A stretch of 64,000 nucleotides of DNA from Comamonadaceae bacterium (GTDB lineage Bacteria > Pseudomonadota > Gammaproteobacteria > Burkholderiales > Burkholderiaceae_C), in assembly GCA_027486755.1 (NCBI GenBank), contig JAIXOM010000045.1:310001-374000 (forward strand). The letters run 5' to 3'. Each line of letters begins with the position of its first letter. Within the stretch, counting starts at the first letter, position 1. The notes under the pieces were generated by a model. It saw nothing but the letters and a program-made list of their open reading frames with translations. It ran no database searches and was not told the DNA's origin. Shown here one piece after another: positions 1 through 64,000 of this stretch. The position numbers and the translations under genes were made by a program.

Positions 1-230
1 TGTTCGCCGACGCGATGCGCCGTGCCAACGTGAGCGGCGATCCAGCCAAGCTCAAGGCTGAACGCACCGCCATCCGCGACACCCTGCGCAGCACCCAAAT
101 CAGCGGCGTGACCGGCAACATCTGCTTCAGCAAGGACGGCGACTCTGAACTGCCGGCCTACATCATCCGCATCAAGGGTGGTCAGCGCACCTTGCTCGAC
201 AGCCACGCGCCCGACGCTTGCAGCAAGTGA
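1..230 (+). CDS. Liv-type ABC transporter solute-binding protein, C-terminal end (partial)
   Basis: Only the last 75 or so codons lie in the window; the frame is read from base 3 and stops at 228-230. The segment RTAIRDTLRSTQISGVTGNI followed by a D-G-D turn and a hydrophobic strand matches the C-terminal lobe of periplasmic receptors of the branched-chain amino acid (LivJ/LivK) class. In these, an 'F-x-G-V-T-G-x-I-x-F-D' block closes the fold. The protein would sit in the periplasm and feed a LivHMGF permease. Its stop codon overlaps the ATG of the next gene (TGATG), so it belongs to the same transcription unit as the catabolic genes that follow. The ligand cannot be told from this fragment. 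Confidence 0.8.
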   Translation, partial: FADAMRRANVSGDPAKLKAERTAIRDTLRSTQISGVTGNICFSKDGDSELPAYIIRIKGGQRTLLDSHAPDACSK

Positions 231-1000
231 TGGGCACTTCCGTTTGGAATGAGCAGGCCTTTGCGGGCCTGCGCCTGGTGCTGGCCGGCGGCTGCGGCGG
301 CATAGGCCGGCACCTGGCCGGCCAGGCCGCCGCGCTGGGCGCGCAGATACGGGTGCTAGACCTGCCCGCCTCGATCGAGCGGCATGGCGCCGCTCTGCCT
401 TGCATCCCCATGGACGCCAAGGACCCCGCTTCGGTCGATGCGGCGATGGCGCAGGCGGCCAACGAGCTGGGCGGGATTGATGCCTGCATCAATCTGGTGG
501 GCTATATGAGCGAGCACAAGGCCCTGCAACAAACCGCCACGGAAGTTTGGCAGGACGTCATGCGCGGCAACCTCGATGCCGCCTTCTACATCTCGCGCGC
601 GGCTTTGCCGCACCTGCACCGCAGTGAGCGAGGCAGTTTGCTGCACGTGGCCTCGGGCCTGGGAGGCTGGGCCCGACCGATGTTCGGCGCCTACGGTCCG
701 GCCAAAGCCGGCATGATTTTGATGGTGCGCGAGCTGGCGCTGGAAAATGCGCCGAAAGTCCGGGTCAACGCGGTAGCGCCGGGTGCAGTTGACACCGCCT
801 TTTTGCGCGGCGGGACCGGCCGCTCCGACGAGTCCGCCCCACCCAACTTGGACCCCAATACCTACGGGAAAGTGGTTCCCCTGGGCCGCATGGCGGTACC
901 GCAGGACGTCAGCGACCCTATCTTGTTCCTGATCAGCCCAGCGGCGGCCTACATCACCGGCCAGACCCTGCAGATCAACGGCGGCACTTATATGCCTTGA
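230..1000 (+). CDS. Short-chain dehydrogenase/reductase
   Basis: A 256-residue classical SDR, expected to be an NAD(P)(H)-dependent alcohol or hydroxyacyl oxidoreductase in the cytoplasm. The cofactor motif GGCGGIG is at about residues 20-26. The catalytic Ser is in HVASG near residue 142 and the Tyr-x-x-x-Lys pair is in AYGPAKAG near residues 155-159. The C-terminal ITGQTLQINGGTYMP block is typical of the family. ATG 230 is preferred over the upstream TTG at 218 because it overlaps the preceding stop codon. SDRs in catabolic clusters often act on 3-hydroxyacyl-CoA or ring alcohols; the substrate here is not identifiable. The position next to a solute receptor and upstream of CoA-ligase and thiolase genes suggests a step in the same pathway. 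Confidence 0.88.
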   Translation: MGTSVWNEQAFAGLRLVLAGGCGGIGRHLAGQAAALGAQIRVLDLPASIERHGAALPCIPMDAKDPASVDAAMAQAANELGGIDACINLVGYMSEHKALQQTATEVWQDVMRGNLDAAFYISRAALPHLHRSERGSLLHVASGLGGWARPMFGAYGPAKAGMILMVRELALENAPKVRVNAVAPGAVDTAFLRGGTGRSDESAPPNLDPNTYGKVVPLGRMAVPQDVSDPILFLISPAAAYITGQTLQINGGTYMP

Positions 1001-1052
1001 ACGGGGTGCTGCGCTTGGCGCAGCACCCGCCTCCTGAATTGATGAGACTGCC

Positions 1053-1751
1053 ATGAACACCATGCGACCATACAACCCCTCCCCCGAACTGGTGCGGCGC
1101 GTGGTGGCCCGCCGCGGCCGCTTGCATGCCTTTGAAACCATCAAACCTCAGCGCACCGCGCTGATCGTGGTGGACATGCAAAACAGCTTCGTCAAAAAGG
1201 AGGGTGCTCATGCCTGGGTACCGGGTGCGGCAGCGACCTGCCCAACCATCAACCGACTCGCCCGCGGGGTGCGCGAGACCGGTGGCACGGTGGTCTGGAT
1301 CCTCAACACCTATGCGCCGAAGTCCGACCAGGCTTGGTCTCACTTTCACCAGGAACTGTCGAGCCCACAAGGCGATGCCCTGCGCAGCAGCTGCATGGCC
1401 GAGGGTACTGCGGGTCATGAGCTGTATGCCGACCTCGCGCCTGAGCCGCAAGACTGGCGGGTTCGCAAGTATTTCTACAGCGCCTTCATCCAAGGCTCGT
1501 CTGACCTGCATGAGCGACTTCAAGCCCAGGGCATCGACACCCTGCTCATTGCGGGCACCGCGACCAATGTGTGCTGCGAATCGACCGCCCGCGACGCGAT
1601 GATGCTCAACTACCGCACCCTCATGGTCTCCGACGCCTGCTCGGCCATGAGCGTGGACGAGCATGAGGCCTGCCTGAGCAACTTCATCTTCAGCTTTGGT
1701 GATGTGCAGACCACCCAAGAGGTGCTTGAGCGCCTGGGCCGTCAGGGCTGA
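1053..1751 (+). CDS. Isochorismatase-family cysteine hydrolase
   Basis: This 232-residue protein has the isochorismatase-like alpha/beta fold. The catalytic Asp is D41 in LIVVDMQNSF, the Lys is in the VRKYFYSAF block near residue 139, and the nucleophile is Cys174 in ATNVCCESTARDA. This triad is also found in N-carbamoylsarcosine amidases, nicotinamidases, ureidoacrylate hydrolases and isochorismatases. It most likely hydrolyses an amide, carbamate or vinyl-ether bond in the cytoplasm. The N-terminal 30 residues are basic and not part of the usual core. The gene lies 52 bp after the SDR. In a catabolic cluster it could remove an amide or carbamoyl group from the substrate, but nothing in the sequence names the substrate. 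Confidence 0.88.
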   Translation: MNTMRPYNPSPELVRRVVARRGRLHAFETIKPQRTALIVVDMQNSFVKKEGAHAWVPGAAATCPTINRLARGVRETGGTVVWILNTYAPKSDQAWSHFHQELSSPQGDALRSSCMAEGTAGHELYADLAPEPQDWRVRKYFYSAFIQGSSDLHERLQAQGIDTLLIAGTATNVCCESTARDAMMLNYRTLMVSDACSAMSVDEHEACLSNFIFSFGDVQTTQEVLERLGRQG

Positions 1752-1762
1752 AATCCGCCGGC

Positions 1763-2767
1763 ATGGACAAGCGGCCGCAAGCACCCGAGTCGGCGGCTGA
1801 GCCTTGGGGCCACGGGCACGACTTTCACGTAGACGCCAGTGCTGCCGAGCGCGGCACCCGCGCGGTGGTCTGGATCACCCTGGTCACCATGGTGGTCGAG
1901 ATTGTGGCCGGCTGGTGGTTCAACTCCATGGCTTTGCTGGCCGACGGTTGGCACATGAGCTCGCACGCGGTGGCCATAGGCGTGACCGCCTTCGCCTACG
2001 CCGCCGCAAGACGCTTGGCGCGCGACCGCAGCTTTGCCTTCGGCACCTGGAAGATTGAGGTATTGGGCAGCTTTGCCAGTGCCGTCATGCTGCTGGGCGT
2101 GGCCTTGCTGATGCTGGCGGGTTCGGCCGAGCGCCTGCTGTCGCCGCAGCCCATACAGTACCGTGAGGCCCTGCTGGTGACCGTGCTGGGGCTGCTGGTG
2201 AACCTGGTTTGCGCCCTGATCCTGCAGCGGGCCCACGAGCCCGGTCAGCATAACGGGCATCATGGGCACAGCCATAGCCACAGTGGCACCGACCCGGGCG
2301 ACAGGTACGGGGGCGACCTCAACCTGCGTTCGGCCTATACCCATGTGCTGGCCGATGCGGCCACCTCGGTGTTGGCGGTGGTGGCCCTGGCCGGCGGCTG
2401 GTGGCTGGGTTGGTCCTGGCTGGACCCGGCCATGGGCATCCTCGGCGCTGTGCTGGTGGCCAGTTGGGCCATAGGCCTGACGCGCGACAGCTCGCGTATC
2501 TTGCTCGACCGTGAGATGGACCACCCCATCGTCCAAGCCACCCGCGAGGTGCTGGACTTCAGCGACCACCCACACAGCACCCGGCTCACCGACCTGCATC
2601 TTTGGCGGGTCGGCCGCCATGCCTGGGCCTGTGCGGTGACCGTGGTCACCGATGATGCTGCGCTCAGCCCCGCTCAGGTTCGCCAGCGCCTGGCCCAGGT
2701 GCCGCAGCTGGCGCACAGCACCATCGAGATCCACCAGCTCCATGGCTCGGCAGATCCGACGCCTTAA
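1763..2767 (+). CDS. dmeF: Cation diffusion facilitator, DmeF-like Co/Ni/Zn exporter
   Basis: A 334-residue inner-membrane proton/metal antiporter of the CDF family. It has about six hydrophobic segments and a His-rich cytoplasmic loop HHGHSHSHSG between TM4 and TM5. The metal-site motifs are ADGWHMSSH in TM2, a signature of the DmeF branch that is known for cobalt export, and HVLADAATS in TM5. The N-terminus also carries a His-rich GHGHDFHVD stretch. A C-terminal cytoplasmic domain (TDLHLWRVGRHAWAC) completes the protein. It begins 11 bp after the isochorismatase-like gene and is on the same strand. Why a metal exporter sits in a catabolic cluster is unclear; it could be a passenger, or could balance metal for the metal-dependent oxygenase downstream. 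Metal specificity is inferred. Confidence 0.88.
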   Translation: MDKRPQAPESAAEPWGHGHDFHVDASAAERGTRAVVWITLVTMVVEIVAGWWFNSMALLADGWHMSSHAVAIGVTAFAYAAARRLARDRSFAFGTWKIEVLGSFASAVMLLGVALLMLAGSAERLLSPQPIQYREALLVTVLGLLVNLVCALILQRAHEPGQHNGHHGHSHSHSGTDPGDRYGGDLNLRSAYTHVLADAATSVLAVVALAGGWWLGWSWLDPAMGILGAVLVASWAIGLTRDSSRILLDREMDHPIVQATREVLDFSDHPHSTRLTDLHLWRVGRHAWACAVTVVTDDAALSPAQVRQRLAQVPQLAHSTIEIHQLHGSADPTP

Positions 2768-2885
2768 GGGCAGCTATCAGGGTTTTTCCCTTATTCGCCG
2801 GGCCCAGCCTGGGTTAACTTAGCACCTAGCGTCAGTTCAATAAAGAAAGCGATGCCGGACATCGCCCGTCCAGGAGGAGAGCCCT

Positions 2886-3371
2886 TTGCCCGCCAGCCAT
2901 TCACAGGCCAGCCCTGACCCGTCCCTGCTTTGGGGCACCTGGCATTTGCAGCGCTGGGAGATCGCCTACAGCGACGGCAGGCCGAGCACCCTGCCCTTCG
3001 GGCCCGATGCCACCGGCCTGATCGTCTACACCGGCGACGGCACCATGTCGGCCTGCATTGCCCGCGCTGCGAGGCCACCCCTGTCGGGCCAGAGCACCCG
3101 CTCGGTGCCTGAGGCCGAACGCCTGGCCGCCTTTGAAAGCTACTTCCAGTACGCCGGGCGCTATCACACCCGGGTGCATGAAGGCCGGGCGCAGGTGGTG
3201 CATCAGGTCAGCCATGCGCTCAATCCCAACTTCGTGGGCAGCGAGCAGGTGCGCAATATGGACTTTGGCGAGGGCGCAACCCTGACCCTGTCGGCCAGCG
3301 ACCCCCTGCCCGGCAGCACGACCGTGCTGCGCCATCACCGCCTCATTTGGCAGCGCAAGGAGGCCGCATGA
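2886..3371 (+). CDS. Lipocalin-like domain protein
   Basis: A 161-residue protein with the opening LLWGTWHLQRWEIAYSDGR and the GLIVYTGDGTMSACIAR strand pair typical of the Lipocalin-like (Lipocalin_5) family, small beta-barrels that often accompany polyketide, steroid and acyl-CoA clusters. No signal peptide is seen, so it is probably cytoplasmic. TTG at 2886 is chosen as start because a strong Shine-Dalgarno, AGGAGGAG, lies at 2872-2879. No ATG precedes the conserved WGTW motif. The stop overlaps the ATG of the aldehyde dehydrogenase gene, implying coupled translation. It may bind or isomerise a hydrophobic intermediate; no catalytic residue can be assigned. Confidence 0.72.
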   Translation: MPASHSQASPDPSLLWGTWHLQRWEIAYSDGRPSTLPFGPDATGLIVYTGDGTMSACIARAARPPLSGQSTRSVPEAERLAAFESYFQYAGRYHTRVHEGRAQVVHQVSHALNPNFVGSEQVRNMDFGEGATLTLSASDPLPGSTTVLRHHRLIWQRKEAA

Positions 3372-5068
3372 GCTTGTATCAAAAGCACCTGCCTGTGCTG
3401 GAGCGGGCCCGCCAGGCCTGCCGCGAGCGCCATTGCTGGAGCCCCTACCCGGAGCTGCCCGCCAAATACCCCGACGCCGAAAGGGCCCAGGCCTTGGGCC
3501 TGCAGGCTTTTGAGTCGCACTTGGGAGGCGCTGGCCAAAGCCGCCGCTTTGCGCTGGCGCAGCCCGGCCAGATCGGCTGGCTGGGCCAGGAGGTTTCGCC
3601 CTACACCCAGCAAGCTCTTCACATCGAGTATCCGCAAAGCGATATCGATGCCCTGTTTGCGGCAGCCGAGCAGGCCATGCCAGCCTGGGCACAGGCCAGC
3701 TTGGAAGTACGCCTGGGCACCCTGATGGAGGTGCTCGATGTGATCTATCGCGAGCATCTGTTCGAGATCACCCACGCGGTCATGCATACCGCTGGCCAGA
3801 GCTACAACATGGCCTATGCCGGCTCGGGGGTCAATGCCCTGGACCGGGGCATTGAGGCGCTGGTCTATGCCGAGCAGGCCATGCGGGCGGTCACGCCTTC
3901 GGCGCGCTGGGAGCGCAGCTTCGGCCCCTCGCAAATCCGGCTGGACAAGACCTATCGCATTGTTCCGCGCGGGGTCGCGGTGTGCTTTGCCTGCGCAAGC
4001 TTTCCGACCTGGAATGCCTGGCCCTCGATGATGGCCAGCCTGGCCACCGGCAATCCGGTGATCGTCAAGCCGCACCCAGCCACGGTGCTGCCCATGGCCC
4101 TCACCGTGCGAGTGTTTCGCCGGGTGCTGGCTGAGGCCGGTTTCGATCCCAACCTGGTGAGCTTGGCTTTGGACAGCCAGGCCGAGCCCATCGGCAAGCA
4201 ATTGGTCAAGCACCCGAAAACCGCCATCGTGGACTTCACCGGCAGCGTGCAGTTTGGCCAGTGGGTTGAGCAAAACGCCTACCCGGCGCTGGCTTATACC
4301 GAGACCGCCGGCAGTAATACCGTGGTGCTGGAGTCGGCCCAAGACCTGGACGCCGCCCTGCGCAGCCTGGCCACCACCTTGTGCATGTTCAGCGCCCAAA
4401 TGTGCACCAGCCCGCAAAATATTTATGTGCCGCGCCAGGGCGTGCGCACCCCTACCGGTACCGTGCCTTTTGAAGAGATCGGCCGGCGACTGGCCGAGGC
4501 GGTGGCCAGCGTCGGCAGCGAGCCCAAGAAGGCCGCCATGATCCTGGCCACCATACAGTCGCCGCAGACCCTGGCCTTGCTGGCGCAGTTACAGGACGAA
4601 GGCGAGCGGCGTGGGCAGGTGCTGCTGGCCCCCCGGCCCTATGTGCATCCGCAATTTCCACATGCCCGCACCAGTACCCCCTTGATGCTGCAGGTGAGCA
4701 CCGCCGAGCGCGACCTGTATGCCGGCGAGCGCTTCGGCCCGGTGAGCTTTGTGATCGCCTGCGACAGCGCCCAAGACGCGCTGGCTCAAGCCAGCGCCGA
4801 TGTGCGCGAATTCGGCGGCCTGACCGCCTTCCTGTATTCCACTGACGAAGATTTCATCGCGCAGGCCGAGCAGGCCTACGCCCGTGCTGGCGCCCAGCTG
4901 ACCACCAACCTCACAGGCGCCATGCCGCTCAATTTTGCAGCGGCCTACAGCGACTACCACGTGACCGGTCTGAACCGGGCTGGCAATGCCAGCCTGACCC
5001 AACTGGCCTTCGTGAGCAGCCGTTTTTGCATCGCGCAGTCGCGTCGGCCAGCGCGCGACCCGGCCTGA
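3368..5068 (+). CDS. PaaN-like aldehyde dehydrogenase
   Basis: A 566-residue member of the aldehyde dehydrogenase superfamily, resembling the PaaN proteins first named in phenylacetate clusters. The opening SLYQKHLPVLERARQACRER and WSPYPE are typical of that branch. The NAD-binding region contains FPTWNAWPSMMASLATGNPV and VDFTGSVQFGQW; ETAGSNTVVLE carries the general-base Glu, and the catalytic Cys lies in MFSAQMCTSPQNIYV. It should oxidise a carbonyl substrate to the acid in the cytoplasm using NAD(P)+. ATG 3368 overlaps the stop of the lipocalin-like gene. The next gene is a double-bond-cleaving oxygenase whose product would be an aldehyde, so this enzyme is the natural second step. It lacks the MaoC hydratase domain found in PaaZ. 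Confidence 0.87.
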   Translation: MSLYQKHLPVLERARQACRERHCWSPYPELPAKYPDAERAQALGLQAFESHLGGAGQSRRFALAQPGQIGWLGQEVSPYTQQALHIEYPQSDIDALFAAAEQAMPAWAQASLEVRLGTLMEVLDVIYREHLFEITHAVMHTAGQSYNMAYAGSGVNALDRGIEALVYAEQAMRAVTPSARWERSFGPSQIRLDKTYRIVPRGVAVCFACASFPTWNAWPSMMASLATGNPVIVKPHPATVLPMALTVRVFRRVLAEAGFDPNLVSLALDSQAEPIGKQLVKHPKTAIVDFTGSVQFGQWVEQNAYPALAYTETAGSNTVVLESAQDLDAALRSLATTLCMFSAQMCTSPQNIYVPRQGVRTPTGTVPFEEIGRRLAEAVASVGSEPKKAAMILATIQSPQTLALLAQLQDEGERRGQVLLAPRPYVHPQFPHARTSTPLMLQVSTAERDLYAGERFGPVSFVIACDSAQDALAQASADVREFGGLTAFLYSTDEDFIAQAEQAYARAGAQLTTNLTGAMPLNFAAAYSDYHVTGLNRAGNASLTQLAFVSSRFCIAQSRRPARDPA

Positions 5069-5092
5069 ACCACCCCTTAGCAGGAGATCATC

Positions 5093-6538
5093 ATGGGATC
5101 CAACGACATTCCGGTACTCAATGGCGGCTTTGCACCCATTGAGCATGAATACACCATCGAGCTGACCGACGTTGAGGGCGAGATCCCCAAGGATCTGACC
5201 GGCATGCATGTGCGCAACGGGCCGAACCGGCGCTTTGAGGCGCAGGGCCGTTACCACTGGTTCGACGGTGACGGCATGCTCCATGCCGTTGAATTTGAAG
5301 GCGGGCGGGCCCGCTACCGCAACCGCTGGGTGATGACACAAGGGCTGCAGGAAGAACTGGCCGCCGGTCAGGCGCTGTGGCAAGGCATCAAGGATCCGCC
5401 GCGCAAGGACAGGCCCGACGCGCCGCTGAAAAACACCTCCAATACCGACGTCAAGTACTACGCCGGCCACCTGATCTCCATGTGGTACTTGGGCGGCAGC
5501 GTCTACAAGGTCAGGCCCGACGACCTGTCGACCGCCGGCATGCTCGACCTCGATCCGCGGCTGAAGAACCTGCCGATCTCGGCCCATTCCAAGGTCGACG
5601 AGCGCACCGGTGAATTCCTGTTTTTCGCCTACGGCAAGAAGTCGCCCTATATGCACTACGGGGTGATGGACCGCCATGGCGCCCTCAAGACCTTCATGCC
5701 GGTGCAACTGCCAGGGCCGCGCCTGCCGCACGACATGGCGATCACGCCCAACTACAGCGTGGTGCATGACCTGCCGCTGTTTTATGACATGGAAGCTTTC
5801 GCTGCCGGGCGCCACAAGCTCAAGTTCTATCACGAGACGCCCTCACGCTTTGGCGTCATACCGCGCCACGGCACGCCTGAACAGATCCGCTGGTTCGAGG
5901 CCTCGCCCACCTACATGTACCACGTCTCCAATGCCTGGGAGGAAGACGATGGCCACGGCGGCACCGAGATCGTGATGACCGGCACGCCCTTCAGACTGCC
6001 ACGCGACTGGCGCGGCAATGTGGACGTCGACCGCTTTCCCAAGATGCTGGCCAATCTGGAACACGACTTCATGTTCTACGAATGGCGTTTCAATCTGCGC
6101 ACCGGCCAGACCCGCGAGCGCGTCATCGACGACATCATCAACCAGGAATTCCCGGTCATCAATTCCTGGATGCAGGGCTACAAAACGCGCTACACCTGGA
6201 ATGTGCTGATGGGCCGCTGCAACCAGCCTGAAGACCCGCGCTTTTGCGGCTTCGTGCGCTACGACCTGCAAAAAGACAGTTGCACCACCTACCACGAAGG
6301 CGTGCACAAATGGTTCAGCGAAGCGCCTTTTGCGCCGGCCGACAACTGGAAGAACGAGGACGATGGCTATCTGGTCGGCTTCATGTGGGACGACCTGGCC
6401 CAGGCTTCCTTCGTCACCGTCTTCGATGCGCGCGATATCAGCCGCGGGCCGGTCGCCCGTATACGGCTGCCGCAGCGGGTGCCCAACGGCTTTCATGCCA
6501 CCTGGGTCAGCGGCGAGCGGCTGCGACGCGGTTGGTGA
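5093..6538 (+). CDS. Carotenoid/stilbene cleavage oxygenase (RPE65 family)
   Basis: A 481-residue non-haem Fe(II) dioxygenase of the carotenoid cleavage/lignostilbene dioxygenase family, a seven-bladed propeller that splits a C=C bond with O2 to give two carbonyls. The N-terminal HVRNGPNRRF and YHWFDGDGMLHAV blocks are diagnostic. The four iron-ligand histidines are visible: in SAHSKVDERTG (about 164), RLPHDMAIT (about 213), YMYHVSNAW (about 276) and NGFHATWV (about 467). All are present, so the enzyme should be active. A Shine-Dalgarno AGGAGATC precedes ATG 5093. It sits between an aldehyde dehydrogenase and an acyl-CoA synthetase, which fits cleavage, oxidation and CoA activation. The substrate could be an apocarotenoid, stilbene or other conjugated alkene; the sequence does not decide. 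Confidence 0.93.
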   Translation: MGSNDIPVLNGGFAPIEHEYTIELTDVEGEIPKDLTGMHVRNGPNRRFEAQGRYHWFDGDGMLHAVEFEGGRARYRNRWVMTQGLQEELAAGQALWQGIKDPPRKDRPDAPLKNTSNTDVKYYAGHLISMWYLGGSVYKVRPDDLSTAGMLDLDPRLKNLPISAHSKVDERTGEFLFFAYGKKSPYMHYGVMDRHGALKTFMPVQLPGPRLPHDMAITPNYSVVHDLPLFYDMEAFAAGRHKLKFYHETPSRFGVIPRHGTPEQIRWFEASPTYMYHVSNAWEEDDGHGGTEIVMTGTPFRLPRDWRGNVDVDRFPKMLANLEHDFMFYEWRFNLRTGQTRERVIDDIINQEFPVINSWMQGYKTRYTWNVLMGRCNQPEDPRFCGFVRYDLQKDSCTTYHEGVHKWFSEAPFAPADNWKNEDDGYLVGFMWDDLAQASFVTVFDARDISRGPVARIRLPQRVPNGFHATWVSGERLRRGW

Positions 6539-6551
6539 GCCACTAGCGCCC

Positions 6552-8300
6552 ATGATCCTGGCCGATCCGCAGAAAATCGCCACCTACACCCAAGCGGCTT
6601 GGTGGGGCGAGCGCACGCTGTGGGACCTGTTTTGCGAGCAGCTGCGGCTCAAACCACAGGCCGAGGCGGTCGTCGATGCCTGCAACCGCAGCGACTTCGC
6701 CCACGGCCCAAGCCGGCGCCTGAGCTGGGCTGAGTTGGCCCACGAGGTCGACCGCATGAGCGAGCTGCTGCTGGACCTGGGTCTTGCGCGCGACGATGTG
6801 CTGCTGGCGCAAATGCCCAACAGCGTCGAGCAGTTTGTGGTCTACCTCAGCTGCGCGCGCCTGGGCCTGCTGCTCTCGCCGGTGCCCATCCAGTACCGCG
6901 AGCATGAGCTGACCCACATCCTCAAGCTGACGCAAGCCCGTGCGGTGGTGACCTTTGCCCACATCGGCCCGGCCGGTAAGGCCCAGGCCAGCGCCGCCAT
7001 GTGGCTGGCGCTGCAGCGAAAGCATCGCCATCTCAATCATGTACTCTGCTGGGGCCCCGATGTGCCCCAGGGCGCACTGAGCATCGAGTCGCTCTGGCCC
7101 GCCCAGGGCGACCACAAGCGCCTGCGCCAAGCCCAAGAGCGCGCAGCGGTGAGCGCCAACGATGTCTTCACCATCTGCTGGACCTCGGGCACCGAGGCCA
7201 GCCCCAAGGGCGTGCCGCGCAGCCACAACGAGTGGTTGGTGGTTGCGCCCTCGATCATCGAAGCAGCCCAGCTGCAGCCGGGCGCGCGCCTGCTCAACCC
7301 CTTTCCGCTGATCAATATGGCCGGCCTGTCGACCGCCTTTGTCACCTGGCTGGCTCTGGGCGCCACCGTGGTGCAGCATCAGCCCTTTTCCCTGCCGGTC
7401 TTTCTGCAGCAGCTGCGCACCGAGAAAATCGACTACACCGTGGCGCCGCCGGCCATCCTCAACACCTTACTGCAGCATGAAGAAATGCTGGAGGGCATCG
7501 ATTTCAAACGCCTCCATCGCATCGGTTCGGGCTCGGCGCCGCTGTCGCAATGGATGGTGCAAGGCTTTGAGGCCCGCCATGGGGTACGCATCGTCAACTA
7601 CTTTGGCTCCAACGAAGGCGCAGCCCTGAGCAGCAGCGACATCGACGTGCCCGACCCGGCGCTCAGAGCCCAGTATTTTCCGCGCGCTGGGGTCGACAGC
7701 CACCAATGGCAGATTTCGACCACCCGCAAAATTCGCACCCGTCTGGTTGATCTGCAAAGCGGCGAAGACATCCTTGAGAACGGCCGCCCTGGCGAGCTGC
7801 GCTTTTCAGGGCCGACCATCTTCAGCGGCTACTTTCGCGCGACTGAACTCAACCAGCGCGCCTTTGACGCTCAGGGCTACTACTGCACCGGTGATTTGTT
7901 TGAAATTGCCGGCGAGCGTCAGCAGTACTACCGTTATGTGGGCCGCAGCAAAGATCTGGTGATTCGCGGTGGGGTCAATATCTCGTCCGAAGAGATTGAA
8001 AACCTGCTGATTGCCTGCCCGGGCGTGCAGGACGTGGCGGTGGTGGCCGTGCCCGACGCGATCCTGGGCGAAAAGCTATGCGCCTGCATCGTCGCCCGCG
8101 CTGGCAGCAAACCCCGTCTGGCCGATCTGCAGGACTTTCTCAGGAACGAGCGCAAGGTGGCGGTCTACAAACTGCCCGAGTACCTGCTGCCCCTGGACAG
8201 CTTGCCGCGCAATGCGGTGGGCAAGATTCTCAAGCGCGAGCTGCGCGAGCGCGCGCGCACACTTGGAGTCGGCGACCTTCCTCAGGAGATCAGCGTATGA
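6552..8300 (+). CDS. AMP-dependent acyl-CoA synthetase/ligase
   Basis: A 582-residue ANL-superfamily acid:CoA ligase, which activates a carboxylic acid through an acyl-AMP. The P-loop is ICWTSGTEASPKGVPRSH; NYFGSNEGAALSS is the acyl-binding motif, YCTGDLFEI carries the ribose-binding Asp, YRYVGRSKDLVIRGG is the hinge and GKILKRELRE holds the catalytic Lys. The open frame extends upstream into the oxygenase gene, but ATG 6552, 13 bp after the oxygenase stop, is the first start outside it and gives the normal family length. It ends in an ATGA overlap with the hydrolase gene. It presumably activates the acid made by oxygenase plus aldehyde dehydrogenase. Chain-length or ring preference is unknown. 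Confidence 0.92.
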   Translation: MILADPQKIATYTQAAWWGERTLWDLFCEQLRLKPQAEAVVDACNRSDFAHGPSRRLSWAELAHEVDRMSELLLDLGLARDDVLLAQMPNSVEQFVVYLSCARLGLLLSPVPIQYREHELTHILKLTQARAVVTFAHIGPAGKAQASAAMWLALQRKHRHLNHVLCWGPDVPQGALSIESLWPAQGDHKRLRQAQERAAVSANDVFTICWTSGTEASPKGVPRSHNEWLVVAPSIIEAAQLQPGARLLNPFPLINMAGLSTAFVTWLALGATVVQHQPFSLPVFLQQLRTEKIDYTVAPPAILNTLLQHEEMLEGIDFKRLHRIGSGSAPLSQWMVQGFEARHGVRIVNYFGSNEGAALSSSDIDVPDPALRAQYFPRAGVDSHQWQISTTRKIRTRLVDLQSGEDILENGRPGELRFSGPTIFSGYFRATELNQRAFDAQGYYCTGDLFEIAGERQQYYRYVGRSKDLVIRGGVNISSEEIENLLIACPGVQDVAVVAVPDAILGEKLCACIVARAGSKPRLADLQDFLRNERKVAVYKLPEYLLPLDSLPRNAVGKILKRELRERARTLGVGDLPQEISV

Positions 8301-9016
8301 AACCCATGGTCTTGCTGCTGGCCGGCATGCTCAACAACGACAAGGTTTGGCAGCCGCTGGCTACAGCTCTTGCGGCGCAGGCTGATGTGCGCATCGTGCA
8401 TTTCAGCGAGCAGGACAGCATGAGCGCCATGGCCGCCCATGCCTGGCAGGCGCTGGCCGATCTGCCAGCGCATCAGCCCCTGGCCCTGGCCGGCTTTTCC
8501 ATGGGCGGCTATGTGCTGGCGCAGATGCTGGCCGAACCCAGGCGGGCGGTGCAGGCGGTCGCCTTGGTGGACTCGGCCATCCGGCCAGAAACTGAGGCCA
8601 GCCGCATCAACCGCCTCAAGACGGTGCAGGCCATCGAGGGGGACTTTCCCGCCCTGGTTGAACAGGTCGCCCGCTGGAGCACCCATCCGAGCCGACATGC
8701 CGACGCCAGCTTCATGGCTGAACTCAAAGCCATGCTGCTCGAAGTCGGGCCCGAGACAGCCGTGCGACAGACGCGCGCGATTGCCAGCCGGCCTAACCAC
8801 CAGGCCCTGATGGCCGGCCTGCGCATTCCGGTTGAGATTGTTTGCGGCCGGCAAGACAAGGTCACGCCGCCGGAGTTGTCCCAGGAGGCGGCCGCGCAGA
8901 TGACGACCGCGCAGCTGCATTGGCTAGACGACACCGGCCACATGAGCCCGCTTGAGCAGACGCCGGCGCTGACCCAAATCCTGCTGGGCTGGCTGGCCCG
9001 CATTGAGCCGCACTAA
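8297..9016 (+). CDS. Alpha/beta hydrolase
   Basis: A 239-residue serine hydrolase of the alpha/beta fold. The nucleophile elbow is GFSMGGY (Ser near residue 73), the acid is in CGRQDKVTPPE and the catalytic His in DDTGHMSPLEQ. It starts directly with the first beta-strand MVLLLAGMLNNDKVW and has no signal peptide, so it is cytoplasmic. ATG 8297 overlaps the stop of the ligase gene and has CAGGAGAT 9 bases upstream. In this context it could be a thioesterase, an ester hydrolase or a C-C hydrolase of the pathway. The fold does not allow the reaction to be chosen. Confidence 0.88.
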   Translation: MKPMVLLLAGMLNNDKVWQPLATALAAQADVRIVHFSEQDSMSAMAAHAWQALADLPAHQPLALAGFSMGGYVLAQMLAEPRRAVQAVALVDSAIRPETEASRINRLKTVQAIEGDFPALVEQVARWSTHPSRHADASFMAELKAMLLEVGPETAVRQTRAIASRPNHQALMAGLRIPVEIVCGRQDKVTPPELSQEAAAQMTTAQLHWLDDTGHMSPLEQTPALTQILLGWLARIEPH

Positions 9017-9037
9017 GACCCTGAACGGAGACCCCGC

Positions 9038-10030
9038 ATGAAACTCAGTATGTACCCCCGCCTCTTGCTGTGCAGCTTTGCCCTTGCCAGCGCGGCCCAG
9101 GCGCAAAGCCCTTCTGCCAGCGCCGCGTCCTGGCCCGAGCGCCCGGTGCGCATCGTCGTGCCCTTTGCCGCCGGTAACACCCTCGATACCGCGGTGCGCG
9201 TGGTGGCTGAGGAGTTTCGCAAGAACACCGGCCAGCCCTTGCTGGTCGAGGCCAGGCCTGGCGGCTCGGGCATCGTAGCGGCGCAGGCAGTCGCCCAGGC
9301 GGCGCCCGACGGCTACACCCTGCTGCTGTCCAACACCAGCATGCTGACCATCAACCCGCACACCTTCAGCAAGCTGCCCTACGACGCCGAAAAAAGCTTC
9401 AAGCCGGTCAGCAACTTTCTGGGCACGGCGATGGTGATGGCTGTCCATGCCAGCGTGCCTGCCAACACGGTGCGTGAGTTTGTTGACTGGGCACGGCCGC
9501 AGGGTAGCAAGGTCGCCTACGCGTCGTTTACCGCCGGCAACTCCTCACACTTTGCCGGCGTCATCTTCAACCAGAAGACCGGCCTGAGCATGGTGCATGT
9601 GCCGTTCAATGGCACACCACCTGCGGTACAGAACCTGGTGGGCGGCCAGGTGCAAGCCGCCTTCTTGCCGCTGCTGGCGGTCAAGCCGCACCTGGAGGCC
9701 GGCCGGGTTAAGGTGCTGGCCGTCACCAGCCCGCAGCGTTCAGCACTGATGCCGACCGTCGCCACCTTCAGCGAGCAGGGTTTTCCGGAGCTGGAGATCT
9801 ACATCTGGGCGGCCGTGTCAGCGCCCGCAGCCACGCCCGATGCGGTGATTGCCAGCGTCAACCGCGAACTGGTCAAGGCCCTGCGCGCGCAGGAGGTCAA
9901 GGACAAATGGCGCGCCATGGATTTTGAAACCCTGCCCTCCACGCCCGATGAGCTGGCCCGCTTCGTGGCGGCCGATTACAAGCGCTGGGGCGAAGCGGTG
10001 CGCATCTCCGGCTTCAAGGCGAACGAATGA
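9038..10030 (+). CDS. Bug-family tripartite tricarboxylate transporter receptor
   Basis: A 330-residue periplasmic binding protein of the Bug (TctC) family, greatly expanded in Burkholderiales. A Sec signal peptide covers about residues 1-22 (MYPRLLLCSFALASAAQA). The mature part begins with WPERPVRIVVPFAAGNTLDT, the family hallmark, followed by EARPGGSGIVAAQAVAQAAPDGYTLLL and HVPFNGTPPAVQNLVGGQV. Usually these proteins bind carboxylates and hand them to TctA/TctB, but no TctAB gene lies in this window, so it may work with a distant permease or as an orphan sensor. Shine-Dalgarno CGGAG precedes ATG 9038. Its stop overlaps the nitronate monooxygenase start. Confidence 0.92.
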   Translation: MKLSMYPRLLLCSFALASAAQAQSPSASAASWPERPVRIVVPFAAGNTLDTAVRVVAEEFRKNTGQPLLVEARPGGSGIVAAQAVAQAAPDGYTLLLSNTSMLTINPHTFSKLPYDAEKSFKPVSNFLGTAMVMAVHASVPANTVREFVDWARPQGSKVAYASFTAGNSSHFAGVIFNQKTGLSMVHVPFNGTPPAVQNLVGGQVQAAFLPLLAVKPHLEAGRVKVLAVTSPQRSALMPTVATFSEQGFPELEIYIWAAVSAPAATPDAVIASVNRELVKALRAQEVKDKWRAMDFETLPSTPDELARFVAADYKRWGEAVRISGFKANE

Positions 10031-10992
10031 ACAAACTGCCCTTTGCATTGCGCCTGCCGGTGGTGGCCGCGCCCATGTTCCTGATTTCCGGGCCAGAGCT
10101 GGTGCTAGCCGCCTGCAAGGCCGGCATTGTGGGCGCCTTTCCCACGCCCAACGCCAGGCCCATCGAGCAACTCGAGGTCTGGATGAAGCAGATCACCGAA
10201 GGCCTGGCCGCCGCCCGCGACAGCCAGCCCGGCCACACCATCGGCCCCTGGTGCGCCAACCTGGTGACCCACTCGTCGAACACGCGCTTGGCCGAGGATC
10301 TGGCGCTGATCGCCAAGTACAAGCCGCCGCTGGTGGTCACCGCACTGGGCAGCCCCAAGCCAGCCATTGAGGTGGTGCACAGCTATGGCGGCCTGGTGCT
10401 GGCCGATGTGATCAACCTGAGTCTGGCTCGCAAGGCGGTGGCCGCTGGCGCGGACGGCCTGGCCTGTGTCTGCAGCGGCGCAGGCGGGCATACCGGCTTT
10501 CTCTCACCCTTTGCCTTTGTCAGTGCGGTACGGGAGTTTTATGACGGGCTGATTGCCGTCGGTGGCGGCATCAGCGACGGCTGGGGTGTGGCCGGCGCGG
10601 TGGCCAGCGGCGCCGACCTGGTCTATATGGGCACCCGCTTCATTCCGGTGGCCGAGAGCATGGCACCGCAGGCCTACCAGCAGATGGTGGTCGACTCCAC
10701 TGTGGATGACCTGCTGGTCAGTGCCGGCGTCACTGGCACCCTGGCCAGCTGGCTCAAGCCCTCGCTGCGCGCCAATGGCTTTGACCCTGATCAGATGCCG
10801 GCGGCGCCCGATCGCCACTACGACAGCCAACAGTCTTTCGCCGGCAAGAAATGGCTCAACGTCTGGGCGGCAGGCCAGGGCCTGGGCACCATCCATGCCG
10901 TCGAGCCAGTGGCCCGTGTTGTCGATCAGCTCGAACAACAGTACCGGGCCGCAGCCGCGCGCTGGCAGGCCTTGCAGCCAGCCCAGACCTGA
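10027..10992 (+). CDS. Nitronate monooxygenase-like flavoprotein
   Basis: A 321-residue FMN-dependent TIM-barrel protein of the nitronate monooxygenase (2-nitropropane dioxygenase) family. Key segments are PVVAAPMFLISGPELVLAAC (FMN-binding first strand), GAFPTPNARP, the CSGAGGHTGFL phosphate-binding loop with the conserved His, and the GGGISDGWGVAGAVASGADLVYMGTRF barrel end. These enzymes oxidise nitronates, and related members act as enoyl reductases or lactone-related oxidoreductases. The start overlaps the preceding Bug gene. A paralogue lies at 51499-52455, also next to a Bug gene. In acyl-CoA clusters such proteins may have a reductase role rather than nitronate oxidation; this is inference. 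Confidence 0.9.
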   Translation: MNKLPFALRLPVVAAPMFLISGPELVLAACKAGIVGAFPTPNARPIEQLEVWMKQITEGLAAARDSQPGHTIGPWCANLVTHSSNTRLAEDLALIAKYKPPLVVTALGSPKPAIEVVHSYGGLVLADVINLSLARKAVAAGADGLACVCSGAGGHTGFLSPFAFVSAVREFYDGLIAVGGGISDGWGVAGAVASGADLVYMGTRFIPVAESMAPQAYQQMVVDSTVDDLLVSAGVTGTLASWLKPSLRANGFDPDQMPAAPDRHYDSQQSFAGKKWLNVWAAGQGLGTIHAVEPVARVVDQLEQQYRAAAARWQALQPAQT

Positions 10993-11010
10993 GCGCTTGG
11001 TCAACAGACG

Positions 11011-12009
11011 ATGAGCACCTACGCCATACCCGCCTCCGCCTGGATCCCGCTGTGGCTCGTGCTTTGGCTGCCGCTGGCCGGCTTTTGGCTGTGGCAGCAG
11101 CCGCGCGGCAAGCTGCGCTGGCTGGACCGTGTCTACCCCCTGCTGCCGCTGGCCATGGCCTTGCTCTATATGAGCATAGGCTGGCGCTGGCCGCCTGCGC
11201 TGTCGGGCGCCTTTGTGCAGTGGTTGGCGCTGGGCGTGTGGCTCTGGCTCACGCTCACTCTGGTGTGGCTGATCAGTGTGCTCAAGCGCGACAGTAGCAT
11301 CATGGACTGGGCATTTGGCTATCTGCTGGTGGCCGCGCCCTGGTGGCTGTGGAGCCAGCTGCCGCCCGAGCGCAGCAGCGCGCATCTGGTGCTGGTGGTG
11401 TTGAGCACCTTAGGCTTTGGCCGCTACGCCCTGTATGTCACCTGGCGCAACCTGCCCCACGGCGAGGATCCGAGGTATGCACGCTGGCGGGAGCGCTCGG
11501 GCCCGCGCTGGTGGTGGTGGAGTTATTTCCAGGTCTTCTTGCTGCAAGGGGTGGTGATGTGGCTGTGGGCGATTCCCATGGTCTTGGCCCTGAGGCTCGA
11601 GGCTGGCTGGAGCCTCTGGCATGGCCTGGGCGCACTGATCTGGCTGGTCGGCCTGGTGTTTGAAGCCGGTGGCGACTGGCAGCTTGCGCGCTTCAAGCGC
11701 GAGCGCAAAAGCGCCGAGCAACTGCTCGATAGCGGGCTGTGGTCGCTGTGCCGCCACCCCAATTACTTTGGTCAGGCCTGCATGTGGTGGGGCTATGCGG
11801 TGATCGCCCTGGCCCATCCCTGGGGCTGGCTGGCCTTGCCCAGCGCGGCTTATGTGACCTGGTTCATGCACAGGGGCTCGGCCACCTCGCTGATGGAGCG
11901 GCACATGATGAAGACCAAGCCCGGCTATGCGCAGTATTGCGAGCGGGTGCCGGCCTTCTTTCCGCGCTGGTCCGCCAAGACCCCCGTTCAGAAGGAACCC
12001 CAGGCATGA
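11011..12009 (+). CDS. DUF1295 membrane protein, steroid 5-alpha-reductase-like (copy 1)
   Basis: A 332-residue polytopic membrane protein of the DUF1295 family, related to steroid 5-alpha-reductases and to isoprenylcysteine methyltransferase-like C-terminal domains. About eight hydrophobic helices are visible. The signature block is LWSLCRHPNYFGQACMWWGY near residue 245, followed by WFMHRGSATSLMERHMMKTK and the GYAQYCERVPAFFPRW end. The family is thought to bind a nicotinamide cofactor at the HPNYFG region and reduce double bonds in hydrophobic substrates, but few members have been assayed. A second copy occurs at 15090-15947, with thiolase, regulator and SDR genes between them. Its stop overlaps the thiolase start. 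An enone or alkene reductase role in the pathway is plausible, not shown. Confidence 0.87.
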   Translation: MSTYAIPASAWIPLWLVLWLPLAGFWLWQQPRGKLRWLDRVYPLLPLAMALLYMSIGWRWPPALSGAFVQWLALGVWLWLTLTLVWLISVLKRDSSIMDWAFGYLLVAAPWWLWSQLPPERSSAHLVLVVLSTLGFGRYALYVTWRNLPHGEDPRYARWRERSGPRWWWWSYFQVFLLQGVVMWLWAIPMVLALRLEAGWSLWHGLGALIWLVGLVFEAGGDWQLARFKRERKSAEQLLDSGLWSLCRHPNYFGQACMWWGYAVIALAHPWGWLALPSAAYVTWFMHRGSATSLMERHMMKTKPGYAQYCERVPAFFPRWSAKTPVQKEPQA

Positions 12010-13208
12010 CTCAAGCACTGATCATCGAGGCCCTGCGCAGCCCGCGCGGCCGTGGCAATGACAAAGGCGCGCTGCGGGGGCTCAGGCCGCTCGAGCTGCT
12101 GGCCGGCCAGCTGCACGCCTTGACTGAGCGCACCGGCGTGGACAGTGCGGCCATCGAAGACGTGCTGATCGGCTGCGCCAGCCAAACCGGCGAGCAAGGC
12201 GCCAACATCGCCAAGATGGCGGTGCTGCAAGCGCGCTGGAGCGATGCGGTGCCGGCAATCAGCATCAACCGCTACTGTGCCTCGGGCCTGAGCGCAGTAC
12301 AGATGGCCGCCCAGCAGGCGCTGGCCGCCGACGGCCTGGCCGTTGGCGGTGGTGTCGAGATGATGTCGCGCGTACCCATGGCCAGCGACCAAGGCCCGCT
12401 GACGCATGACCGACAGCTGCAGCAGGAGCGACAATTGGTCTCCATAGGCCTGGCTGCTGATACGGTGGCCAGCCTGGAAGGCTTTTCGCGCCAGCAATGC
12501 GACGACTACGCCCTGGCCTCTCAGCAGCGGGCGCTGGCCGCGCGCGAGGGCGGGTATTTTCGCTCGGTGGTGCCGGTGCTCTCTGCGGACGGTTCGGTGC
12601 TGCTCGAGCGCGATGAAACCCCGCGTCCGCAAACCAGCGCGCAAAGCCTGGCCCAGCTCGAACCGGCTTTTGCAGCCATGGGCGCCAAGTACGGCATCGA
12701 CGATCTGCTGTGCCAACGCTACGGCCTGAGCGCCATCACCCATGTGCAGCATGCCGGCAATTCGCCGGCCATGGCCGACGGCGCGGCTGCCGTGCTGCTG
12801 GCCAGCCCTGCAGCGGCAAAGCGCCTGGGCCTGCGGGCGCGAGGACGCATCCTGGCCTGCGCCGATGCCTCGGTCGACCGCACCCTGGCGCTGACCGGCG
12901 CGGTCGATGCAAGCCGCAAGGCCTTGGCGCGTGCTGGCCTGTCCGTGGCCGACATCGACCTGTTCGAGGTCAATGAATCCTTTGCCGCACTGATGCTGCA
13001 TTACATGAGGCATCTGCAAGTGCCGCAGGACAGGATCAACGTCAACGGCGGAGCCATTGCGCTGGGCCATGCCATGGGGGCGACCGGCGCCATGTTGGTG
13101 GGCACGGCCCTGGACGAACTCGAGCGCCGGGGCCAGCAACGCGCGCTGGTGGCCCTGTGCGGCGCGGCGGGACTCGCGGTGGCCATGGTGATTGAGCGCC
13201 TGCCATGA
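12006..13208 (+). CDS. Acetyl-CoA acyltransferase (thiolase)
   Basis: A 400-residue thiolase that cleaves 3-ketoacyl-CoA (or condenses two acyl-CoAs). The acyl-enzyme Cys is C91 in ISINRYCASGLSAVQ. NVNGGAIALGHAMGATGAM carries the activating His, NESFAA the conserved Asn-Glu, and CGAAGLAVAMV contains the second, base Cys. This C-terminal motif differs slightly from the common CIGGGQG form. ATG 12006 overlaps the stop of the DUF1295 gene and gives the full family length; the longer open frame upstream runs inside that gene. In the cluster it would perform the thiolytic step after CoA activation. Members of this branch are close to FadI/AtoB-type enzymes. Confidence 0.93.
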   Translation: MTQALIIEALRSPRGRGNDKGALRGLRPLELLAGQLHALTERTGVDSAAIEDVLIGCASQTGEQGANIAKMAVLQARWSDAVPAISINRYCASGLSAVQMAAQQALAADGLAVGGGVEMMSRVPMASDQGPLTHDRQLQQERQLVSIGLAADTVASLEGFSRQQCDDYALASQQRALAAREGGYFRSVVPVLSADGSVLLERDETPRPQTSAQSLAQLEPAFAAMGAKYGIDDLLCQRYGLSAITHVQHAGNSPAMADGAAAVLLASPAAAKRLGLRARGRILACADASVDRTLALTGAVDASRKALARAGLSVADIDLFEVNESFAALMLHYMRHLQVPQDRINVNGGAIALGHAMGATGAMLVGTALDELERRGQQRALVALCGAAGLAVAMVIERLP

Positions 13209-14173
13209 ACCGATCGGTGGATACCGAATTGACCCGACAAGCGCTGGCCAGCAGCACACTCAGCCACGGCCTGGGCATCCTGGGCGACCGTTGGACGGTG
13301 CAGGTCATGCTGGGCACCTTCACCGGCCTCAAGCGCTTTGAGCAGTGGCAGCAGGGCCTGGGCATTCCCCGGCACACTCTGGCCGAACGCCTGCGCAGCC
13401 TGAGCGCCCTGGGCCTGCTCGAACCCCGGCCCTATCAGCAGCGGCCGCTGCGCCACAGCTATCACCCCAGTGCCAAGGCCCTGGCCATGTACCCGCAGGT
13501 GCTAATGATGTGGGCCTGGGAGCGACGCTGGGGCCAGGGTGGCGTGAACCTGCCGGCGGCCCTGCTGCACCGCCGCTGTGGCCACCGGCTGACGCCCAAG
13601 CTGGCTTGCCGCGCCTGCGGCGCCGACGCCGACATCACCCGCATGCGCTTGCAATTGGCGCCGGTAGAGGCGCTGCTGCAGACCAAGCCCAGACCCACCC
13701 GTGCGCCGCGCATTCCTGCTGCAGCAGCGGGCCAGCCCAGCTTGGGCCTGCGGGTCGACCGCTGGAGCCTGCTGATCGTCACCGCGGTGGTGCTGGGCTG
13801 CCATCACTTTGACGAGCTGTCGCAGGTGCTGGGCATAGGGCCCAGCGTACTGGCGCGCCGGCTGGAGGGTATGGTCGAGTCGGCCCTGCTGCGCTGCGAA
13901 GCCGACCGCAGCGACGGGCGCCGGCGCATCTACCGCCTCACTGCCGCCAGCCGCGACCTGCTGGGCTACATCGTTTGCCTGTCGCACTGGGCCTCGCGCC
14001 ACCATTTGCACCAACCCAGCTCCATCATTCCCACCCATAGCTGCGGCCATGTCTTTGAGCCACAGGTGGTATGCAGCCACTGCCGCGAAGAGGTGCAGGC
14101 GCGCGATGTGCTGCCAGATGCCGAACCAGATAGCAGCCGACGCGCAAATGCCGATCAAGGGGTGCCCGCATGA
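13205..14173 (+). CDS. Tandem HxlR-type transcriptional regulator
   Basis: A 322-residue protein containing two HxlR winged-helix domains, unlike the usual single-domain regulators of about 110-150 residues. Domain 1 spans about residues 18-115, with GILGDRWTVQVMLGTFTGLK and the wing GLLEPRPYQQRPLRHSY. Domain 2 spans about 184-275, with LRVDRWSLLIVTAVVLGCHH and an arginine-rich wing DRSDGRRRIYRLT. Each domain is followed by a His/Cys element, HRRCGHRLTPKLACRACG and THSCGHVFEPQVVCSHC, which look like zinc ribbons. It lies inside the operon-like run, with 4-base overlaps on both sides, so it probably controls the cluster. An intramolecular pseudo-dimer is inferred. Confidence 0.85.
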   Translation: MNRSVDTELTRQALASSTLSHGLGILGDRWTVQVMLGTFTGLKRFEQWQQGLGIPRHTLAERLRSLSALGLLEPRPYQQRPLRHSYHPSAKALAMYPQVLMMWAWERRWGQGGVNLPAALLHRRCGHRLTPKLACRACGADADITRMRLQLAPVEALLQTKPRPTRAPRIPAAAAGQPSLGLRVDRWSLLIVTAVVLGCHHFDELSQVLGIGPSVLARRLEGMVESALLRCEADRSDGRRRIYRLTAASRDLLGYIVCLSHWASRHHLHQPSSIIPTHSCGHVFEPQVVCSHCREEVQARDVLPDAEPDSSRRANADQGVPA

Positions 14174-15093
14174 ATCAAAGCCTGCACCATGAGCGGCAGG
14201 CCCAGGGCGAGCGTCTGCCCGATCTGAGCGGGCAGGTGGCCATCGTCACCGGCGCCGGCCAGGGCATAGGGCGGGCCAGCGCGCTGGCGCTGGCCCGTTG
14301 CGGCGCCAAGGTGCTGGTCAACAGCCGGCTTTCACCGGGTCAGCAGCCGGCCGACGGACGCGCCGCCCAGGTGGTGGCCGAGATCATGGCGGCCGGCGGC
14401 CAGGCCCAGGCCAATACCGCAGACGCGGCCGACCCGCAGACAGCGCAGCTGCTGCGCGATCAGGCCCTGCACAGTTGGGGACGGATTGACATGGTCCATG
14501 CCAATGCCGCACTGGGCCAACACAGCAGCTTTGGCGCCACCACCCTGTCCGATCTGCGCGCCATCATCGACGTTGGCTTTGGCGCCACGCTGGCGCTGTT
14601 TCACGCGGTCTGGCCTGTCATGAAGGCCCAGGGCGGCGGTCGGCTGCTGGCCACCTCGTCGAGCGCCGGCCGCTTTGGTGGAGCGGGCCTGTCGGCCTAT
14701 GCCGCCTCCAAGGGCGCTGTGGAAGCGCTGATGCGAACCCTGGCCCTGGAGGGGCAGCGCCACCGCATCGTCTGCAACACCCTCTCGCCCTATGCCCACA
14801 CCCAGATGACCGCCGCCCACCTCAGCCCGGAGCTGGCACAAGCCCTGCCTGCCCATGACCTGGGCCCGGTGCTGCTGTGGCTGCTCTCGCCCGATTGCCC
14901 CTTGCAGGGCGAGGTGGTGGTGGCCGGTGGCCGCCGTCTCGCGCGCGGCGCGGTCAGCGAGACTGCCGCCATCGAGCGCGCCCCCGGGGAGGATCTGGCG
15001 GCGGCCTGGGCCCGCTTGAGCGCCCTGCCCGCCCACACCCAGCCCGATGCCCACCAAGCTTTTGTCGCCTTCATGCAAGGAGCCCCCTCATGA
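14170..15093 (+). CDS. Short-chain dehydrogenase/reductase (second)
   Basis: A 307-residue SDR. The NAD(P) motif TGAGQGIG lies near residues 28-35, NANAALG-type active-site support is replaced by VHANAALGQ, the catalytic Ser is in LATSSSAGRFGG, and YAASKGAVEAL holds the Tyr and Lys. The N-terminal LSGQVAIVTGAGQGIGRASA and the C-terminal tail of about 60 residues (GGRRLARGAVSETAAIER) resemble the dehydrogenase domain of multifunctional (MFE-2/17-beta-HSD4-like) enzymes that oxidise 3-hydroxyacyl-CoA. The start overlaps the regulator's stop and the stop overlaps the second DUF1295 gene. A 3-hydroxyacyl-CoA dehydrogenase role preceding the thiolase step is a reasonable inference. Confidence 0.87.
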   Translation: MNQSLHHERQAQGERLPDLSGQVAIVTGAGQGIGRASALALARCGAKVLVNSRLSPGQQPADGRAAQVVAEIMAAGGQAQANTADAADPQTAQLLRDQALHSWGRIDMVHANAALGQHSSFGATTLSDLRAIIDVGFGATLALFHAVWPVMKAQGGGRLLATSSSAGRFGGAGLSAYAASKGAVEALMRTLALEGQRHRIVCNTLSPYAHTQMTAAHLSPELAQALPAHDLGPVLLWLLSPDCPLQGEVVVAGGRRLARGAVSETAAIERAPGEDLAAAWARLSALPAHTQPDAHQAFVAFMQGAPS

Positions 15094-15947
15094 CCCTGCG
15101 CTGGAGTGCCTTGTTCGCCCTGGGCTTGCTAATGCTGAAATGGGTGGCGCCGCCTGACCTAGCCCGGGCCTTGCACACCTGGCAAGGCATGGGCCTGAGC
15201 ATGCTGGCGGTGCTCAGCGCGGTCTGGTTCTTGGGCACGGTGCTGCGCAACCACAGCCTGATGGACATCGCCTATCCGCTGGCGCCTTGGCTGGCTGCCG
15301 TGGTGGCCTGGTGGCAGGCCGGAGGCGAGCGCTCGAACGCCCTGCTCTTGCTCCTGCTTGCCCTGAGCCTGTGGGCCTGGCGCCTGGCCATCTACCTGGC
15401 CCTGCGTTATCTTCCCCATGGCGAGGAGGCCCGGTATGCCAAGTGGCGCGCCCGAGGCGGAGCCAGTTGGTGGTGGCGCTCGTATTTTCAGATTTACCTG
15501 ACCCAGTGCATCATCGTCTGGGTCTGGTGCCTGCCGCTGGCGTTTGCACTGCAGCTTCGCGGTGAGCCCGGACTCTGGGGCGCACTGGCTGCTGCAGCCT
15601 GGCTGATCGGACAGCTCTTTGAGGTCGGCGGCGACTGGCAGATGCATCGCTTTCGCGCCGACCCCAGCCGCAAGGGCCAGGTCATGGACAGCGGCCTGTG
15701 GGCCTGGTGCCGCCATCCCAATTACTTTGGCGAGGCCATGACCTGGCTGGCCTGGGGCCTGCTCGCCCTGGCCGCGCCCATGGGCTGGTTGGCCCTGCCC
15801 TCGGTGGTTTTTGTGTTCTGGTTCATGAACCGGGGTTCGGCCTTGAGCATGACCGAGCGCTACATGCTCAAGACCAAGCCGGGCTATGCCGACTACATGG
15901 CACGCACGCCAGCCTTTTTCCCCAGACCACCAAGGGCCAGGTCATGA
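15090..15947 (+). CDS. DUF1295 membrane protein, steroid 5-alpha-reductase-like (copy 2)
   Basis: A 285-residue paralogue of the 11011-12009 protein, about 45 residues shorter at the N-terminus. The signature LWAWCRHPNYFGEAMTWLAW and the ending WFMNRGSALSMTERYMLKTK, GYADYMARTPAFFPR align closely with copy 1, as does RYLPHGEEARYAKWRARGG. ATG 15090 is chosen because it overlaps the stop of the SDR gene; the longer open frame is antisense-free but runs inside that gene. Seven or more membrane helices are apparent. Keeping two copies in one cluster suggests either two reduction steps on different intermediates or a hetero-oligomer. Substrate unknown. Confidence 0.86.
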   Translation: MTLRWSALFALGLLMLKWVAPPDLARALHTWQGMGLSMLAVLSAVWFLGTVLRNHSLMDIAYPLAPWLAAVVAWWQAGGERSNALLLLLLALSLWAWRLAIYLALRYLPHGEEARYAKWRARGGASWWWRSYFQIYLTQCIIVWVWCLPLAFALQLRGEPGLWGALAAAAWLIGQLFEVGGDWQMHRFRADPSRKGQVMDSGLWAWCRHPNYFGEAMTWLAWGLLALAAPMGWLALPSVVFVFWFMNRGSALSMTERYMLKTKPGYADYMARTPAFFPRPPRARS

Positions 15948-16018
15948 TGCGCCAGCCTGTCTATGGACATCGGGCTTTCCTCGATACCGCTGGCGCGCGA
16001 CTGAGGCTAGAGTAAGTC

Positions 16019-16903
16019 ATGGGTCCCGAACTCGTCGCCAATCTACAGCTGCTGCTCAACGGCATGGCCACTGGCGCCATCTACGCCCTGGTCGCACTTG
16101 GCCTGGTGATCACCTACAAGGCCACCGAGGTACTTAACTTCGCCCATGGCGATGTGCTGATGGCTTCGGCCTTTGTGGCCTGGGCCCTGATCGTCGAACT
16201 GTCCTTGCCGTTTTGGCTGGCGGCTCTGCTAACCACCGCTTTTGCCGCAGTGCTGGCTTGGCAGATCGACGCACGGGTGATGCGGCGCATCGTCGGCCAG
16301 CCGCAATTTGCCGGCGTGATGCTCACCATTGCGGTGGCCTTCATGCTGCGCGGCTTGGTGAGCATGTTCTTCGGGCCCGAGTCGCGCTCCTACCCGACGC
16401 CCTGGACGCAGCAACAGACGCAGATCGGCGCTTTGATCGTCAGCGACCTGAGTCTGGTCATCCTGGCAGCAGCGCTGGTGCTGACGCTACTGATCTTCAT
16501 TTTTCTAACCCGCACCGCGCTGGGTGTGTCGATACAGGCTTCTTCGCAAAATCAGCTGGCGGCCTACCTCAGCGGCATACGGGTCAAGCGGGTGACCTCG
16601 CTGGTCTGGGCCCTGGCCGGCGCCATTTCGGGCATCTGCGGCCTCTTGCTGGCGCCGATTGCGCTGGTCGACATCTCGCTGTGGATCGTGGTGCTCAAAG
16701 CCTTGGCGGCGCTGGTGCTCGGCGGCTTTGGCAGCATTCCAGGCGCCATTCTGGGCGGGCTGCTGCTGGGCGTTATCGAACAGTTTGCCGGCGTCTACCT
16801 GCCCGACGGCTCCAAGGATGTGACCGCCTATGTGGTGCTGATCGCCACCTTAGTGCTGTGGCCGCGCGGGCTGCTGGGCGAAGCCCACGGACGACGGGTC
16901 TGA
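16019..16903 (+). CDS. livH: Liv-type ABC transporter permease LivH
   Basis: A 294-residue inner-membrane permease of the branched-chain amino acid (HAAT) ABC family. N-terminal LLLNGMATGAIYALVALGLV and YKATEVLNFAHGDVLM are family hallmarks, and the EAA-like loop LAAYLSGIRVKRVTSLVWAL precedes the last helices. Eight or so hydrophobic segments are visible. It would pair with the LivM-like product of the next gene. The set livH-livM-livG-livF-acyl-CoA ligase-receptor is contiguous. Co-location with acyl-CoA ligases suggests the cargo is an aromatic or aliphatic carboxylate rather than an amino acid. It starts 71 bp after the DUF1295 gene, so it may have its own promoter or be read through. Confidence 0.93.
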   Translation: MGPELVANLQLLLNGMATGAIYALVALGLVITYKATEVLNFAHGDVLMASAFVAWALIVELSLPFWLAALLTTAFAAVLAWQIDARVMRRIVGQPQFAGVMLTIAVAFMLRGLVSMFFGPESRSYPTPWTQQQTQIGALIVSDLSLVILAAALVLTLLIFIFLTRTALGVSIQASSQNQLAAYLSGIRVKRVTSLVWALAGAISGICGLLLAPIALVDISLWIVVLKALAALVLGGFGSIPGAILGGLLLGVIEQFAGVYLPDGSKDVTAYVVLIATLVLWPRGLLGEAHGRRV

Positions 16904-16915
16904 GCGGGACCGACC

Positions 16916-17988
16916 ATGCGTTTTGACTACGACACATCCTACCGCGACGGCAAGCGCCTGCTGCGCTACCCCTCGCAGAAGCTGGCCTACGCGCTGCTCG
17001 CGCTGGTTCTGCTGGCCGCGCCCTGGATACTGCCCAAATACTATGTGGGCGAGCTGAGCTATCTGTTCATCCTGTCGATTGCCAGCCTTGGCCTGATGGT
17101 GCTCAGCGGCTATACCGGTCAGGTCTCGCTCGGGCATTCCGCGTTTTTGGCGGTGGGCGCCTATGCCCATGCCTGGTTCTTGTCGCAGGGCCTGCCCTTT
17201 GCGGCCAGCATCCTACTGGCCATGGCCATCAGCGCCCTGGTGGGTCTGGCCCTGGGCTTGCCTGCGATACGGGTCTCAGGCCTGTACCTGGCCATGGTGA
17301 CGCTGGCCTTTGCCATCTTGATCGAGCATGTGCTGGGCCGCTGGAAGAGCGTGACCGGCGGTTTCAATGGCCTGCCGGTGGCCGACCCGGTGCTGCTGGG
17401 CCTGGACATGTCGGGCTTGAAGTCCTTTTACTTTCTGTGTCTGGCCTGCCTGGTGATCGTGCTGGTGCTGCTGGTGAACCTGATGCGCGGCAAGACCGGC
17501 CGCGCCTTTGTCGGCGTGCGCGACTCGGAGGCGGCGGCCGCCAGCCTGGGCATCTGGGTGGCCGGGCACAAGGTGCTGGCCTTCGTGATTTCCGCAGCCG
17601 TCACAGGCTTTGCAGGAGCGCTGATGGCCCACCATGTGCGCCACCTCACGCCCGAAGGCTTCAACCTGCTGCTGTCGCTGGAGTTGGTGTTGATGGTGAC
17701 CATCGGCGGCCTGGGCTCGCTGCGCGGGGCTGTTCTCGGCGCCTTCCTCATTGGCATGGTGCCGGCGCTCATCTCCCAGATCAAGCCCCTGCTGGGTGAG
17801 CGCATTGCCAAGCAGTTTGGGCTGGAGATTTTCTTCTTCGGGCTGATTCTGGCGGTGTTCGTCCTCTACGAACCTAAGGGTCTCAATGGCCGCTGGCTCA
17901 AGATCAAGGCGTTTTTTGAGACCTTCCCGCTCTACCGCAAGGACGTATTCCGCCGTGGCAAGACCTATATGAAGTCGGAGCGCTACCG

Positions 17989-17992
<4 letters not shown>
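16916..17992 (+). CDS. livM: Liv-type ABC transporter permease LivM
   Basis: A 358-residue second permease subunit with about ten membrane segments. Diagnostic blocks are GYTGQVSLGHSAFLAVGAYA, LPAIRVSGLYLAMVTLAFAI and the coupling-helix region ARVGVRDSEAAAASLGI-like (FVGVRDSEAAAASLGIWV). The C-terminus is a hydrophilic tail of about 45 residues (LKIKAFFETFPLYRKDVFRR). It begins 12 bp after livH and its stop overlaps the GTG start of livG, so the subunits are translationally coupled. It forms the membrane channel with LivH. Confidence 0.93.
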
Positions 17993-18782
<790 letters not shown>

Positions 18783-18786
<4 letters not shown>

Positions 18787-19601
18787 GCGAGCCCACTGTC
18801 ATGAGCACCGAGTCGCAAGCACAAGCGCCTTTGCTGCGGGTGCAGAACCTCGAGACCTGGTACGGCCCGATCGCGGCCATCAAAGGCGTCAACATCGATC
18901 TGCGTCGCGGTGACATCGTCACCGTGCTGGGCGCCAATGGGGCGGGTAAGACCACCTTGCTCAACACCCTGGCCGGGGTCGTCGACCCCTTCAAGGGTGG
19001 CGTGGAATTTTTAGGCCAGCCGATTGCCGGCCTGGACCCCGACGAGATCGCGCGTCGAGGCCTGGTGCTGGTGCCCGAGGGCCGGCAGGTCTTTCCCTTT
19101 CTCACCGTCAGTGAGAACCTGCGCATGGGCGCCTTTGCCCGCCGCCAGCGAGAAGGGCTAGAACAAGACGTCGAGCGGGTTTATCAGTGGTTCCCGCGCC
19201 TGCGCGAACGCGCCCAGCAGGAGGGCGGCCTGCTGTCGGGGGGCGAGCAGCAGATGCTGGCCATAGGCCGCGCGCTCATGGCCCAGCCCAGCGTGCTGCT
19301 GCTCGATGAACCCTCGCTGGGCTTGTCGCCACTGCTGACCCGCGAGATTTTTCGCATCATCGAACGCATCAATGCCGAGACCGGCATGTCCATCCTGGTC
19401 GTGGAGCAAAACGCGGCGATTGCCCTGAACACAGCGCACTACGGCTACATCATGGAGCTGGGCCGGGTGGTGGCCGCCGGGCCCTGCGCTGAACTGCGCG
19501 AAAAAGACGACGTCAAGGAGTTTTACCTCGGCGCAGCGCCAGTGCGCGCCGCCGGTGAACAAAGCAAGCAGCGCTGGAAGCGGCGCAAGACCTGGCGATG
19601 A
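18783..19601 (+). CDS. livF: Liv-type ABC transporter ATPase LivF
   Basis: A 272-residue ATPase. Walker A is LGANGAGKTTLLNTLAG, the signature is LLSGGEQQMLAIGRALMAQP, Walker B is VLLLDEPSLGLSPLL, and the switch His position is filled by Gln in LVVEQNAAIAL, as is usual in LivF. ATG 18783 overlaps the livG stop (ATGA); a second ATG at 18801 is possible. The C-terminal extension of about 25 residues is charged. The stop overlaps the ATG of the acyl-CoA ligase gene, tying uptake to activation. Confidence 0.94.
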
Positions 19602-21472
19602 CAAGCACACAGACCCAAGCCCTCGCCCCAGGCATTGCCGCCGATACGCCAGCGCCTATGGAAGGCTGCGACACGCCGCAAAAGCTCTGGCGAGTGCGCT
19701 GCCGCCAGTGGAGCGATCTGCCGGCCCTGCGCCACAAGAAAAAAGGCATCTGGCATACCGTCACCTGGGCGGGCTACTTTGAGCAAGCCCGCGCCCTGGC
19801 GCTGGCCTTGCAAGACCGGGGCCTGCAAGCGGGGCAGACGGTAGCCATCTTGTCAGAAAACCGCCCCGAATGGCTTTACGCCGACATGGGCGCCCAGGCC
19901 CTGGGACTCATAGGCGTGGGCCTGTACCCGACTGCCTCGGCCGAGCAGGTGGCTTTCATCCTGCAAGACAGCGGCGCGCGGGTGTTGATGGTGGAGAACC
20001 AGGAGCAGCTCGACAAAGCCTTGGCGGTGCGCGCCCAATGCCCCGAGCTCGAGCACATTGTGGTGATCGACCTGGAGGGCTTGCGCGGCCTGTCCGATCC
20101 GCAGGTCAGCAGCTGGCAGGCCTTCATGCAGCGCGGCCTGGACCTGGCGGCCACAGCCGAGGCACAGGCCCGGTTTGAGGCCGCCATCGATGCTGGCCGG
20201 CCCGAGCAGACCGCGTTTTTGGTCTACACCTCGGGCACCACCGGCCAGCCCAAGGGTGCGATGGTGGCCAACCGCAATTTGGTCTTCCAGATCGCCAGCG
20301 CGCCGCAATACCTAGACCTGCAGCGCGGCGACCGCACCCTGTCCTTCCTGCCGCTGTGCCATATCGCCGAGCGCATGGGCACGGTCTACAACCCCCTGGC
20401 CATTGGCCCCATCGTCCACTTTCCTGAAAACGCGGGCACGGTGTTCAACGATGTGCGCGAGGTCATGCCGCACCTGCTGTTCGGACCGCCCCGCTTTTGG
20501 GAAAAGCTGTACTCGCAGGTCACGCTCTATCTGCAAGACGCGATTCCACTGGCGCGCTGGGCCTACCGCCTGGTGACCGCCGAGGGCGCAGCCATTGCGC
20601 AAGAGCGTCTGGCCCAGCGTGCGGTGCCCGTCTGGCGGGCTGCGCGCTACCGACTCTTGCAGGTGCTGGTGTTTTCCAATCTGCGCAGTTTCCTGGGCCT
20701 GTCCGAGATCAAGACCGCGCTGACCGGCGCCGCGCCGGTGCCACCCGATCTGCTCAAGTGGTATATGTCCATAGGCATAGACCTGATCGAGTCCTACGGC
20801 CTGACCGAAACCTGCGGCTTTTGCACCGCCACCCCGCCGTCACGCATCAAGGTTGGCTATGCGGGCGTCAAGGCCCTAGGCACCGAACTGCGCATAGGCG
20901 CAGAAGACGAAATCCTGGTGCGCGGCCCCAATGTGTTTGCCGGCTACTGGAAGCTGCCCGAGAAAACCGCCGAGACCCTCGATGCGCAAGGCTGGCTGCA
21001 CACCGGCGATTGCGGCGAAATTGATGCGGATGGCTACCTGCGCATCAAGGACCGCATCAAGGACATCATCATCACCTCGGGCGGCAAGAACATCACCCCC
21101 AGCCTGATCGAAAACCAGATCAAGTTCAGTCCCTACATCTCGGATGCAGTGGTGATTGGCGAGGCCAGGCGCTTTGTCACCTGCCTGGTGATGATTGATC
21201 CCGACAACGTCGCCAAGTTCGCGCAAGACCAGCAGGTGCCCTATACCGACTTTGCCAGCCTCACCCGTGCGCCGCAGGTGCTGCAGCTGATCCGCGGCGA
21301 GATCGAAACCGTCAACAGCCGTCTGGCCAGGGTCGAGCAAATCAAGGACTTTCGCCTGATCGACCAACTGCTGACCGCCGAAGACGAAGAACTCACCCCG
21401 ACCATGAAGCTCAAGCGCAAGGTGGTCACCACCAAATACGCCACGCTCATAGACACCATGTATCCCCCCTGA
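19598..21472 (+). CDS. Long-chain-type acyl-CoA synthetase (FadD15-like)
   Basis: A 624-residue AMP-forming acid:CoA ligase of the large, FadD15/AcsL-like branch. P-loop FLVYTSGTTGQPKGAMVANR, then LSFLPLCHIAERMGTVYN, the ESYGLTETCGFCTATP motif, WLHTGDCGEIDADGYLRIKD, and DIIITSGGKNITPSLIEN, which is the usual sequence of this branch. The C-terminal LTPTMKLKRKVV contains the catalytic Lys. It overlaps livF by four bases. Ligases of this type are commonly found beside LivFGHM transporters in Burkholderiales, and may trap an imported carboxylate as its CoA ester. It differs from the shorter ligase at 6552, so the cluster may activate two different acids. Confidence 0.92.
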   Translation: MTSTQTQALAPGIAADTPAPMEGCDTPQKLWRVRCRQWSDLPALRHKKKGIWHTVTWAGYFEQARALALALQDRGLQAGQTVAILSENRPEWLYADMGAQALGLIGVGLYPTASAEQVAFILQDSGARVLMVENQEQLDKALAVRAQCPELEHIVVIDLEGLRGLSDPQVSSWQAFMQRGLDLAATAEAQARFEAAIDAGRPEQTAFLVYTSGTTGQPKGAMVANRNLVFQIASAPQYLDLQRGDRTLSFLPLCHIAERMGTVYNPLAIGPIVHFPENAGTVFNDVREVMPHLLFGPPRFWEKLYSQVTLYLQDAIPLARWAYRLVTAEGAAIAQERLAQRAVPVWRAARYRLLQVLVFSNLRSFLGLSEIKTALTGAAPVPPDLLKWYMSIGIDLIESYGLTETCGFCTATPPSRIKVGYAGVKALGTELRIGAEDEILVRGPNVFAGYWKLPEKTAETLDAQGWLHTGDCGEIDADGYLRIKDRIKDIIITSGGKNITPSLIENQIKFSPYISDAVVIGEARRFVTCLVMIDPDNVAKFAQDQQVPYTDFASLTRAPQVLQLIRGEIETVNSRLARVEQIKDFRLIDQLLTAEDEELTPTMKLKRKVVTTKYATLIDTMYPP

Positions 21473-21541
21473 GCCGGCCCCGCCCAAACCGGCCCAGAAG
21501 TTCTGTAACCGTTTTTCACCCGCAACCTAGGAGGAGACACC

Positions 21542-22717
21542 ATGAAAATCAGTAAGCGTCAAATGATGGGCAGCGCCGTAGCCGCCCTGCTGACGGCCGC
21601 CGCGCCCTGGACGGCACAGGCCGCCGGGGTCAGCGACAAGGAAATCGTCATCGGCACCCACATGGACCTGTCGGGTCCGGTAGCTGCCGGCATGCCGCAG
21701 CTGCGCAATGGCACGCAAATGCGCTTTGACGAGGCCAATGAAGCCGGCGGCATCCATGGCCGGCGCATACGCTTCATCGTCGAAGACAACGCCAGCCAGC
21801 CGCAACAGGCGGTCAGGGCGGTCGACAAATTGATCCGCAAGGACGAGGTCTTCGCCTTGGTCAACCCCTTCGGTTCGGGCACCAATGCAGCGGTGGTCAA
21901 ACGCGCGGTTGACGAGGGCGTGATCTACTTCGCCCCCTGGGGCGCCTCAGCGGTGCTGCAGCAAATCGCCGGCAAGAATCCACGCCTGTTCACCACAATA
22001 CCTGACTACCACACCAGCACCCACCAGGGCCTGACCTGGCTGCTCGAGCACAACGCCAACCTCAAGAAAGTCGGCTGGGTCTATATGGAAGGCCCCTTCG
22101 GCGATCTGATCGGCCGCGGCGTCAAAAGCGCCATGAGCGCCAAGGGCATGACGCTGGCCGCTGAGGCCTCCTACAAGCCCGGCGAGATTGACTTTTCCAG
22201 CCAAGTTGCCCGCATGCGCGCGGCTGGCGTAGACCTGATCGTCATGGCCACCGTCACCCGGGAAACGGTGGGCATGATGGCTGAAATCAAAAAAATCGCT
22301 TGGAATAATGTCACCGTGCTCACCGGCACCCCCGGCCGCACCAGCATCGTCGCCAAGCTGGGCAAAGATGCGATTGAAGGCCTCTACGGTGTGGGGTCGT
22401 GGAAGATTCTCGACCCCGGCACCCCCGCCGCCGACAAGGCCTGGGTCGACTCCTACAAAAAACGCTTCAACCTGGAGCCCGACGAAAATGCCTACTTGGC
22501 CTATGCCTATACCGACTGGCTGGTCAAGGGCCTACAAGCGGCCGGACGCAATTTGACAACGGACTCGGCCATCAAGGCCTTGCAGGCGACCAGCTCCAAC
22601 CACCCCGTCTTCTTGGGCCCGGCCAGTTTCAAAAACAACCACTTTGACCCAGAACTGGTGACGGTCGATCAGGCCAGAGGCGGCATCTGGCGCACGGTCT
22701 CGCCGGTGCTCAAGTAA
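21542..22717 (+). CDS. Liv-type ABC transporter solute-binding protein
   Basis: A 391-residue periplasmic receptor of the Peripla_BP_6 family. The signal peptide is MGSAVAALLTAAAPWTAQAA at about residues 10-29. The mature protein begins VSDKEIVIGTHMDLSGPVAA, then has GRRIRFIVEDNASQPQQAVR, and VINPFGS-type ligand loop LVNPFGSGTNAAVVKRAVDE. A strong Shine-Dalgarno, AGGAGGAG, at 21529-21536 lies 5 bases before ATG 21542. It follows the ligase gene after 69 bp and is the receptor expected for LivHMGF just upstream. Its divergence from the receptor at 23107 suggests a ligand other than leucine. Downstream lies a REP cluster. Confidence 0.93.
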   Translation: MKISKRQMMGSAVAALLTAAAPWTAQAAGVSDKEIVIGTHMDLSGPVAAGMPQLRNGTQMRFDEANEAGGIHGRRIRFIVEDNASQPQQAVRAVDKLIRKDEVFALVNPFGSGTNAAVVKRAVDEGVIYFAPWGASAVLQQIAGKNPRLFTTIPDYHTSTHQGLTWLLEHNANLKKVGWVYMEGPFGDLIGRGVKSAMSAKGMTLAAEASYKPGEIDFSSQVARMRAAGVDLIVMATVTRETVGMMAEIKKIAWNNVTVLTGTPGRTSIVAKLGKDAIEGLYGVGSWKILDPGTPAADKAWVDSYKKRFNLEPDENAYLAYAYTDWLVKGLQAAGRNLTTDSAIKALQATSSNHPVFLGPASFKNNHFDPELVTVDQARGGIWRTVSPVLK

Positions 22718-23054
22718 GGCAGCGCGCCCCGGTGGCAGGCTACTCCTCCAAGAGGGGGCTGCCCTGGTGGCGAGGGCGCGGCTCCCACATCCCATCCCCA
22801 TCGCCGCGAGGGCGCGGCTCCTACACCCCATTGGGTCACTGGTCTTTCATGTGGGAGCGCCGCCCTCGGCGCGATGGCGTTCGATCAAAAGCAGCGCTCA
22901 CCGCCACCGCCATCGCCGCGAGGGCGCGGCTCCTACATCCCATCCCCATCGCCGCGAGGGCGCGGCTCCCACATCCCATCCCCATCGCCGCGAGGGTTTG
23001 GCTCACGTCCCTCGCCTTGCATAGCCTGGGGTACACCAGCTACCAACAGAGCGC
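22718..23054. repeat. Cluster of GTAG-type REP palindromes
   Basis: About 340 bp without a gene. It holds at least six copies of a 25-26 base palindromic unit whose plus orientation reads ATCGCCGCGAGGGCGCGGCT followed by CCTAC or CCCAC. Copies are near 22767-22788, 22799-22824, 22911-22936, 22948-22973 and a decayed one at 22984-23005; an inverted copy, GTGGGAGCGCCGCCCTCGGC, is at 22850-22876. Spacers such as ATCCCATCCCC are also repeated. The GTAGGAGC end (reverse orientation) is typical of REP elements mobilised by RAYT transposases. Further copies occur at 31.4, 39.5 and 51.4 kb. Open frames read through it are repeat artefacts. Confidence 0.88.
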
Positions 23055-23083
23055 AAAAAAGCCACCCCTCGGGTGGCTTTTTT
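23055..23083. terminator. Rho-independent terminator (bidirectional form)
   Basis: The sequence has an A-run, the stem GCCACCC, loop CTC (approximately), the complementary GGGTGGC and a T-run (AAAAAAGCCACCCCTCGGGTGGCTTTTTT split over 23055-23083). It can stop transcripts from both the plus-strand receptor gene at 21542 and the minus-strand receptor gene ending at 23107. Confidence 0.9.
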
Positions 23084-23106
23084 GACTCAGGCACAGGTGC
23101 CGCGGA

Positions 23107-24237
23107 TCACAGAGGCGTCTTCTTGCCGTCCTTGTAGTTGTACAAGGTAATGGCAGCGTTCTTGAGTTCGCCGTTGGGCTCAAACGCAATCACCGAGGTC
23201 ACGCCCTTGAAGTTGGACTTGGCCAGCTCGGGCGTGTAGACCTTGGGATCCCAAGACTTGGCGCGCTTCATGGCATCGACCAGCACGAAGGTCGCGTCAT
23301 AGGTGTAGGGGCTGTAGACCTGAAACTGGTTGGGGTACTTGGCGTCGTATCTGGCTTTCCAGACCTTGCCACCGGGCATTTTGTCCAGCGAGGCGCCACC
23401 TTCGGCGCAGATCACATTGCCCAGGGTCTTGGCACCAGCGGCCAGCTTGGCAATCTCGGCAGTACAGATGCCGTCGCCGCCGAAATACTTGACCTTGCCC
23501 AGGCCCAGTTGCTCCATCTGGCGCAGCATGGGGCCCGCCTGCGGGTCCATGCCGCCGAAGAAGATGGCGTCAGGGTTCTTGGCCTTGATTGCGGTCAGGA
23601 TGGACATGAAGTCGGTGGCTTTGTCGGTGGTGAACTGCTCGTCAACCACCTGCATGCCCTTGGACAGGGCCGTCTTCTTGAACACCTCGGCCACACCCTG
23701 GCCGTAGGCGGTGCGGTCGTCGATGATGGCGACCTTCTTGAGCTTGAGTTTGTCGGCAGCATGCGCGGCCAGGCCCGAACCCAGCGCCAAGTCGTTGGCA
23801 ATGATGCGGAAGGTGGTCTTGTAACCGGGCTTGGTCAGATTGGGGTTGGTGGCGGCGCCGGTGACATGGGGGATGCCGCAGTCGTTGTAGATCTTGGACG
23901 CGGGGATGGTGGTGCCCGAGTTGAGGTGACCGACCACGCCGGCCACCTTGGAGTCGCACAGCTTTTGCGCGGCCGCGGTGCCCTGCTTGGGATCGGCCGC
24001 ATCGTCTTCGGCGACGATCTCAAAGCGAACCTTCTTGCCGCCAATGACGATATTCTGGGCGTTGAGGTCCTCAATGGCCATGCGCACGCCGTTCTCATTG
24101 TCCTTGCCGTAATGCGCCTGCGGGCCGGAGACCGGGGCCACATGGCCAATACGAACCACTTGGGTGTCTTGTGCTGTGGCCAGGCCGGCGCACAGTGTCA
24201 GTGCGGCAGCAGCGGCGGATTTCAGTTTCATCTGCAT
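23107..24237 (-). CDS. Branched-chain amino acid ABC transporter substrate-binding protein (LivK-like)
   Basis: A 376-residue periplasmic receptor. The signal peptide is KSAAAAALTLCAGLATAQDT, cleaved near residue 23. The mature part reads VVRIGHVAPVSGPQAHYGKD, then GVVGHLNSGTTIPASKIYND, AATNPNLTKPGYKTTFRI and AIIDDRTAYGQG, all close to leucine/isoleucine/valine receptors. ATG 24237 is preferred over ATG 24231 because GGAG lies 5 bases upstream of it; the open frame further upstream has no signal. It is monocistronic, ended by the terminator at 23055. It may serve the housekeeping branched-chain amino acid importer located elsewhere. Confidence 0.93.
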   Translation of the reverse strand: MQMKLKSAAAAALTLCAGLATAQDTQVVRIGHVAPVSGPQAHYGKDNENGVRMAIEDLNAQNIVIGGKKVRFEIVAEDDAADPKQGTAAAQKLCDSKVAGVVGHLNSGTTIPASKIYNDCGIPHVTGAATNPNLTKPGYKTTFRIIANDLALGSGLAAHAADKLKLKKVAIIDDRTAYGQGVAEVFKKTALSKGMQVVDEQFTTDKATDFMSILTAIKAKNPDAIFFGGMDPQAGPMLRQMEQLGLGKVKYFGGDGICTAEIAKLAAGAKTLGNVICAEGGASLDKMPGGKVWKARYDAKYPNQFQVYSPYTYDATFVLVDAMKRAKSWDPKVYTPELAKSNFKGVTSVIAFEPNGELKNAAITLYNYKDGKKTPL

Positions 24238-24419
24238 AAAAGCTCCGTTTAAATGAAGTGAGGGGCTCGACGCGGCAGCCCAGGAGAGTGACGATAACCT
24301 AAATCGGGACTCTGGCCGCATCGGACTCCGGCCAGTCAGGCATTTTGAAGCAAGAGCCAGATAAAAAACAGGTGCCATTGCGGCCGGCACACTCCTATCA
24401 AAATATTTAACGAACTAAC

Positions 24420-24845
24420 TCAGTCACGACCCTTGCGGTCATAAGGCTGGATTTCGAAGCCGCGCGCCTGGTACTGGCGCCAGCGCTGCCGACCAGCCTG
24501 GGCATCGGCGGCATCGGTGCCCACCAGCTCAAGCAGCCGCTCGACCCGGCCCAAATCCTCGGGTACCGCCGCGCCCATATTGAGCAGCACCTGATGGCCG
24601 GCGCCGGCCGGCAGGCTGGCTGCCAACCAGATCGGGGTCATCGCCAGCGTGAGCGCAGGCGCGCTGGCCAGGCAGTGCGGCAAAAAAGAGGCCGGCTCGC
24701 TCCACAGGCGCAGATCCAGCGCTGCCAGCTCCTCCAGTGGGCAGGTCACCACCGCCGTCAGCTCTCGCTCCAGGATCTTGTGCAGCAGGCGCTGCAAGTA
24801 GCCGAACTTGTTGCTGACGTTGTAGTGGAACTCAACCTTGTTCAT
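24420..24845 (-). CDS. holC: DNA polymerase III chi subunit
   Basis: A 141-residue HolC homologue. The opening MNKVEFHYNVSNKFGYLQRL and the following LHKILERELTAVVTCPLEEL match the chi subunit, as do FLPHCLASAP, LNMGAAVPEDLGRVERLLEL and the RWRQYQARGFEIQPYDRKG end. Chi joins psi in the clamp loader complex and binds SSB through its C-terminus. ATG 24845 overlaps the pepA stop codon (ATGA), the normal pepA-holC arrangement in proteobacteria. The longer open frame upstream lies inside pepA and is not used. Confidence 0.92.
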   Translation of the reverse strand: MNKVEFHYNVSNKFGYLQRLLHKILERELTAVVTCPLEELAALDLRLWSEPASFLPHCLASAPALTLAMTPIWLAASLPAGAGHQVLLNMGAAVPEDLGRVERLLELVGTDAADAQAGRQRWRQYQARGFEIQPYDRKGRD

Positions 24846-26365
24846 GCCCTCGCCGACTTGGATGGCGTGCGGCGCCCCCGGCTGCCCGCCGCACCGGCAG
24901 CAGGCTTGGCGGCCTTGGCCAGGCCCAGCAGGTAATGCACCAGCAGGCCCACCGGCCGGCCGGTTGCGCCCTTGGCCGCGCCGCCACGCCAGGCGGTACC
25001 AGCGATATCCAGATGCGCCCACGGGTATTGGCTGGCAAAGCGCTGCAGGAATTTGGCCGCTGTGACCGAGCCAGCAGCGCGTCCGGCCACATTGGCCACA
25101 TCGGCAAAATTCGTCTTCAGACCCTCGGCGTAGTCATCATCGAGGGGCATGCGCCAGCAGGGGTCGAGCGCCGCCTCACCGGCTGCGCTCAGAGCCTGGG
25201 CCAGTTCGTCGTTGCTGGCGAACAGGCCCGATCGCACCGCGCCCAGCGCGATCACACAGGCGCCGGTCAGGGTGGCAATGTCGACCACCGCCTGCGGCTT
25301 AAAGCGCTCGGCATAGGTCAGCGCGTCGCACAGGATCAAGCGCCCTTCGGCGTCGGTGTTGAGCACCTCGATGGTCTGACCGCTCATGCTGCGCACCACG
25401 TCACCGGGCTTGAGCGCCCGGCCATCGGGCATGTTCTCGCAGGCCGGGATGAGCCCGACCACATTGACCTGGGGGCGCAATTCGGCCAGTGTCCTGAAGG
25501 TGCCCAGCACACTGGCGGCACCGCACATGTCGAACTTCATCTCGTCCATCTCGGGAGCGGGCTTGATCGAAATACCGCCGGTATCGAAGGTGATGCCCTT
25601 GCCCACCAGCACCACCGGCGCTTGGCCTCGGCCAGCCCCGATGTAGCGCAACACAATAAAGCGCAGCGGCTCCTCGGAACCCCGGGCCACCGCCATGAAC
25701 GAGCCCATGCCCAGCCGGGCGACCTCACGCGGGCCCAGCACCTCGACCTGGATGCCGCGCAGCTTGCCCAGTGCGCGGGCGGCACCCGCGAGCAGGGTGG
25801 GCGTGGCATGGTTGGCTGGGCGATTGCCCCACTCCTGTGCCAGCTCTATGCCCTTGGCCAGACCCAGACCGGTTTCAAAGCCGACCCGAGCCGCTGCCTG
25901 CGCCGACACGCCGACCAGCACCTTCTCAATGGCGGGCGCGGCCGGCTTGGAGCGGGTGAGTTGGTAGCTGTAGGTACCGTCGGCGCAGGCCACCACGGCG
26001 GCCTGTACTGCGGCCGACAATTCTGCGCCCTCGAGCTCCAGCCAGGACAGGCTGATGATGAGTTTTTGCGCGCCGACTGACTTGAGCGCTGCCATGGCCG
26101 CGCCCAGCGCTTTTTTGACCTCACGCGCACTGCCACCGCCCACGCCAGCGAGCAGCAGGCGGGTCGCGCCCAGGCCTGCGCTGCGGTAGGACTGCAGAAG
26201 TTTGCCGGCCTGGGGCTCGAAATCCTTGGCCTTGATGGCGGCAGCCATCAGGTCCGACAGGGCATCGCCCTGGGGTTTGACGCCGGTGGGCACCAGCACA
26301 ATCAGGGCATCGGTTTTTTCAGACGCACTGCGGGGACGGCTGAGGGTCTTGAGTTCAAAGTCCAT
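24842..26365 (-). CDS. pepA: Leucyl aminopeptidase PepA
   Basis: A 507-residue M17 metallo-aminopeptidase that removes N-terminal residues from peptides in the cytoplasm; the family also has DNA-binding roles. The two-metal site is visible in VGKGITFDTGGISIKP and the NTDAEGRLILCDALTYAE signature, with SGLFASNDELAQAL and WRMPLDDDYAEGLKTNFADV downstream. The N-terminal domain (about residues 1-170) is the less conserved macro-like domain. ATG 26365 starts the protein at MDFELKTLS; an upstream in-frame Met adds only six residues. It is divergent from lptF with 45 bp between starts. Confidence 0.95.
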   Translation of the reverse strand: MDFELKTLSRPRSASEKTDALIVLVPTGVKPQGDALSDLMAAAIKAKDFEPQAGKLLQSYRSAGLGATRLLLAGVGGGSAREVKKALGAAMAALKSVGAQKLIISLSWLELEGAELSAAVQAAVVACADGTYSYQLTRSKPAAPAIEKVLVGVSAQAAARVGFETGLGLAKGIELAQEWGNRPANHATPTLLAGAARALGKLRGIQVEVLGPREVARLGMGSFMAVARGSEEPLRFIVLRYIGAGRGQAPVVLVGKGITFDTGGISIKPAPEMDEMKFDMCGAASVLGTFRTLAELRPQVNVVGLIPACENMPDGRALKPGDVVRSMSGQTIEVLNTDAEGRLILCDALTYAERFKPQAVVDIATLTGACVIALGAVRSGLFASNDELAQALSAAGEAALDPCWRMPLDDDYAEGLKTNFADVANVAGRAAGSVTAAKFLQRFASQYPWAHLDIAGTAWRGGAAKGATGRPVGLLVHYLLGLAKAAKPAAGAAGSRGRRTPSKSARA

Positions 26366-26410
26366 AATCAGGGCCGGATCCAAACCGGCTTTGAGCTATT
26401 GCAACGCGCC

Positions 26411-27553
26411 ATGTTATTCCAATCGTCCTTGCGCAAAGAGTTGGCGCGCAGCTTTGGCGCCACGCTGGTGGTGCTGATCACCATTATTTTGACCATCGTG
26501 CTGATCCGCACCCTGGGCTTGGCGGCGCGCGGCCAGGCCGACCCCCAGGATGTGATTTTGCTCATGGCCTATGCCACCCTGGGCCGCCTGCCCACCATCC
26601 TGAGCCTGTCGCTGTTCATCGCGATTTTGAGCACCCTGTCTCGGCTGTACCGCGACAGCGAGATGGTGGTCTGGTTCGCCAGCGGACGCGGCCTGGGCAG
26701 CTTCCTTGGGCCGGTGCTGCGCTTTGCCTGGCCAACCCTGCTGGTCATTGCGCTGTCGGCCCTGTGGCTGTGGCCCTGGACCAATGAAAAAACCCAGGAC
26801 CTGCGCAACCGCTACCAGCAGCGCAGCGACCTCGACCGGATTGCGCCGGGCCAATTTCAGGAGTCGTCCGACGGCTCGCGGGTGTTTTTCATCGACCGCA
26901 ACTCGCAGGAAAAAAGTGGCAATGACATTTTCATCGCCGCCCGCGACGCACAAAGCCGTACCGTGGTCACGGCCCGAGCCGGCCGCATCGAAGCGACGGC
27001 CAGCGGCCAGTTGCTGACCCTTGAGGGCGGCCAGCGCATGGAAATTCAGGAGGGACCGGCGGGCGCAGGCGGCGAGCCGGGCAAAACACCAGGCCTGCGC
27101 ATCAGCCAGTTCGACAGTTATGGGGCGCTGATCGGCGAGGCCAAGACCACCACGCTGGACGCCACCTCGTTCAAATTCCTCTCGACCTGGGACTTGATGC
27201 AGACGCCCAGCCGGCCCAATCAGGGCGAGCTGGCCTGGCGCTTCGGGCTGACCCTGTCGGGGCTGAGCCTGGTCCTGCTGGCCGTGGCCATGGCCCATGC
27301 TAACCCGCGGGCCGGGCGCAGCGGCCGGCTGATCCTGGCCATCTTTATCTTTCTGGTCTACAGCAATTTGATGACCTTGAGCCAGAACTGGGTGAGCTTG
27401 GGCTGGATAGGCCTGCTGCCCATGGTGCTCCTGCTCCATGGCGGCTTCATGGCCGTCGCCTTGCTCTGGCTGCTTGGCCGCCACAGCGGCTGGGCACTGC
27501 CGCGCATCGAGTGGCGCGCGCGCCGGCGAGCAGCGCCAGAGGCCACCGCATGA
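26411..27553 (+). CDS. lptF: LPS export permease LptF
   Basis: A 380-residue inner-membrane subunit of the LptB2FGC lipopolysaccharide extractor. It opens with MLFQSSLRKELARSFGATLV, has paired N-terminal helices, a large periplasmic beta-jellyroll domain (about residues 125-270, starting PWTNEKTQDLRNRYQQRSDL) and C-terminal helices ending in RIEWRARRRAAP. ATG 26411 is preferred to TTG 26399. The stop overlaps the ATG of lptG. LptF and LptG form the lateral gate for LPS. Confidence 0.94.
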   Translation: MLFQSSLRKELARSFGATLVVLITIILTIVLIRTLGLAARGQADPQDVILLMAYATLGRLPTILSLSLFIAILSTLSRLYRDSEMVVWFASGRGLGSFLGPVLRFAWPTLLVIALSALWLWPWTNEKTQDLRNRYQQRSDLDRIAPGQFQESSDGSRVFFIDRNSQEKSGNDIFIAARDAQSRTVVTARAGRIEATASGQLLTLEGGQRMEIQEGPAGAGGEPGKTPGLRISQFDSYGALIGEAKTTTLDATSFKFLSTWDLMQTPSRPNQGELAWRFGLTLSGLSLVLLAVAMAHANPRAGRSGRLILAIFIFLVYSNLMTLSQNWVSLGWIGLLPMVLLLHGGFMAVALLWLLGRHSGWALPRIEWRARRRAAPEATA

Positions 27554-28713
27554 AAACCCTGCGCAAGCTCATCTACGGCGAGTCCCTGCTGTCAATCAGC
27601 CTGGTCACCCTGGGCTTTCTGACGTTGTTCATGTTCTTTGACCTGGTCGACGAGTTGCAGAACCTGGGCCGGCCCAATATTTTGGACGGCAGCACCTTCC
27701 AGGTGCGCCATGCCCTGCTCTACGTGACGCTGCTGCTGCCCAGCCGCCTTTATGAGTTGCTACCGATCTCGGTGCTGATCGGCACCATCTTCGTCATGGC
27801 CAGGCTGGCGCAGAGCTCGGAATACACCATCTTGCGTACCAGCGGTCTTGACCCCTGGCGGGCGCTGCGCTTGCTGATGAGCCTGGGGACGGTTTTCGTT
27901 GTGCTGGCTTTTGTGGTGGGCGACTATGTTGCGCCGGCGGCCGACAGAGCCTCGCAGCTGCTCAAGGCGCGCTACCAGTTTCGCATCACCATCGGACAGA
28001 CCGGCGCCTGGCTGCGTGAAAAGCAGGAGCAAGCCAGCTATGTGGTCAACGTCAAGGCGCTGAGTCCCAACAATGAGATGCAGGGCATCGAGGTGTTCGA
28101 ATTCAGGCCAGAAGGTGGCGTGCGGGCGTTGATGCAAGCGCGGCAGGCCCGCTTTGCCCCCGGCGATGCCTGGCTGCTCGAAGAGGTGGTGCGCACCGAA
28201 TTTCGCAACTCGCCCGCCAGCGTAGACGCAGCCACACAAGTGCTCAGCCAGCTCGAAGGCGAACCGCGCAGCGCCATGGTTGAGCGCAGCCGCAGCGACA
28301 GCCTGCGCTGGCCGACCGAGCTCAGCGCAGAAATGGTGTCGGTGGCGCTGCTCAAGCCCGAGCGCATGCGCACCATCGACCTGTTCAGTTACATCCGGCA
28401 CCTGCAAGCCAACGGCCAGAATGCGCAGCGCTATGAGATCGAGTTCTGGCGCAAGGTTTTCTACCCCATCAGTTGCCTGGTCATGGTGATGCTGGCCCTG
28501 CCCTTTGCCTACCTGCATATGCGCTCAGGCGGCATCTCGGCCTATGTGTTTGCCGGAGTGATGATCGGCATCAGCTTTTTCATGATGAACAACATCGCCG
28601 TTTATGTGGGCAACTTGCAGCAGTGGCAGCCATGGCTGGCCGCCGCAGCGCCTGGCCTGCTCTACTCCGCCGTCTCGCTGGCCGCTTTTGGCTGGCTGGT
28701 GGTCCGGCGATAA
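27550..28713 (+). CDS. lptG: LPS export permease LptG
   Basis: A 387-residue partner of LptF with the same architecture: MKTLRKLIYGESLLSISLVT, helices with LLLPSRLYELLPISVLIGTI, EYTILRTSGLDPWRALRLLM, a periplasmic jellyroll (about 125-285) and C-terminal helices AGVMIGISFFMMNNIAVYVG. It starts inside the lptF stop (ATGA). TAAGGAG, 11 bases downstream of its coding region, serves the next gene. Confidence 0.94.
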   Translation: MKTLRKLIYGESLLSISLVTLGFLTLFMFFDLVDELQNLGRPNILDGSTFQVRHALLYVTLLLPSRLYELLPISVLIGTIFVMARLAQSSEYTILRTSGLDPWRALRLLMSLGTVFVVLAFVVGDYVAPAADRASQLLKARYQFRITIGQTGAWLREKQEQASYVVNVKALSPNNEMQGIEVFEFRPEGGVRALMQARQARFAPGDAWLLEEVVRTEFRNSPASVDAATQVLSQLEGEPRSAMVERSRSDSLRWPTELSAEMVSVALLKPERMRTIDLFSYIRHLQANGQNAQRYEIEFWRKVFYPISCLVMVMLALPFAYLHMRSGGISAYVFAGVMIGISFFMMNNIAVYVGNLQQWQPWLAAAAPGLLYSAVSLAAFGWLVVRR

Positions 28714-28724
28714 GGAGCCCTACT

Positions 28725-29090
28725 GTGAGCACTGCCATCGTCTTGTTCGCCCATGGCTCGCGCGATCCGCATTGGCACCGGCCGATACAGGCGGTGGCCG
28801 AGGCGGTGGCCCGGCGCGAGCCAGCCCTAGCGGTGCGCTGTGCCTACCTGGAGCTGAGCACCCCCAGCCTGCCCGATGCGGTGGCCGAACTGCTGGCTTG
28901 CGGAAGCTCGCACATTCGCGTCTTTCCGGTGTTTCTCGGCGTCGGCAAGCATGCCCGGGAAGACCTGCCCGCACTCATGCAGGCGCTGCGCGCTGAGCAC
29001 CCGACGGTGCAGTTTGAGCTCCTGCCCTCGGCCGGCGAGTCACCGGCGCTGACCGAACTGCTGGCTGAACTGGCTCTGGGCAAGCGCTAA
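28725..29090 (+). CDS. Sirohydrochlorin chelatase-like protein (CbiX/SirB)
   Basis: A 121-residue single-domain class II chelatase. It opens TAIVLFAHGSRDPHWHRPIQ, whose His in AHGSRD is the metal/tetrapyrrole ligand. The second conserved region is RVFPVFLGVGKHAREDLPAL, with the other catalytic His. Such short CbiX proteins act as homodimers and insert Fe2+ or Co2+ into sirohydrochlorin. The GTG at 28725 is used, supported by TAAGGAG seven bases upstream. cysB follows, so a role in sirohaem for sulfite/nitrite reductase is likely. The metal cannot be chosen from sequence. Confidence 0.85.
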   Translation: MSTAIVLFAHGSRDPHWHRPIQAVAEAVARREPALAVRCAYLELSTPSLPDAVAELLACGSSHIRVFPVFLGVGKHAREDLPALMQALRAEHPTVQFELLPSAGESPALTELLAELALGKR

Positions 29091-29186
29091 GGCTGCTGCG
29101 ACCGGCCCAGGCCGATAAGCTGCTGCCCCCAGCAAGTCACCACCTGAAAACGGCATAATGAAGGCCTCGCTTATCCAATAAACGAT

Positions 29187-30128
29187 ATGAACCTTCATCA
29201 GTTCCGCTTTGTTCAGGAGGCGGTTCGGCGCAATCTGAACCTGACCGAAACCGCCAAAGCGCTGCACACCTCGCAGCCGGGCGTTTCCAAGGCCATCATC
29301 GAGCTGGAGGAAGAGCTGGGCGTCGAAATCTTCTCGCGCCACGGCAAGCGGCTCAAACGGGTGACCGAGCCGGGCGAGCATGTGCTGCGCAGCATTGAGC
29401 TGATCATGCGCGAGGTCGGCAACCTCAAGCGCATCGGCGAGCAGTTCTCGGCCCAGGACAGCGGCACCCTGTCCATAGCCACCACCCATACCCAGGCCCG
29501 CTATGTACTGCCCAAGCCGGTGGCACGGCTGCGCGAGAGCTTTCCCAAGGTCAACGTCAGCATGCACCAGGGCTCGCCGGCGCAGGTCGCGCGCATGCTC
29601 ATCGACGAAGTGGCCGAAATCGGCATTGCCACCGAATCGCTCAACGACTACGACGAACTGGTGACCCTGCCCTGCTATGAATGGCAGCATATGCTGGTCA
29701 TGACGCCCGAACACCCGCTGGCCAGGCGCAGCAGCATCAGCCTGGAAGACCTGGCCGAGCAGCCGCTGATCACCTACCACCCCTCGTTCACCGGCCGCAC
29801 CCGGGTCGATCAGGCTTTTGCGGCCCGCAAGCTCAGCCCACGCATCGCGCTCGAGGCCATAGACTCTGACGTGCTCAAGACCTATGTGCGCCTGGGTCTG
29901 GGCGTGGGCATCGTGGCTGAAATGGCCATGCTGGAAGAAGACGCCAAGGACCTGGTGTCGCGGCCCGCCGCCGCCCTGTTTGGTAACAACGTCGCCCGAG
30001 TGGCGTTCAAGCGCAGCGCCTACCTGCGCAATTTTGTCTACCACTTTGCCGAGTTCGTCAGCCCCAAGCTCAAGCGCGAGACCATCATGAAGGCCATGTC
30101 GGGCGACTTTGCCGACCACGAACTTTGA
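29187..30128 (+). CDS. cysB: LysR-type regulator CysB/Cbl
   Basis: A 313-residue LysR-family regulator of the CysB branch. The N-terminal helix-turn-helix is in LNLTETAKALHTSQPGVSKA (about residues 17-36). The effector domain opens LSIATTHTQARYVLPKPVAR, with the TTHTQARY block that binds sulfate or O/N-acetylserine, and continues ITYHPSFTGRTRVDQAF. It should activate sulfate uptake and assimilation genes as a tetramer. The 96 bp upstream contains short AT-rich stretches near 29157-29183. Its neighbours, a sirohydrochlorin chelatase and a methionine-type aminotransferase, fit sulfur metabolism. Confidence 0.92.
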   Translation: MNLHQFRFVQEAVRRNLNLTETAKALHTSQPGVSKAIIELEEELGVEIFSRHGKRLKRVTEPGEHVLRSIELIMREVGNLKRIGEQFSAQDSGTLSIATTHTQARYVLPKPVARLRESFPKVNVSMHQGSPAQVARMLIDEVAEIGIATESLNDYDELVTLPCYEWQHMLVMTPEHPLARRSSISLEDLAEQPLITYHPSFTGRTRVDQAFAARKLSPRIALEAIDSDVLKTYVRLGLGVGIVAEMAMLEEDAKDLVSRPAAALFGNNVARVAFKRSAYLRNFVYHFAEFVSPKLKRETIMKAMSGDFADHEL

Positions 30129-30177
30129 ACACCGCAGGCGCCCTGCGCCTGCCCTTGATAGACGGATGCTACCGACC

Positions 30178-31350
30178 ATGAACGCGATTGCCGAACATAC
30201 CCCTGCCCTGCAAAGCCGCCTGCCCCAGGTTGGCACCACCATCTTTACCGTGATGTCGGCCCTGGCCGCCGAAAAAGGCGCGGTCAATCTCGGGCAGGGC
30301 TTCCCCGATTTCGGCTGCGACCGTGCCCTGACCGGCGCGGTCACTGAGGCCATGGATGCCGACCTCAATCAATACCCGCCCATGGCCGGCGTGCCGCAGC
30401 TGCGGCAGGCGGTTTCGGCCAAGGTGGAGGCGCTTTACGGCCACCGCTACAGCGCCGACTCGGAGATCACCATCACCGCTGGTGCGACACAGGCCATCAT
30501 CACCATCATTCTGGCGGTGGTGCATCCAGGCGACGAGGTGATCGTGCTCGAGCCCTGCTACGACAGCTATGTGCCCAATATCGAGTTGGCCGGCGGCGTG
30601 GTGGTGCGGGTGCCCTTGACGCCAGGCAGCTTTCGGCCCGACTTCGACAAGATCAGCGCAGCCATCACCCCCCGCACCCGGGCCATCCTGATCAACAGCC
30701 CCCACAACCCGAGCGCCACCGTCTGGAGTCGTGAAGAGATGCTGCGCTTGCAGGAGATCCTCGCCCCCACCGAGGTGCTGCTGATCAGCGACGAGGTCTA
30801 TGAGCACATGGTCTTCGACGCGCCCAGCCGCCAGCATCACAGCGCGGCCAGCTTTGCGGGCCTGGCCGCGCGCGCCTTCATCGTCAGCAGCTTTGGCAAA
30901 ACCTACCATGTCACCGGCTGGAAAGTCGGCTATGTGGCCGCACCGGCAGCCCTGACCGCCGAGTTCCGCAAGGTGCATCAGTTCAATGTATTCACCGTCA
31001 ACACGCCCATGCAGCATGCGCTGGCCAGCTACATGAAAAACACCGAGGCCTACCTGGGCCTGCCGGCCTTCTACCAGCGCAAGCGCGACCTGTTCCGCCA
31101 GGGCCTGGAAAAGACCCGCTTGCGCCTGTTGCCCAGCGAGGGCAGCTACTTTCAATGCGTCGACATCTCGGCGGTCAGCGACCTCGGGGAGGCCGATTTC
31201 TGCAAATGGCTGACCAGCGAGATCGGCGTGGCGGCCATTCCACTGTCGGCCTTCTACGGCGATGGCTTCGATCAAAAAGTAGTGCGGTTTTGCTTCGCCA
31301 AGAAGGACGAGACCCTGCAATCGGCGCTGGGGCGGCTGGCCAAGCTGTGA
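30178..31350 (+). CDS. Methionine-type aminotransferase (YbdL-like)
   Basis: A 390-residue class I/II PLP aminotransferase closely resembling YbdL. The N-terminal SRLPQVGTTIFTVMSALAAE and NLGQGFPDF, the NSPHNPSATVWSREEMLRLQ Asn block, ISDEVYEHMVF and the PLP-Lys block SSFGKTYHVTGWKVGYVAAP are all present. The family transaminates methionine, histidine and phenylalanine with 2-oxo acids. ATG 30178 is chosen; ATG 30166 is also possible and would add four residues. It follows cysB by 49 bp on the same strand. Confidence 0.9.
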   Translation: MNAIAEHTPALQSRLPQVGTTIFTVMSALAAEKGAVNLGQGFPDFGCDRALTGAVTEAMDADLNQYPPMAGVPQLRQAVSAKVEALYGHRYSADSEITITAGATQAIITIILAVVHPGDEVIVLEPCYDSYVPNIELAGGVVVRVPLTPGSFRPDFDKISAAITPRTRAILINSPHNPSATVWSREEMLRLQEILAPTEVLLISDEVYEHMVFDAPSRQHHSAASFAGLAARAFIVSSFGKTYHVTGWKVGYVAAPAALTAEFRKVHQFNVFTVNTPMQHALASYMKNTEAYLGLPAFYQRKRDLFRQGLEKTRLRLLPSEGSYFQCVDISAVSDLGEADFCKWLTSEIGVAAIPLSAFYGDGFDQKVVRFCFAKKDETLQSALGRLAKL

Positions 31351-31372
31351 GGCCTTTGGGCCATGGTGTTTT

Positions 31373-31507
31373 GTGGGAGGCCTGCCCTTGGGCCGATGCG
31401 GCTTTCGATCAAACGCCCTATCGCCGCGAGGGCGCGGCTCCCACACCCACACCCACACCACTGCAGGCGGCTAGATTTCTTGTAGGAGCGCCGCCCTCGG
31501 CGCGATG
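31373..31507. repeat. REP palindromes (GTAG family)
   Basis: Three units of the family described at 22718 lie between the aminotransferase and the glutathione transferase: a decayed inverted copy at 31373-31398, a plus-orientation copy at 31419-31444 and an inverted copy beginning TGTAGGAGCGCCGCCCTCGG at 31481-31507. The last two face each other and could form a long hairpin, a position typical of convergent gene ends. Confidence 0.85.
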
Positions 31508-31547
31508 CAGCCTGTGAACACCAGCTGCTCCCTCGCCTGCGCTGACA

Positions 31548-32180
31548 TCAAAGCTTGAAGGAAGGCCGCTCAGCCATGGCAGCCCGCCAGCGCAGCAGAT
31601 ACGGGTAGCGCTCGTCGGGCTTGAGTTTGATCACACGGGCAAAGTCCACCGCCACCACTGCGGTGATGTCGGCCACGCTGAACTGCTCGGCCGCTACAAA
31701 ACTGCGACCGGCCAAATGGGCGTTGAGGTCCTCGAAAAACCGCTGCGCTCGCGCCAGTCCACGCTGGGCCAGCTCGGGTATCTGGGCGTAATTGACCGGG
31801 CCGGGCAAGGCGCGATCGGCCATGGCCGGTGAGCCGTTGCGCAGGGCCTCGGCCACAGGCATCAGGCCTTCAAACTCCATGCGCCAGTTCAGGCTGGCGA
31901 TCTCGGCCTTGTCTTTCGGGCTGCTGCCAAAAAGCGGCGGCTGCGGATACTGGGCATCCAGGTAGGCTGCAATTGCCGCGTTGTCGCTCAGCACCAAGTC
32001 ATCGCCCACGCGCAGGGCGGGCACGGTGCAATGGGGGTTGATGCGCCGGTAGGCCTCGGACATCTGCTCGCCGGCGCGCAAGTCTATTTGCACCGTCTCA
32101 TGCGCCACGCCTTTTTCCGCCAGAAAAACACGCGCCCGCCTTGGGTTGGGCGCGGTGGCGCAGTCATAAAGGGTGATCAC
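31548..32180 (-). CDS. Glutathione S-transferase family protein
   Basis: A 210-residue GST. The N-terminal thioredoxin-like domain reads MITLYDCATAPNPRRARVFL, with a Ser/Asn-type active site region near residue 11, HCTVPALRVGDDLVLSDNAA (cis-Pro and the Glu/Asp-Ser motif; here SDNAA), and the C-terminal helical domain contains FVAAEQFSVADITAVVAVDF (the N-capping box). It overlaps the upstream GST by four bases, so the two are co-transcribed. The substrate is unknown; cytosolic detoxification or thiol transfer is usual. Confidence 0.88.
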   Translation of the reverse strand: MITLYDCATAPNPRRARVFLAEKGVAHETVQIDLRAGEQMSEAYRRINPHCTVPALRVGDDLVLSDNAAIAAYLDAQYPQPPLFGSSPKDKAEIASLNWRMEFEGLMPVAEALRNGSPAMADRALPGPVNYAQIPELAQRGLARAQRFFEDLNAHLAGRSFVAAEQFSVADITAVVAVDFARVIKLKPDERYPYLLRWRAAMAERPSFKL

Positions 32181-33052
32181 GAAGCCGCTTTCAGCTTGTC
32201 CTGGGTGCGGGTGTCAAAGTCGCTCGCGTCATGGCGCTCGTGCAGTTGCTGGTCCAAGGGGCCGCGCAGGCGATTGACCATGCGACCGCGCTGCACCGCA
32301 GGGCGCTGTGCCAGCTCTTCGGCCCAACGCTGCACATGGGTGTACTCCTGAACCTGCAGGAACTCGGCGGCCTCGTAAAGCTCGCCACGGGCCAGCGCAC
32401 CGTACCAGGGCCAAATCGCGATGTCGGCCACGGTGTAGTCCTCGCCAGCGATGAAGCGGTGCTGCGCCAGGCGCTGATTGAGCACGTCCAGTTGGCGCTT
32501 GGTCTCCATGGCGAAGCGGTCGATCGCGTATTCAAACTTGACCGGCGCGTAGGCATAAAAATGCCCGAAGCCACCGCCCAGATAAGGCCCGCTGCCCATC
32601 TGCCAGAACAGCCAAGACAGGCACTCGGCCCGCTTGGCAGGCTCGGTGGGCAGCAAGACACCAAATTTCTCGGCCAGGTAGACCAAGATGGCGCCTGATT
32701 CAAACACCCGCACCGGCTCTGCGCCGCTGTAATCGAGCAATGCCGGGATCTTGGAATTGGGGTTGACACCCACAAAGCCTGAGCCGAACTGCTCGCCCTC
32801 GTGGATGCGAATCAGCCATGCGTCGTACTCCGCGCCGCCATGGCCCAGGGCCAGCAGCTCTTCGAGCATGATCGTCACTTTGATACCGTTGGGCGTGCCC
32901 AGCGAATACAACTGCAGCGGATGCTTGCCGCGTGGCAGATCCTTATCGTGGGTGGCACCGGCGACCGGCCGATTGATGTTGGCAAAACGGCCGCCATTGG
33001 ACTTTTCCCAGGTCCAAACCTTGGGAGGGGTGTAAGGGGTGGCATCAGACAT
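32177..33052 (-). CDS. yghU: Nu-class glutathione S-transferase (YghU-like)
   Basis: A 291-residue protein close in length and sequence to E. coli YghU. The opening YTPPKVWTWEKSNGGRFANI, the PRGKHPLQLYSLGTPNGIKV block (Thr-Asn active-site region), GFVGVNPNSKIPALLDYSG and RVFESGAILVYLAEKFGVLL are characteristic. YghU-type enzymes bind two glutathiones and have disulfide-bond reductase and peroxidase activity. ATG 33052 is chosen because a GAGG Shine-Dalgarno lies six bases upstream; the TTG/upstream Met at 33064 lacks one. Confidence 0.93.
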   Translation of the reverse strand: MSDATPYTPPKVWTWEKSNGGRFANINRPVAGATHDKDLPRGKHPLQLYSLGTPNGIKVTIMLEELLALGHGGAEYDAWLIRIHEGEQFGSGFVGVNPNSKIPALLDYSGAEPVRVFESGAILVYLAEKFGVLLPTEPAKRAECLSWLFWQMGSGPYLGGGFGHFYAYAPVKFEYAIDRFAMETKRQLDVLNQRLAQHRFIAGEDYTVADIAIWPWYGALARGELYEAAEFLQVQEYTHVQRWAEELAQRPAVQRGRMVNRLRGPLDQQLHERHDASDFDTRTQDKLKAAS

Positions 33053-33152
33053 GACAAACCTCAAAAAAATTCAGGCGCACAGACAGCGCCAGGAGCGCCA
33101 TGGTAGTACAGAGCGCCAAAGCACGAACAAGGCAGCCGAAAGCGCAGCCCGC

Positions 33153-33320
33153 TTATTTCTTGATGAGCTCCTTGGCGTAGGTCAGGCAGCCCATCGCCGT
33201 TTGGTGGACCGGCGTGGTTTTATCCAGCAGGGGCAAATAGGATTTGTCGAGTTCGCTCACCGCACAAGCCGCTGCGCGGTCGCCGTCCCTGACGCCCGAG
33301 CCATCGCTGACGGTTAACAA
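33153..33320 (-). CDS. Possible small ORF or gene remnant downstream of hrpA
   Basis: A frame of about 55 codons reads ..AACAVSELDKSYLPLLDKTT.. and ends TYAKELIKK, stop at 33153-33155. Its third positions are rich in G and C, as in real genes here, and the peptide composition is gene-like, but no good start or Shine-Dalgarno is seen. The only candidate start, TTG at 33320, overlaps the last codons of hrpA. It could be a small translationally coupled protein, or the surviving 3' end of a deleted gene. No family is recognised. Confidence 0.3.
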   Translation of the reverse strand: MLTVSDGSGVRDGDRAAACAVSELDKSYLPLLDKTTPVHQTAMGCLTYAKELIKK

Positions 33321-36300
33321 TTCAACTGCCCCCAGGCCTTGTCCAGCCTCTTGATGCTGACCGGTTGGGGGGTGCGCAACTCCTGCGCAAACAAGCTAAC
33401 CCTGAGCTCTTCAAGCAGCCAGCGAAATTCCAGCATGCGCGCGTCCTGCACGCCCTTGCGATCAGCCACCAGACGCCAGTAACGCTGCTCCTGGGGCCGA
33501 AACTCAAGCAGGCGTTGCGTATCACGGGCTGGGTCGGCGCGGATTTTGTCCAGGCGCAAAGTGATGGCCTTGAGGTAGCGCGCAAAGTGCTGCAACTGCG
33601 GCCAGGCGGTGGCGGCAATGAAGCCTTTGGGCACCAGGCGTTGCAGTTGCTGGCTGCAGTCAGCTGTGGCCTCAGGGAAGTTTTTGGTGTCCTTGATCTT
33701 GCGCAACGCGGCGGCGTACTCTGTCAGCACCACGCCTGCCAGGCGAGCCACCTCATTGGCAATTAAAGTCAGTCGCGCCCTGCCCTCGTCCAGGCGTTTC
33801 TTGAAGGCCTGCTCATCGCTAGGCAGTGGCTCCAGCACAAAGGCCCGCTCCAGGGCCACACCGACGATCTGGGCCCTGAGCTCTTCGGCCGTGCCCAGCG
33901 GCATGAAGGCCACTGCCATCTTTTGCAGATCGGGTATGTTCTTTTCGAGGTACTTCAGAGCATCTTTGATCTGCAGCGCAAACAATCGGGCCAGACCCTG
34001 TCGGTGCCGGGCGGCAGCCACCTCGGGTTCATCAAACACCTCGATGCAAACAGCATCGCCAGCATCGATCAGGCCAGGAAAGCCGACCAAAGTCTGCCCG
34101 CCCTTAAGGATTTCCATCAGCTCGGGCAACTCCCCGAAGGTCCATGCGGTGTAACGCCGCTCACCAGAGTAATTGGGGTCAGATACCGATTGTTTGACCG
34201 GGGCGGCGAACGGCGAATATTCGGTATCTGACCCCGATTTCTTGGCCCCCTGCTCGACGGGTCCCGATTTAAGGCCCGAATTCTTCAGCTGGGCCAGCGC
34301 CTGGAAGGCGCCGCGGGCCTGGTGACCCAGTTCGGCCTTGAGGGCGCCCAGGTTGCGGCCCATGCTCAGCTGGCGGCCGTGCTCATCAGTGACGCGCAGG
34401 TTCATGAACAAATGGGCACTGAGCATGTCGAGCTTGAAGTCGGCGCGCTTGACGTCCAGGCTGGTCTCGTCGCGTACCTTTTTAAGTAGCACGTCGGTGA
34501 GTGAGCCGGCCCCAAAGAGCTCGGGCGCGGTCAACTCGCCGGCCAGGCGGGCCGCACTTTCGGGCAGGGGCACAAAACGGCTGCGTGGTTTTTGCGGCAG
34601 GCTTTTGAGCAGGGCCCAAATCTTGTCCTTGAGCATGCCAGGCACCAGCCATTCGCAGCGATCTTCGTTGACCTGATTGAGTACAAACAGCGGCACGTCG
34701 ACGGTGACGCCGTCTTTGGCGTCGCCTGGCTCGTGCAGATAGCTGGCGGCGCAGTCCACGCCGCCCAGGCGCAGGGTCTTGGGAAAGGCCTGGGTGGTGA
34801 TGCCTGCGGCCTCGTGCCGCATAAGCTCCTCGCGGGTCAAAAACAGCAGGCGCGGGTTGGTGCGCGAGGCGTCTTTCCACCAGCGCTCAAAGGCCGCGCC
34901 GTTGTGGGCATCGGCCGGCACCTGGCTGTCATAAAAGGCAAAGATCAGCTCGTCGTCGACCAGCACGTCCTGCCGGCGCTGCTTGTGCTCGAGTTCCTCC
35001 ACCTGGGCCATGAGTTTGTGGTTGGCGGCCAGGAAGGGCAGCTTGCTGTCCCAGTTCCCCGCCACCAAGGCCTCGCGAATAAAAATCTCGCGCGCACCCG
35101 CCGCATCCACGCTTGCGTAATTGGCGCGGCGGTTGTTGTAGATCACCAGACCGTAGAGCGTGGCCCGCTCGAGGGCCGAGACCTGGGCGGCTTTTTTCTC
35201 CCAGTGCGGGTCCAGCAGCTGCTTTTTGATCAGATGCCCGCCCACTTGCTCGATCCACTGGGCGTCGATGTTGGCCATGCAACGGCCGAACAGGCGCGCG
35301 GTTTCCACCAGCTCGGCCGCCACGATCCAGCGCCCCGGCCGTTTGGACAGGCGCGAGCCGGGATGGCGGTGAAACTTGATGCCGCGTGCGCCCAAATAAA
35401 AGTCGTCTTCGTCGCTTTTGCAACCGATATTGCCCAGCAGACCGCACAGCAGGGCCAGATGAAGCTGCTCATAGCTGGCCGGCTCTTTGTTGAGCTTCCA
35501 GCCTTGCTCGGCCACCACGCTGACCAGCTGCGAATGGATGTCGCGCCACTCGCGCACGCGGCGCACATTGATGTAGTTCTCGCGCAGCAGGTTTTCGTAC
35601 TGGCGGTTGGAGAGTTTGGGTGAGGCGGGGGCGGCCTGGGTGGATGCACCGCTGCCCCCACCCCAGCCCTCCCCCAGAGGGGGAGGGAGTGAAGAGGCGC
35701 TGCCGCGTGTATGCCCCGGCCTGGCTTGGCTCCCTCCGGGCGAGGGCTGGGGTGAGGGCACGCGTGCCTCGGGCCTTCCCCCCTGCGCTGGGCCCACAGC
35801 ATGCGGCCGCCCTCCCCTGGCCTCCCCAATCCACTGCCAGAGCTTCAAGTACGAAACAAACTCGCTCTTTTCGTCGTCGAACTTGGCATGCCTCTGGTCG
35901 GCCTGGGTCTGTTTATCCAAGGGCCGATCGCGCACGTCCTGCACGCTCAACGCGCTGGCAATGACCAACACCTCCTCCAGAGCGCGGCGCTCACGCGCCT
36001 CCAGCAGCATGCGGCCCACCCGGGGGTCCAGGGGCAGCTTGGCCAGCGCATGGCCTATGGGGGTCAGCTCATTGAAGTCATCGACCGCGCCAAGCTCAGC
36101 GAGCAGTTGATAGCCGTCGGTGATGGCGCGGCGCTGCGGCGGCTCGATGAATGCAAATTCCTCCACGCTGCCCAGATGCAAGGCCTTCATGCGCAAGATC
36201 ACCGAGGCCAGCGAGCTGCGCAAGATCTCCGGGTCGGTAAAGGCTGGGCGACCTAGGAAGTCTTGCTCCTCGTAAAGGCGAATGCAAATACCGTCAGCCA

Positions 36301-37375
36301 CGCGGCCGCAGCGGCCGGCCCTCTGGTTGGCCGCTGCCTGCGAGATCGGCTCGACCAGCAGTTGCTCGACCTTGCTGCGAAAGCTGTAGCGCTTGACCCG
36401 CGCGGTACCGGTGTCTATGACGTACCGTATGCCGGGCACGGTCAGCGAGGTTTCGGCCACGTTGGTGGCCAGCACAATGCGGCGGCCGCTGTGCGCCTCA
36501 AAGATGCGGTCTTGCTCGGCTTGCGACAGGCGCGAGAACAGGGGCAGTACTTCGGCCTCGCGCAGCAGCGGCTGGTGCGCCAGGTGTTTGCGCAAGTGGT
36601 CAGCGGCTTCGCGAATCTCGCGCTCGCCAGGAAGAAAGATCAGGATGTCGCCGTGGCCCGCCCCGCCCTTCCAGAGTTCATCCACGCCATCGACAATCGC
36701 CTCATTGAGGCCGTAGTCCCGGCTATCTTCGAAGGGCCGGTAGCGGGTCTCCACCGGGAAAGTGCGCCCCGAGACCATGATGACCGGCGCCTGGCCCCTA
36801 CCAGAGGCAAAGTAATCCGCAAAACGCTGCGCGTCGATGGTCGCCGAGGTGATGATGATCTTCAGGTCCGGCCGACGCGGCAGCAATTGGCGCAGGTAGC
36901 CCAACAGAAAATCGATGTTCAGGCTGCGCTCGTGCGCCTCGTCGATGATGAGCGTGTCGTAGGCGCGCAGCAGCGGGTCGGTCTGCGTCTCGGCCAGCAA
37001 GATGCCATCGGTCATCAACTTGACCGAGGCGCCGGCCGACAGCCGGTCCTGAAAGCGCACCTTGTAGCCAACCACCTCGCCCAGCGGCGACTTCATTTCT
37101 TCGGCGATGCGTTTGGCCACACTGGAGGCAGCCACGCGCCGGGGCTGGGTGTGGCCGATCAGGTGGCCGCGTTTGCCGGGGTGGTTGGCGCTGCCGCGGC
37201 CCAGGCTTAGCGCGATCTTCGGCAGTTGTGTGGTCTTGCCCGAACCGGTCTCGCCGCAGACGATGACCACCTGGTGGTCTTCGATGGCACGTGCGATGTC
37301 CTCACGCCGTGCCGAAACCGGCAGGCTCTCGGGAAATTCCAGGTGCAAGGCAGCAGGAGGCGGGGCAAGAGACAC
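33314..37375 (-). CDS. hrpA: ATP-dependent RNA helicase HrpA
   Basis: A DEAH-box helicase of about 1353 residues, involved in rescue of stalled ribosomes. Motif I is CGETGSGKTTQLPK, motif II DEAH in LIIDEAHERS, motif III TSATID, then FLPGEREIREAADHL, NVAETSLTVPGIRYVIDTGT and QRAGRCGR. The C-terminal DUF3418 region is complete. GTG 37375 is chosen, just before the SLAPPPAALHLEFPESLPVS segment where homologues begin; an open frame continues to a TTG at 37477 but that part is Leu/Arg-rich and unlike the family. Between the helicase core and the LSNRQYENLLRENYINVRRV block is an odd Pro/Gly/Ser-rich stretch of some 70 residues, caused by an in-frame palindromic repeat at 35654-35760. Confidence 0.93.
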   Translation of the reverse strand: MSLAPPPAALHLEFPESLPVSARREDIARAIEDHQVVIVCGETGSGKTTQLPKIALSLGRGSANHPGKRGHLIGHTQPRRVAASSVAKRIAEEMKSPLGEVVGYKVRFQDRLSAGASVKLMTDGILLAETQTDPLLRAYDTLIIDEAHERSLNIDFLLGYLRQLLPRRPDLKIIITSATIDAQRFADYFASGRGQAPVIMVSGRTFPVETRYRPFEDSRDYGLNEAIVDGVDELWKGGAGHGDILIFLPGEREIREAADHLRKHLAHQPLLREAEVLPLFSRLSQAEQDRIFEAHSGRRIVLATNVAETSLTVPGIRYVIDTGTARVKRYSFRSKVEQLLVEPISQAAANQRAGRCGRVADGICIRLYEEQDFLGRPAFTDPEILRSSLASVILRMKALHLGSVEEFAFIEPPQRRAITDGYQLLAELGAVDDFNELTPIGHALAKLPLDPRVGRMLLEARERRALEEVLVIASALSVQDVRDRPLDKQTQADQRHAKFDDEKSEFVSYLKLWQWIGEARGGRPHAVGPAQGGRPEARVPSPQPSPGGSQARPGHTRGSASSLPPPLGEGWGGGSGASTQAAPASPKLSNRQYENLLRENYINVRRVREWRDIHSQLVSVVAEQGWKLNKEPASYEQLHLALLCGLLGNIGCKSDEDDFYLGARGIKFHRHPGSRLSKRPGRWIVAAELVETARLFGRCMANIDAQWIEQVGGHLIKKQLLDPHWEKKAAQVSALERATLYGLVIYNNRRANYASVDAAGAREIFIREALVAGNWDSKLPFLAANHKLMAQVEELEHKQRRQDVLVDDELIFAFYDSQVPADAHNGAAFERWWKDASRTNPRLLFLTREELMRHEAAGITTQAFPKTLRLGGVDCAASYLHEPGDAKDGVTVDVPLFVLNQVNEDRCEWLVPGMLKDKIWALLKSLPQKPRSRFVPLPESAARLAGELTAPELFGAGSLTDVLLKKVRDETSLDVKRADFKLDMLSAHLFMNLRVTDEHGRQLSMGRNLGALKAELGHQARGAFQALAQLKNSGLKSGPVEQGAKKSGSDTEYSPFAAPVKQSVSDPNYSGERRYTAWTFGELPELMEILKGGQTLVGFPGLIDAGDAVCIEVFDEPEVAAARHRQGLARLFALQIKDALKYLEKNIPDLQKMAVAFMPLGTAEELRAQIVGVALERAFVLEPLPSDEQAFKKRLDEGRARLTLIANEVARLAGVVLTEYAAALRKIKDTKNFPEATADCSQQLQRLVPKGFIAATAWPQLQHFARYLKAITLRLDKIRADPARDTQRLLEFRPQEQRYWRLVADRKGVQDARMLEFRWLLEELRVSLFAQELRTPQPVSIKRLDKAWGQLNC
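35654..35760. repeat. In-frame palindromic repeat pair inside hrpA
   Basis: Two inverted arms: 35654-35689 (GCCCCCACCCCAGCCCTCCC... with an inner CCCCC-AGA-GGGGG hairpin) and 35730-35760 (ending GAGGGCTGGGGTGAGGGC). About 18 of the outer 20 bases pair. It is read in frame by hrpA and yields a Gly/Pro/Ser-rich peptide containing LPPPLGEGWGGG on the minus strand. Related pairs lie in dnaE2 and imuB. Confidence 0.85.
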
Positions 37376-37514
37376 AAAAAAACGCAGCAGCAGCGGGCGT
37401 AAAAACGGTGAAAGGAAAGCAGGCCGCAGCTTAATGGCTGAGCGATGAAGGGTGGGCCTGAGAGAGGGTGCTGTCAACTTCGGTCAAAATCGGCCGAAAT
37501 CGTCTTCAACACCT

Positions 37515-38861
37515 ATGTCCACCGTCTTTAATTTTACCTTCGTGCCCTGGTTCCGCTCGGTGGCGCCCTATATCCACCTGCACAGGGGCAAGACCTTTGT
37601 GGTGGGCATGGCGGGTGAAGCGATTGCGGCGGGCAAGCTGCAGCACATTGCCCAGGATCTGGCACTGATTCAGAGCATGGGGGTGAAGATCGTGCTGGTG
37701 CACGGCTTTCGGCCGCAGGTCAATGAGCAGCTGGCCGCCAAAGGCCACCAGCCGCAATACGCGGGTGGCATGCGCATCACCGACAGCGTGGCGCTGGACT
37801 GCGCGCAAGAAGCGGCCGGGCAGTTGCGCTATGAGATCGAGGCCGCCTTCAGCCAGGGCCTGCCCAACACGCCCATGGCCGGCTCGACGGTGCGGGTGAT
37901 TTCAGGCAACTTCATCACGGCGCGCCCGGTGGGCATCGTCGACGGCATCGACTTCAAGCATTCAGGCCTGGTGCGCAAGGTCGATGCGCTGGGCATACGC
38001 CAGACCCTGGACATGGGCGCGATGGTGCTGCTCTCGCCCTTTGGCTTTTCCATCACCGGCGAGGCTTTCAACCTGTCCATGGAAGAAGTGGCCACCCGGG
38101 TGGCCATCGAACTGCAGGCCGACAAGCTGATCTTTCTGAGCGAAATACCCGGCATCCGGATCCGACCGACCGAGCCTGCCGCCGAAGACAACCCCATAGA
38201 CACCGAAATGCCGCTGGACCTGGCCGAAAAGCTGCTTGCGAGCCTGCCTGCGCCGCTGCAGCCCACTGACACCGGTTTTTATCTGCAGCATTGCGTCAAA
38301 GCCTGTAAGGCCGGGGTCGACCGCACCCATATCCTGCCCTTTGCCACCGACGGCTCGCTGCTGCTGGAAGTCTATGTGCACGACGGCATAGGCACCATGG
38401 TGATTGACGAGAAGCTTGAGGAGTTGCGCGAGGCCACGGTCGACGATGTCGGCGGCATCTTGCAACTGATCGAGCCCTTCGAGAACGACGGTACCTTGGT
38501 CAAGCGCGACCGCACCGAGATTGAACGCGACGCGGGGCTGTACAGCGTCATCGAGCACGATGGCGTGATTTTTGGCTGCGCTGCGCTCTACCCCTACCCC
38601 GAAGCCCGCACCGCCGAAATGGCGGCGCTGACCGTCTCGCCGCAAAGCCAGAGCCAGGGCGATGGCGAACGCATTCTCAAGCGCATCGAGCAAAGGGCCA
38701 GGGCCCAGGGCCTGAGCAGTATTTTTGTGCTCACCACGCGCACCATGCATTGGTTTCTCAAGCGCGGTTTTCAGGCGGTCGATATTGACTGGCTGCCCGA
38801 GGCACGCAAGCGCAAGTACAACATCAACCGCAAGAGTCAGGTGCTGGTCAAGCAGCTTTAA
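37515..38861 (+). CDS. argA: N-acetylglutamate synthase ArgA
   Basis: A 448-residue classical NAGS, the first enzyme of arginine synthesis. The N-terminal amino-acid-kinase domain (about 1-295) starts FVPWFRSVAPYIHLHRGKTF and includes MGVKIVLVHGFRPQVNEQLA and the arginine-sensor region. The C-terminal GNAT domain (about 300-448) has EMAALTVSPQSQSQGDGERI (acetyl-CoA loop) and HWFLKRGFQAVDIDWLPEAR. ATG 37515 starts just before the conserved block; the longer frame has no signal. It is divergent from hrpA. Inhibition by arginine is the family rule and is inferred here. Confidence 0.95.
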   Translation: MSTVFNFTFVPWFRSVAPYIHLHRGKTFVVGMAGEAIAAGKLQHIAQDLALIQSMGVKIVLVHGFRPQVNEQLAAKGHQPQYAGGMRITDSVALDCAQEAAGQLRYEIEAAFSQGLPNTPMAGSTVRVISGNFITARPVGIVDGIDFKHSGLVRKVDALGIRQTLDMGAMVLLSPFGFSITGEAFNLSMEEVATRVAIELQADKLIFLSEIPGIRIRPTEPAAEDNPIDTEMPLDLAEKLLASLPAPLQPTDTGFYLQHCVKACKAGVDRTHILPFATDGSLLLEVYVHDGIGTMVIDEKLEELREATVDDVGGILQLIEPFENDGTLVKRDRTEIERDAGLYSVIEHDGVIFGCAALYPYPEARTAEMAALTVSPQSQSQGDGERILKRIEQRARAQGLSSIFVLTTRTMHWFLKRGFQAVDIDWLPEARKRKYNINRKSQVLVKQL

Positions 38862-38942
38862 GGGCAAGGCCCGCTGGCCCGTACCCGCCCCGCCCCAACT
38901 CAGCGAGCCGGACCAAGCCGGGCTAGACCGGCCTCGGCCGAT

Positions 38943-39314
38943 TTACTGGCGCCAGCCACGCATGCCCAGCAGCCGCGCCATCGCATAGCCAGCCAGCAGG
39001 GACACCAGTACCGTCTGTACAGGATGCTCCTGCACCGCGCTGCGCGATGCCGACCAAGCCCTCTGAGGCAGATCAGTCAGACGATGGCCCTGACCATCCA
39101 TGCGATCGACCAGGCGGCTGGCGCCACTGGCCAGGCGGTCGACCGCGTCATGGGCCACATTGCGGGCCCGACTGAGCGTGTCGCGGGCGGTGTCGGCCGC
39201 CGCCCAATGCGCAGTCGCATTAGCTTGATCGCCAACCACACCGCTGCTGGCGTGCGTGGGTGAGCTCACGCGGGCTGCGTCGCCTGAGCTGTGTGAAAAG
39301 GTCGAGTTGTCCAT
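38943..39314 (-). CDS. Small tail-anchored membrane protein (YqjD/ElaB-like)
   Basis: A 123-residue protein whose first 95 residues are polar and probably helical (AADTARDTLSRARNVAHDAV), followed by one hydrophobic segment VQTVLVSLLAGYAMARLLG near the C-terminus. This layout resembles YqjD/ElaB/DUF883 proteins, inner-membrane proteins that can bind ribosomes in stationary phase. ATG 39314 has TGGAG nine bases upstream. It lies alone between argA and a REP-containing gap. The assignment rests on architecture more than on sequence identity. Confidence 0.6.
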   Translation of the reverse strand: MDNSTFSHSSGDAARVSSPTHASSGVVGDQANATAHWAAADTARDTLSRARNVAHDAVDRLASGASRLVDRMDGQGHRLTDLPQRAWSASRSAVQEHPVQTVLVSLLAGYAMARLLGMRGWRQ

Positions 39315-39635
39315 GCCTTGCTCCAGATAAATCGGTGGATAAAAACGCCAGGCCACCCGACCCAACGCGTTCAGTCACTTTAAGCACACCCAGTGGGCGC
39401 CGCGTCGGCAGCGCCAGACAAGCAGGGTAGGACGCGGCGCTTCTTCTAAGGGACCACCGCGCTTCATCTGCAGCCGCATCGCTGCGAGAGCGCAGCGCCT
39501 ACCGCCAAGAGCAGCCATACAGACATCAGCGAGCATCAGCGAGCATCAGCGATCGTCCTACATCGGCGGGGCTGCGGCGCTGACACCGCGCTGCCTGCAA
39601 GCTGCCTAGATTGGAGGGCATTAAGGAGTCCGCTC
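39315..39635. other. Intergenic region with a REP unit and 10-bp tandem repeat
   Basis: No gene is seen in these 320 bp. A diverged REP unit (CATCGCTGCGAGAGCGCAGC) is at 39477-39503. A 10-base unit, CATCAGCGAG, is repeated about three times at 39524-39553. The region between must hold the promoters of the small membrane protein (minus) and the hydrolase gene (plus); no clear -35/-10 pair could be picked. Confidence 0.6.
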
Positions 39636-40403
39636 ATGCCGCATATGCCTCAGCCCACCCTACCGTCACGCTGGCAGCGCCCGCAGGTGCCGGGGCAGAA
39701 CCAGTTGCGCGAGGTGCGCATCCCGGTGGGATCTCAATGGCTGCATGGCGATCTGGTCTTGCCGGCGCAGATGCACGGTCTGGTGCTGTTTGCGCACGGC
39801 AGTGGCAGCGGCCGTCACAGTTCGCGCAACCGGCTGGTGGCCGCGGCCTTGCACCAGGCCGGCGTAGGCACCTTGCTGCTGGATTTGCTGACGTCGCAGG
39901 AAGAGCAGGCCGACATGCATACTGGCGAGCACCGCTTCAACATGGCCTTGCTGACCGACCGAATACTGACCGCCACCTTGTGGGTGCTGCAGCAACCGGG
40001 CCTGTGGGATTGTCCCTTGGGCTATTTTGGGGCCAGTACCGGCAGCGCGGCAGCACTGATTGCTGCGGCCCGGCTCGATGGCCGCATCGCGGCGGTGGTC
40101 TCGCGCGGCGGCCGCCCCGATCTTGCCGGTCAGGTGACCCTGGCCAGCGTTACCGCCCCCACGCTGCTGATCGTCGGCGGAGCCGATCGCCAGGTACTGC
40201 AGCTCAACACCGAGTCCATGGCCCATTTGCAGTGCGACAAGCGCCTGGCCATTGTGGAAGGGGCCTCCCATCTGTTTGAGGAGCCCGGCGCCCTGCAGGA
40301 GGTCTCGCGCCTGGCCTGTGAATGGTTCAGTCTGTACTTCAGGGCGCAGCTCCTCGGTCAGCCGGCCGCGAGCGTCGAGCAGCGCGCCTGGGGTGTTCAT
40401 TGA
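39636..40403 (+). CDS. Dienelactone-hydrolase-like alpha/beta hydrolase
   Basis: A 255-residue alpha/beta hydrolase. It has a polar N-terminus with GLVLFAHGSGSGRHSSRNRL (oxyanion strand), the nucleophile position in GYFGASTGSAAALIAAA (Ser or Thr after Ala), VSRGGRPDL, LLIVGGADRQVLQLN for the acid, and EGASHLFEEPGAL for the His. It is close to the hydrolase half found fused to phosphoribosyltransferases in other bacteria. AAGGAG precedes ATG 39636. It is the first of a three-gene set with a phosphoribosyltransferase and an erythromycin-esterase-like gene. Confidence 0.87.
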   Translation: MPHMPQPTLPSRWQRPQVPGQNQLREVRIPVGSQWLHGDLVLPAQMHGLVLFAHGSGSGRHSSRNRLVAAALHQAGVGTLLLDLLTSQEEQADMHTGEHRFNMALLTDRILTATLWVLQQPGLWDCPLGYFGASTGSAAALIAAARLDGRIAAVVSRGGRPDLAGQVTLASVTAPTLLIVGGADRQVLQLNTESMAHLQCDKRLAIVEGASHLFEEPGALQEVSRLACEWFSLYFRAQLLGQPAASVEQRAWGVH

Positions 40404-40417
40404 TGGCAGGAGGCCTC

Positions 40418-41179
40418 ATGCGACCCTTGCGTACCGTCAACCCGCCCTACCGCGACCGCCACGATGCTGGCAAGGCGCTGGCCGAGGCCCTGAGCGGCCA
40501 TGCGGGTGAGAACAATCTGCTGGTGCTGGCCCTGCCGCGCGGTGGCGTGGCGGTGGCCTATGAGGTGGCCCGGGCCCTGCACGCCCCGCTCGATATTGTG
40601 GTGGTGCGCAAACTCGGCTTGCCCGGCCATGAGGAATACGCCATGGGCGCCATCGCCAGCGGCGGGGTGCGGGTGATGAACCCGCTACCGGGCATGACGG
40701 TCGCACCCGAGGATCTGGCCGCGGTGCTGAGCCGAGAGGAGGCTGAGTTGGTGCGACGAGAACAGCGCTATCGCGGCGCCCATTCGGCCGTCAGCCCCCG
40801 AGGGCGCCATGTGATTTTGGTCGACGACGGGCTGGCCACCGGTGCCACCATGCGCGCGGCGGCCGTGGCGGTGCGGCAGCAGCATCCTGCCCGTCTCACG
40901 GTAGCGGTGCCGGTGGGCGCACGCGACAGCTGCGCCGAGCTCGCCGATGTAGTCGACGAGTTGGTTTGCCCCTTCATGCCCGAACCCTTTCAAGCGGTCG
41001 GCCTGTGGTACCACACCATGACCCAGGCCAGTGACGAGGAAGTCTGCCATCTCCTTAAGCTGGCACGCAGCGAGCACGCCCAAGAGCTGCGTCAGGCCCT
41101 GAAAGACCGCCGGGCTGCAGACTTGTCCATGCCGGCAGTAGCCCTGGCCGTTCCGCCTGCACCACCGCCTCTGCCATGA
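40418..41179 (+). CDS. Phosphoribosyltransferase
   Basis: A 253-residue type I phosphoribosyltransferase-fold protein. The PRPP-binding motif is VILVDDGLATGATM (about residues 134-147), preceded by LALPRGGVAVAYEVARAL and VVRKLGLPGHEEYAMGAIA. The C-terminus is a Pro/Ala-rich tail. ATG 40418 is preferred over ATG 40403 because CAGGAGG sits five bases upstream. Proteins of this group usually occur beside or fused to the preceding hydrolase type. The nucleobase or other acceptor is unknown, so the gene cannot be placed in a known salvage pathway. Confidence 0.88.
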   Translation: MRPLRTVNPPYRDRHDAGKALAEALSGHAGENNLLVLALPRGGVAVAYEVARALHAPLDIVVVRKLGLPGHEEYAMGAIASGGVRVMNPLPGMTVAPEDLAAVLSREEAELVRREQRYRGAHSAVSPRGRHVILVDDGLATGATMRAAAVAVRQQHPARLTVAVPVGARDSCAELADVVDELVCPFMPEPFQAVGLWYHTMTQASDEEVCHLLKLARSEHAQELRQALKDRRAADLSMPAVALAVPPAPPPLP

Positions 41180-42543
41180 GTTCATCGGCAGGTCCGTCCC
41201 GCACGGGTGCGGTGGCTGGCCTGGCCAGGCCAAGCGCGGCCGAAATTGTTCAGGGTCTGCGCAAACACCTGCAGCCGCTGTTTGCCCACCCTTCAGACTA
41301 CGACCGCCTGCTGACGGCCATCGGGACTGCTCGCTTTGTCCTGCTGGGCGAGGCCAGCCACGGCACCCGCGAGTTCTACAGGGAACGCATCGAGATCACC
41401 CAGCGCTTAATTCTTGAGCGGCACATTGATGCGGTGGCGCTCGAGGCCGATTGGCCCGACGCTTGGCGGGTGCACCGCTATGTCAGCGGCCACAGCGACG
41501 ATGGCAGCGCCGCGCAGGCTCTGGGCGGCTTCGAACGCTTCCCGGCCTGGATGTGGCGCAATACCGAGGTCGCCGCCTTCGTGCAATGGCTGCGCAACCA
41601 CAATCTGAGCAGCGGCTCACAGGTCGGCATCTATGGCCTAGATCTCTACAGCCTGTTTCGCTCGATGCAGCAGGTGCTGGATTATCTGGAGCGGATCGAC
41701 CCTGCCGCAGCGCAGCAGGCCCGAGCGCGTTATGCCTGTTTTGACCATGCGCGCGAGGACAGCCAGACCTATGGCTTGCGGGCCAGCAGCGGTCTGAGCC
41801 GCAGTTGCGAAGACGAGGTGGTGTCTCAGTTGAGCGATCTGATGCAGCGCAGCGTCGAGGGCCAAGCGCCCTGCGACGAGCTGTTTCATGCCCGCCAAAA
41901 TGCACGTTTGGTGCGCAACGCCGAGGCGTATTACCGCAGCCTGTTCGGTGGCCGGGTATCGTCCTGGAATCTGCGCGATAAGCACATGATGGAGACGGTG
42001 CAGGCGCTCGAGCGTCATTTGCAGCGACCCGGCCGCCCAGCCCGTCTGGCGATCTGGGCGCACAACTCGCACCTGGGCGACGCCGAGGCCACCGATATGG
42101 CCGAGCATGGCCAGTGGAATCTGGGGCAACTGCTGCGCCAGCGCTATGGTCAGGAGGTGTTTACCGTCGGCATGAGCACCTACAGCGGCACCGTTACCGC
42201 CGCCCGCGACTGGGACGAGCCAGCGCAGCGCCGGCAGGTACGCCCGGGCTTGGCTGGCAGCTGGGAAGACCTGCTGCATCAGGCTGAGGTCGACCGCTTC
42301 CTTGTGCTGCTGCGCGGCAACGAGGCGCTACAGAAATTGGCCAGCGCGGCGCGTCTGCAACGCGCCATCGGGGTGGTCTATAGGCCCGAGACCGAGCGCC
42401 AGAGTCACTATGTGATGGCCCGCTTGGCGCAGCAGTTCGATGCGCTGCTGCACATCGATCACAGCCACGCGCTCGAGCCCTTGGACAAGGGGCCGGCGTG
42501 GGTCAATGGCGAGGTGCCTGAAACCTATCCCTCAGGCCTATGA
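41176..42543 (+). CDS. Erythromycin esterase-like protein
   Basis: A 455-residue member of the erythromycin esterase (EreA-like) superfamily. Motifs include VLLGEASHGTREFYRERIEI (first catalytic Glu/His pair), VALEADWPDAWRVHRYV, WNLRDKHMMETVQAL and WAHNSHLGDAEATDM. It starts inside the stop of the phosphoribosyltransferase gene. Chromosomal members of this family mostly do not confer macrolide resistance; the natural substrate is unknown. The set of three genes looks like a stress or salvage operon. Confidence 0.88.
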   Translation: MSSSAGPSRTGAVAGLARPSAAEIVQGLRKHLQPLFAHPSDYDRLLTAIGTARFVLLGEASHGTREFYRERIEITQRLILERHIDAVALEADWPDAWRVHRYVSGHSDDGSAAQALGGFERFPAWMWRNTEVAAFVQWLRNHNLSSGSQVGIYGLDLYSLFRSMQQVLDYLERIDPAAAQQARARYACFDHAREDSQTYGLRASSGLSRSCEDEVVSQLSDLMQRSVEGQAPCDELFHARQNARLVRNAEAYYRSLFGGRVSSWNLRDKHMMETVQALERHLQRPGRPARLAIWAHNSHLGDAEATDMAEHGQWNLGQLLRQRYGQEVFTVGMSTYSGTVTAARDWDEPAQRRQVRPGLAGSWEDLLHQAEVDRFLVLLRGNEALQKLASAARLQRAIGVVYRPETERQSHYVMARLAQQFDALLHIDHSHALEPLDKGPAWVNGEVPETYPSGL

Positions 42544-42617
42544 ATCTGCGCTGAATCAGCGCGCCATCATCGCATGATGGGTGCACCTGTGGCGCGGACT
42601 GTGCGCGCCAGGGCTGT

Positions 42618-42818
42618 TCAGCGCTGGTTGGGGCTACGCGCCGTACTGTGGTCACGGTTAGCCGTACCACGCTGATCGTTCATCTGCCGGTTCTGCCCGC
42701 TGGCGACCATTGAAGCCAGCGTGTCCCCGTGGGACTGCAAGCTGTTGGGCGCCTCCGGCACCTGGCCGAGCTGGACGATGCGCTGGGCCGCTTCCTTGAA
42801 CAAACTCTTGTGCGTCAT
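42618..42818 (-). CDS. Possible small hypothetical protein
   Basis: A 66-codon frame: MTHKSLFKEAAQRIVQLGQV then a polar Gln/Asn/Arg-rich tail. Composition is gene-like, but no Shine-Dalgarno is visible and no family is recognised. It is the only plausible gene in the gap 42544-42992. Confidence 0.35.
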   Translation of the reverse strand: MTHKSLFKEAAQRIVQLGQVPEAPNSLQSHGDTLASMVASGQNRQMNDQRGTANRDHSTARSPNQR

Positions 42819-42992
42819 ATTGAAACTGCTGCTGTGTATTCGCTCGCGCCGGCCCTGCCAGGCCGGTCAAACACTTTCACCGCGTCATGCTCTGTGAGGC
42901 ATGTTGCAGCGCGGAAGTTTAGAAGCGAAAACTCAGCAGGGATGTTAAAAATGACAAATGGGCGACACCAATGCTCGGGTAAATCCGCCCCA

Positions 42993-45900
42993 TCAGCGGA
43001 AATCGCGGCTGCTCACCGCCAGCTGCCCGAGTAATTCACTCAGGTCCTGCAAGCGGTGGGCCACCAGATTGCGCACCCGGCCATGACCCGGGGCCAGCCC
43101 CTCGTCTTCGCTGCGCTGCCACACGCCCCAGACGGCCAGCAGGCGCGCGTGCAGCAGCTCGTCGCGCTGACGCTCACGCAGCGGCCGACCGGCGATCACA
43201 TTGACCGAGCCCGATTCATCCTCCAAAGTGACAAAGGTTGTTCCTTTGGATGTTGATGGCTGCTGGCGCACCGTTACGATGCCGCAAGCGGCCACCCGGC
43301 GACCATCGGGCAGGACCTCGAGCTGACCGGCCGACAGCAGGCCGCGCCGCGCCAGTGCCGGACGCAGCAGGGCCAGCGGATGACGGCGCAGGCTCAGGCC
43401 CAGAGCCTGGTAATCACCCACGATATCCTGGGCCTCGGCCATGGGCACAAGCTCCAGGGCCGGTTCGTGGACCGGCACCGAACGCAGCAAGGCCGGCGCT
43501 GGCTGCAGGGCTGAAGCAGCCCAGGCCTGCTGACGACGGTGGCCAGCCAGCGAGGCCAGCGCATCGGCTGCAGCCAGGGCATCAAGATCGCGCCGGCCAA
43601 GTTCGGCGCGCAAAGCCAGGTCTTCCACGCTTGCAAAAGGCTGCTGGGCACGCGCCGCCAGGATTCGCAGAGCCCCGGCCTGTGACAGGCCCGACACCAG
43701 ACGCAGGCCCAGCCGAATGACCGGCTGCGCGTGCCCCCACTGGGAGAGCTTGGGGGCATTGCAGGGCACCGAAGCCTCCTCCAGCGTGCAATCCCAGCCA
43801 CTGAGCGCTACATCCACCGGCCTGACCTCAATGCCATGCCGGCGTGCGTCTTGCACCAGTTGCGAGGGCGAGTAAAAGCCCAGCGGCTGGGCGTTGAGCA
43901 TGGCGGCCAGAAAACAGGCTGGCTCATGGCGCTTGAGCCAGCAACTCACATAGACCAGCTTGGCAAAGCTGGCGGCGTGGCTCTCCGGAAAGCCGTATTC
44001 GCCAAAGCCCTCGATCTGGCTGAAGATGCGCTGGGCGAACTCAAAGTCATAGCCCTTCTCGACCATGCGTCCGACCAGACGCTGCCGGAAGGGGTCAAGC
44101 CCGCCCTTGCGCTTCCAGGCGGCCATGGCGCGGCGCAGCTGATCGGCCTCGCCCGGGCTGAAGTCGGCGGCGATCATGGCGATTTGCATCACCTGCTCCT
44201 GAAAAATCGGCACGCCCAGGGTGCGACCCAGGGCTGGGGCCAGCTCTGGGTATTCCATGTCCTTGACGGCTCCCCTGCCCTGCTCTGTCCCCTTGTCTTT
44301 CTCCCTCTGGGAGAGGGCTGGGGTGAGGGCATCGCCCGTCACCGCGGCCTGCCCCCACCCCGACCCTCCCCCAAGGGGGGAGGGAGACTGCGCGCGGCGC
44401 AGCCGGCGCTGCTCTAAATAGGGGTGCACCATGCCCCCCTGGATAGGCCCGGGCCGCACGATGGCCACCTGCACCACCAGGTCGTAAAAGCAGCGCGGTT
44501 GCAGACGCGGCAGCATGCCCATCTGGGCTCGGCTTTCAATTTGGAACACGCCCACCGTGTCGGCGGCGCAGATCATGTCGTAGGTGGCGCTGTCGTCGGC
44601 CGGGATCTGATGCATCTGCAGCTCTGTACCGCGCCATTGGCGGCGCAGGTCCAGGCAGCCCCGGATGGCCGAGAGCATGCCCAAAGCCAGCACGTCAACC
44701 TTCATCAGACCGACCGCCTCCAGGTCGTCCTTGTCCCACTGGATGATGTAGCGCTCCGCCATGGCCGCCGGCTGCACCGGCACCAGACGGGTGAGCTTGT
44801 CGTGGGTGAGCACAAAGCCGCCCACATGCTGGCCCAGGTGACGCGGCATGTCCAAGGCTTGCAGCGTCAGCGCCAGCCACTGCTGCACCGCCGGGTGCTG
44901 CGGATCGATGCCCTCTGGCCAAGCCGGCGGCTGCGGGTCGCGACCCAGCCAGCTGCAGTCACGGCTCAGGGCCTCGATCAGCTCGGGCTGTAGGCCCAGG
45001 GCCTTGCCCACGTCGCGCAAGGCGCTGCGCGGCCGGTAGCGGATCACCGTGGCGGCAATGGCCGCGCGCTCATGGCCGTACTGCCGGTAAATATAGGCAA
45101 TGACCTCCTCGCGCCGCTGGTGCTCGAAGTCCACATCAATGTCCGGCGCCTCCAGCCGCTCGCGGCTGATGAAGCGCTCAAAAAGAAGCCGGCTCTCGGC
45201 CGGGTCGACTGCGGTGATGCCCAGGCAGTAGCACACCGCCGAATTGGCCGCCGAGCCGCGCCCTTGACACAAGATGCCCTGCGAGCGGGCAAAGCGCACG
45301 ATGTCGTGCACCGTCAGAAAGTACATCTCGTAGCGCAGCTCGGCAATCAGGGCGAGTTCATGCGCAATCTGCTGCGTCACCGCCGCCGGCGCGCCCTGCG
45401 GGTAGCGCTCGCGCAGGCCCGCCTCGGTGAGCTGGTGCAGCCACTGCAGCGGCGTGTGGCCGGCCGGCACGCTGTCTTGGCGGGGGTAGGCATAGTGGGC
45501 GCGAATCTCGTCCAGGCTGAAGCGGCAGCGCCTGGCCACCGTCAAGGTGGCCGCCAGCAGCTCCGGCGGATAGAGCTCGGCCAGCCGCAGGCGCGAGCGC
45601 AAATGAGCCTGTGCATTGGGCTGCAGGGCACGTCCGGCCTCGCGCACGGTGCAGCCCTGGCCGATGGCGGTCAGCACATCGTGCAGCGGCTTGCGCGAGC
45701 GCAAATGCATCAGCACGCCGCCAGCGGCGAGCAGGGGCACGCCGGTGCGCTCAGACAACTGCTCGAGCTGCTGCAGACGCAAGGCATCGCCCAGCCGCTG
45801 CTGCAGATGCACCGCCAGCCACAGCCGGCCCGCCCACAGCGCGCGGGCCCAGTGCAGCAAGCTGGCCAGCACCGCCTCGTCGATGGGCTGATCGATCAGG

Positions 45901-46298
45901 GGGCACAGCAACAGCTCGCACTCGCGCAGGCGCTCAAACGCCGCCTCGCCCAGGGCCACCCGGTAGCCCGCATCCGTGCCCTGCCCGGCTTGGCGCGCTG
46001 CGGTGATGAACTCGCACAGATCGCCCCAGCCCTGCATGTTGTGGGGCAGCACCACCAGGCGCAGCGGCTGCTCATGCAAGCGAAATTCAGCGCCCGGCAG
46101 CAACTGCAGGCCGCAGGCCTTGGCTGCCTGATGCGCCCGCACCACGCCGGCCACCGAACATTCGTCGCTGAGCGCCAGCGCCGCATAGCCCAGGGCCTGT
46201 GCCCGCTCGACCAATTCTTCAGGCTGCGAAGCACCGCGCTGAAAGCTGAAGTTGCTCAGCGCGTGCAGCTCGGCGTAGTCGGGCAGTACAGAGGCCAT
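42993..46298 (-). CDS. dnaE2: Error-prone DNA polymerase DnaE2 (ImuC)
   Basis: An 1101-residue C-family polymerase alpha subunit of the DnaE2/ImuC type. N-terminal PHP domain (about 1-280) opens YAELHALSNFSFQRGASQPE. The polymerase core contains GRGSAANSAVCYCLGITAVD and ISRERLEAPDIDVDFEHQRR with the catalytic Asp residues, and FQIESRAQMGMLPRLQPR. The C-terminal OB region has VTVRQQPSTSKGTTFVTLED. It acts with ImuA/ImuB in damage-induced mutagenesis. The start, ATG 46298, follows imuB by nine bases. An odd Ser/Gly/Gln-rich insert of about 35 residues after GGMVHPYLEQRRLRRA is made by a palindromic repeat (44299-44386). Confidence 0.95.
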   Translation of the reverse strand: MASVLPDYAELHALSNFSFQRGASQPEELVERAQALGYAALALSDECSVAGVVRAHQAAKACGLQLLPGAEFRLHEQPLRLVVLPHNMQGWGDLCEFITAARQAGQGTDAGYRVALGEAAFERLRECELLLCPLIDQPIDEAVLASLLHWARALWAGRLWLAVHLQQRLGDALRLQQLEQLSERTGVPLLAAGGVLMHLRSRKPLHDVLTAIGQGCTVREAGRALQPNAQAHLRSRLRLAELYPPELLAATLTVARRCRFSLDEIRAHYAYPRQDSVPAGHTPLQWLHQLTEAGLRERYPQGAPAAVTQQIAHELALIAELRYEMYFLTVHDIVRFARSQGILCQGRGSAANSAVCYCLGITAVDPAESRLLFERFISRERLEAPDIDVDFEHQRREEVIAYIYRQYGHERAAIAATVIRYRPRSALRDVGKALGLQPELIEALSRDCSWLGRDPQPPAWPEGIDPQHPAVQQWLALTLQALDMPRHLGQHVGGFVLTHDKLTRLVPVQPAAMAERYIIQWDKDDLEAVGLMKVDVLALGMLSAIRGCLDLRRQWRGTELQMHQIPADDSATYDMICAADTVGVFQIESRAQMGMLPRLQPRCFYDLVVQVAIVRPGPIQGGMVHPYLEQRRLRRAQSPSPLGGGSGWGQAAVTGDALTPALSQREKDKGTEQGRGAVKDMEYPELAPALGRTLGVPIFQEQVMQIAMIAADFSPGEADQLRRAMAAWKRKGGLDPFRQRLVGRMVEKGYDFEFAQRIFSQIEGFGEYGFPESHAASFAKLVYVSCWLKRHEPACFLAAMLNAQPLGFYSPSQLVQDARRHGIEVRPVDVALSGWDCTLEEASVPCNAPKLSQWGHAQPVIRLGLRLVSGLSQAGALRILAARAQQPFASVEDLALRAELGRRDLDALAAADALASLAGHRRQQAWAASALQPAPALLRSVPVHEPALELVPMAEAQDIVGDYQALGLSLRRHPLALLRPALARRGLLSAGQLEVLPDGRRVAACGIVTVRQQPSTSKGTTFVTLEDESGSVNVIAGRPLRERQRDELLHARLLAVWGVWQRSEDEGLAPGHGRVRNLVAHRLQDLSELLGQLAVSSRDFR
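44299..44386. repeat. In-frame palindromic repeat pair inside dnaE2
   Basis: Arms at 44299-44330 (CTCCCTCTGGGAGAGGGCTG then GGGTGAGGGC) and 44351-44386 (GCCCCCACCCCGACCCTCCC then CCAAGGGGGGAGGGAG). Same family as in hrpA. It is translated in the minus frame as SPSPLGGGSGWGQ ... LTPALSQREKDKG, and falls in a loop of the polymerase between VHPYLEQR and YPELAPALGRTLGVPIFQEQ, where homologues are continuous. Confidence 0.85.
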
Positions 46299-46307
46299 GG
46301 CTGAACT

Positions 46308-47699
46308 TCAGGCAAAGATGCCGTGCAAAAACCACGACAGCGTCGCATCAGCCCGGCGCTCGCGGTAAATCCAGAGCAGGCCAGCTTGCGCGCTGCGGGC
46401 AATGAAGTAATCGCGCATGACCGAGTCTTGGGCAGGCTGCGGCTGCCCCGCCTGCCCGCTCGTCAGCGCCATCCAGGCGCTGCTCTCCAGCCGCTGCGGC
46501 CCCACCAGCAGGGTCAAAGGCCCAAGGTGACATGGCCGATCGCCCTGCAAGCGCAAAGGCTGGGGCTGCGGCAGCAGCCAGGTGGGCAGCAGATCACCCT
46601 CTCCCCACCCCAAGCCTCCCCCTGGGGGGGCGAAATCAGGTCTCGCCTTTTTCTCCCTCCCCCTCTGGGGGAGGCTTGGGGTGGGGGCAGAGCTCACCGC
46701 CAAAGCCGGCAGCCACTGCTGCATGCACTCGGGCACGTGGCGATCGCACGGCTGCCAGCGCTGGACCTGGGCACTGCCCAAGCGCTCGCCCAGCCGCTCG
46801 AGCAAGTGCACCAGGCTCTCACCCCGGCGCTGCTCGTCCGGCAACAGGCTCTGGCTCTCCAGCCGCACCGGCACCGTCTCGACCGTGCGCAGCACCAGCG
46901 CTTGCACCGGCGCGCTCAGGCGCAGGCCGGCCAGCCGCTCGGCCAACAAACGCAGCACATGGGCCATGTCCTGAGTCGGCTCGCTCAGGCGCAACAGCAA
47001 AACCGCCGGTGCGGTGCTGCCCCGGCGCGCGTCGATCTGCCACTGCAATTGCAGCGCCAGCACACCCTGGCTGCGCGCCAGCAACCAGGCCTGCAAACGC
47101 TGCAACAGGCGGCGCGCGGCAAACAGCAGCGCCTGGGCATGCTCGACGCCGCTGGGCCACTGCAACCGGTCTTCAAAGACCTCGGGCAACTGTAGCCAAG
47201 TGTGGTTTTCAGGCCGATCGCCATAGGCCATGTCCAGCGCATCGAGCAGCCCCTGGCCAAAGCGGCGGGCCACGCCGTCCCGTGGCAGCGCCCGCAGGTC
47301 CTGCCATTGCCGGCAACCCAGGCGCTCAAGCACCGGCAGATGAGGCCCGGCCGCGCTCAGGCAGGCCAGGGGCAACTGCCCGACCGCCACCCGGGCCGAC
47401 TCGCGCCAAGGCAGGCCCAGTTGCAAACGCGCCAGGGCCTGCAGCGCGGTCTGACCCGGGGCCGCCTGCAAAGCCACCGCCTCGACCATGCCGGCCGCTA
47501 GCACCTGCTGCCGCAACTGCGCCAGCAGGGGCGCGAGCCCGCCAAACAGGCGCAGACTGGTCGAGACCTCCATCAGCACCGCCGCCGGCGCCAAGCTCAC
47601 CCGGGGGGTGCAGCGCAAGGCGTGGCAGGCCAGCGCCTGCACGCTGCCCGCATCGACCGGCCCAGCCTCAGACCAGGCTCTGAGCGCGATCCACAGCAC
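46308..47699 (-). CDS. imuB: Y-family polymerase-like protein ImuB
   Basis: A 463-residue ImuB, a catalytically inactive Y-family polymerase relative that bridges DnaE2, ImuA and the beta clamp. It starts VLWIALRAWSEAGPVDAGSV, so the acidic catalytic motif of DinB is absent, as usual for ImuB. Further blocks are ALRCTPRVSLAPAAVLMEVS, SLRLFGGLAPLL and ERLGCRQWQDLRALPRDGVA (HhH region); the C-terminus has DYFIARSAQAGLLWIYRERR. The GTG at 47699 is chosen: GGAGG lies six bases upstream and homologues begin here. It overlaps imuA by 32 bp. A Gly/Pro-rich palindrome-coded insert (46597-46688) lies in the C-terminal region. Confidence 0.92.
   Translation of the reverse strand: MLWIALRAWSEAGPVDAGSVQALACHALRCTPRVSLAPAAVLMEVSTSLRLFGGLAPLLAQLRQQVLAAGMVEAVALQAAPGQTALQALARLQLGLPWRESARVAVGQLPLACLSAAGPHLPVLERLGCRQWQDLRALPRDGVARRFGQGLLDALDMAYGDRPENHTWLQLPEVFEDRLQWPSGVEHAQALLFAARRLLQRLQAWLLARSQGVLALQLQWQIDARRGSTAPAVLLLRLSEPTQDMAHVLRLLAERLAGLRLSAPVQALVLRTVETVPVRLESQSLLPDEQRRGESLVHLLERLGERLGSAQVQRWQPCDRHVPECMQQWLPALAVSSAPTPSLPQRGREKKARPDFAPPGGGLGWGEGDLLPTWLLPQPQPLRLQGDRPCHLGPLTLLVGPQRLESSAWMALTSGQAGQPQPAQDSVMRDYFIARSAQAGLLWIYRERRADATLSWFLHGIFA
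46597..46688. repeat. In-frame palindromic repeat pair inside imuB
   Basis: Arms at about 46602-46622 and 46668-46688 carry CCCCACCCCAAGCCTCCCCC and its exact complement, 20 of 20 bases. Both differ from the hrpA/dnaE2 arms at the same place (AAGCCTC rather than CAGCCCTC), as compensating changes. Translated on the minus strand as PTPSLPQRGREKK ... PPGGGLGWGEG. Confidence 0.87.
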
Positions 47700-48444
47700 C
47701 GGACACCTCCGAAAGCGCCAGGGTCTGCACCAGCCGCGCCCGGCGGCGACGTGCTTGCCCGTGGCTGGCCGCCAGCAACTGCTGCAAGGCGCTCGGCTGC
47801 ATCTGCAGCAGCAAGGGCGCGGCCAGAGGCGGCCCCCGCCTTTTGAGCACCTCCACCTGCAAAGCCGGTGGCCGCCCGCCTGCCTCGGCCTGAGCCTGCG
47901 GCCAGTCCAGCGACAAGCGCAAAGGCGCAGGCGAAGCCTCTTGCCGGGCCGACGGCGGCCGGCAGACAAACAGCAGACGGCTATGCTCTTGTGCCAGCGT
48001 CTGCAAACGCCGCAAGGCAGCTGCCGGTACCGCCCCCAGCCACAGCAGCACCGCCGGCACATCGGCGCAGCGCAGGCCCTGCTCGGCCGCCCACAGCCTG
48101 TCGGCCAGGGCATCGGCCTGCACCTGCAGCAAAGAGCCCGGCACACAACCACGCGCCGCCAGCGCCGGGCCAAAAGGCAGCCAAGGCGCACCAATGAGCA
48201 CCACTGCCGAACGCCCAGACCTCGGCGCCTGAGCCGCCAACTGACTCAAAGCGGGCGCCAGCAAACCCCATTCAGCATGCAAACCCGGCGCCTGCAGCAA
48301 CTCGCTGATGCCCCCCACCGGCCAGCCACCACCCGGCAAGGCGACATCGAGCGCCGCATGGCCGGTAGGCAGCACCAAGCCCGGCGGGCGCGCCAATTCA
48401 CTGGCGCGCCAGACATCGGGCAAGGCATGGGCAGGCAAAGACAT
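47668..48444 (-). CDS. imuA: Translesion synthesis accessory protein ImuA
   Basis: A 258-residue RecA/SulA-like protein. It starts SLPAHALPDVWRASELARPP, then GLVLPTGHAALDVALPGGGW, with GGISELLQAPGLHAEWGLLA and a degenerate nucleotide-binding core including VVLIGAPWLPFGPALAARGC. The C-terminal RRRRARLVQTLALSEVSG is basic. It is the first gene of imuA-imuB-dnaE2. ATG 48444 has the best fit; an upstream Met at 48462 adds six residues. The promoter region upstream carries a LexA box, so the cassette should be SOS-induced. Confidence 0.9.
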   Translation of the reverse strand: MSLPAHALPDVWRASELARPPGLVLPTGHAALDVALPGGGWPVGGISELLQAPGLHAEWGLLAPALSQLAAQAPRSGRSAVVLIGAPWLPFGPALAARGCVPGSLLQVQADALADRLWAAEQGLRCADVPAVLLWLGAVPAAALRRLQTLAQEHSRLLFVCRPPSARQEASPAPLRLSLDWPQAQAEAGGRPPALQVEVLKRRGPPLAAPLLLQMQPSALQQLLAASHGQARRRRARLVQTLALSEVSGAVDRAQSLV

Positions 48445-48503
48445 GGCAACACATGGGCCCACCCCTGCGGCGTTGCCGGCAGAACACAGATGGACCTCAA
48501 AGA

Positions 48504-48538
48504 CTGGATAAATATACAGTACTTTGACGAGGGGTCAA
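48504..48538 (-). promoter_or_regulatory. LexA-controlled promoter of imuA-imuB-dnaE2
   Basis: On the minus strand, a -35 box TTGACC (48533-48538), a 16-base spacer and a -10 box TATATT (48511-48516) lead to a start near 48504, about 60 bases before imuA. Overlapping the -10 is a 16-base CTGG-N8-ACAG (48504-48519), one base off the proteobacterial LexA consensus CTGT-N8-ACAG on the plus strand, and reading CTGT-N8-CCAG on the minus strand. LexA bound here would block RNA polymerase directly. Confidence 0.85.
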
Positions 48539-48611
48539 GCTTGGTGACGGTCTGGCACTGTTGGGTTGGATGAGTTCCGGTATGTTGGCGACGCACCCGC
48601 CAATGCGACGG

Positions 48612-48643
48612 TTGACGTCCATCTTTAATGTAGCTACATTAAA
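48612..48643 (+). promoter_or_regulatory. brnTA promoter and palindromic operator
   Basis: A perfect 20-base palindrome, TTTAATGTAGCTACATTAAA, at 48624-48643 overlaps a promoter with -35 TTGACG (48612-48617), a 17-base spacer and -10 TACATT (48635-48640). It is the obvious binding site for the BrnT-BrnA complex, which is known to autoregulate in this family. The transcript would begin near 48647, at or beside the first codon. Confidence 0.8.
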
Positions 48644-48645
48644 TC

Positions 48646-48915
48646 TTGCTGATCGAGTTCGACCCACTCAAAAATCAATCCAACATCGCCAAGCATGGGG
48701 TATCACTGACTCTCGCCTCTGAGCTGGAATGGGAGCAAGCGCTGGTTTGGGTTGACGATCGGTTCGAGTACGGCGAGCCTCGAATGATCGCCCTGGCTCC
48801 TCGTACGGGTGCCCTGTATTACGTGGCCTTCGTGGATCGCCACCGTGTGCGCAGAATCATCAGTCTGCGCCGCGCCAACCGTCGTGAGGTGAAGCACTAT
48901 GTCCAAGCCGAGTAA
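48646..48915 (+). CDS. brnT: BrnT-family toxin
   Basis: An 89-residue type II toxin with the RelE-like BrnT fold, an RNase that inhibits translation. LIEFDPLKNQSNIAKHGVSL is the family opening; DDRFEYGEPRMIALAPRTGA and the basic VRRIISLRRANRREVKHY with the catalytic Arg/His-type end follow. The most upstream start is TTG 48646, immediately after the palindromic operator; CTG 48649 is an alternative. If the TTG is right, the message is essentially leaderless. The antitoxin gene overlaps its 3' end by 17 bp. Confidence 0.88.
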   Translation: MLIEFDPLKNQSNIAKHGVSLTLASELEWEQALVWVDDRFEYGEPRMIALAPRTGALYYVAFVDRHRVRRIISLRRANRREVKHYVQAE

Positions 48916-49204
48916 ACGCCCCAGCGTCGTTATGCCCACCGTGGCCGAAGATCGGGCCATCACTGCCGCCGCCAAGGCCGATCCAGACGCACAGCCTCTG
49001 ACGCCATCCCAGCTCAAGGCCATGATTGGCCCTCTGCGCGGTCGGCCTCCGCTGGAATCCAAGAAGAAGCTGGTCTCTATTCGCTACAGTCCGGAGGTGC
49101 TGGCGTACTTCAAGGCGACCGGCGAGGGCTGGCAGTCGCGCATGGACGGTGTGCTTAAGGAATACATCACCCAACGCAGCCATCAGGCATCCAATGATGC
49201 CTAA
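48899..49204 (+). CDS. brnA: BrnA-family antitoxin
   Basis: A 101-residue antitoxin. Its C-terminal half has a ribbon-helix-helix motif: KKLVSIRYSPEVLAYFKATG, then GWQSRMDGVLKEYITQR, typical of BrnA. The N-terminal half (VVMPTVAEDRAITAAAKADP) is charged and binds the toxin. It starts within the last codons of brnT, so the two are coupled. BrnA dimers bind the palindrome upstream of brnT. Confidence 0.9.
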   Translation: MSKPSKRPSVVMPTVAEDRAITAAAKADPDAQPLTPSQLKAMIGPLRGRPPLESKKKLVSIRYSPEVLAYFKATGEGWQSRMDGVLKEYITQRSHQASNDA

Positions 49205-49346
49205 GTCTTCGCGCAAGCTCCAAGAGGCAGTCCGGTCCTTACAGTTGATCGATCAGGGCTTAGGGCCTGTCCGCAAGCTGACCGGTTTGCGTTGCTGCGA
49301 GCAAAACTGCCGGTGCTTATCTTCCTGGGCAGCGGAGTGGCCAGGG

Positions 49347-49709
49347 TCAGGACGGCAACAAGGAAACATGCGCCTGCAACTCGTCCCATGGCGCAGACAG
49401 CTTTCGACCTTCGCGGATCAGCAAGCCCGTCGCCTCCAAAACGGCCACATCCTGATGGACGTTTTTGTAGTCCCGGCCCAGCGCATGCGCCAGTTCTCTG
49501 GTGTTGTTGGCGCCGTGCTGGCGGACATGGCGTAGCAGCTCAAGGCGGCGGGGGGACAGCGTGTCCAACATGGTTTGGACCTTGAGAAAGGTCACATGGC
49601 TCTCTTGGACCTGCTCTCCTGCTGCAGCGCGATTCCAGGCCTGCGTAAACCGCTGCCCCATATCGGCCAGGCTGCCCACATTCACTTGAACTTTAGGAGT
49701 CGTGCTCAT
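49347..49709 (-). CDS. tumA: HTH antitoxin of the TumE/TumA system
   Basis: A 120-residue winged-helix protein: MLDTLSPRRLELLRHVRQHG followed by the HTH TRELAHALGRDYKNVHQDVA and the wing LLIREGRKLSAPWDEL. This is the MarR/HVO_A0114-like antitoxin that accompanies TumE toxins. ATG 49709 is chosen over ATG 49727 because AAGGG lies seven bases upstream. It overlaps the end of tumE by 17 bp. It is convergent with brnA, with 142 unassigned bases between. Confidence 0.8.
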   Translation of the reverse strand: MSTTPKVQVNVGSLADMGQRFTQAWNRAAAGEQVQESHVTFLKVQTMLDTLSPRRLELLRHVRQHGANNTRELAHALGRDYKNVHQDVAVLEATGLLIREGRKLSAPWDELQAHVSLLPS

Positions 49710-49986
49710 TCGTCGCCCTTTCAACATCGGCCAAAAAATCAGCCACTAACTTTTCTGCACTCTCAAACTTGTAGGGGGTTTCCAATTCACCGATGTGTTT
49801 GTGGTCACCCTTGCCGCGTTCGTTGTCGTACCCCACCATCCGAACTCCATCGCGCCCATAGAAAAGGCTGTACTTCAGTCCGTGCGGCCTTTCAGACGAT
49901 AGTTTTGGGAGCTGCCAGATGGTCATCTCGACAATGGCTCCGTCTGGCAAAACAGCCTTGTCGTAAAAAATCCGCTTCGCCCTCAT
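49693..49986 (-). CDS. tumE: TumE-family toxin (DUF6516)
   Basis: A 97-residue toxin of the TumE (DUF6516) family. Recognisable blocks are GAIVEMTIWQLPK, GLKYSLFYGRDGVRMVGYDN, ERGKGDHKHIGELETPYKFE and LVADFLADVERA. The GKGDH-H pattern holds the likely catalytic residues. It precedes its antitoxin gene, which is unusual for many type II modules but normal for this one. The start is ATG 49986, directly downstream of a promoter with its operator. Confidence 0.85.
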   Translation of the reverse strand: MRAKRIFYDKAVLPDGAIVEMTIWQLPKLSSERPHGLKYSLFYGRDGVRMVGYDNERGKGDHKHIGELETPYKFESAEKLVADFLADVERATNEHDS

Positions 49987-49988
49987 AG

Positions 49989-50021
49989 GGTTAATCTAAC
50001 CATCATTATTTATGGTGTCAA
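49989..50021 (-). promoter_or_regulatory. tumE promoter with overlapping inverted repeat
   Basis: On the minus strand: -35 TTGACA (50016-50021), 17-base spacer, -10 TAGATT (49993-49998), which places the transcription start at about 49986, the A of the ATG. An inverted repeat GGTTA-ATC-TAACC (49989-50001) covers the -10 box and is the likely site for autorepression by the HTH antitoxin. Confidence 0.8.
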
Positions 50022-50226
50022 TGGCCATCATAGTTTAGGAATGCAAACAAGCTCTGAACAGAGCTGAATAGCCGTACGCCATGGCCATCCCGGGCACATT
50101 GAACAGCCAGGGTCCCTGGTCCAGTTTCCCCCAAGGAAACACAAGTTCCTTTTCCAAGCCCAGGGCTATACTGCGCCGGACTTCCGCTATCGCCCCACCC
50201 TCCCAACTTTGCCCACGGAGATCCTC

Positions 50227-51186
50227 ATGCGTCTGCCCCGCCGCCCCCTGATCCTGGCCAGTCTGCTCGGCATTTGCCTGTCGGCTGCAGCGCAAGAATT
50301 TCCCAACCGGCCCATCAAGCTGCTGGTGGGCTTTGCGGCTGGGGGGCCGCTCGATGTGTTCACCCGGGTGCTGGCTCAAGAGATGGCCGGCGTGATCGGA
50401 CAGCCGGTGGTGGTCGAAAACCGCAGCGGTGCCAGCGGGCAGCTCGCCACCGACGCAGTGGCCAAGGCCGAGCCGGACGGCTACACCCTGCTTTCAACCG
50501 CTTCGACCTTTATCGTCAACCCCATCCTCAGCGGCCGCAACTCGCCCGATCCACAGAAAGACTTTGCACCGGTGGCGCACACGGCGGTACTGCCGACCAT
50601 CTTGGTGACCGCCCCCGACCTGCCGGTGCAGTCGCTGCAAGACCTGGTCAAGCTGGCGCGCACCCGGCCCATGACCTATTCATCGGCCGGCAACGGCGGG
50701 CCGGCCCATTTGGCCGGCGCCCTGCTGGCCCAGACCACCGGCACCCAGATGACCCACGTGCCCTACCGCGGCGCTGCACCCGGCCTGGCCGATGTGATGG
50801 CCAGCCGCATCGACTTCACCTTCTACACCATGTCAGGCCTAAAGGAGCTGGTGACGGCCAAGCGGGTCAAGCCCTTGGCCATCACCTCGGCGCGCCGCCA
50901 CCCAGACTTCGCCGATGTGCCCACCATGAGCGAAGCAGGCATTGCCGGCTTTGACCATGTGGGCGCCTGGTTTGGCGTGGTGGCCCCGGCTGCTACGCCT
51001 GCGGCCGTCGTGAGCAGGCTCAACCGGGCCATCGATCAGGTGCTGACCAAGCCGGAAGCACGCGAGCGCATCGCCAAGATGGGCATGATCCCGGTGGGCG
51101 GCAGCAGCGAGTCCTTCAAGCAATTTCTGGCCAGTGACTCTCAGCGCTGGACCGAGCTGATTCGCGCGGCCAACATCAAGGAATGA
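50227..51186 (+). CDS. Bug-family tripartite tricarboxylate transporter receptor
   Basis: A 319-residue periplasmic Bug/TctC protein. The signal peptide RRPLILASLLGICLSAAAQ ends near residue 22. The mature part starts FPNRPIKLLVGFAAGGPLDV, then VVVENRSGASGQLATDAVAK, PDGYTLLSTASTF and HVPYRGAAPGLADVMASRID. ATG 50227 has CGGAG eight bases upstream. The upstream 200 bp shared with tumE holds no other clear gene. A nitronate monooxygenase gene lies opposite and convergent, echoing the pair at 9038-10992. The ligand is probably a carboxylate. Confidence 0.92.
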   Translation: MRLPRRPLILASLLGICLSAAAQEFPNRPIKLLVGFAAGGPLDVFTRVLAQEMAGVIGQPVVVENRSGASGQLATDAVAKAEPDGYTLLSTASTFIVNPILSGRNSPDPQKDFAPVAHTAVLPTILVTAPDLPVQSLQDLVKLARTRPMTYSSAGNGGPAHLAGALLAQTTGTQMTHVPYRGAAPGLADVMASRIDFTFYTMSGLKELVTAKRVKPLAITSARRHPDFADVPTMSEAGIAGFDHVGAWFGVVAPAATPAAVVSRLNRAIDQVLTKPEARERIAKMGMIPVGGSSESFKQFLASDSQRWTELIRAANIKE

Positions 51187-51498
51187 GGCTGTAGCTCTCG
51201 TCCCCAAGTCACCCCTCTAAGCCGCGGGCACCGCCTTCAAAAAACCACGGGCGTGCGGGTGGGTGCTGGAAAGCGAGGTCAAGGAGGAGCCAAGGCGCCA
51301 GCCGAGGCGGAGGACACGAGCGGCGCAGCGCCCATCCGTGCGCCCTTCCTCGATGCGCCCTGGAACTTGCGGCGCCTGGTCAGGCGCAGCATCGCGCCGA
51401 GGGCGGCGCTCCTACAACATCAAAACCGCATCGCTGCAAGGGCGCAGCTCCCACAGCGAGAACCGGCAGTACTTTGTGTGAGCGCTGGCAACAAGCCC
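51187..51498. repeat. Intergenic region with REP palindromes
   Basis: Between two convergent genes. It contains a REP unit ATCGCGCCGAGGGCGGCGCT at 51390-51416 and another, CATCGCTGCAAGGGCGCAGC, at 51429-51453, of the family at 22.8 kb. Open frames crossing it (for example from 51253) have no family resemblance. No terminator with a clear T-run is seen. Confidence 0.75.
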
Positions 51499-52455
51499 TC
51501 AGGCGCAGACCCGCTGGCGTGCCTCTTCGTATTCGCGGCGCAGCTGGGCGATGTATTGACCGGCGGTCTGCACCTTGTCGATGGCGCCTATGCCCTGGCC
51601 GCAGCCCCAGATGTCCTTCCAGGCCTTGGCCGCGATGTCGCCGCCGAAATTCATTTTGCTCGGGTCGCTGGTGGGCAGGTTGTCGGGGTCGAGACCGGCC
51701 TTGCGGATGGCCGGCGCCAAGTAGTTGCCGTGCACGCCGGTAAACAGGTTGGTGTAGACGATGTCGTCCGAATTGCAGTCAACCACCGCCTGCTTGTAGT
51801 CCTCGGTGGCGCGCGCTTCTTCCGTGGCGATGAAGGCCGAGCCAATGTAGGCAAAGTCGGCGCCCATGGCCTGAGCGGCCAGCACCGCACCGCCGGTCGA
51901 AATCGCGCCTGAGAGAACCAGCGGGCCGTCAAACCACTGGCGGATTTCTTGGATCAGAGCAAACGGGCTCTTCACGCCTGCATGGCCACCGGCGCCTGCT
52001 GCCACCGCCACCAGACCGTCGGCGCCCTTCTCGATGGCCTTGTGGGCAAAGGCATTGTTAATGATGTCGTGCAGCACCACGCCACCGTGGCTGTGGGCGG
52101 CCTGGTAAACGTCCTCGCGGGCGCCCAGCGAGGTGATGTAGATCGGCACCTTGTGCTTGACGCACAGGGCCATGTCCTGCTCCAAGCGGTCGTTGGACTT
52201 GTGCACGATCTGGTTGATCGCAAACGGCGCGGCCGGCTTGTCGGGGTTGGCCTGGTTGTAGGCGGCCAGGGTCTCGGTGATTTCGGCCAGCCAGTCGTCG
52301 AGCTGCGAGGCCGGCCGTGCATTGAGCGAGGGCATGGAGCCAACCACGCCGGCGATGCACTGCGCAATCACCAGCTTAGGCGTGCTCAGGATGAACAAGG
52401 GCGAGCCGATCACCGGAAACGGCAGGTGCGCCAGGGCGCCGGGCAGCTTGGACAT
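51499..52455 (-). CDS. Nitronate monooxygenase
   Basis: A 318-residue FMN-dependent class I-type enzyme. It has LPFPVIGSPLFILSTPKLVI, GSMPSLNARPASQLDDWLAE, the HKSNDRLEQDMALCVKHKVP block, AAGAGGHAGVKSPFALIQEI with the catalytic His region, and GAISTGGAVLAAQAMGADFA. It oxidises alkyl nitronates or propionate-3-nitronate to keto acids. ATG 52455 is preferred, with AAAGG upstream. It lies 38 bp downstream of the acyl-CoA dehydrogenase gene, so the two are probably cotranscribed. Confidence 0.93.
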   Translation of the reverse strand: MSKLPGALAHLPFPVIGSPLFILSTPKLVIAQCIAGVVGSMPSLNARPASQLDDWLAEITETLAAYNQANPDKPAAPFAINQIVHKSNDRLEQDMALCVKHKVPIYITSLGAREDVYQAAHSHGGVVLHDIINNAFAHKAIEKGADGLVAVAAGAGGHAGVKSPFALIQEIRQWFDGPLVLSGAISTGGAVLAAQAMGADFAYIGSAFIATEEARATEDYKQAVVDCNSDDIVYTNLFTGVHGNYLAPAIRKAGLDPDNLPTSDPSKMNFGGDIAAKAWKDIWGCGQGIGAIDKVQTAGQYIAQLRREYEEARQRVCA

Positions 52456-52493
52456 GGTCTGGCCTTTCAAGGGCGGAGGTGAGGGAACGGGGT

Positions 52494-54323
52494 TCAGAAC
52501 GATTCCAGCGCCAGCTCGGTCACGCAGTCGGCACCTTCCACAATCGCGTCGCGCTGGCCCGGGGCTTTGCTCAGAATGTGATCGGCATAAAAGCGCGCGG
52601 TGGTGATCTTGGCCTGCAGGAAGGCTGCGCCAAATTCCTCGCCCTCGCCGCTGGCCAGCAGTTGCTCAGCCGCCAGCAGGGCGCGCGCCATTTGCCAGCC
52701 GGCCATCAGGTTGCCAGCGAGCATGAGGTAAGGGACGCTACCGGCATAGACCGCATTGGGCGAAGCCTTGGCGCCGGCGCAGACAAACTCGACCACATCC
52801 AAAAACGCCTGGCGGGCTGCGGCCAGGCGCTTGGCCACGGCCTGGGCCTGTGCACTGCCCTGGCCCAGCTGAGCTTCGGTGGCTTCGATCTGCGCGGCCA
52901 GGGCGCGCGCGGTGCGGCCGCCGTCGCGTGCAGTCTTGCGGCCGATCAGGTCATTGGCCTGGATCGCGGTGGTGCCCTCGTAAATGGTCAGGATCTTGGC
53001 GTCGCGGTAGTACTGCGCGGCGCCGGTTTCCTCAATGAAGCCCATGCCGCCGTGCACCTGCACGCCCAGGCTGGCCACCTCAATGCTCATCTCGGTGCTG
53101 TAGCCCTTGACCAGCGGCACCATGAATTCGTAGAAGGCGTGGTTGTGGGCGCGCACCTGCTCATCGGGGTGATGGTGTGAAGCGTCATAGGCCGCAGCAG
53201 CCACGGCAGCCATGGCCCGGCAGCCTTCGGCATAGGCGCGCATGGTCATGAGCATGCGCCGCACGTCCGGATGGTGAATGATGGGGCCGGCCTTGGGCAG
53301 GCTGCCGTCGACCGGGCGGCTTTGCACACGGTCACGCGCATACTGCACCGCCTTTTGGTAAGCGCGCTCGGCAATCGAGATGCCCTGCACGCCCACCGCA
53401 TAGCGGGCCGCGTTCATCATGATGAACATGTATTCCAGGCCGCGGTTTTCCTCGCCGACCAGGTAGCCTACCGCGCCGGGTCCGGCGCTGTCTGCAATAC
53501 TCGCCGCCGTGCCATCGCCGTACTGAAGCACCGCCGTCGGGCTGGCCTTGATGCCCATCTTGTGCTCGATGCTCACGCAATGCACATCATTGCGCTGGCC
53601 CAGCGAGCCGTCGTCATTGACCAGCACCTTGGGCACCACAAAGAGGCTGATGCCCTTGACGCCCTCGGGCGCGCCCTGCACCCGAGCCAGCACCAGATGG
53701 ATGATGTTCTCAGCCATGTCGTGCTCGCCGTAGGTGATGTAGATCTTGGTGCCGAAAATCTTGTAAGTGCCATCGGGCATGGGCTCGGCGCGGGTGCGCA
53801 CCGCCGCCAAGTCGGAGCCGGCCTGCGGCTCGGTCAGGTTCATGGTGCCGCTCCACTGGCCGGAGATCAGCTTGTCCAGGTATTTGGCCTTCATGGCGTC
53901 GGAGCCCGCCGTCAGCAGGGCCTCAATCGCGCCGTCGGTGAGCATGGGGCACAGGGCAAAGCTCATATTGGCCGAATTGAGCATCTCGCCGCAGGCCGCG
54001 CCAATCAGCTTGGGCAGGCCTTGGCCACCGTACTGGGCCGGATGCTGCAAGCCTTGCCAGCCGGCCTCGCTGAACTGCTGGTAGGCCTGCTTGAAGCCGG
54101 GGGTGGTGCTCACGCCGCTGCCGTTGTGGAAGGAAGGGTTCTTGTCGCCCTCCCAATTCAGGGGCGCCAGCACTTCCTGGTTGAACTTGGCGCATTCCTC
54201 CAGCACCGCCTGTGCGGTGTCATAGCCGGCGTCCTCAAAGCCCGGAATCTTGGCGATTTCATCGATGCCAGCCAGGTGCCGGATGTCGAACAACATGTCC
54301 TTCAGGGGGGCGGTATAGCTCAT
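52494..54323 (-). CDS. Acyl-CoA dehydrogenase with C-terminal extension
   Basis: A 609-residue FAD enzyme of the large (FadE5/DszC-side) acyl-CoA dehydrogenase type. It opens YTAPLKDMLFDIRHLAGIDE, then LGQRNDVHCVSIEHKMGIKA, GVQGISIAERAYQKAVQYAR and the catalytic Glu in ILTIYEGTTAIQANDLIGRK. The C-terminal about 130 residues form the extra domain (AQIEATEAQLGQGSAQAQAV). It takes the first dehydrogenation of beta-oxidation and passes electrons to ETF, whose genes lie directly upstream on the same strand. A terminator separates it from etfA, so it may have its own promoter. Confidence 0.94.
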   Translation of the reverse strand: MSYTAPLKDMLFDIRHLAGIDEIAKIPGFEDAGYDTAQAVLEECAKFNQEVLAPLNWEGDKNPSFHNGSGVSTTPGFKQAYQQFSEAGWQGLQHPAQYGGQGLPKLIGAACGEMLNSANMSFALCPMLTDGAIEALLTAGSDAMKAKYLDKLISGQWSGTMNLTEPQAGSDLAAVRTRAEPMPDGTYKIFGTKIYITYGEHDMAENIIHLVLARVQGAPEGVKGISLFVVPKVLVNDDGSLGQRNDVHCVSIEHKMGIKASPTAVLQYGDGTAASIADSAGPGAVGYLVGEENRGLEYMFIMMNAARYAVGVQGISIAERAYQKAVQYARDRVQSRPVDGSLPKAGPIIHHPDVRRMLMTMRAYAEGCRAMAAVAAAAYDASHHHPDEQVRAHNHAFYEFMVPLVKGYSTEMSIEVASLGVQVHGGMGFIEETGAAQYYRDAKILTIYEGTTAIQANDLIGRKTARDGGRTARALAAQIEATEAQLGQGSAQAQAVAKRLAAARQAFLDVVEFVCAGAKASPNAVYAGSVPYLMLAGNLMAGWQMARALLAAEQLLASGEGEEFGAAFLQAKITTARFYADHILSKAPGQRDAIVEGADCVTELALESF

Positions 54324-54394
54324 GATCAGGTCCTTCAGAGGCTCTAGACGTGGGATTTGTGGGGCTTTGTGAACGCGAAAGCTGTGCCGTGACT

Positions 54395-54420
54395 AAAAAA
54401 AAGGCATCCAGCGGATGCCT
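54395..54420 (-). terminator. Rho-independent terminator after etfA
   Basis: Read on the minus strand: AGGCATCC, loop GCT, GGATGCCT and a run of eight T. It lies just after the etfA stop at 54448. Confidence 0.92.
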
Positions 54421-54447
54421 TGCAGCCTGCAGCCAACAGCTTACAGC

Positions 54448-55380
54448 TTACAGCTTGCTCACCAGCTCAGGCACGGCGGCAAACAGGTCGGCTTCGAGGC
54501 CATAGTCGGCAACGCTGAAGATCGGCGCTTCGGCGTCTTTGTTGATGGCCACAATCACCTTGGAGTCTTTCATGCCCGCCAGGTGCTGGATAGCACCCGA
54601 GATACCAGCGGCCACATACAACTGCGGCGCAACGATCTTGCCGGTCTGACCGACCTGCCAGTCGTTGGGCGCATAGCCCGCATCGACCGCAGCCCGCGAT
54701 GCGCCCATGGCCGCGCCAAGCTTGTCGGCCAATGGCGTCATCACCTCAGCAAACTTTTCGGCGCTGCCCAGAGCCCGGCCGCCGGAGACGATGACCTTGG
54801 CTGCGGTCAGCTCAGGTCGGTCGTTCTTAGCGATCTCGCTGCCCACATAGCTGGACTTGCCGCTGTCGGCCACCGAGGCAGCCACTTCGACCGCAGCCGA
54901 GCCGCCGCTGGCGGCCGCCGGATCAAAACCTGTGGTGCGCACCGTCAGCACCTTAACGCTGTCACTGCTTTGCACGGTGGCAATCGCGTTGCCGGCATAA
55001 ATCGGGCGCTCGAAAGTATCGGCGCTGATCACCTTGGTCACATCCGACAGCTGCGCCACATCCAGGCTGGCGGCCACGCGCGGGGCGACGTTCTTGCCTG
55101 AGGCGGTGGCGGCAAACAGGATGTGGCTGTAGTTGCCTGCAATGGCCAGCACCTGTGCCGCCACGTTCTCGGCCAAACCGTGGGCCAGATCGGCGCTGTC
55201 TGCATGAATAACCTTGGCCACGCCGGCAATCTGCGCGGCCGCTGCGGCTGCTGCGGCCGCGTTGTGGCCCGCGACCAGCACATGCACATCACCGCCGCAC
55301 TGGGCGGCAGCGCTGACGGTGTTGAGGGTCGCCGGCTTTACGCTGGCGTTATCGTGTTCAGCGATGACGAGGGATGCCAC
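54448..55380 (-). CDS. etfA: Electron transfer flavoprotein alpha subunit
   Basis: A 310-residue FAD-carrying ETF alpha subunit. N-terminal domain [20 protein letters not shown]; the C-terminal FAD-binding region contains [40 protein letters not shown] and [20 protein letters not shown], followed by [20 protein letters not shown]. It accepts electrons from acyl-CoA dehydrogenases and passes them to ETF-ubiquinone oxidoreductase. It starts directly after the etfB stop (no gap). Short TTACAGC direct repeats lie at its end (54437-54455). Confidence 0.96.
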
Positions 55381-56130
55381 TTAGATTACCTTTGCTTCAT
55401 TCTTAAGTTTGTCGACCAAAGCGGCCACATCGGCCACCTTGACGCCGGCGCCGCGCTTGGGCGGCTCGCTGACCTTGAGGGTCTTGATGCGCGGCTTGAC
55501 GTCCACGCCCAAATCTTCGGGCTTGAAGGTGTCGAGCTGCTTTTTCTTGGCCTTCATGATGTTGGGCAGCGTCACATAACGCGGCTCGTTGAGGCGTAGG
55601 TCGGTGGTGACGATGGCCGGCAGCGTGAGGGAGAGGGTCTCGATGCCGCCATCGACCTCGCGGCTGACGGTGGCCTTGCCGCCTTCAACCGTGACTTTGG
55701 ATGCGAACGTGGCCTGCGGCCAGCCCAGCAGGGCAGCGAGCATCTGGCCGGTCTGATTACAGTCGTCATCGATGGCCTGCTTGCCCAGAATCACCAGGCC
55801 GGGCTGCTCTTTGTCGACCAGCGCTTTGAGCAGCTTGGCCACAGCCAGCGGCTGCAGGTCTTCCGCGGTCTCGACCAGGATGCCCCGATCGGCGCCTATG
55901 GCCATGGCGGTGCGCAGCGTTTCCTGGCACTGGGCGACGCCGCAGCTGACGGCGATCACCTCAGTGGCGGCGCCTTTTTCCTTCAAGCGCGTGGCCTCTT
56001 CGACGGCGATTTCGTCGAAGGGATTCATGCTCATCTTGACGTTGGCGATGTCGACACCGCTGCCGTCGGACTTGACGCGCACCTTCACGTTGTAGTCGAC
56101 CACGCGTTTGACGGGAACCAGAACCTTCAT
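55381..56130 (-). CDS. etfB: Electron transfer flavoprotein beta subunit
   Basis: A 249-residue ETF beta subunit: [60 protein letters not shown] and the C-terminal [20 protein letters not shown] (the alpha-subunit contact and AMP site). The first in-frame Met before MKVLVPVK is at 56181 but adds an unlike leader, so ATG 56130 is chosen. It is the promoter-proximal gene of etfBA, with operator-like palindromes 60-190 bp upstream. Confidence 0.96.
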
Positions 56131-56194
56131 GGGGTCTCCAGGGGTAGTTGAAACAAGTTCAGACCGCTGGGCGCTGACCACGGGCCGGCAGTCG

Positions 56195-56213
56195 AATTGA
56201 CGTTACGTCAATT
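56195..56213 (-). promoter_or_regulatory. Operator-like palindrome upstream of etfB (1)
   Basis: AATTGACG-TTA-CGTCAATT, perfect 8-base arms with a 3-base centre, located about 65 bp upstream of etfB. The form is like sites of MerR- or TetR-type regulators of acyl-CoA metabolism in proteobacteria. The regulator is not in the window. Confidence 0.65.
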
Positions 56214-56307
56214 ACCGCATTCTATGCCGCGTTGCAGCAAGCCGTCGCCCGCTCGGGGGCGAACAGAGGCAAAACCGCAGCAGACAGAGACAAACCGGGG
56301 ACAAAAA

Positions 56308-56319
56308 GAACGGTCGTTC
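56308..56319 (-). promoter_or_regulatory. Operator-like palindrome upstream of etfB (2)
   Basis: GAACG-GT-CGTTC, a 12-base perfect palindrome in the sequence AGAACGGTCGTTCGTT. Similar to TetR-family boxes. It is about 180 bp upstream of etfB and 120 bp after the mscS stop. The intergenic region 56131-56438 holds no gene. Confidence 0.6.
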
Positions 56320-56409
56320 GTTTTCGCGCCATCATAAAAAACACGGGCGGAACCGTCAAGCACTCTTTGCATCTGCCCCTGCACCCCGCAAGGACAGAGC
56401 CTGCCCGAG

Positions 56410-56442
56410 GCCAGGCTCAGGCCAGGCTCAGGCCAGGCTCAG
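56410..56442. repeat. 11-bp tandem repeat at the mscS stop
   Basis: Three head-to-tail copies of GCCAGGCTCAG. The stop codon of the MscS-like gene (56439-56441) lies in the last copy; the others are downstream of it on that gene's strand. Confidence 0.85.
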
Positions 56443-57761
56443 GCCACGGGCCGGCCCGCCGGGTTGTGCACCACCCTCTGCGGGTAGGGGATCTCAATGC
56501 CGTGGCTGCGCAGCGCCCGCAAGACGGCCAGATTGACCGCCGACCTGACATTGCCCTGCCCGTTTTCAGGGTCAACGATCCAGTAATTGACGGTCAGCTC
56601 CAGCCCGTCGGCGCCAAAGTTACTCAGATGTACGGTGGGCGTTGGGTCAGTCAGCACCCGCGCCTGGGCAGCAGCAGCGCCTCGCAGCAGCGCCATCACC
56701 TGATCCACATCGCTGTCATAGGCGACCGATACCACCGTGGTCTGTAGCACCCGGGGGTCGCTCAGCGACAGGTTTTCAACCCGGTTGCTGATGAACAGGT
56801 CGTTGGGCACCACCGACTCACGGCCAGACAGGGCCCGCACGATGGTGTAGCGCGCCTTGATGTCGGTCACCGCGCCCTCAAAGTTGTCGATGCGCACGTT
56901 GTCGCCGATCCGCACGCTGCGTTCGGCCAGCATCACAAAGCCGCTGACATAGCTGGCCGCCAGCCTCTGCAAGCCCAGGCCCACCCCCACGCCTACCGCA
57001 CCGCCAAGTACGGACAGCGCTGTCAGGTCGATGCCGACAGCTGTCAGACCCACCAGCAGGCCTATGCAGACCAAGAGCGCGCGCACCACGTTGCTGACCG
57101 CCTTGCGCAAGGACAGATCGCCGCCGCTGGCCGAACGCAGCAAACGGTCTTCGATGGCCGACGACACCCAGAGCGACACAATCAGCACCGCGCCAGCTGT
57201 GAGCACCGCGCTCAGGAGGTCCAGCGCACTCAGGCGCGAACCGCCCATGCGCAACACGATGCCGTCGAGTTCATCCAGCAGCAGCGGTAGCAAGCCGGTG
57301 AGCCACAAGGCCACCGCCAGCCAGGCCAGCCAGGAGATGGAGCGCTCCAGCAAACGCACCAGCGGCGCCCGCTTGAAAGCCACCTGCAACACCTTCACAC
57401 CGACCCGAATCAGGGCGAGCGACAAAAGCACAGGCAGGAAGATCCGGATGGCAAAAAGCGGAACGGCTGCCGCCTTGAGCCCGCTTTGCGCCGCATAAGC
57501 CAGCACCAGCAAGATCAAGGGAAACAGGGCACCGTCAATGAGACGGTGACCCATGAGCACGGGCCAATCCAGCTCAGCTGGCAGAGCCCGCCGCACCCCC
57601 TTGAGCAGCAGCCAAGCCAACACCAGGCACAGCGCCAGCACCGCCAACTCGATCAGCACCGAGCTGCGGCTTAAGGCGCTCAAAACATCATCCAGGCTTT
57701 GCAGCCGTAAGCCCTCGCCCATCACACCGCCCATTGAAAAATTTCCCGCCATAAGGTTCAC
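56439..57761 (-). CDS. MscS-family mechanosensitive channel
   Basis: A 440-residue inner-membrane channel. Several hydrophobic helices occupy about residues 35-260. The pore-lining TM3 and the beta domain are in GGAVGVGVGLGLQRLAASYV, SGFVMLAERSVRIGDNVRID, FEGAVTDIKARYTIVRALSG and ESVVPNDLFISNRVENLSLS. It should relieve osmotic downshock. The start GTG 57761 forms a GTGA overlap with the stop of the gene upstream; ATG 57752 is an equally fitting start. The N-terminal extension exceeds that of E. coli MscS. Confidence 0.9.
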   Translation of the reverse strand: MNLMAGNFSMGGVMGEGLRLQSLDDVLSALSRSSVLIELAVLALCLVLAWLLLKGVRRALPAELDWPVLMGHRLIDGALFPLILLVLAYAAQSGLKAAAVPLFAIRIFLPVLLSLALIRVGVKVLQVAFKRAPLVRLLERSISWLAWLAVALWLTGLLPLLLDELDGIVLRMGGSRLSALDLLSAVLTAGAVLIVSLWVSSAIEDRLLRSASGGDLSLRKAVSNVVRALLVCIGLLVGLTAVGIDLTALSVLGGAVGVGVGLGLQRLAASYVSGFVMLAERSVRIGDNVRIDNFEGAVTDIKARYTIVRALSGRESVVPNDLFISNRVENLSLSDPRVLQTTVVSVAYDSDVDQVMALLRGAAAAQARVLTDPTPTVHLSNFGADGLELTVNYWIVDPENGQGNVRSAVNLAVLRALRSHGIEIPYPQRVVHNPAGRPVA

Positions 57762-58696
57762 AGTCCCGCCAGCACGCGCAGATGAGCCGCCACGCTGCGC
57801 GCCAAGGCCCCGAGATGGTAGCCGCCCTCCAGGCAGGAGACGACGCGTCCTTGCGCATGGCGTCTGGCCACCGCCATCAACTGCTCGGTGATCCAGGCAT
57901 AGTCGGCCTCGACCAGTCCAAGCTGGCCCAGGTCGTCGTCGCGGTGCGCGTCAAAGCCAGCGCTGATGAGAATCAACTCCGGCGCAAACGCATCGAGCCT
58001 GGGCAGCCAATGCTGCTCAATCAGCGCCCGGATCTCAGGCCCCCGGGTGTAAGGCGCCACCGGCAGATTCAGCAAATTGCCTGCTGCTGGCTCGGTGCCG
58101 CTGTAGGGGTAAAGAGGATGCTGGAAAAAGCTCACCATCAAAATGCGATCGTCCCCAGCCACGATGTCCTGGGTGCCGTTGCCGTGATGCACATCGAAGT
58201 CGATGATGGCCACCCGCTCCAAGCCGTGCGCTTCGAGCGCATGCAAGGCGGCCACCGCCACATTGTTGAAAAAACAAAAGCCTATGGCCTGGGAACGGGT
58301 GGCATGGTGGCCCGGTGGGCGCACCGCACAAAACGCAGTGTCCAACTCACCCTTCAAGACCGCGTCGGTGGCGGCAATCGCTGCGCCCGCGCCGCGCAAG
58401 GCAGCGGCCCAAGTGTGCACATTAACGGCAGTGTCCGGGTCGATCTGCACCAATCCATGCCGGTTTTGTCCGGCCTGCTGGGACGAATCCCTGACCTGAG
58501 CCACCAACAGCGCGTCATGGGCCCGCTGCAGTTGGGCGATGCTGGCCTCGGGCGCCTCGCGCTGCTCGATCAGGTCGGCCAGCCCGCTGGCGCGCAAGTG
58601 ATCAGCAATCGCATCCAGCCGTTCGGGGCACTCGGGATGGCCCGGGCCCATGGCGTGCAGGCGGCAGGCCGGGTGGGTGTAGTAGGCGCTGGGCAT
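57758..58696 (-). CDS. Histone deacetylase-family (acetylpolyamine amidohydrolase-type) protein
   Basis: A 312-residue zinc-dependent deacetylase of the arginase/HDAC fold. Opening YYTHPACRLHAMGPGHPECP; active site AVRPPGHHATRSQAIGFCFF (His pair) and VAIIDFDVHHGNGTQDIV (zinc Asp/His), ISAGFDAHRDDDLGQLGL (second zinc Asp) and SCLEGGYHLGALARSV. Bacterial members deacetylate acetylated polyamines or other amides, some proteins. It is divergent from the mltB-like gene with 75 bp between. Confidence 0.93.
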   Translation of the reverse strand: MPSAYYTHPACRLHAMGPGHPECPERLDAIADHLRASGLADLIEQREAPEASIAQLQRAHDALLVAQVRDSSQQAGQNRHGLVQIDPDTAVNVHTWAAALRGAGAAIAATDAVLKGELDTAFCAVRPPGHHATRSQAIGFCFFNNVAVAALHALEAHGLERVAIIDFDVHHGNGTQDIVAGDDRILMVSFFQHPLYPYSGTEPAAGNLLNLPVAPYTRGPEIRALIEQHWLPRLDAFAPELILISAGFDAHRDDDLGQLGLVEADYAWITEQLMAVARRHAQGRVVSCLEGGYHLGALARSVAAHLRVLAGL

Positions 58697-58771
58697 GAAT
58701 GGTCTGGCTTGCAGGCTCAGGAGCGGTTGACGATATCGGTTATGGTGCAGCCCTCAGACTCACGTCCCATC

Positions 58772-60088
58772 ATGAAACCTTTTGAGCCGACCCTCACCAA
58801 TCAGCTTAGCATGCCCCGCCTGGCGCTCCGTTCTCACCACTTGAACGATTCACGTACAGGCGCTCGAGGGCTGCTGGGGCGATTGGGCAGCGCCGGCGCT
58901 GCTTTGGCGGTACTCGGCGCGCTCAGCTTGCCCTGCAGCCCGGTGCTGAGCCAGACGGCAGCCGGCCAGGCGGCTGAAGGCAAACCCGCCAAAACGGCCA
59001 GCGCCAAGACCAAAGCAAACAAGACCAACAAGGCAGCCAAGCCCAAAAAGGCAGTCCGCCCAGCGACCAAGGCAACTGCTGCAGCTGGCGCGGCCGGCGC
59101 AGCTGTTGTGGCACTCATTGGCACCGGTCCGGCCTATGCCGAACGGGCCGAGGCCATGGAATTTGCCGACGAGCTGGCGCGCCAGCACCAGTTACCCAAA
59201 GAAAGCCTTCGGCAAACGTTGGGCCGGGCCCGGCAGTCGCCGCAGGTCATCACCCTGATGCAGCCAGCCACCGCCCCCTTTGTCAAGAACTGGCGGGTCT
59301 ACCGCAGCCGCTTTCTCGATTCGTGGCGCATCCAGGCCGGACTGGCCTTCTGGCAGCAGCATCACAAGGAACTGGCCCGCGCCGAATCGGTCTACGGCGT
59401 GCCGGCCGAGATCATCGTCGGCGTTCTGGGGGTGGAGACCATCTACGGCCGCGAGATGGGCCGCTTTCGCGTCATCGACGCCCTGAGCACCCTGGCTTTT
59501 GATTTTCCGGCCGCCCACCCGCGAGCAGCCGAGCGCAGCGACTACTTTCGCAAGGAGCTCGCGCAGTTTCTGCTGGCGCAAAACCGGCTCGGCCTTGACC
59601 CCTTCAAAGCCCTGGGCAGCTATGCCGGCGCCAGTGGCATCCCTCAATTCATGCCCTCATCCATCGCCACGTTTGCGGTGGACTTTGACGGCGACGGCCG
59701 CATCGATTTGCGCGGCAGCGTCAGCGACGCCATCGGCTCGGTGGCCCGGTATATGCAGGCTTACGGCTGGAAAACCGGCATGCCCACTCATTACCCCGTA
59801 CTCCTCAAAAGCGAGGCCGACATGGCCACCCTGCTCGCGCCGGACATCTTGCCGACCTTCAGCCTGGCGGACTTTCAGAGCAAGGGCGCAGCCCTGGAAG
59901 GCCCCGCCCTGGCGCACCGCGGCCCGCTGGCCCTGATTGAACTGCTCAACGGCAAAGAGCCACCGAGCTTTGTGGCCGGCACCGAGAACTTCTACGTGAT
60001 CACCCGCTACAACTGGAGCAGTTATTACGCAATGGCGGTGATTGATTTGGGCGCGGCGGTGGCCCAACGAATGCAAGCCAAACCATGA
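58772..60088 (+). CDS. Lytic murein transglycosylase B-like protein
   Basis: A 438-residue periplasmic or outer-membrane lytic transglycosylase (SLT_2/MltB). Catalytic Glu in VGVLGVETIYGREMGRFRVI; GSYAGASGIPQFMPSSIATF and DGDGRIDLRGSVSDAIGSVA are diagnostic; the C-terminus ends in FYVITRYNWSSYYAMAVIDL. It cleaves peptidoglycan to 1,6-anhydromuropeptides. The N-terminal 120 residues are unusual: a hydrophobic stretch (GSAGAALAVLGALSLPCSP), then a Lys/Ala-rich segment (KTASAKTKANKTNKAAKPKK), and a second hydrophobic stretch ending GPAYAE. ATG 58772 is used; ATG 58811 is possible. Confidence 0.88.
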   Translation: MKPFEPTLTNQLSMPRLALRSHHLNDSRTGARGLLGRLGSAGAALAVLGALSLPCSPVLSQTAAGQAAEGKPAKTASAKTKANKTNKAAKPKKAVRPATKATAAAGAAGAAVVALIGTGPAYAERAEAMEFADELARQHQLPKESLRQTLGRARQSPQVITLMQPATAPFVKNWRVYRSRFLDSWRIQAGLAFWQQHHKELARAESVYGVPAEIIVGVLGVETIYGREMGRFRVIDALSTLAFDFPAAHPRAAERSDYFRKELAQFLLAQNRLGLDPFKALGSYAGASGIPQFMPSSIATFAVDFDGDGRIDLRGSVSDAIGSVARYMQAYGWKTGMPTHYPVLLKSEADMATLLAPDILPTFSLADFQSKGAALEGPALAHRGPLALIELLNGKEPPSFVAGTENFYVITRYNWSSYYAMAVIDLGAAVAQRMQAKP

Positions 60089-60398
60089 ACCCGCTCAAGC
60101 CAAAAAGACTGCTGCTGACCAAATGGACAGTTGCGGCGCCCGTGGCCGAGCAAAAACACCTTTTAATCAGCCGGGCGATTGAGCCCGACGTGACCTACCC
60201 CCTTGCGGCGTACCAATCAAAAGGAAGGAAGTCCAGGTCGGAATTTTTACGCCATCACGCGAAACAACTGTAGCGCCTGCTGCGCTATGTCGGCAATTGG
60301 GTTCGACGGCGAAGTCGCCGAGCGCCTCAGGAAACGTACAAAAGCAAGCCCATAACGCTACGCACCGGCCACATGGGGCCGGCGCGAAGTGCGAGTAA
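60089..60398. other. Intergenic region without a supported gene
   Basis: 310 bp between convergent genes. A 62-codon frame starts at 60085 inside the transglycosylase stop, but has low-complexity Lys/Leu composition and no family. A hairpin CCGGCC-ACATGG-GGCCGG at 60365-60382 lies just after the stop of the minus-strand receptor gene and may help end its transcript; no T-run follows. Confidence 0.5.
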
Positions 60399-61406
60399 TC
60401 AGCGGCTGCTGGCCTCTTTGTGGTAGCTGGTGTCGATGTAGCTCTCCAGCGGCTGCATCTTTTTCTGTGGCTTACCGTACTTCTCACGCAACTGCACCGC
60501 AGTGCGCGCGCCCTCCATGCTGATAGCCGCATCGCGGGTAAAGCCGTTCTTGGGGTCGAGCAAGATGGTATAGCTGGTCTCGGCACTTTGACGGGTGGCA
60601 CCTTTGACGTTTTTAACAAAGATCTCCAGCGCCGCTTCCTTGTTTTTAGGGTCATACAACCAGTCAAGAGCTTGGCGGTAGCCGCGGATATAACCCACCA
60701 GGGCTGGCCTGTTGTTGTCAGCCCAGGTTTTGCGCACACCGGCCACCAAGCCTTGGTAGCTGCCCAGAGCCGCCGAGGCATCGGCCAGCACGTTAATGCC
60801 TTTTTCCTTGGCCAGCACGTCAAACGGAGCGATCAACATGGTGGCTGCATGCTTGCCCTCCACCAAAGCGTTGTAGCGCTGCAGCACACCGCCGGCGGCA
60901 ACCGTCTTGTAGTCGCGGTCGAGCACCAAACCGTTGCGCTCAAGCACCTCCAGCAACACGAAGGCGTAACCGGTGGTCAGCGCATCGACCGAGACGTTGG
61001 TGCCCTTGAGATCGGCAAAGGTCTTGATGTTGGGCTGTACGCCCAGACGCAAAAAGCCGTTATCGGCGCCCATCACCGCGATCAGGTTGCTGCCGTCAAT
61101 CGGCACTGGGCCCTGCCCTTCGCGGTAGGCCAGCAGGTTGTCAATGGCGGTCATGCCGATCTCAAACTGGCCGTTGATCAGGCCGGTGAGCTGCTCGCGC
61201 GAGTTGGGTGTATCGATGGTGCTGACATTGACCCCATTGCGACCGAAAAAGCCCCTTTCCTGACCGACCCAAATCGGCCAATTGAAGCCGCCCGGGAAAA
61301 TATTGACCCGCACAGCCTGCGGCGGGGTTGGTGCTGTATTAAGGCTGGCGCAGGCTGTCATCAGGCCGGCGGCCGCCAGGGTCAGGGCAATCTTGAGTAT
61401 CTTCAT
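60399..61406 (-). CDS. ABC transporter solute-binding lipoprotein (SsuA/ThiY-like)
   Basis: A 335-residue receptor of the NMT1/SsuA type. The N-terminal signal is MKILKIALTLAAAGLMTACA with a lipobox Cys near residue 20. The mature part contains NIFPGGFNWPIWVGQERGFF, NSREQLTGLINGQFEIGMTA, LKGTNVSVDALTTGYAFVLL and AAATMLIAPFDVLAKE-like blocks. The family binds aromatic or aliphatic sulfonates, nitrate or thiamin precursors. ATG 61406 has AAGGA seven bases upstream; the longer frame has none. No permease or ATPase gene is adjacent, so it is an orphan receptor here. Confidence 0.88.
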   Translation of the reverse strand: MKILKIALTLAAAGLMTACASLNTAPTPPQAVRVNIFPGGFNWPIWVGQERGFFGRNGVNVSTIDTPNSREQLTGLINGQFEIGMTAIDNLLAYREGQGPVPIDGSNLIAVMGADNGFLRLGVQPNIKTFADLKGTNVSVDALTTGYAFVLLEVLERNGLVLDRDYKTVAAGGVLQRYNALVEGKHAATMLIAPFDVLAKEKGINVLADASAALGSYQGLVAGVRKTWADNNRPALVGYIRGYRQALDWLYDPKNKEAALEIFVKNVKGATRQSAETSYTILLDPKNGFTRDAAISMEGARTAVQLREKYGKPQKKMQPLESYIDTSYHKEASSR

Positions 61407-61779
61407 AAAGGGTCCTTGCGTGGTTCTGGTGAGCGCCGAAGGCACAGCGGTGTGCCTGCAGCTCACGCGGGCCCGTGATGAGCCCACGCCGGCCAGTAGC
61501 CTCGCAGCTTGGCCTCGGGCGCGCAAGAGGGGCTGCGAGCATTGAAGCCCGTCAGAACTGAAAAACAGATTTTCAGCAGATCGGCCGGGGCGCGAGACGC
61601 TGCGCAATATGGCGCTCCAGGAACCGCAAGCAGGCCCTCGCTGAGAGCGCCTGAGAGCTTTTCGTAAATCTTTTTTACAAAATTGAATGTCCTCATAACT
61701 GCGATGTCATCAAGGCAGACAGGCAAGGGTTCAAGCTGGGGGTCGCGACGAATACCTGTGCCGACGCCCTGTCCCCGCC
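61407..61779. other. Divergent intergenic region
   Basis: 373 bp between the divergent receptor gene and the giant surface-protein gene. Contains an A/T-rich stretch (around 61660-61700, including TTTTTTACAAAATTGAATG) that probably carries promoters. No RNA gene or operator could be named. Confidence 0.5.
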
Positions 61780-64000
61780 ATGCAAAAAAAACCGGCTGCT
61801 CCCTCCCCTATCGCTCCCCTGTCAGGACCAATCAGCGATGCTGAACAAGGCAGGGACCTCCAGCGGCCCGTGTCCCGCAGCCGTCACAAAAAAAAGCACG
61901 CTCAAGAGGAAGTACATCAGGAGACTGGTGCTGGCCACCCACTGACTGAATCAATCGATGGGGGAAGCGCCGAACAGACGGCCAGCGCGCTGGACATCGC
62001 GGCGGTCGATGCGCCGCCCCAAGCCCTGCAGGTTGCGGCAGCTCAAACCGGGGGCCAGCCTGCACAAATGCCATCAGAGCCCGCCCGACAGGATGGCGGG
62101 CTGACGCTGACGCCGACGCAGACGCCCGCCGCGCCAGCGATGATTCAGCCCTGGCTCACTGCACTGTGGCCGCCAAGCAAACTGCATATGGCCATGGGCG
62201 GGGGTCTGCTCGCGACCCTCGCGATCAGTGATATCGCCCACAACCCGGAAAATCCCGCCACCGTCAACCCGGAGGCTGAACAGCGCATGGCAGCCGTCCA
62301 GGGCACCATCACGCTGGGACCCGCCGTGGCCGGTCATACCTTGATCGTCAGGGCCTATGACGCGACCGGCCAGTTGCTGGCGCAGGCACCGCTGAACGCC
62401 GATGGCAGCTACACGGTCAATATCAGCACTGGGTACACCGGCCCGGTGCTGCTTCGGGTAAGCGACGATAGTGACGGGCCCGACTACATCGACGAGGCCA
62501 GCGGCACCCCGCGCGATCTCGACGGCGAGCTGCGCTCGATCGCGCTGATCGACGGTTCGGGCAGCGCCACCGCCCATGTCACCCCGCTGACGGAACTGGT
62601 GGTTCGCAAACTCGGCTTGGGCCCCAGTCAGAGCGGGGCAGCCGGCGTCACCCTGGGAAGCATCAGCGCCGAGCAGATTGCCACCGTCAAGACCAAGGTG
62701 GCCCAAGCTTTGGGCCTGGACGGCATCGACCTGATGACGGCAAGACCCGAACCCATCATCGACGCCAATGGCCAGATCGACCTCAGCCGTGCCGATCCCT
62801 ACGGCCGGCTGCTGGCCGCGCTTGCAGGCATGGAGGCCGGCGAGGGGCAGGGCACCGACCAAATGCTGCAGGCCTTTTCTGCCAACATCAACCTGCAGAC
62901 CGGCACCCTGTCGCCAGACGGCCTGATGGACCTGGTCAGTGGCGCGCGCCTGGTGGCCAAGAACAACCCAGCCGCCAATGCGCTGTTCGGCCAGGTCGGC
63001 CAGAGCATAGGCTTGAGTGCCGCGCAAATTGACGACATCGATTCGGCCTGGCGCACTCTGCTCACGCTGGCCGATGGCATCGACAACGACGGCGCGGGGC
63101 TGAGCACGGCCCAGCTCCAGGCCCTGGGCGTTCGGCGCGTCGAGGGCGGCGCCAAGCTCGACGGCCTCAATAACGTGCTGGACGTTAAGACGTCGACTGC
63201 CGTTCAAAGCCGTAGCAAGCTGCAAGCCTGGGCCGACACCATCACCGTGGTGCTGTCAAAGGCTGCCGGGGGCGAAGCCACTCCCACGCAGGCCGAGCTG
63301 GAAGACTTGGGGCTGACCGATCTGACGCCCGGCCGCACCATAGACTTGGTCACCAGGATCGCCACCAGCCCCGACGACGGCCGCGATGTGGACTCGCTGG
63401 CCAAGCTGCAGGCTTTGGTCGACGTCGTAACGCCCACCACATCCGCCACAAACCTGACCCTGGGCAGCGACACCGGTCTGAGCGCCAGCGACTGGATCAC
63501 CCGAGAGGCTGTACAGACCTTGACGGCCCGCCTGTCGGCCCCCTTGCTCACCGATGAGAAACTGCTGGGCTCGGTCGACGACGGCGCCAGCTGGCAGGAC
63601 ATCAGCCGCTTCGTCAATGGCACCACCCTAGGCTGGACTGGCGCCGCATTGGTTGACGCCAGCGCGGTCAAGCTCATGGTGATCGATGCCGCTATGAACG
63701 AGGGCCCAGTCGCCCGACAGGCATATGTACTGGACACCGCGACCCCCGCGCTACCCGCGCTAAGCAGCCAAGCCCTGACGCGCGAGCCTCGACCACTTCT
63801 GAACGGCACGGCCGAGGCAGGCAGCAGCGTCACCGTCACTGTGGGCGGCGCCACCTTCAGCACAGTGGCCGGCAGCGCCAGCACCTGGTCGGTCAATACC
63901 GCCGCCACGCCAAGCACCGGCCGATTCGACCTGGGCACTGACGGTCCCAAGGCCGTGGCCATCACCAGCACCGATCTGGCTGGTAACCACGCCATGACCA
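61780..64000 (+). CDS. Large Ig-repeat surface/adhesin-like protein (5' part)
   Basis: An open frame runs from ATG 61780 to the end of the window (740 codons) without a stop. N-terminus: a charged segment (SRSRHKKKHAQEEVHQE), a polar linker, then a membrane-like segment HMAMGGGLLATLAISDIAHN near residues 138-157. Then a beta domain (VQGTITLGPAVAGHTLIVRA), helical repeats with DGIDNDGAGLSTAQLQALGV and LTPGRTIDLVTRIATSPDDG, and at the end a bacterial Ig-like repeat (LLNGTAEAGSSVTVTVGGAT). This layout is typical of giant, type I-secreted BapA/RTX-like biofilm adhesins, which often have thousands of residues. The remainder, including any secretion signal, is beyond 64000. Confidence 0.82.
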   Translation, partial: MQKKPAAPSPIAPLSGPISDAEQGRDLQRPVSRSRHKKKHAQEEVHQETGAGHPLTESIDGGSAEQTASALDIAAVDAPPQALQVAAAQTGGQPAQMPSEPARQDGGLTLTPTQTPAAPAMIQPWLTALWPPSKLHMAMGGGLLATLAISDIAHNPENPATVNPEAEQRMAAVQGTITLGPAVAGHTLIVRAYDATGQLLAQAPLNADGSYTVNISTGYTGPVLLRVSDDSDGPDYIDEASGTPRDLDGELRSIALIDGSGSATAHVTPLTELVVRKLGLGPSQSGAAGVTLGSISAEQIATVKTKVAQALGLDGIDLMTARPEPIIDANGQIDLSRADPYGRLLAALAGMEAGEGQGTDQMLQAFSANINLQTGTLSPDGLMDLVSGARLVAKNNPAANALFGQVGQSIGLSAAQIDDIDSAWRTLLTLADGIDNDGAGLSTAQLQALGVRRVEGGAKLDGLNNVLDVKTSTAVQSRSKLQAWADTITVVLSKAAGGEATPTQAELEDLGLTDLTPGRTIDLVTRIATSPDDGRDVDSLAKLQALVDVVTPTTSATNLTLGSDTGLSASDWITREAVQTLTARLSAPLLTDEKLLGSVDDGASWQDISRFVNGTTLGWTGAALVDASAVKLMVIDAAMNEGPVARQAYVLDTATPALPALSSQALTREPRPLLNGTAEAGSSVTVTVGGATFSTVAGSASTWSVNTAATPSTGRFDLGTDGPKAVAITSTDLAGNHAMT

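Follow-up and report, generated by a model that had tools for sequence, protein, structure and literature searches.

One HrpA loop is occupied by unrelated palindromic repeat families in closely related Comamonadaceae

A single loop of HrpA is occupied by unrelated palindromic repeat families in closely related species, and one of these families, a GC-rich repeat termed family 1, was found in frame in a series of other genes. We consider it probable that such REP-like elements land widely and survive within genes only when they lie in frame in tolerant loops of large proteins.

The window, i.e., the whole stretch of DNA analysed (64,000 nucleotides from a Comamonadaceae bacterium), contains three family-1 inserts, each composed of two inverted copies of CCCCACCCC..CCTC..CCC within an ORF that stays open, at the places given by the initial annotation. 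All three host ORFs are on the minus strand. hrpA (33314..37477, 1387 aa) carries a family-1 "+-" dimer in frame at 35655..35759, in the loop before the OB fold (residues ~561-617), and a second in-frame palindromic pair, not noted in the initial annotation, at 34168..34242 (residues ~1073-1102, inside the DUF3418 region), an inverted pair of family 2 (GGGGTCAGATACC) that is unrelated to the GC-rich family 1. dnaE2 (imuC; 42993..46298, 1101 aa) contains a family-1 "-+" dimer in frame at 44304..44388, in the hinge YLxxR..YPEL, where the Pfam match to the finger domain falls into two stretches. The third insert, a "+-" dimer with the variant core CAAGCCTC (46600..46689), is in frame near the C-terminus of a putative imuB, held in the ORF at 46308..48194 (628 aa). 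The names hrpA and dnaE2 were confirmed with Pfam, and the third gene, to which Pfam and NCBIfam profiles gave no match, is taken for imuB from its site upstream of dnaE2 and its likeness to the sequence found there in two relatives. Its true start, judged by eye, is probably ~155 codons inside the ORF. An Rfam scan of the window returned nothing above gathering scores. In the comparison with relatives at dnaE2 and the putative imuB, L281 is an antisense ORF, and the 80 rows of the dnaE2 comparison include several misread ORFs (e.g., L117, L128, L137 and L168).

The family-1 unit is ~40 nt long (GCCCTCACCCCagCCCTCTCCCaga GGGaGAGGGaG) and occurs singly, as inverted pairs or in short arrays. Searching the 4.0-Mb genome with the degenerate unit (<=1 mismatch) yielded 79 sites versus 3 for the reversed pattern, indicating that its abundance exceeds chance. 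Further family-1 inserts are present in other genes of this genome. The number of sites ranged from 0 to 83 among 12 hand-chosen genomes of the same genus, and the exact unit was present in 25 of 150 genomes of the family. A codon test on four genomes placed 32 of 140 family-1 clusters inside genes (10/45 in G000, 9/46 in G042, 7/28 in G045 and 6/21 in G032). Nearly exclusive intergenic placement had been named beforehand as speaking against an in-gene element; most clusters are indeed intergenic, but these 32 are not.

The same test on the four genomes identified 20 host gene families, including uvrA, mfd, metG, aceF, ygiQ, xdhA, purL and putA, and a 21st host, a NuoE-NuoF fusion, was found by hand. 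By our own tally, seven of the 20 families (hrpA, dnaE2, imuB, uvrA, mfd, metG and a DNA methylase-like protein) act on DNA or RNA, as had been suggested for the hosts in the window, but the other 13 do not. The hosts were unusually long, with a median of 752 aa versus 358 aa expected from length-proportional draws. Alignments to solved homologues broke round the inserts in the four hosts checked (HrpA 554|621, XdhA 394|430, Mfd 356|404 and UvrA 760|834), which for these proteins supports the earlier proposal that the insert sits in a loop.

In-gene dimers favoured one orientation (15:4 by collapsed sites, versus 11:44 outside genes). Stop codons are not supported as the source of this bias, with intergenic dimers in both orientations having on average 2.64 of six frames open. 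The LPLPLGEG frame was used at 16 of 21 collapsed sites (p = 7e-5), and the frame bias persisted when the frame that often holds TGA was dropped (p = 0.0007). The orientation bias is not foreseen by the idea that copies land widely and survive where they are tolerated.

We compared HrpA loop 561 at 30 loci, assigning loop states by eye. Seven loci carried family 1, one a family-1 remnant, five family 2 and three other or short sequences, and 14 were empty; L090, for which an antisense ORF had been taken, was read as empty among the loop states and left out of the HrpA tree (29 of 30 rows). Among near relatives, the loop measured 111 bp when empty, 195 bp with family 1 (+84) and 204 bp with family 2 (+93), the gains being multiples of three. 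On the tree, family 1 needed seven changes, at least five of them forced by starred branches, and family 2 needed five, at least four so forced, with neither label more clustered than in shuffles. All six loop states together needed 12 changes, a number equally low in 9 of 200 shuffles, indicating that the states as a whole are clustered. Two sister HrpA proteins with end branches of ~0.01 carried family 1 (G032) and family 2 (G048) in loop 561, and empty loops lay just outside this pair. Other genera (G064 and G073) likewise have family 1 at loop 561, as the initial annotation expected of an old loop, but filled loops alternated with empty and differently filled ones, and one old fixed loop therefore fits poorly. 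Among 17 readable genomes of other families, six have a long loop 561 in which no repeat was recognised; the length of the loop therefore also varies by other means. Comparing empty with filled HrpA loop alleles revealed neither a target duplication nor a clean junction, with flanks diverged enough that either might be missed.

The scatter of loop states could also reflect gene flow and few insertions, with loop alleles spreading between species as short tracts by homologous recombination. Immediately right of loop 561, TCCAACCGCC was present in 13 of 13 family-1 or family-2 carriers and in 1 of 14 empty alleles; three close carriers and three close empties were 0.83 identical over the first 30 nt of this flank and 0.95 at 60-240 nt (distant-lineage carriers, 0.92 there); and family 1 of G032 and G042 shared the identical left junction GGCAGGCCCTCACCCC. 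These observations are consistent with recombination. However, the likeness of the carriers' flanks fades within ~30 nt, and a shared flank of this extent could equally be a target preference, while the first insertions and the presence of unrelated families in one loop are left unexplained; we regard recombination as possible without favouring it. An ancestral loop insert lost many times, with the repeats as its remnants, would agree with the occurrences of family 1 at loop 561 in other genera and at loop 1073 in G150, G099, G111 and, more weakly, G180 and G073, and with the G021 allele, which is 111 bp shorter than that of G000 and keeps a piece of the family-1 unit. The near-identical sister HrpA proteins with different fillings, and the match of the inserts to repeats with many intergenic copies, make such an ancestry unlikely.

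Selection of the inserts for altering DNA repair or mutation rate, as proposed in 2013 for REPs in repair genes, draws on the presence of uvrA, mfd, dnaE2 and imuB among the 20 host families and on the same kinds of host appearing independently in that report (PMC3733652). By our own tally, however, 16 of the 20 families are not DNA repair genes and host length by itself is strongly biased, and we find this explanation improbable. Among long genes, repair genes have an estimated share of ~9%. The 4 of 20 host families represent no clear excess over this rough estimate, and an excess is not claimed. An assembly or frame artefact yielding non-functional proteins might be suspected at the mfd host, which is split over two contig ends within a tandem array, but the same loops and repeats occur in other assembled genomes and the frames are open with a coding signal on either side of in-gene copies, so that an artefact has hardly any plausibility.

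Family 2 (GGGGTCAGA) adjoined a RAYT gene at 9 of 12 loci, four of which have it on both sides, and was absent beside RAYT at L266, L269 and L270. The RAYT gene of the present genome is flanked by the same family-2 repeat that is inserted in hrpA. Family 1 was found near RAYT at 0 of the 12 loci (within ~1.5 kb, <=1 mismatch), and six of these 12 genomes hold at least 13 family-1 sites. A single RAYT serving both families is not supported by these counts; family 2 resembles the RAYT-linked REPs (REPtrons), whereas family 1 does not.

Insertion of repeats into genes is already known, since intragenic REPs were reported in 2013 in DnaE2, uvrA, RNA helicases and tRNA synthetases (PMC3733652), which contradicts the initial statement that no ordinary REP element behaves in this way. 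As described there, GTAG/CGTC REPs resemble family 1 in being small hairpins, mainly intergenic, often dimeric and in a minority of cases within ORFs, and in having uvrA (with two inserts per gene there) and other repair genes as hosts; flexible linkers or loops are suggested in that report. Unlike these REPs, family 1 has no RAYT alongside and lacks both tags, GTAG occurring in 10 and 3 of 241 units on the two strands (shuffle mean, 27.4) and CGTC in 19 and 14 (shuffle mean, 62.5). The recB genes of two Xanthomonas species have different REPs at about the same site (PMC3733652), a precedent for loop re-use; the further genes of this category in that report are hit at differing sites, whereas here one loop is empty or filled by family 1 or family 2 among near-identical HrpAs. 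The likeness to Rickettsia palindromic elements noted in the initial annotation was borne out by description, both being dispersed palindromes in frame in unrelated genes (20 families here) and encoding an extra peptide (PMC10969869), but those elements are ~150 bp long, whereas the in-gene family-1 "+-" dimers, from Comamonadaceae relatives, are GC-rich with a median of 93 bp. BRE, a ~90-bp GC-rich repeat of Bordetella, Polaromonas, Rhodoferax and others, resembles family 1 in that some copies lie wholly within coding sequence (PMC3110155). Identity of the two is disfavoured in a comparison by counts alone, Polaromonas sp. JS666 having 29 BREs according to that report versus two family-1 sites. 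The JS666 genome also gave four family-3 pattern matches. In searches of an open-access library we found no description of loop states swapping between close relatives, of an orientation or frame bias of in-gene repeats, or of hosts longer than length-proportional draws.

We propose that family 1 belongs among dispersed palindromic elements of the REP-like and BIME-like kind and would be mobile, its copies landing at many places and surviving mainly between genes. To be kept within a gene, a copy would need a net length divisible by three, an open frame and a loop that tolerates extra residues; it may then be translated as a Pro/Gly-rich linker (PSPQPSP..GRG...LPLPLGEGRGEG), to which the frame bias lends indirect support, and would presumably be neutral. 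Tolerant loops of large multidomain enzymes would be the re-used sites, and through this re-use unrelated families (family 1, RAYT-linked family 2 and others) would share one loop across species. More tentatively, certain interdomain loops of conserved enzymes (HrpA 229, 561 and 1073, DnaE2 846, and the linkers of UvrA, XdhA and Mfd) might be shared landing sites at which several palindromic families without common origin succeed one another rapidly, usually as a dimer in the preferred orientation, so that repeats would drive a general turnover of linker peptides.

These results reproduce the 2013 report of REPs entering repair and RNA genes, now for a different group of bacteria and a different family of repeats, and offer a simpler, testable cause, namely tolerant loops in very long proteins. 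For annotators, PSPQPSP..GRG or LPLPLGEG within a protein can be repeat-derived. As HrpA proteins that are almost identical differ in their loop state, insertion can be tested directly against recombination in strain collections.

The three in-frame inserts that the initial annotation had proposed for hrpA, dnaE2 and imuB of the window were all present, each consisting of two inverted copies of a GC-rich unit that left the frame open. We designated this palindromic unit of ~40 nt family 1. The identities of HrpA and DnaE2 were backed by Pfam, with the DnaE2 finger domain matched in two stretches, and the best named DnaE2 matches (Comamonadaceae, Polaromonas and Rhodoferax; at most 74%) place the source of the window among the relatives of these groups. 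The third host gene gave no profile match in Pfam or NCBIfam, and its name, imuB, was assigned by position and likeness only. An additional palindromic pair was found in hrpA at 34168-34242 (AGTAATTGGGGTCAGATACCGATT / AATATTCGGTATCTGACCCC; peptide KKSGSDTEYSP...QSVSDPNYS), which belongs to an unrelated repeat, family 2.

The family-1 unit, derived from 241 units of four genomes, is GCCCTCACCCCagCCCTCTCCCagaGGGaGAGGGaG, and it was arranged as single units, inverted pairs and arrays. Its degenerate pattern, allowing at most one mismatch, matched 79 sites (37 + 42) in the 4.0-Mb genome of the window (G000), and the reversed pattern matched 3. One BIME-like cluster (G000:C28:21574-22063, L048) contained seven alternating units with similar spacers. 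GTAG and CGTC occurred in the units below shuffle levels. Across 12 chosen genomes of the same genus, family-1 sites numbered 83, 63, 32, 29, 13, 2, 1 and 1, with none in the other four. A survey of 150 genomes from the bacterial family found the exact unit in 25, representing 23 of 126 genera, and the reversed control in none. The distribution of family 1 is patchy.

Copies inside and between genes were counted, as the initial annotation had proposed, on 140 family-1 clusters: in G000, all sites with at most one mismatch minus five one-mismatch sites unlike the unit (C15, C20, C29, C35 and C53), and in G042, G032 and G045, relatives picked as repeat-rich and well assembled, the listed zero-mismatch sites. 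A cluster was scored as genic when, under a codon model, the same open frame was the best coding frame on both flanks. Only 32 of the 140 passed (G000, 10/45; G042, 9/46; G032, 6/21; G045, 7/28), placing the majority of copies between genes. Four clusters that the test had missed in G000 (a second uvrA site, a NuoE-NuoF fusion linker and two contig-end clusters that together make up a single mfd insert) were added by hand and raised its count to 14/45.

The hosts comprised 20 families: hrpA, dnaE2, imuB and, by NCBIfam names of which part are matches under the curated cut-off, uvrA, ygiQ, aceF, metG, formate dehydrogenase alpha, lipB, xdhA, purL, mfd, a nitrate reductase- or formate dehydrogenase-like protein, gmd, biotin carboxylase, acyl-CoA ligase, putA, and indolepyruvate oxidoreductase-like, DNA methylase-like and hydantoinase-like proteins. 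Inserts recurred in the same linker region of hrpA, xdhA and uvrA in three of the four genomes and of metG, mfd and ygiQ in two, the G000 uvrA insert lying ~30 residues from those of the other two genomes and the two ygiQ inserts about 15 residues apart. In G000, mfd is split between L041:1-130 (C7) and L050:1-258 (C30), with the break inside a 42-bp (14-codon) tandem array, PPPPNEEEGGQAAL. This array, of which one contig end held 2.3 copies and the other 5.6, lay between two family-1 units. The linker of the formate dehydrogenase beta-like NuoE-NuoF fusion (L055:6770-8776; SEGRGS..., LPLPLGEGRGEG) looks like degenerate repeat copies, and a double-length UvrA of 2166 aa (L043:3179-9676) carried three repeat inserts.

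The median host length was 752 aa (n = 20 families; lengths set by hand with the insert subtracted, some ORFs being truncated by stretch ends). When 345 genes called over 400 kb of G000 were sampled in proportion to length, the median was 358 (95%, 290-444), and 0 of 20,000 draws reached 752. That background is slightly too short, as it excludes genes truncated at either end of a 20-kb stretch. Length-squared weighting gave P = 0.0007. Alignments by phmmer to solved homologues broke and resumed around the inserts in HrpA (554 to 621; bridged by a single residue in the E. coli protein), XdhA (394 to 430; three residues in the homologue), Mfd (356 to 404; twelve residues) and UvrA (760 to 834; four residues).

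We compared HrpA in 60 same-genus genomes and G000, taking the best 30 loci, G000 included. By eye, the loop at residue 561, which holds family 1 in the window, contained family 1 in 7 loci, a family-1 remnant in 1, family 2 in 5 and other or short sequence in 3, and was empty in 14. On a 29-row tree built with insert columns left out, starred branches forced 5 of the 7 changes needed for family 1 and 4 of the 5 needed for family 2, and neither label clustered more than shuffles; all states taken jointly were clustered, with 12 changes equalled or beaten in 9 of 200 shuffles. The sister alleles of G032 (family 1) and G048 (family 2) had end branches near 0.01, with empty alleles just outside the pair, and the loop stretch measured 195 bp with family 1, 204 with family 2 and 111 when empty (+84 and +93). 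Among loci L074-L103, TCCAACCGCC adjoined the loop on the right in 13/13 carriers of family 1 or 2 (remnant included) vs 1/14 empty alleles, and flank likeness faded within about 30 nt. Judged from these alleles, the shared flank counts against simple insertion, and it could stem from short exchange between species or from target preference.

Two other HrpA loops were also occupied. At residue 229, a third repeat (family 3; GRPKxGAAPSGGSDDAQRGAWG) was inserted in frame, sometimes doubled, in 10 of the best 30 loci (L081, L083-L085, L087, L089, L091, L093, L097 and L098); its pattern gave at most 60 matches in other genomes and 6 in G000, and matches elsewhere in G042 and G049 were spaced 84-87 bp. 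At residue 1073, three loci (L074, L088 and L089) were judged by eye to hold family 2, and one (L086) a family-1 unit. The initial annotation had held that the same insert at the same site in distant genera would indicate an old loop rather than a mobile element, and the outcome was mixed among 30 chosen genomes of other genera, 15 of them picked as family-1 holders. Loop 561 held family 1 in G064 (0 mismatches) and G073 (2 each); loop 1073 did so in G150, G111 and G099 (0-2 mismatches) and, more weakly, in G180 and G073 (2-3). Of these 30 genomes, 17 allowed loop 561 to be read, and it was empty in 9 and long in 8; 6 of the 8 long alleles had no recognised repeat, and those of G123 and G085 look like further repeat families.

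At the window's DnaE2 site, family 1 occurred in 0/28 other rows (one row misread), and a long dissimilar stretch in G007 may be a decayed insert. Another DnaE2 hotspot, near residue 846, carried a fourth repeat in 2 of 29 rows (L282 and L283). Peptides of other repeats (FDKLR / PELVEG and LGSDPN) mark this hotspot in L282, L283, L120 and L108, the repeat families of the last two being named by peptide likeness.

The single Y1-transposase match in G000 is a RAYT, the type linked with REP repeats, and family 2 flanked it on both sides. Family 2 lay within about 1.5 kb of 9/12 RAYT loci from G000 and eleven other genomes, and family 1 within that distance of 0/12. Two other Y1 matches (L262 and L274), with neither family nearby, look like other types. 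G000 contains 22 family-2 sites against 0 for the reversed control, and among them only the hrpA pair was clearly genic.

One study describes REPs inside genes for UvrA, DnaE2, RNA helicases and tRNA synthetases, proposes loops as their sites, and notes different REPs near one site in recB of two Xanthomonas (PMC3733652); another places a betaproteobacterial repeat within coding sequences (PMC3110155). In searches of the open-access literature, we found no report of family-1, family-2 and empty states sharing one loop among near-identical proteins, or of orientation bias, frame bias or a host-length effect for such inserts.

Inverted pairs with CCCTCACCCC ends outward ('+-') vs those in the opposite orientation numbered 19:4 in genes and 11:44 outside (Fisher p = 3e-7). 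Collapsing homologous in-gene sites by hand, with outside-gene sites kept uncollapsed, gave 15:4 vs 11:44 (p = 7e-6). Open-frame counts did not explain this orientation bias. The '-' unit was read as LPLPLGEGxGEG at 16/21 collapsed sites and in the other frames at 3 and 2 (p = 7e-5; p = 0.0007 minus the TGA-prone frame), and the '+' unit showed no clear preference (11, 7 and 6). Of the three inserts that used the TGA-prone '-' frame, two were those in dnaE2 and imuB of the window. The frame bias suggests constraint on the predicted peptide.
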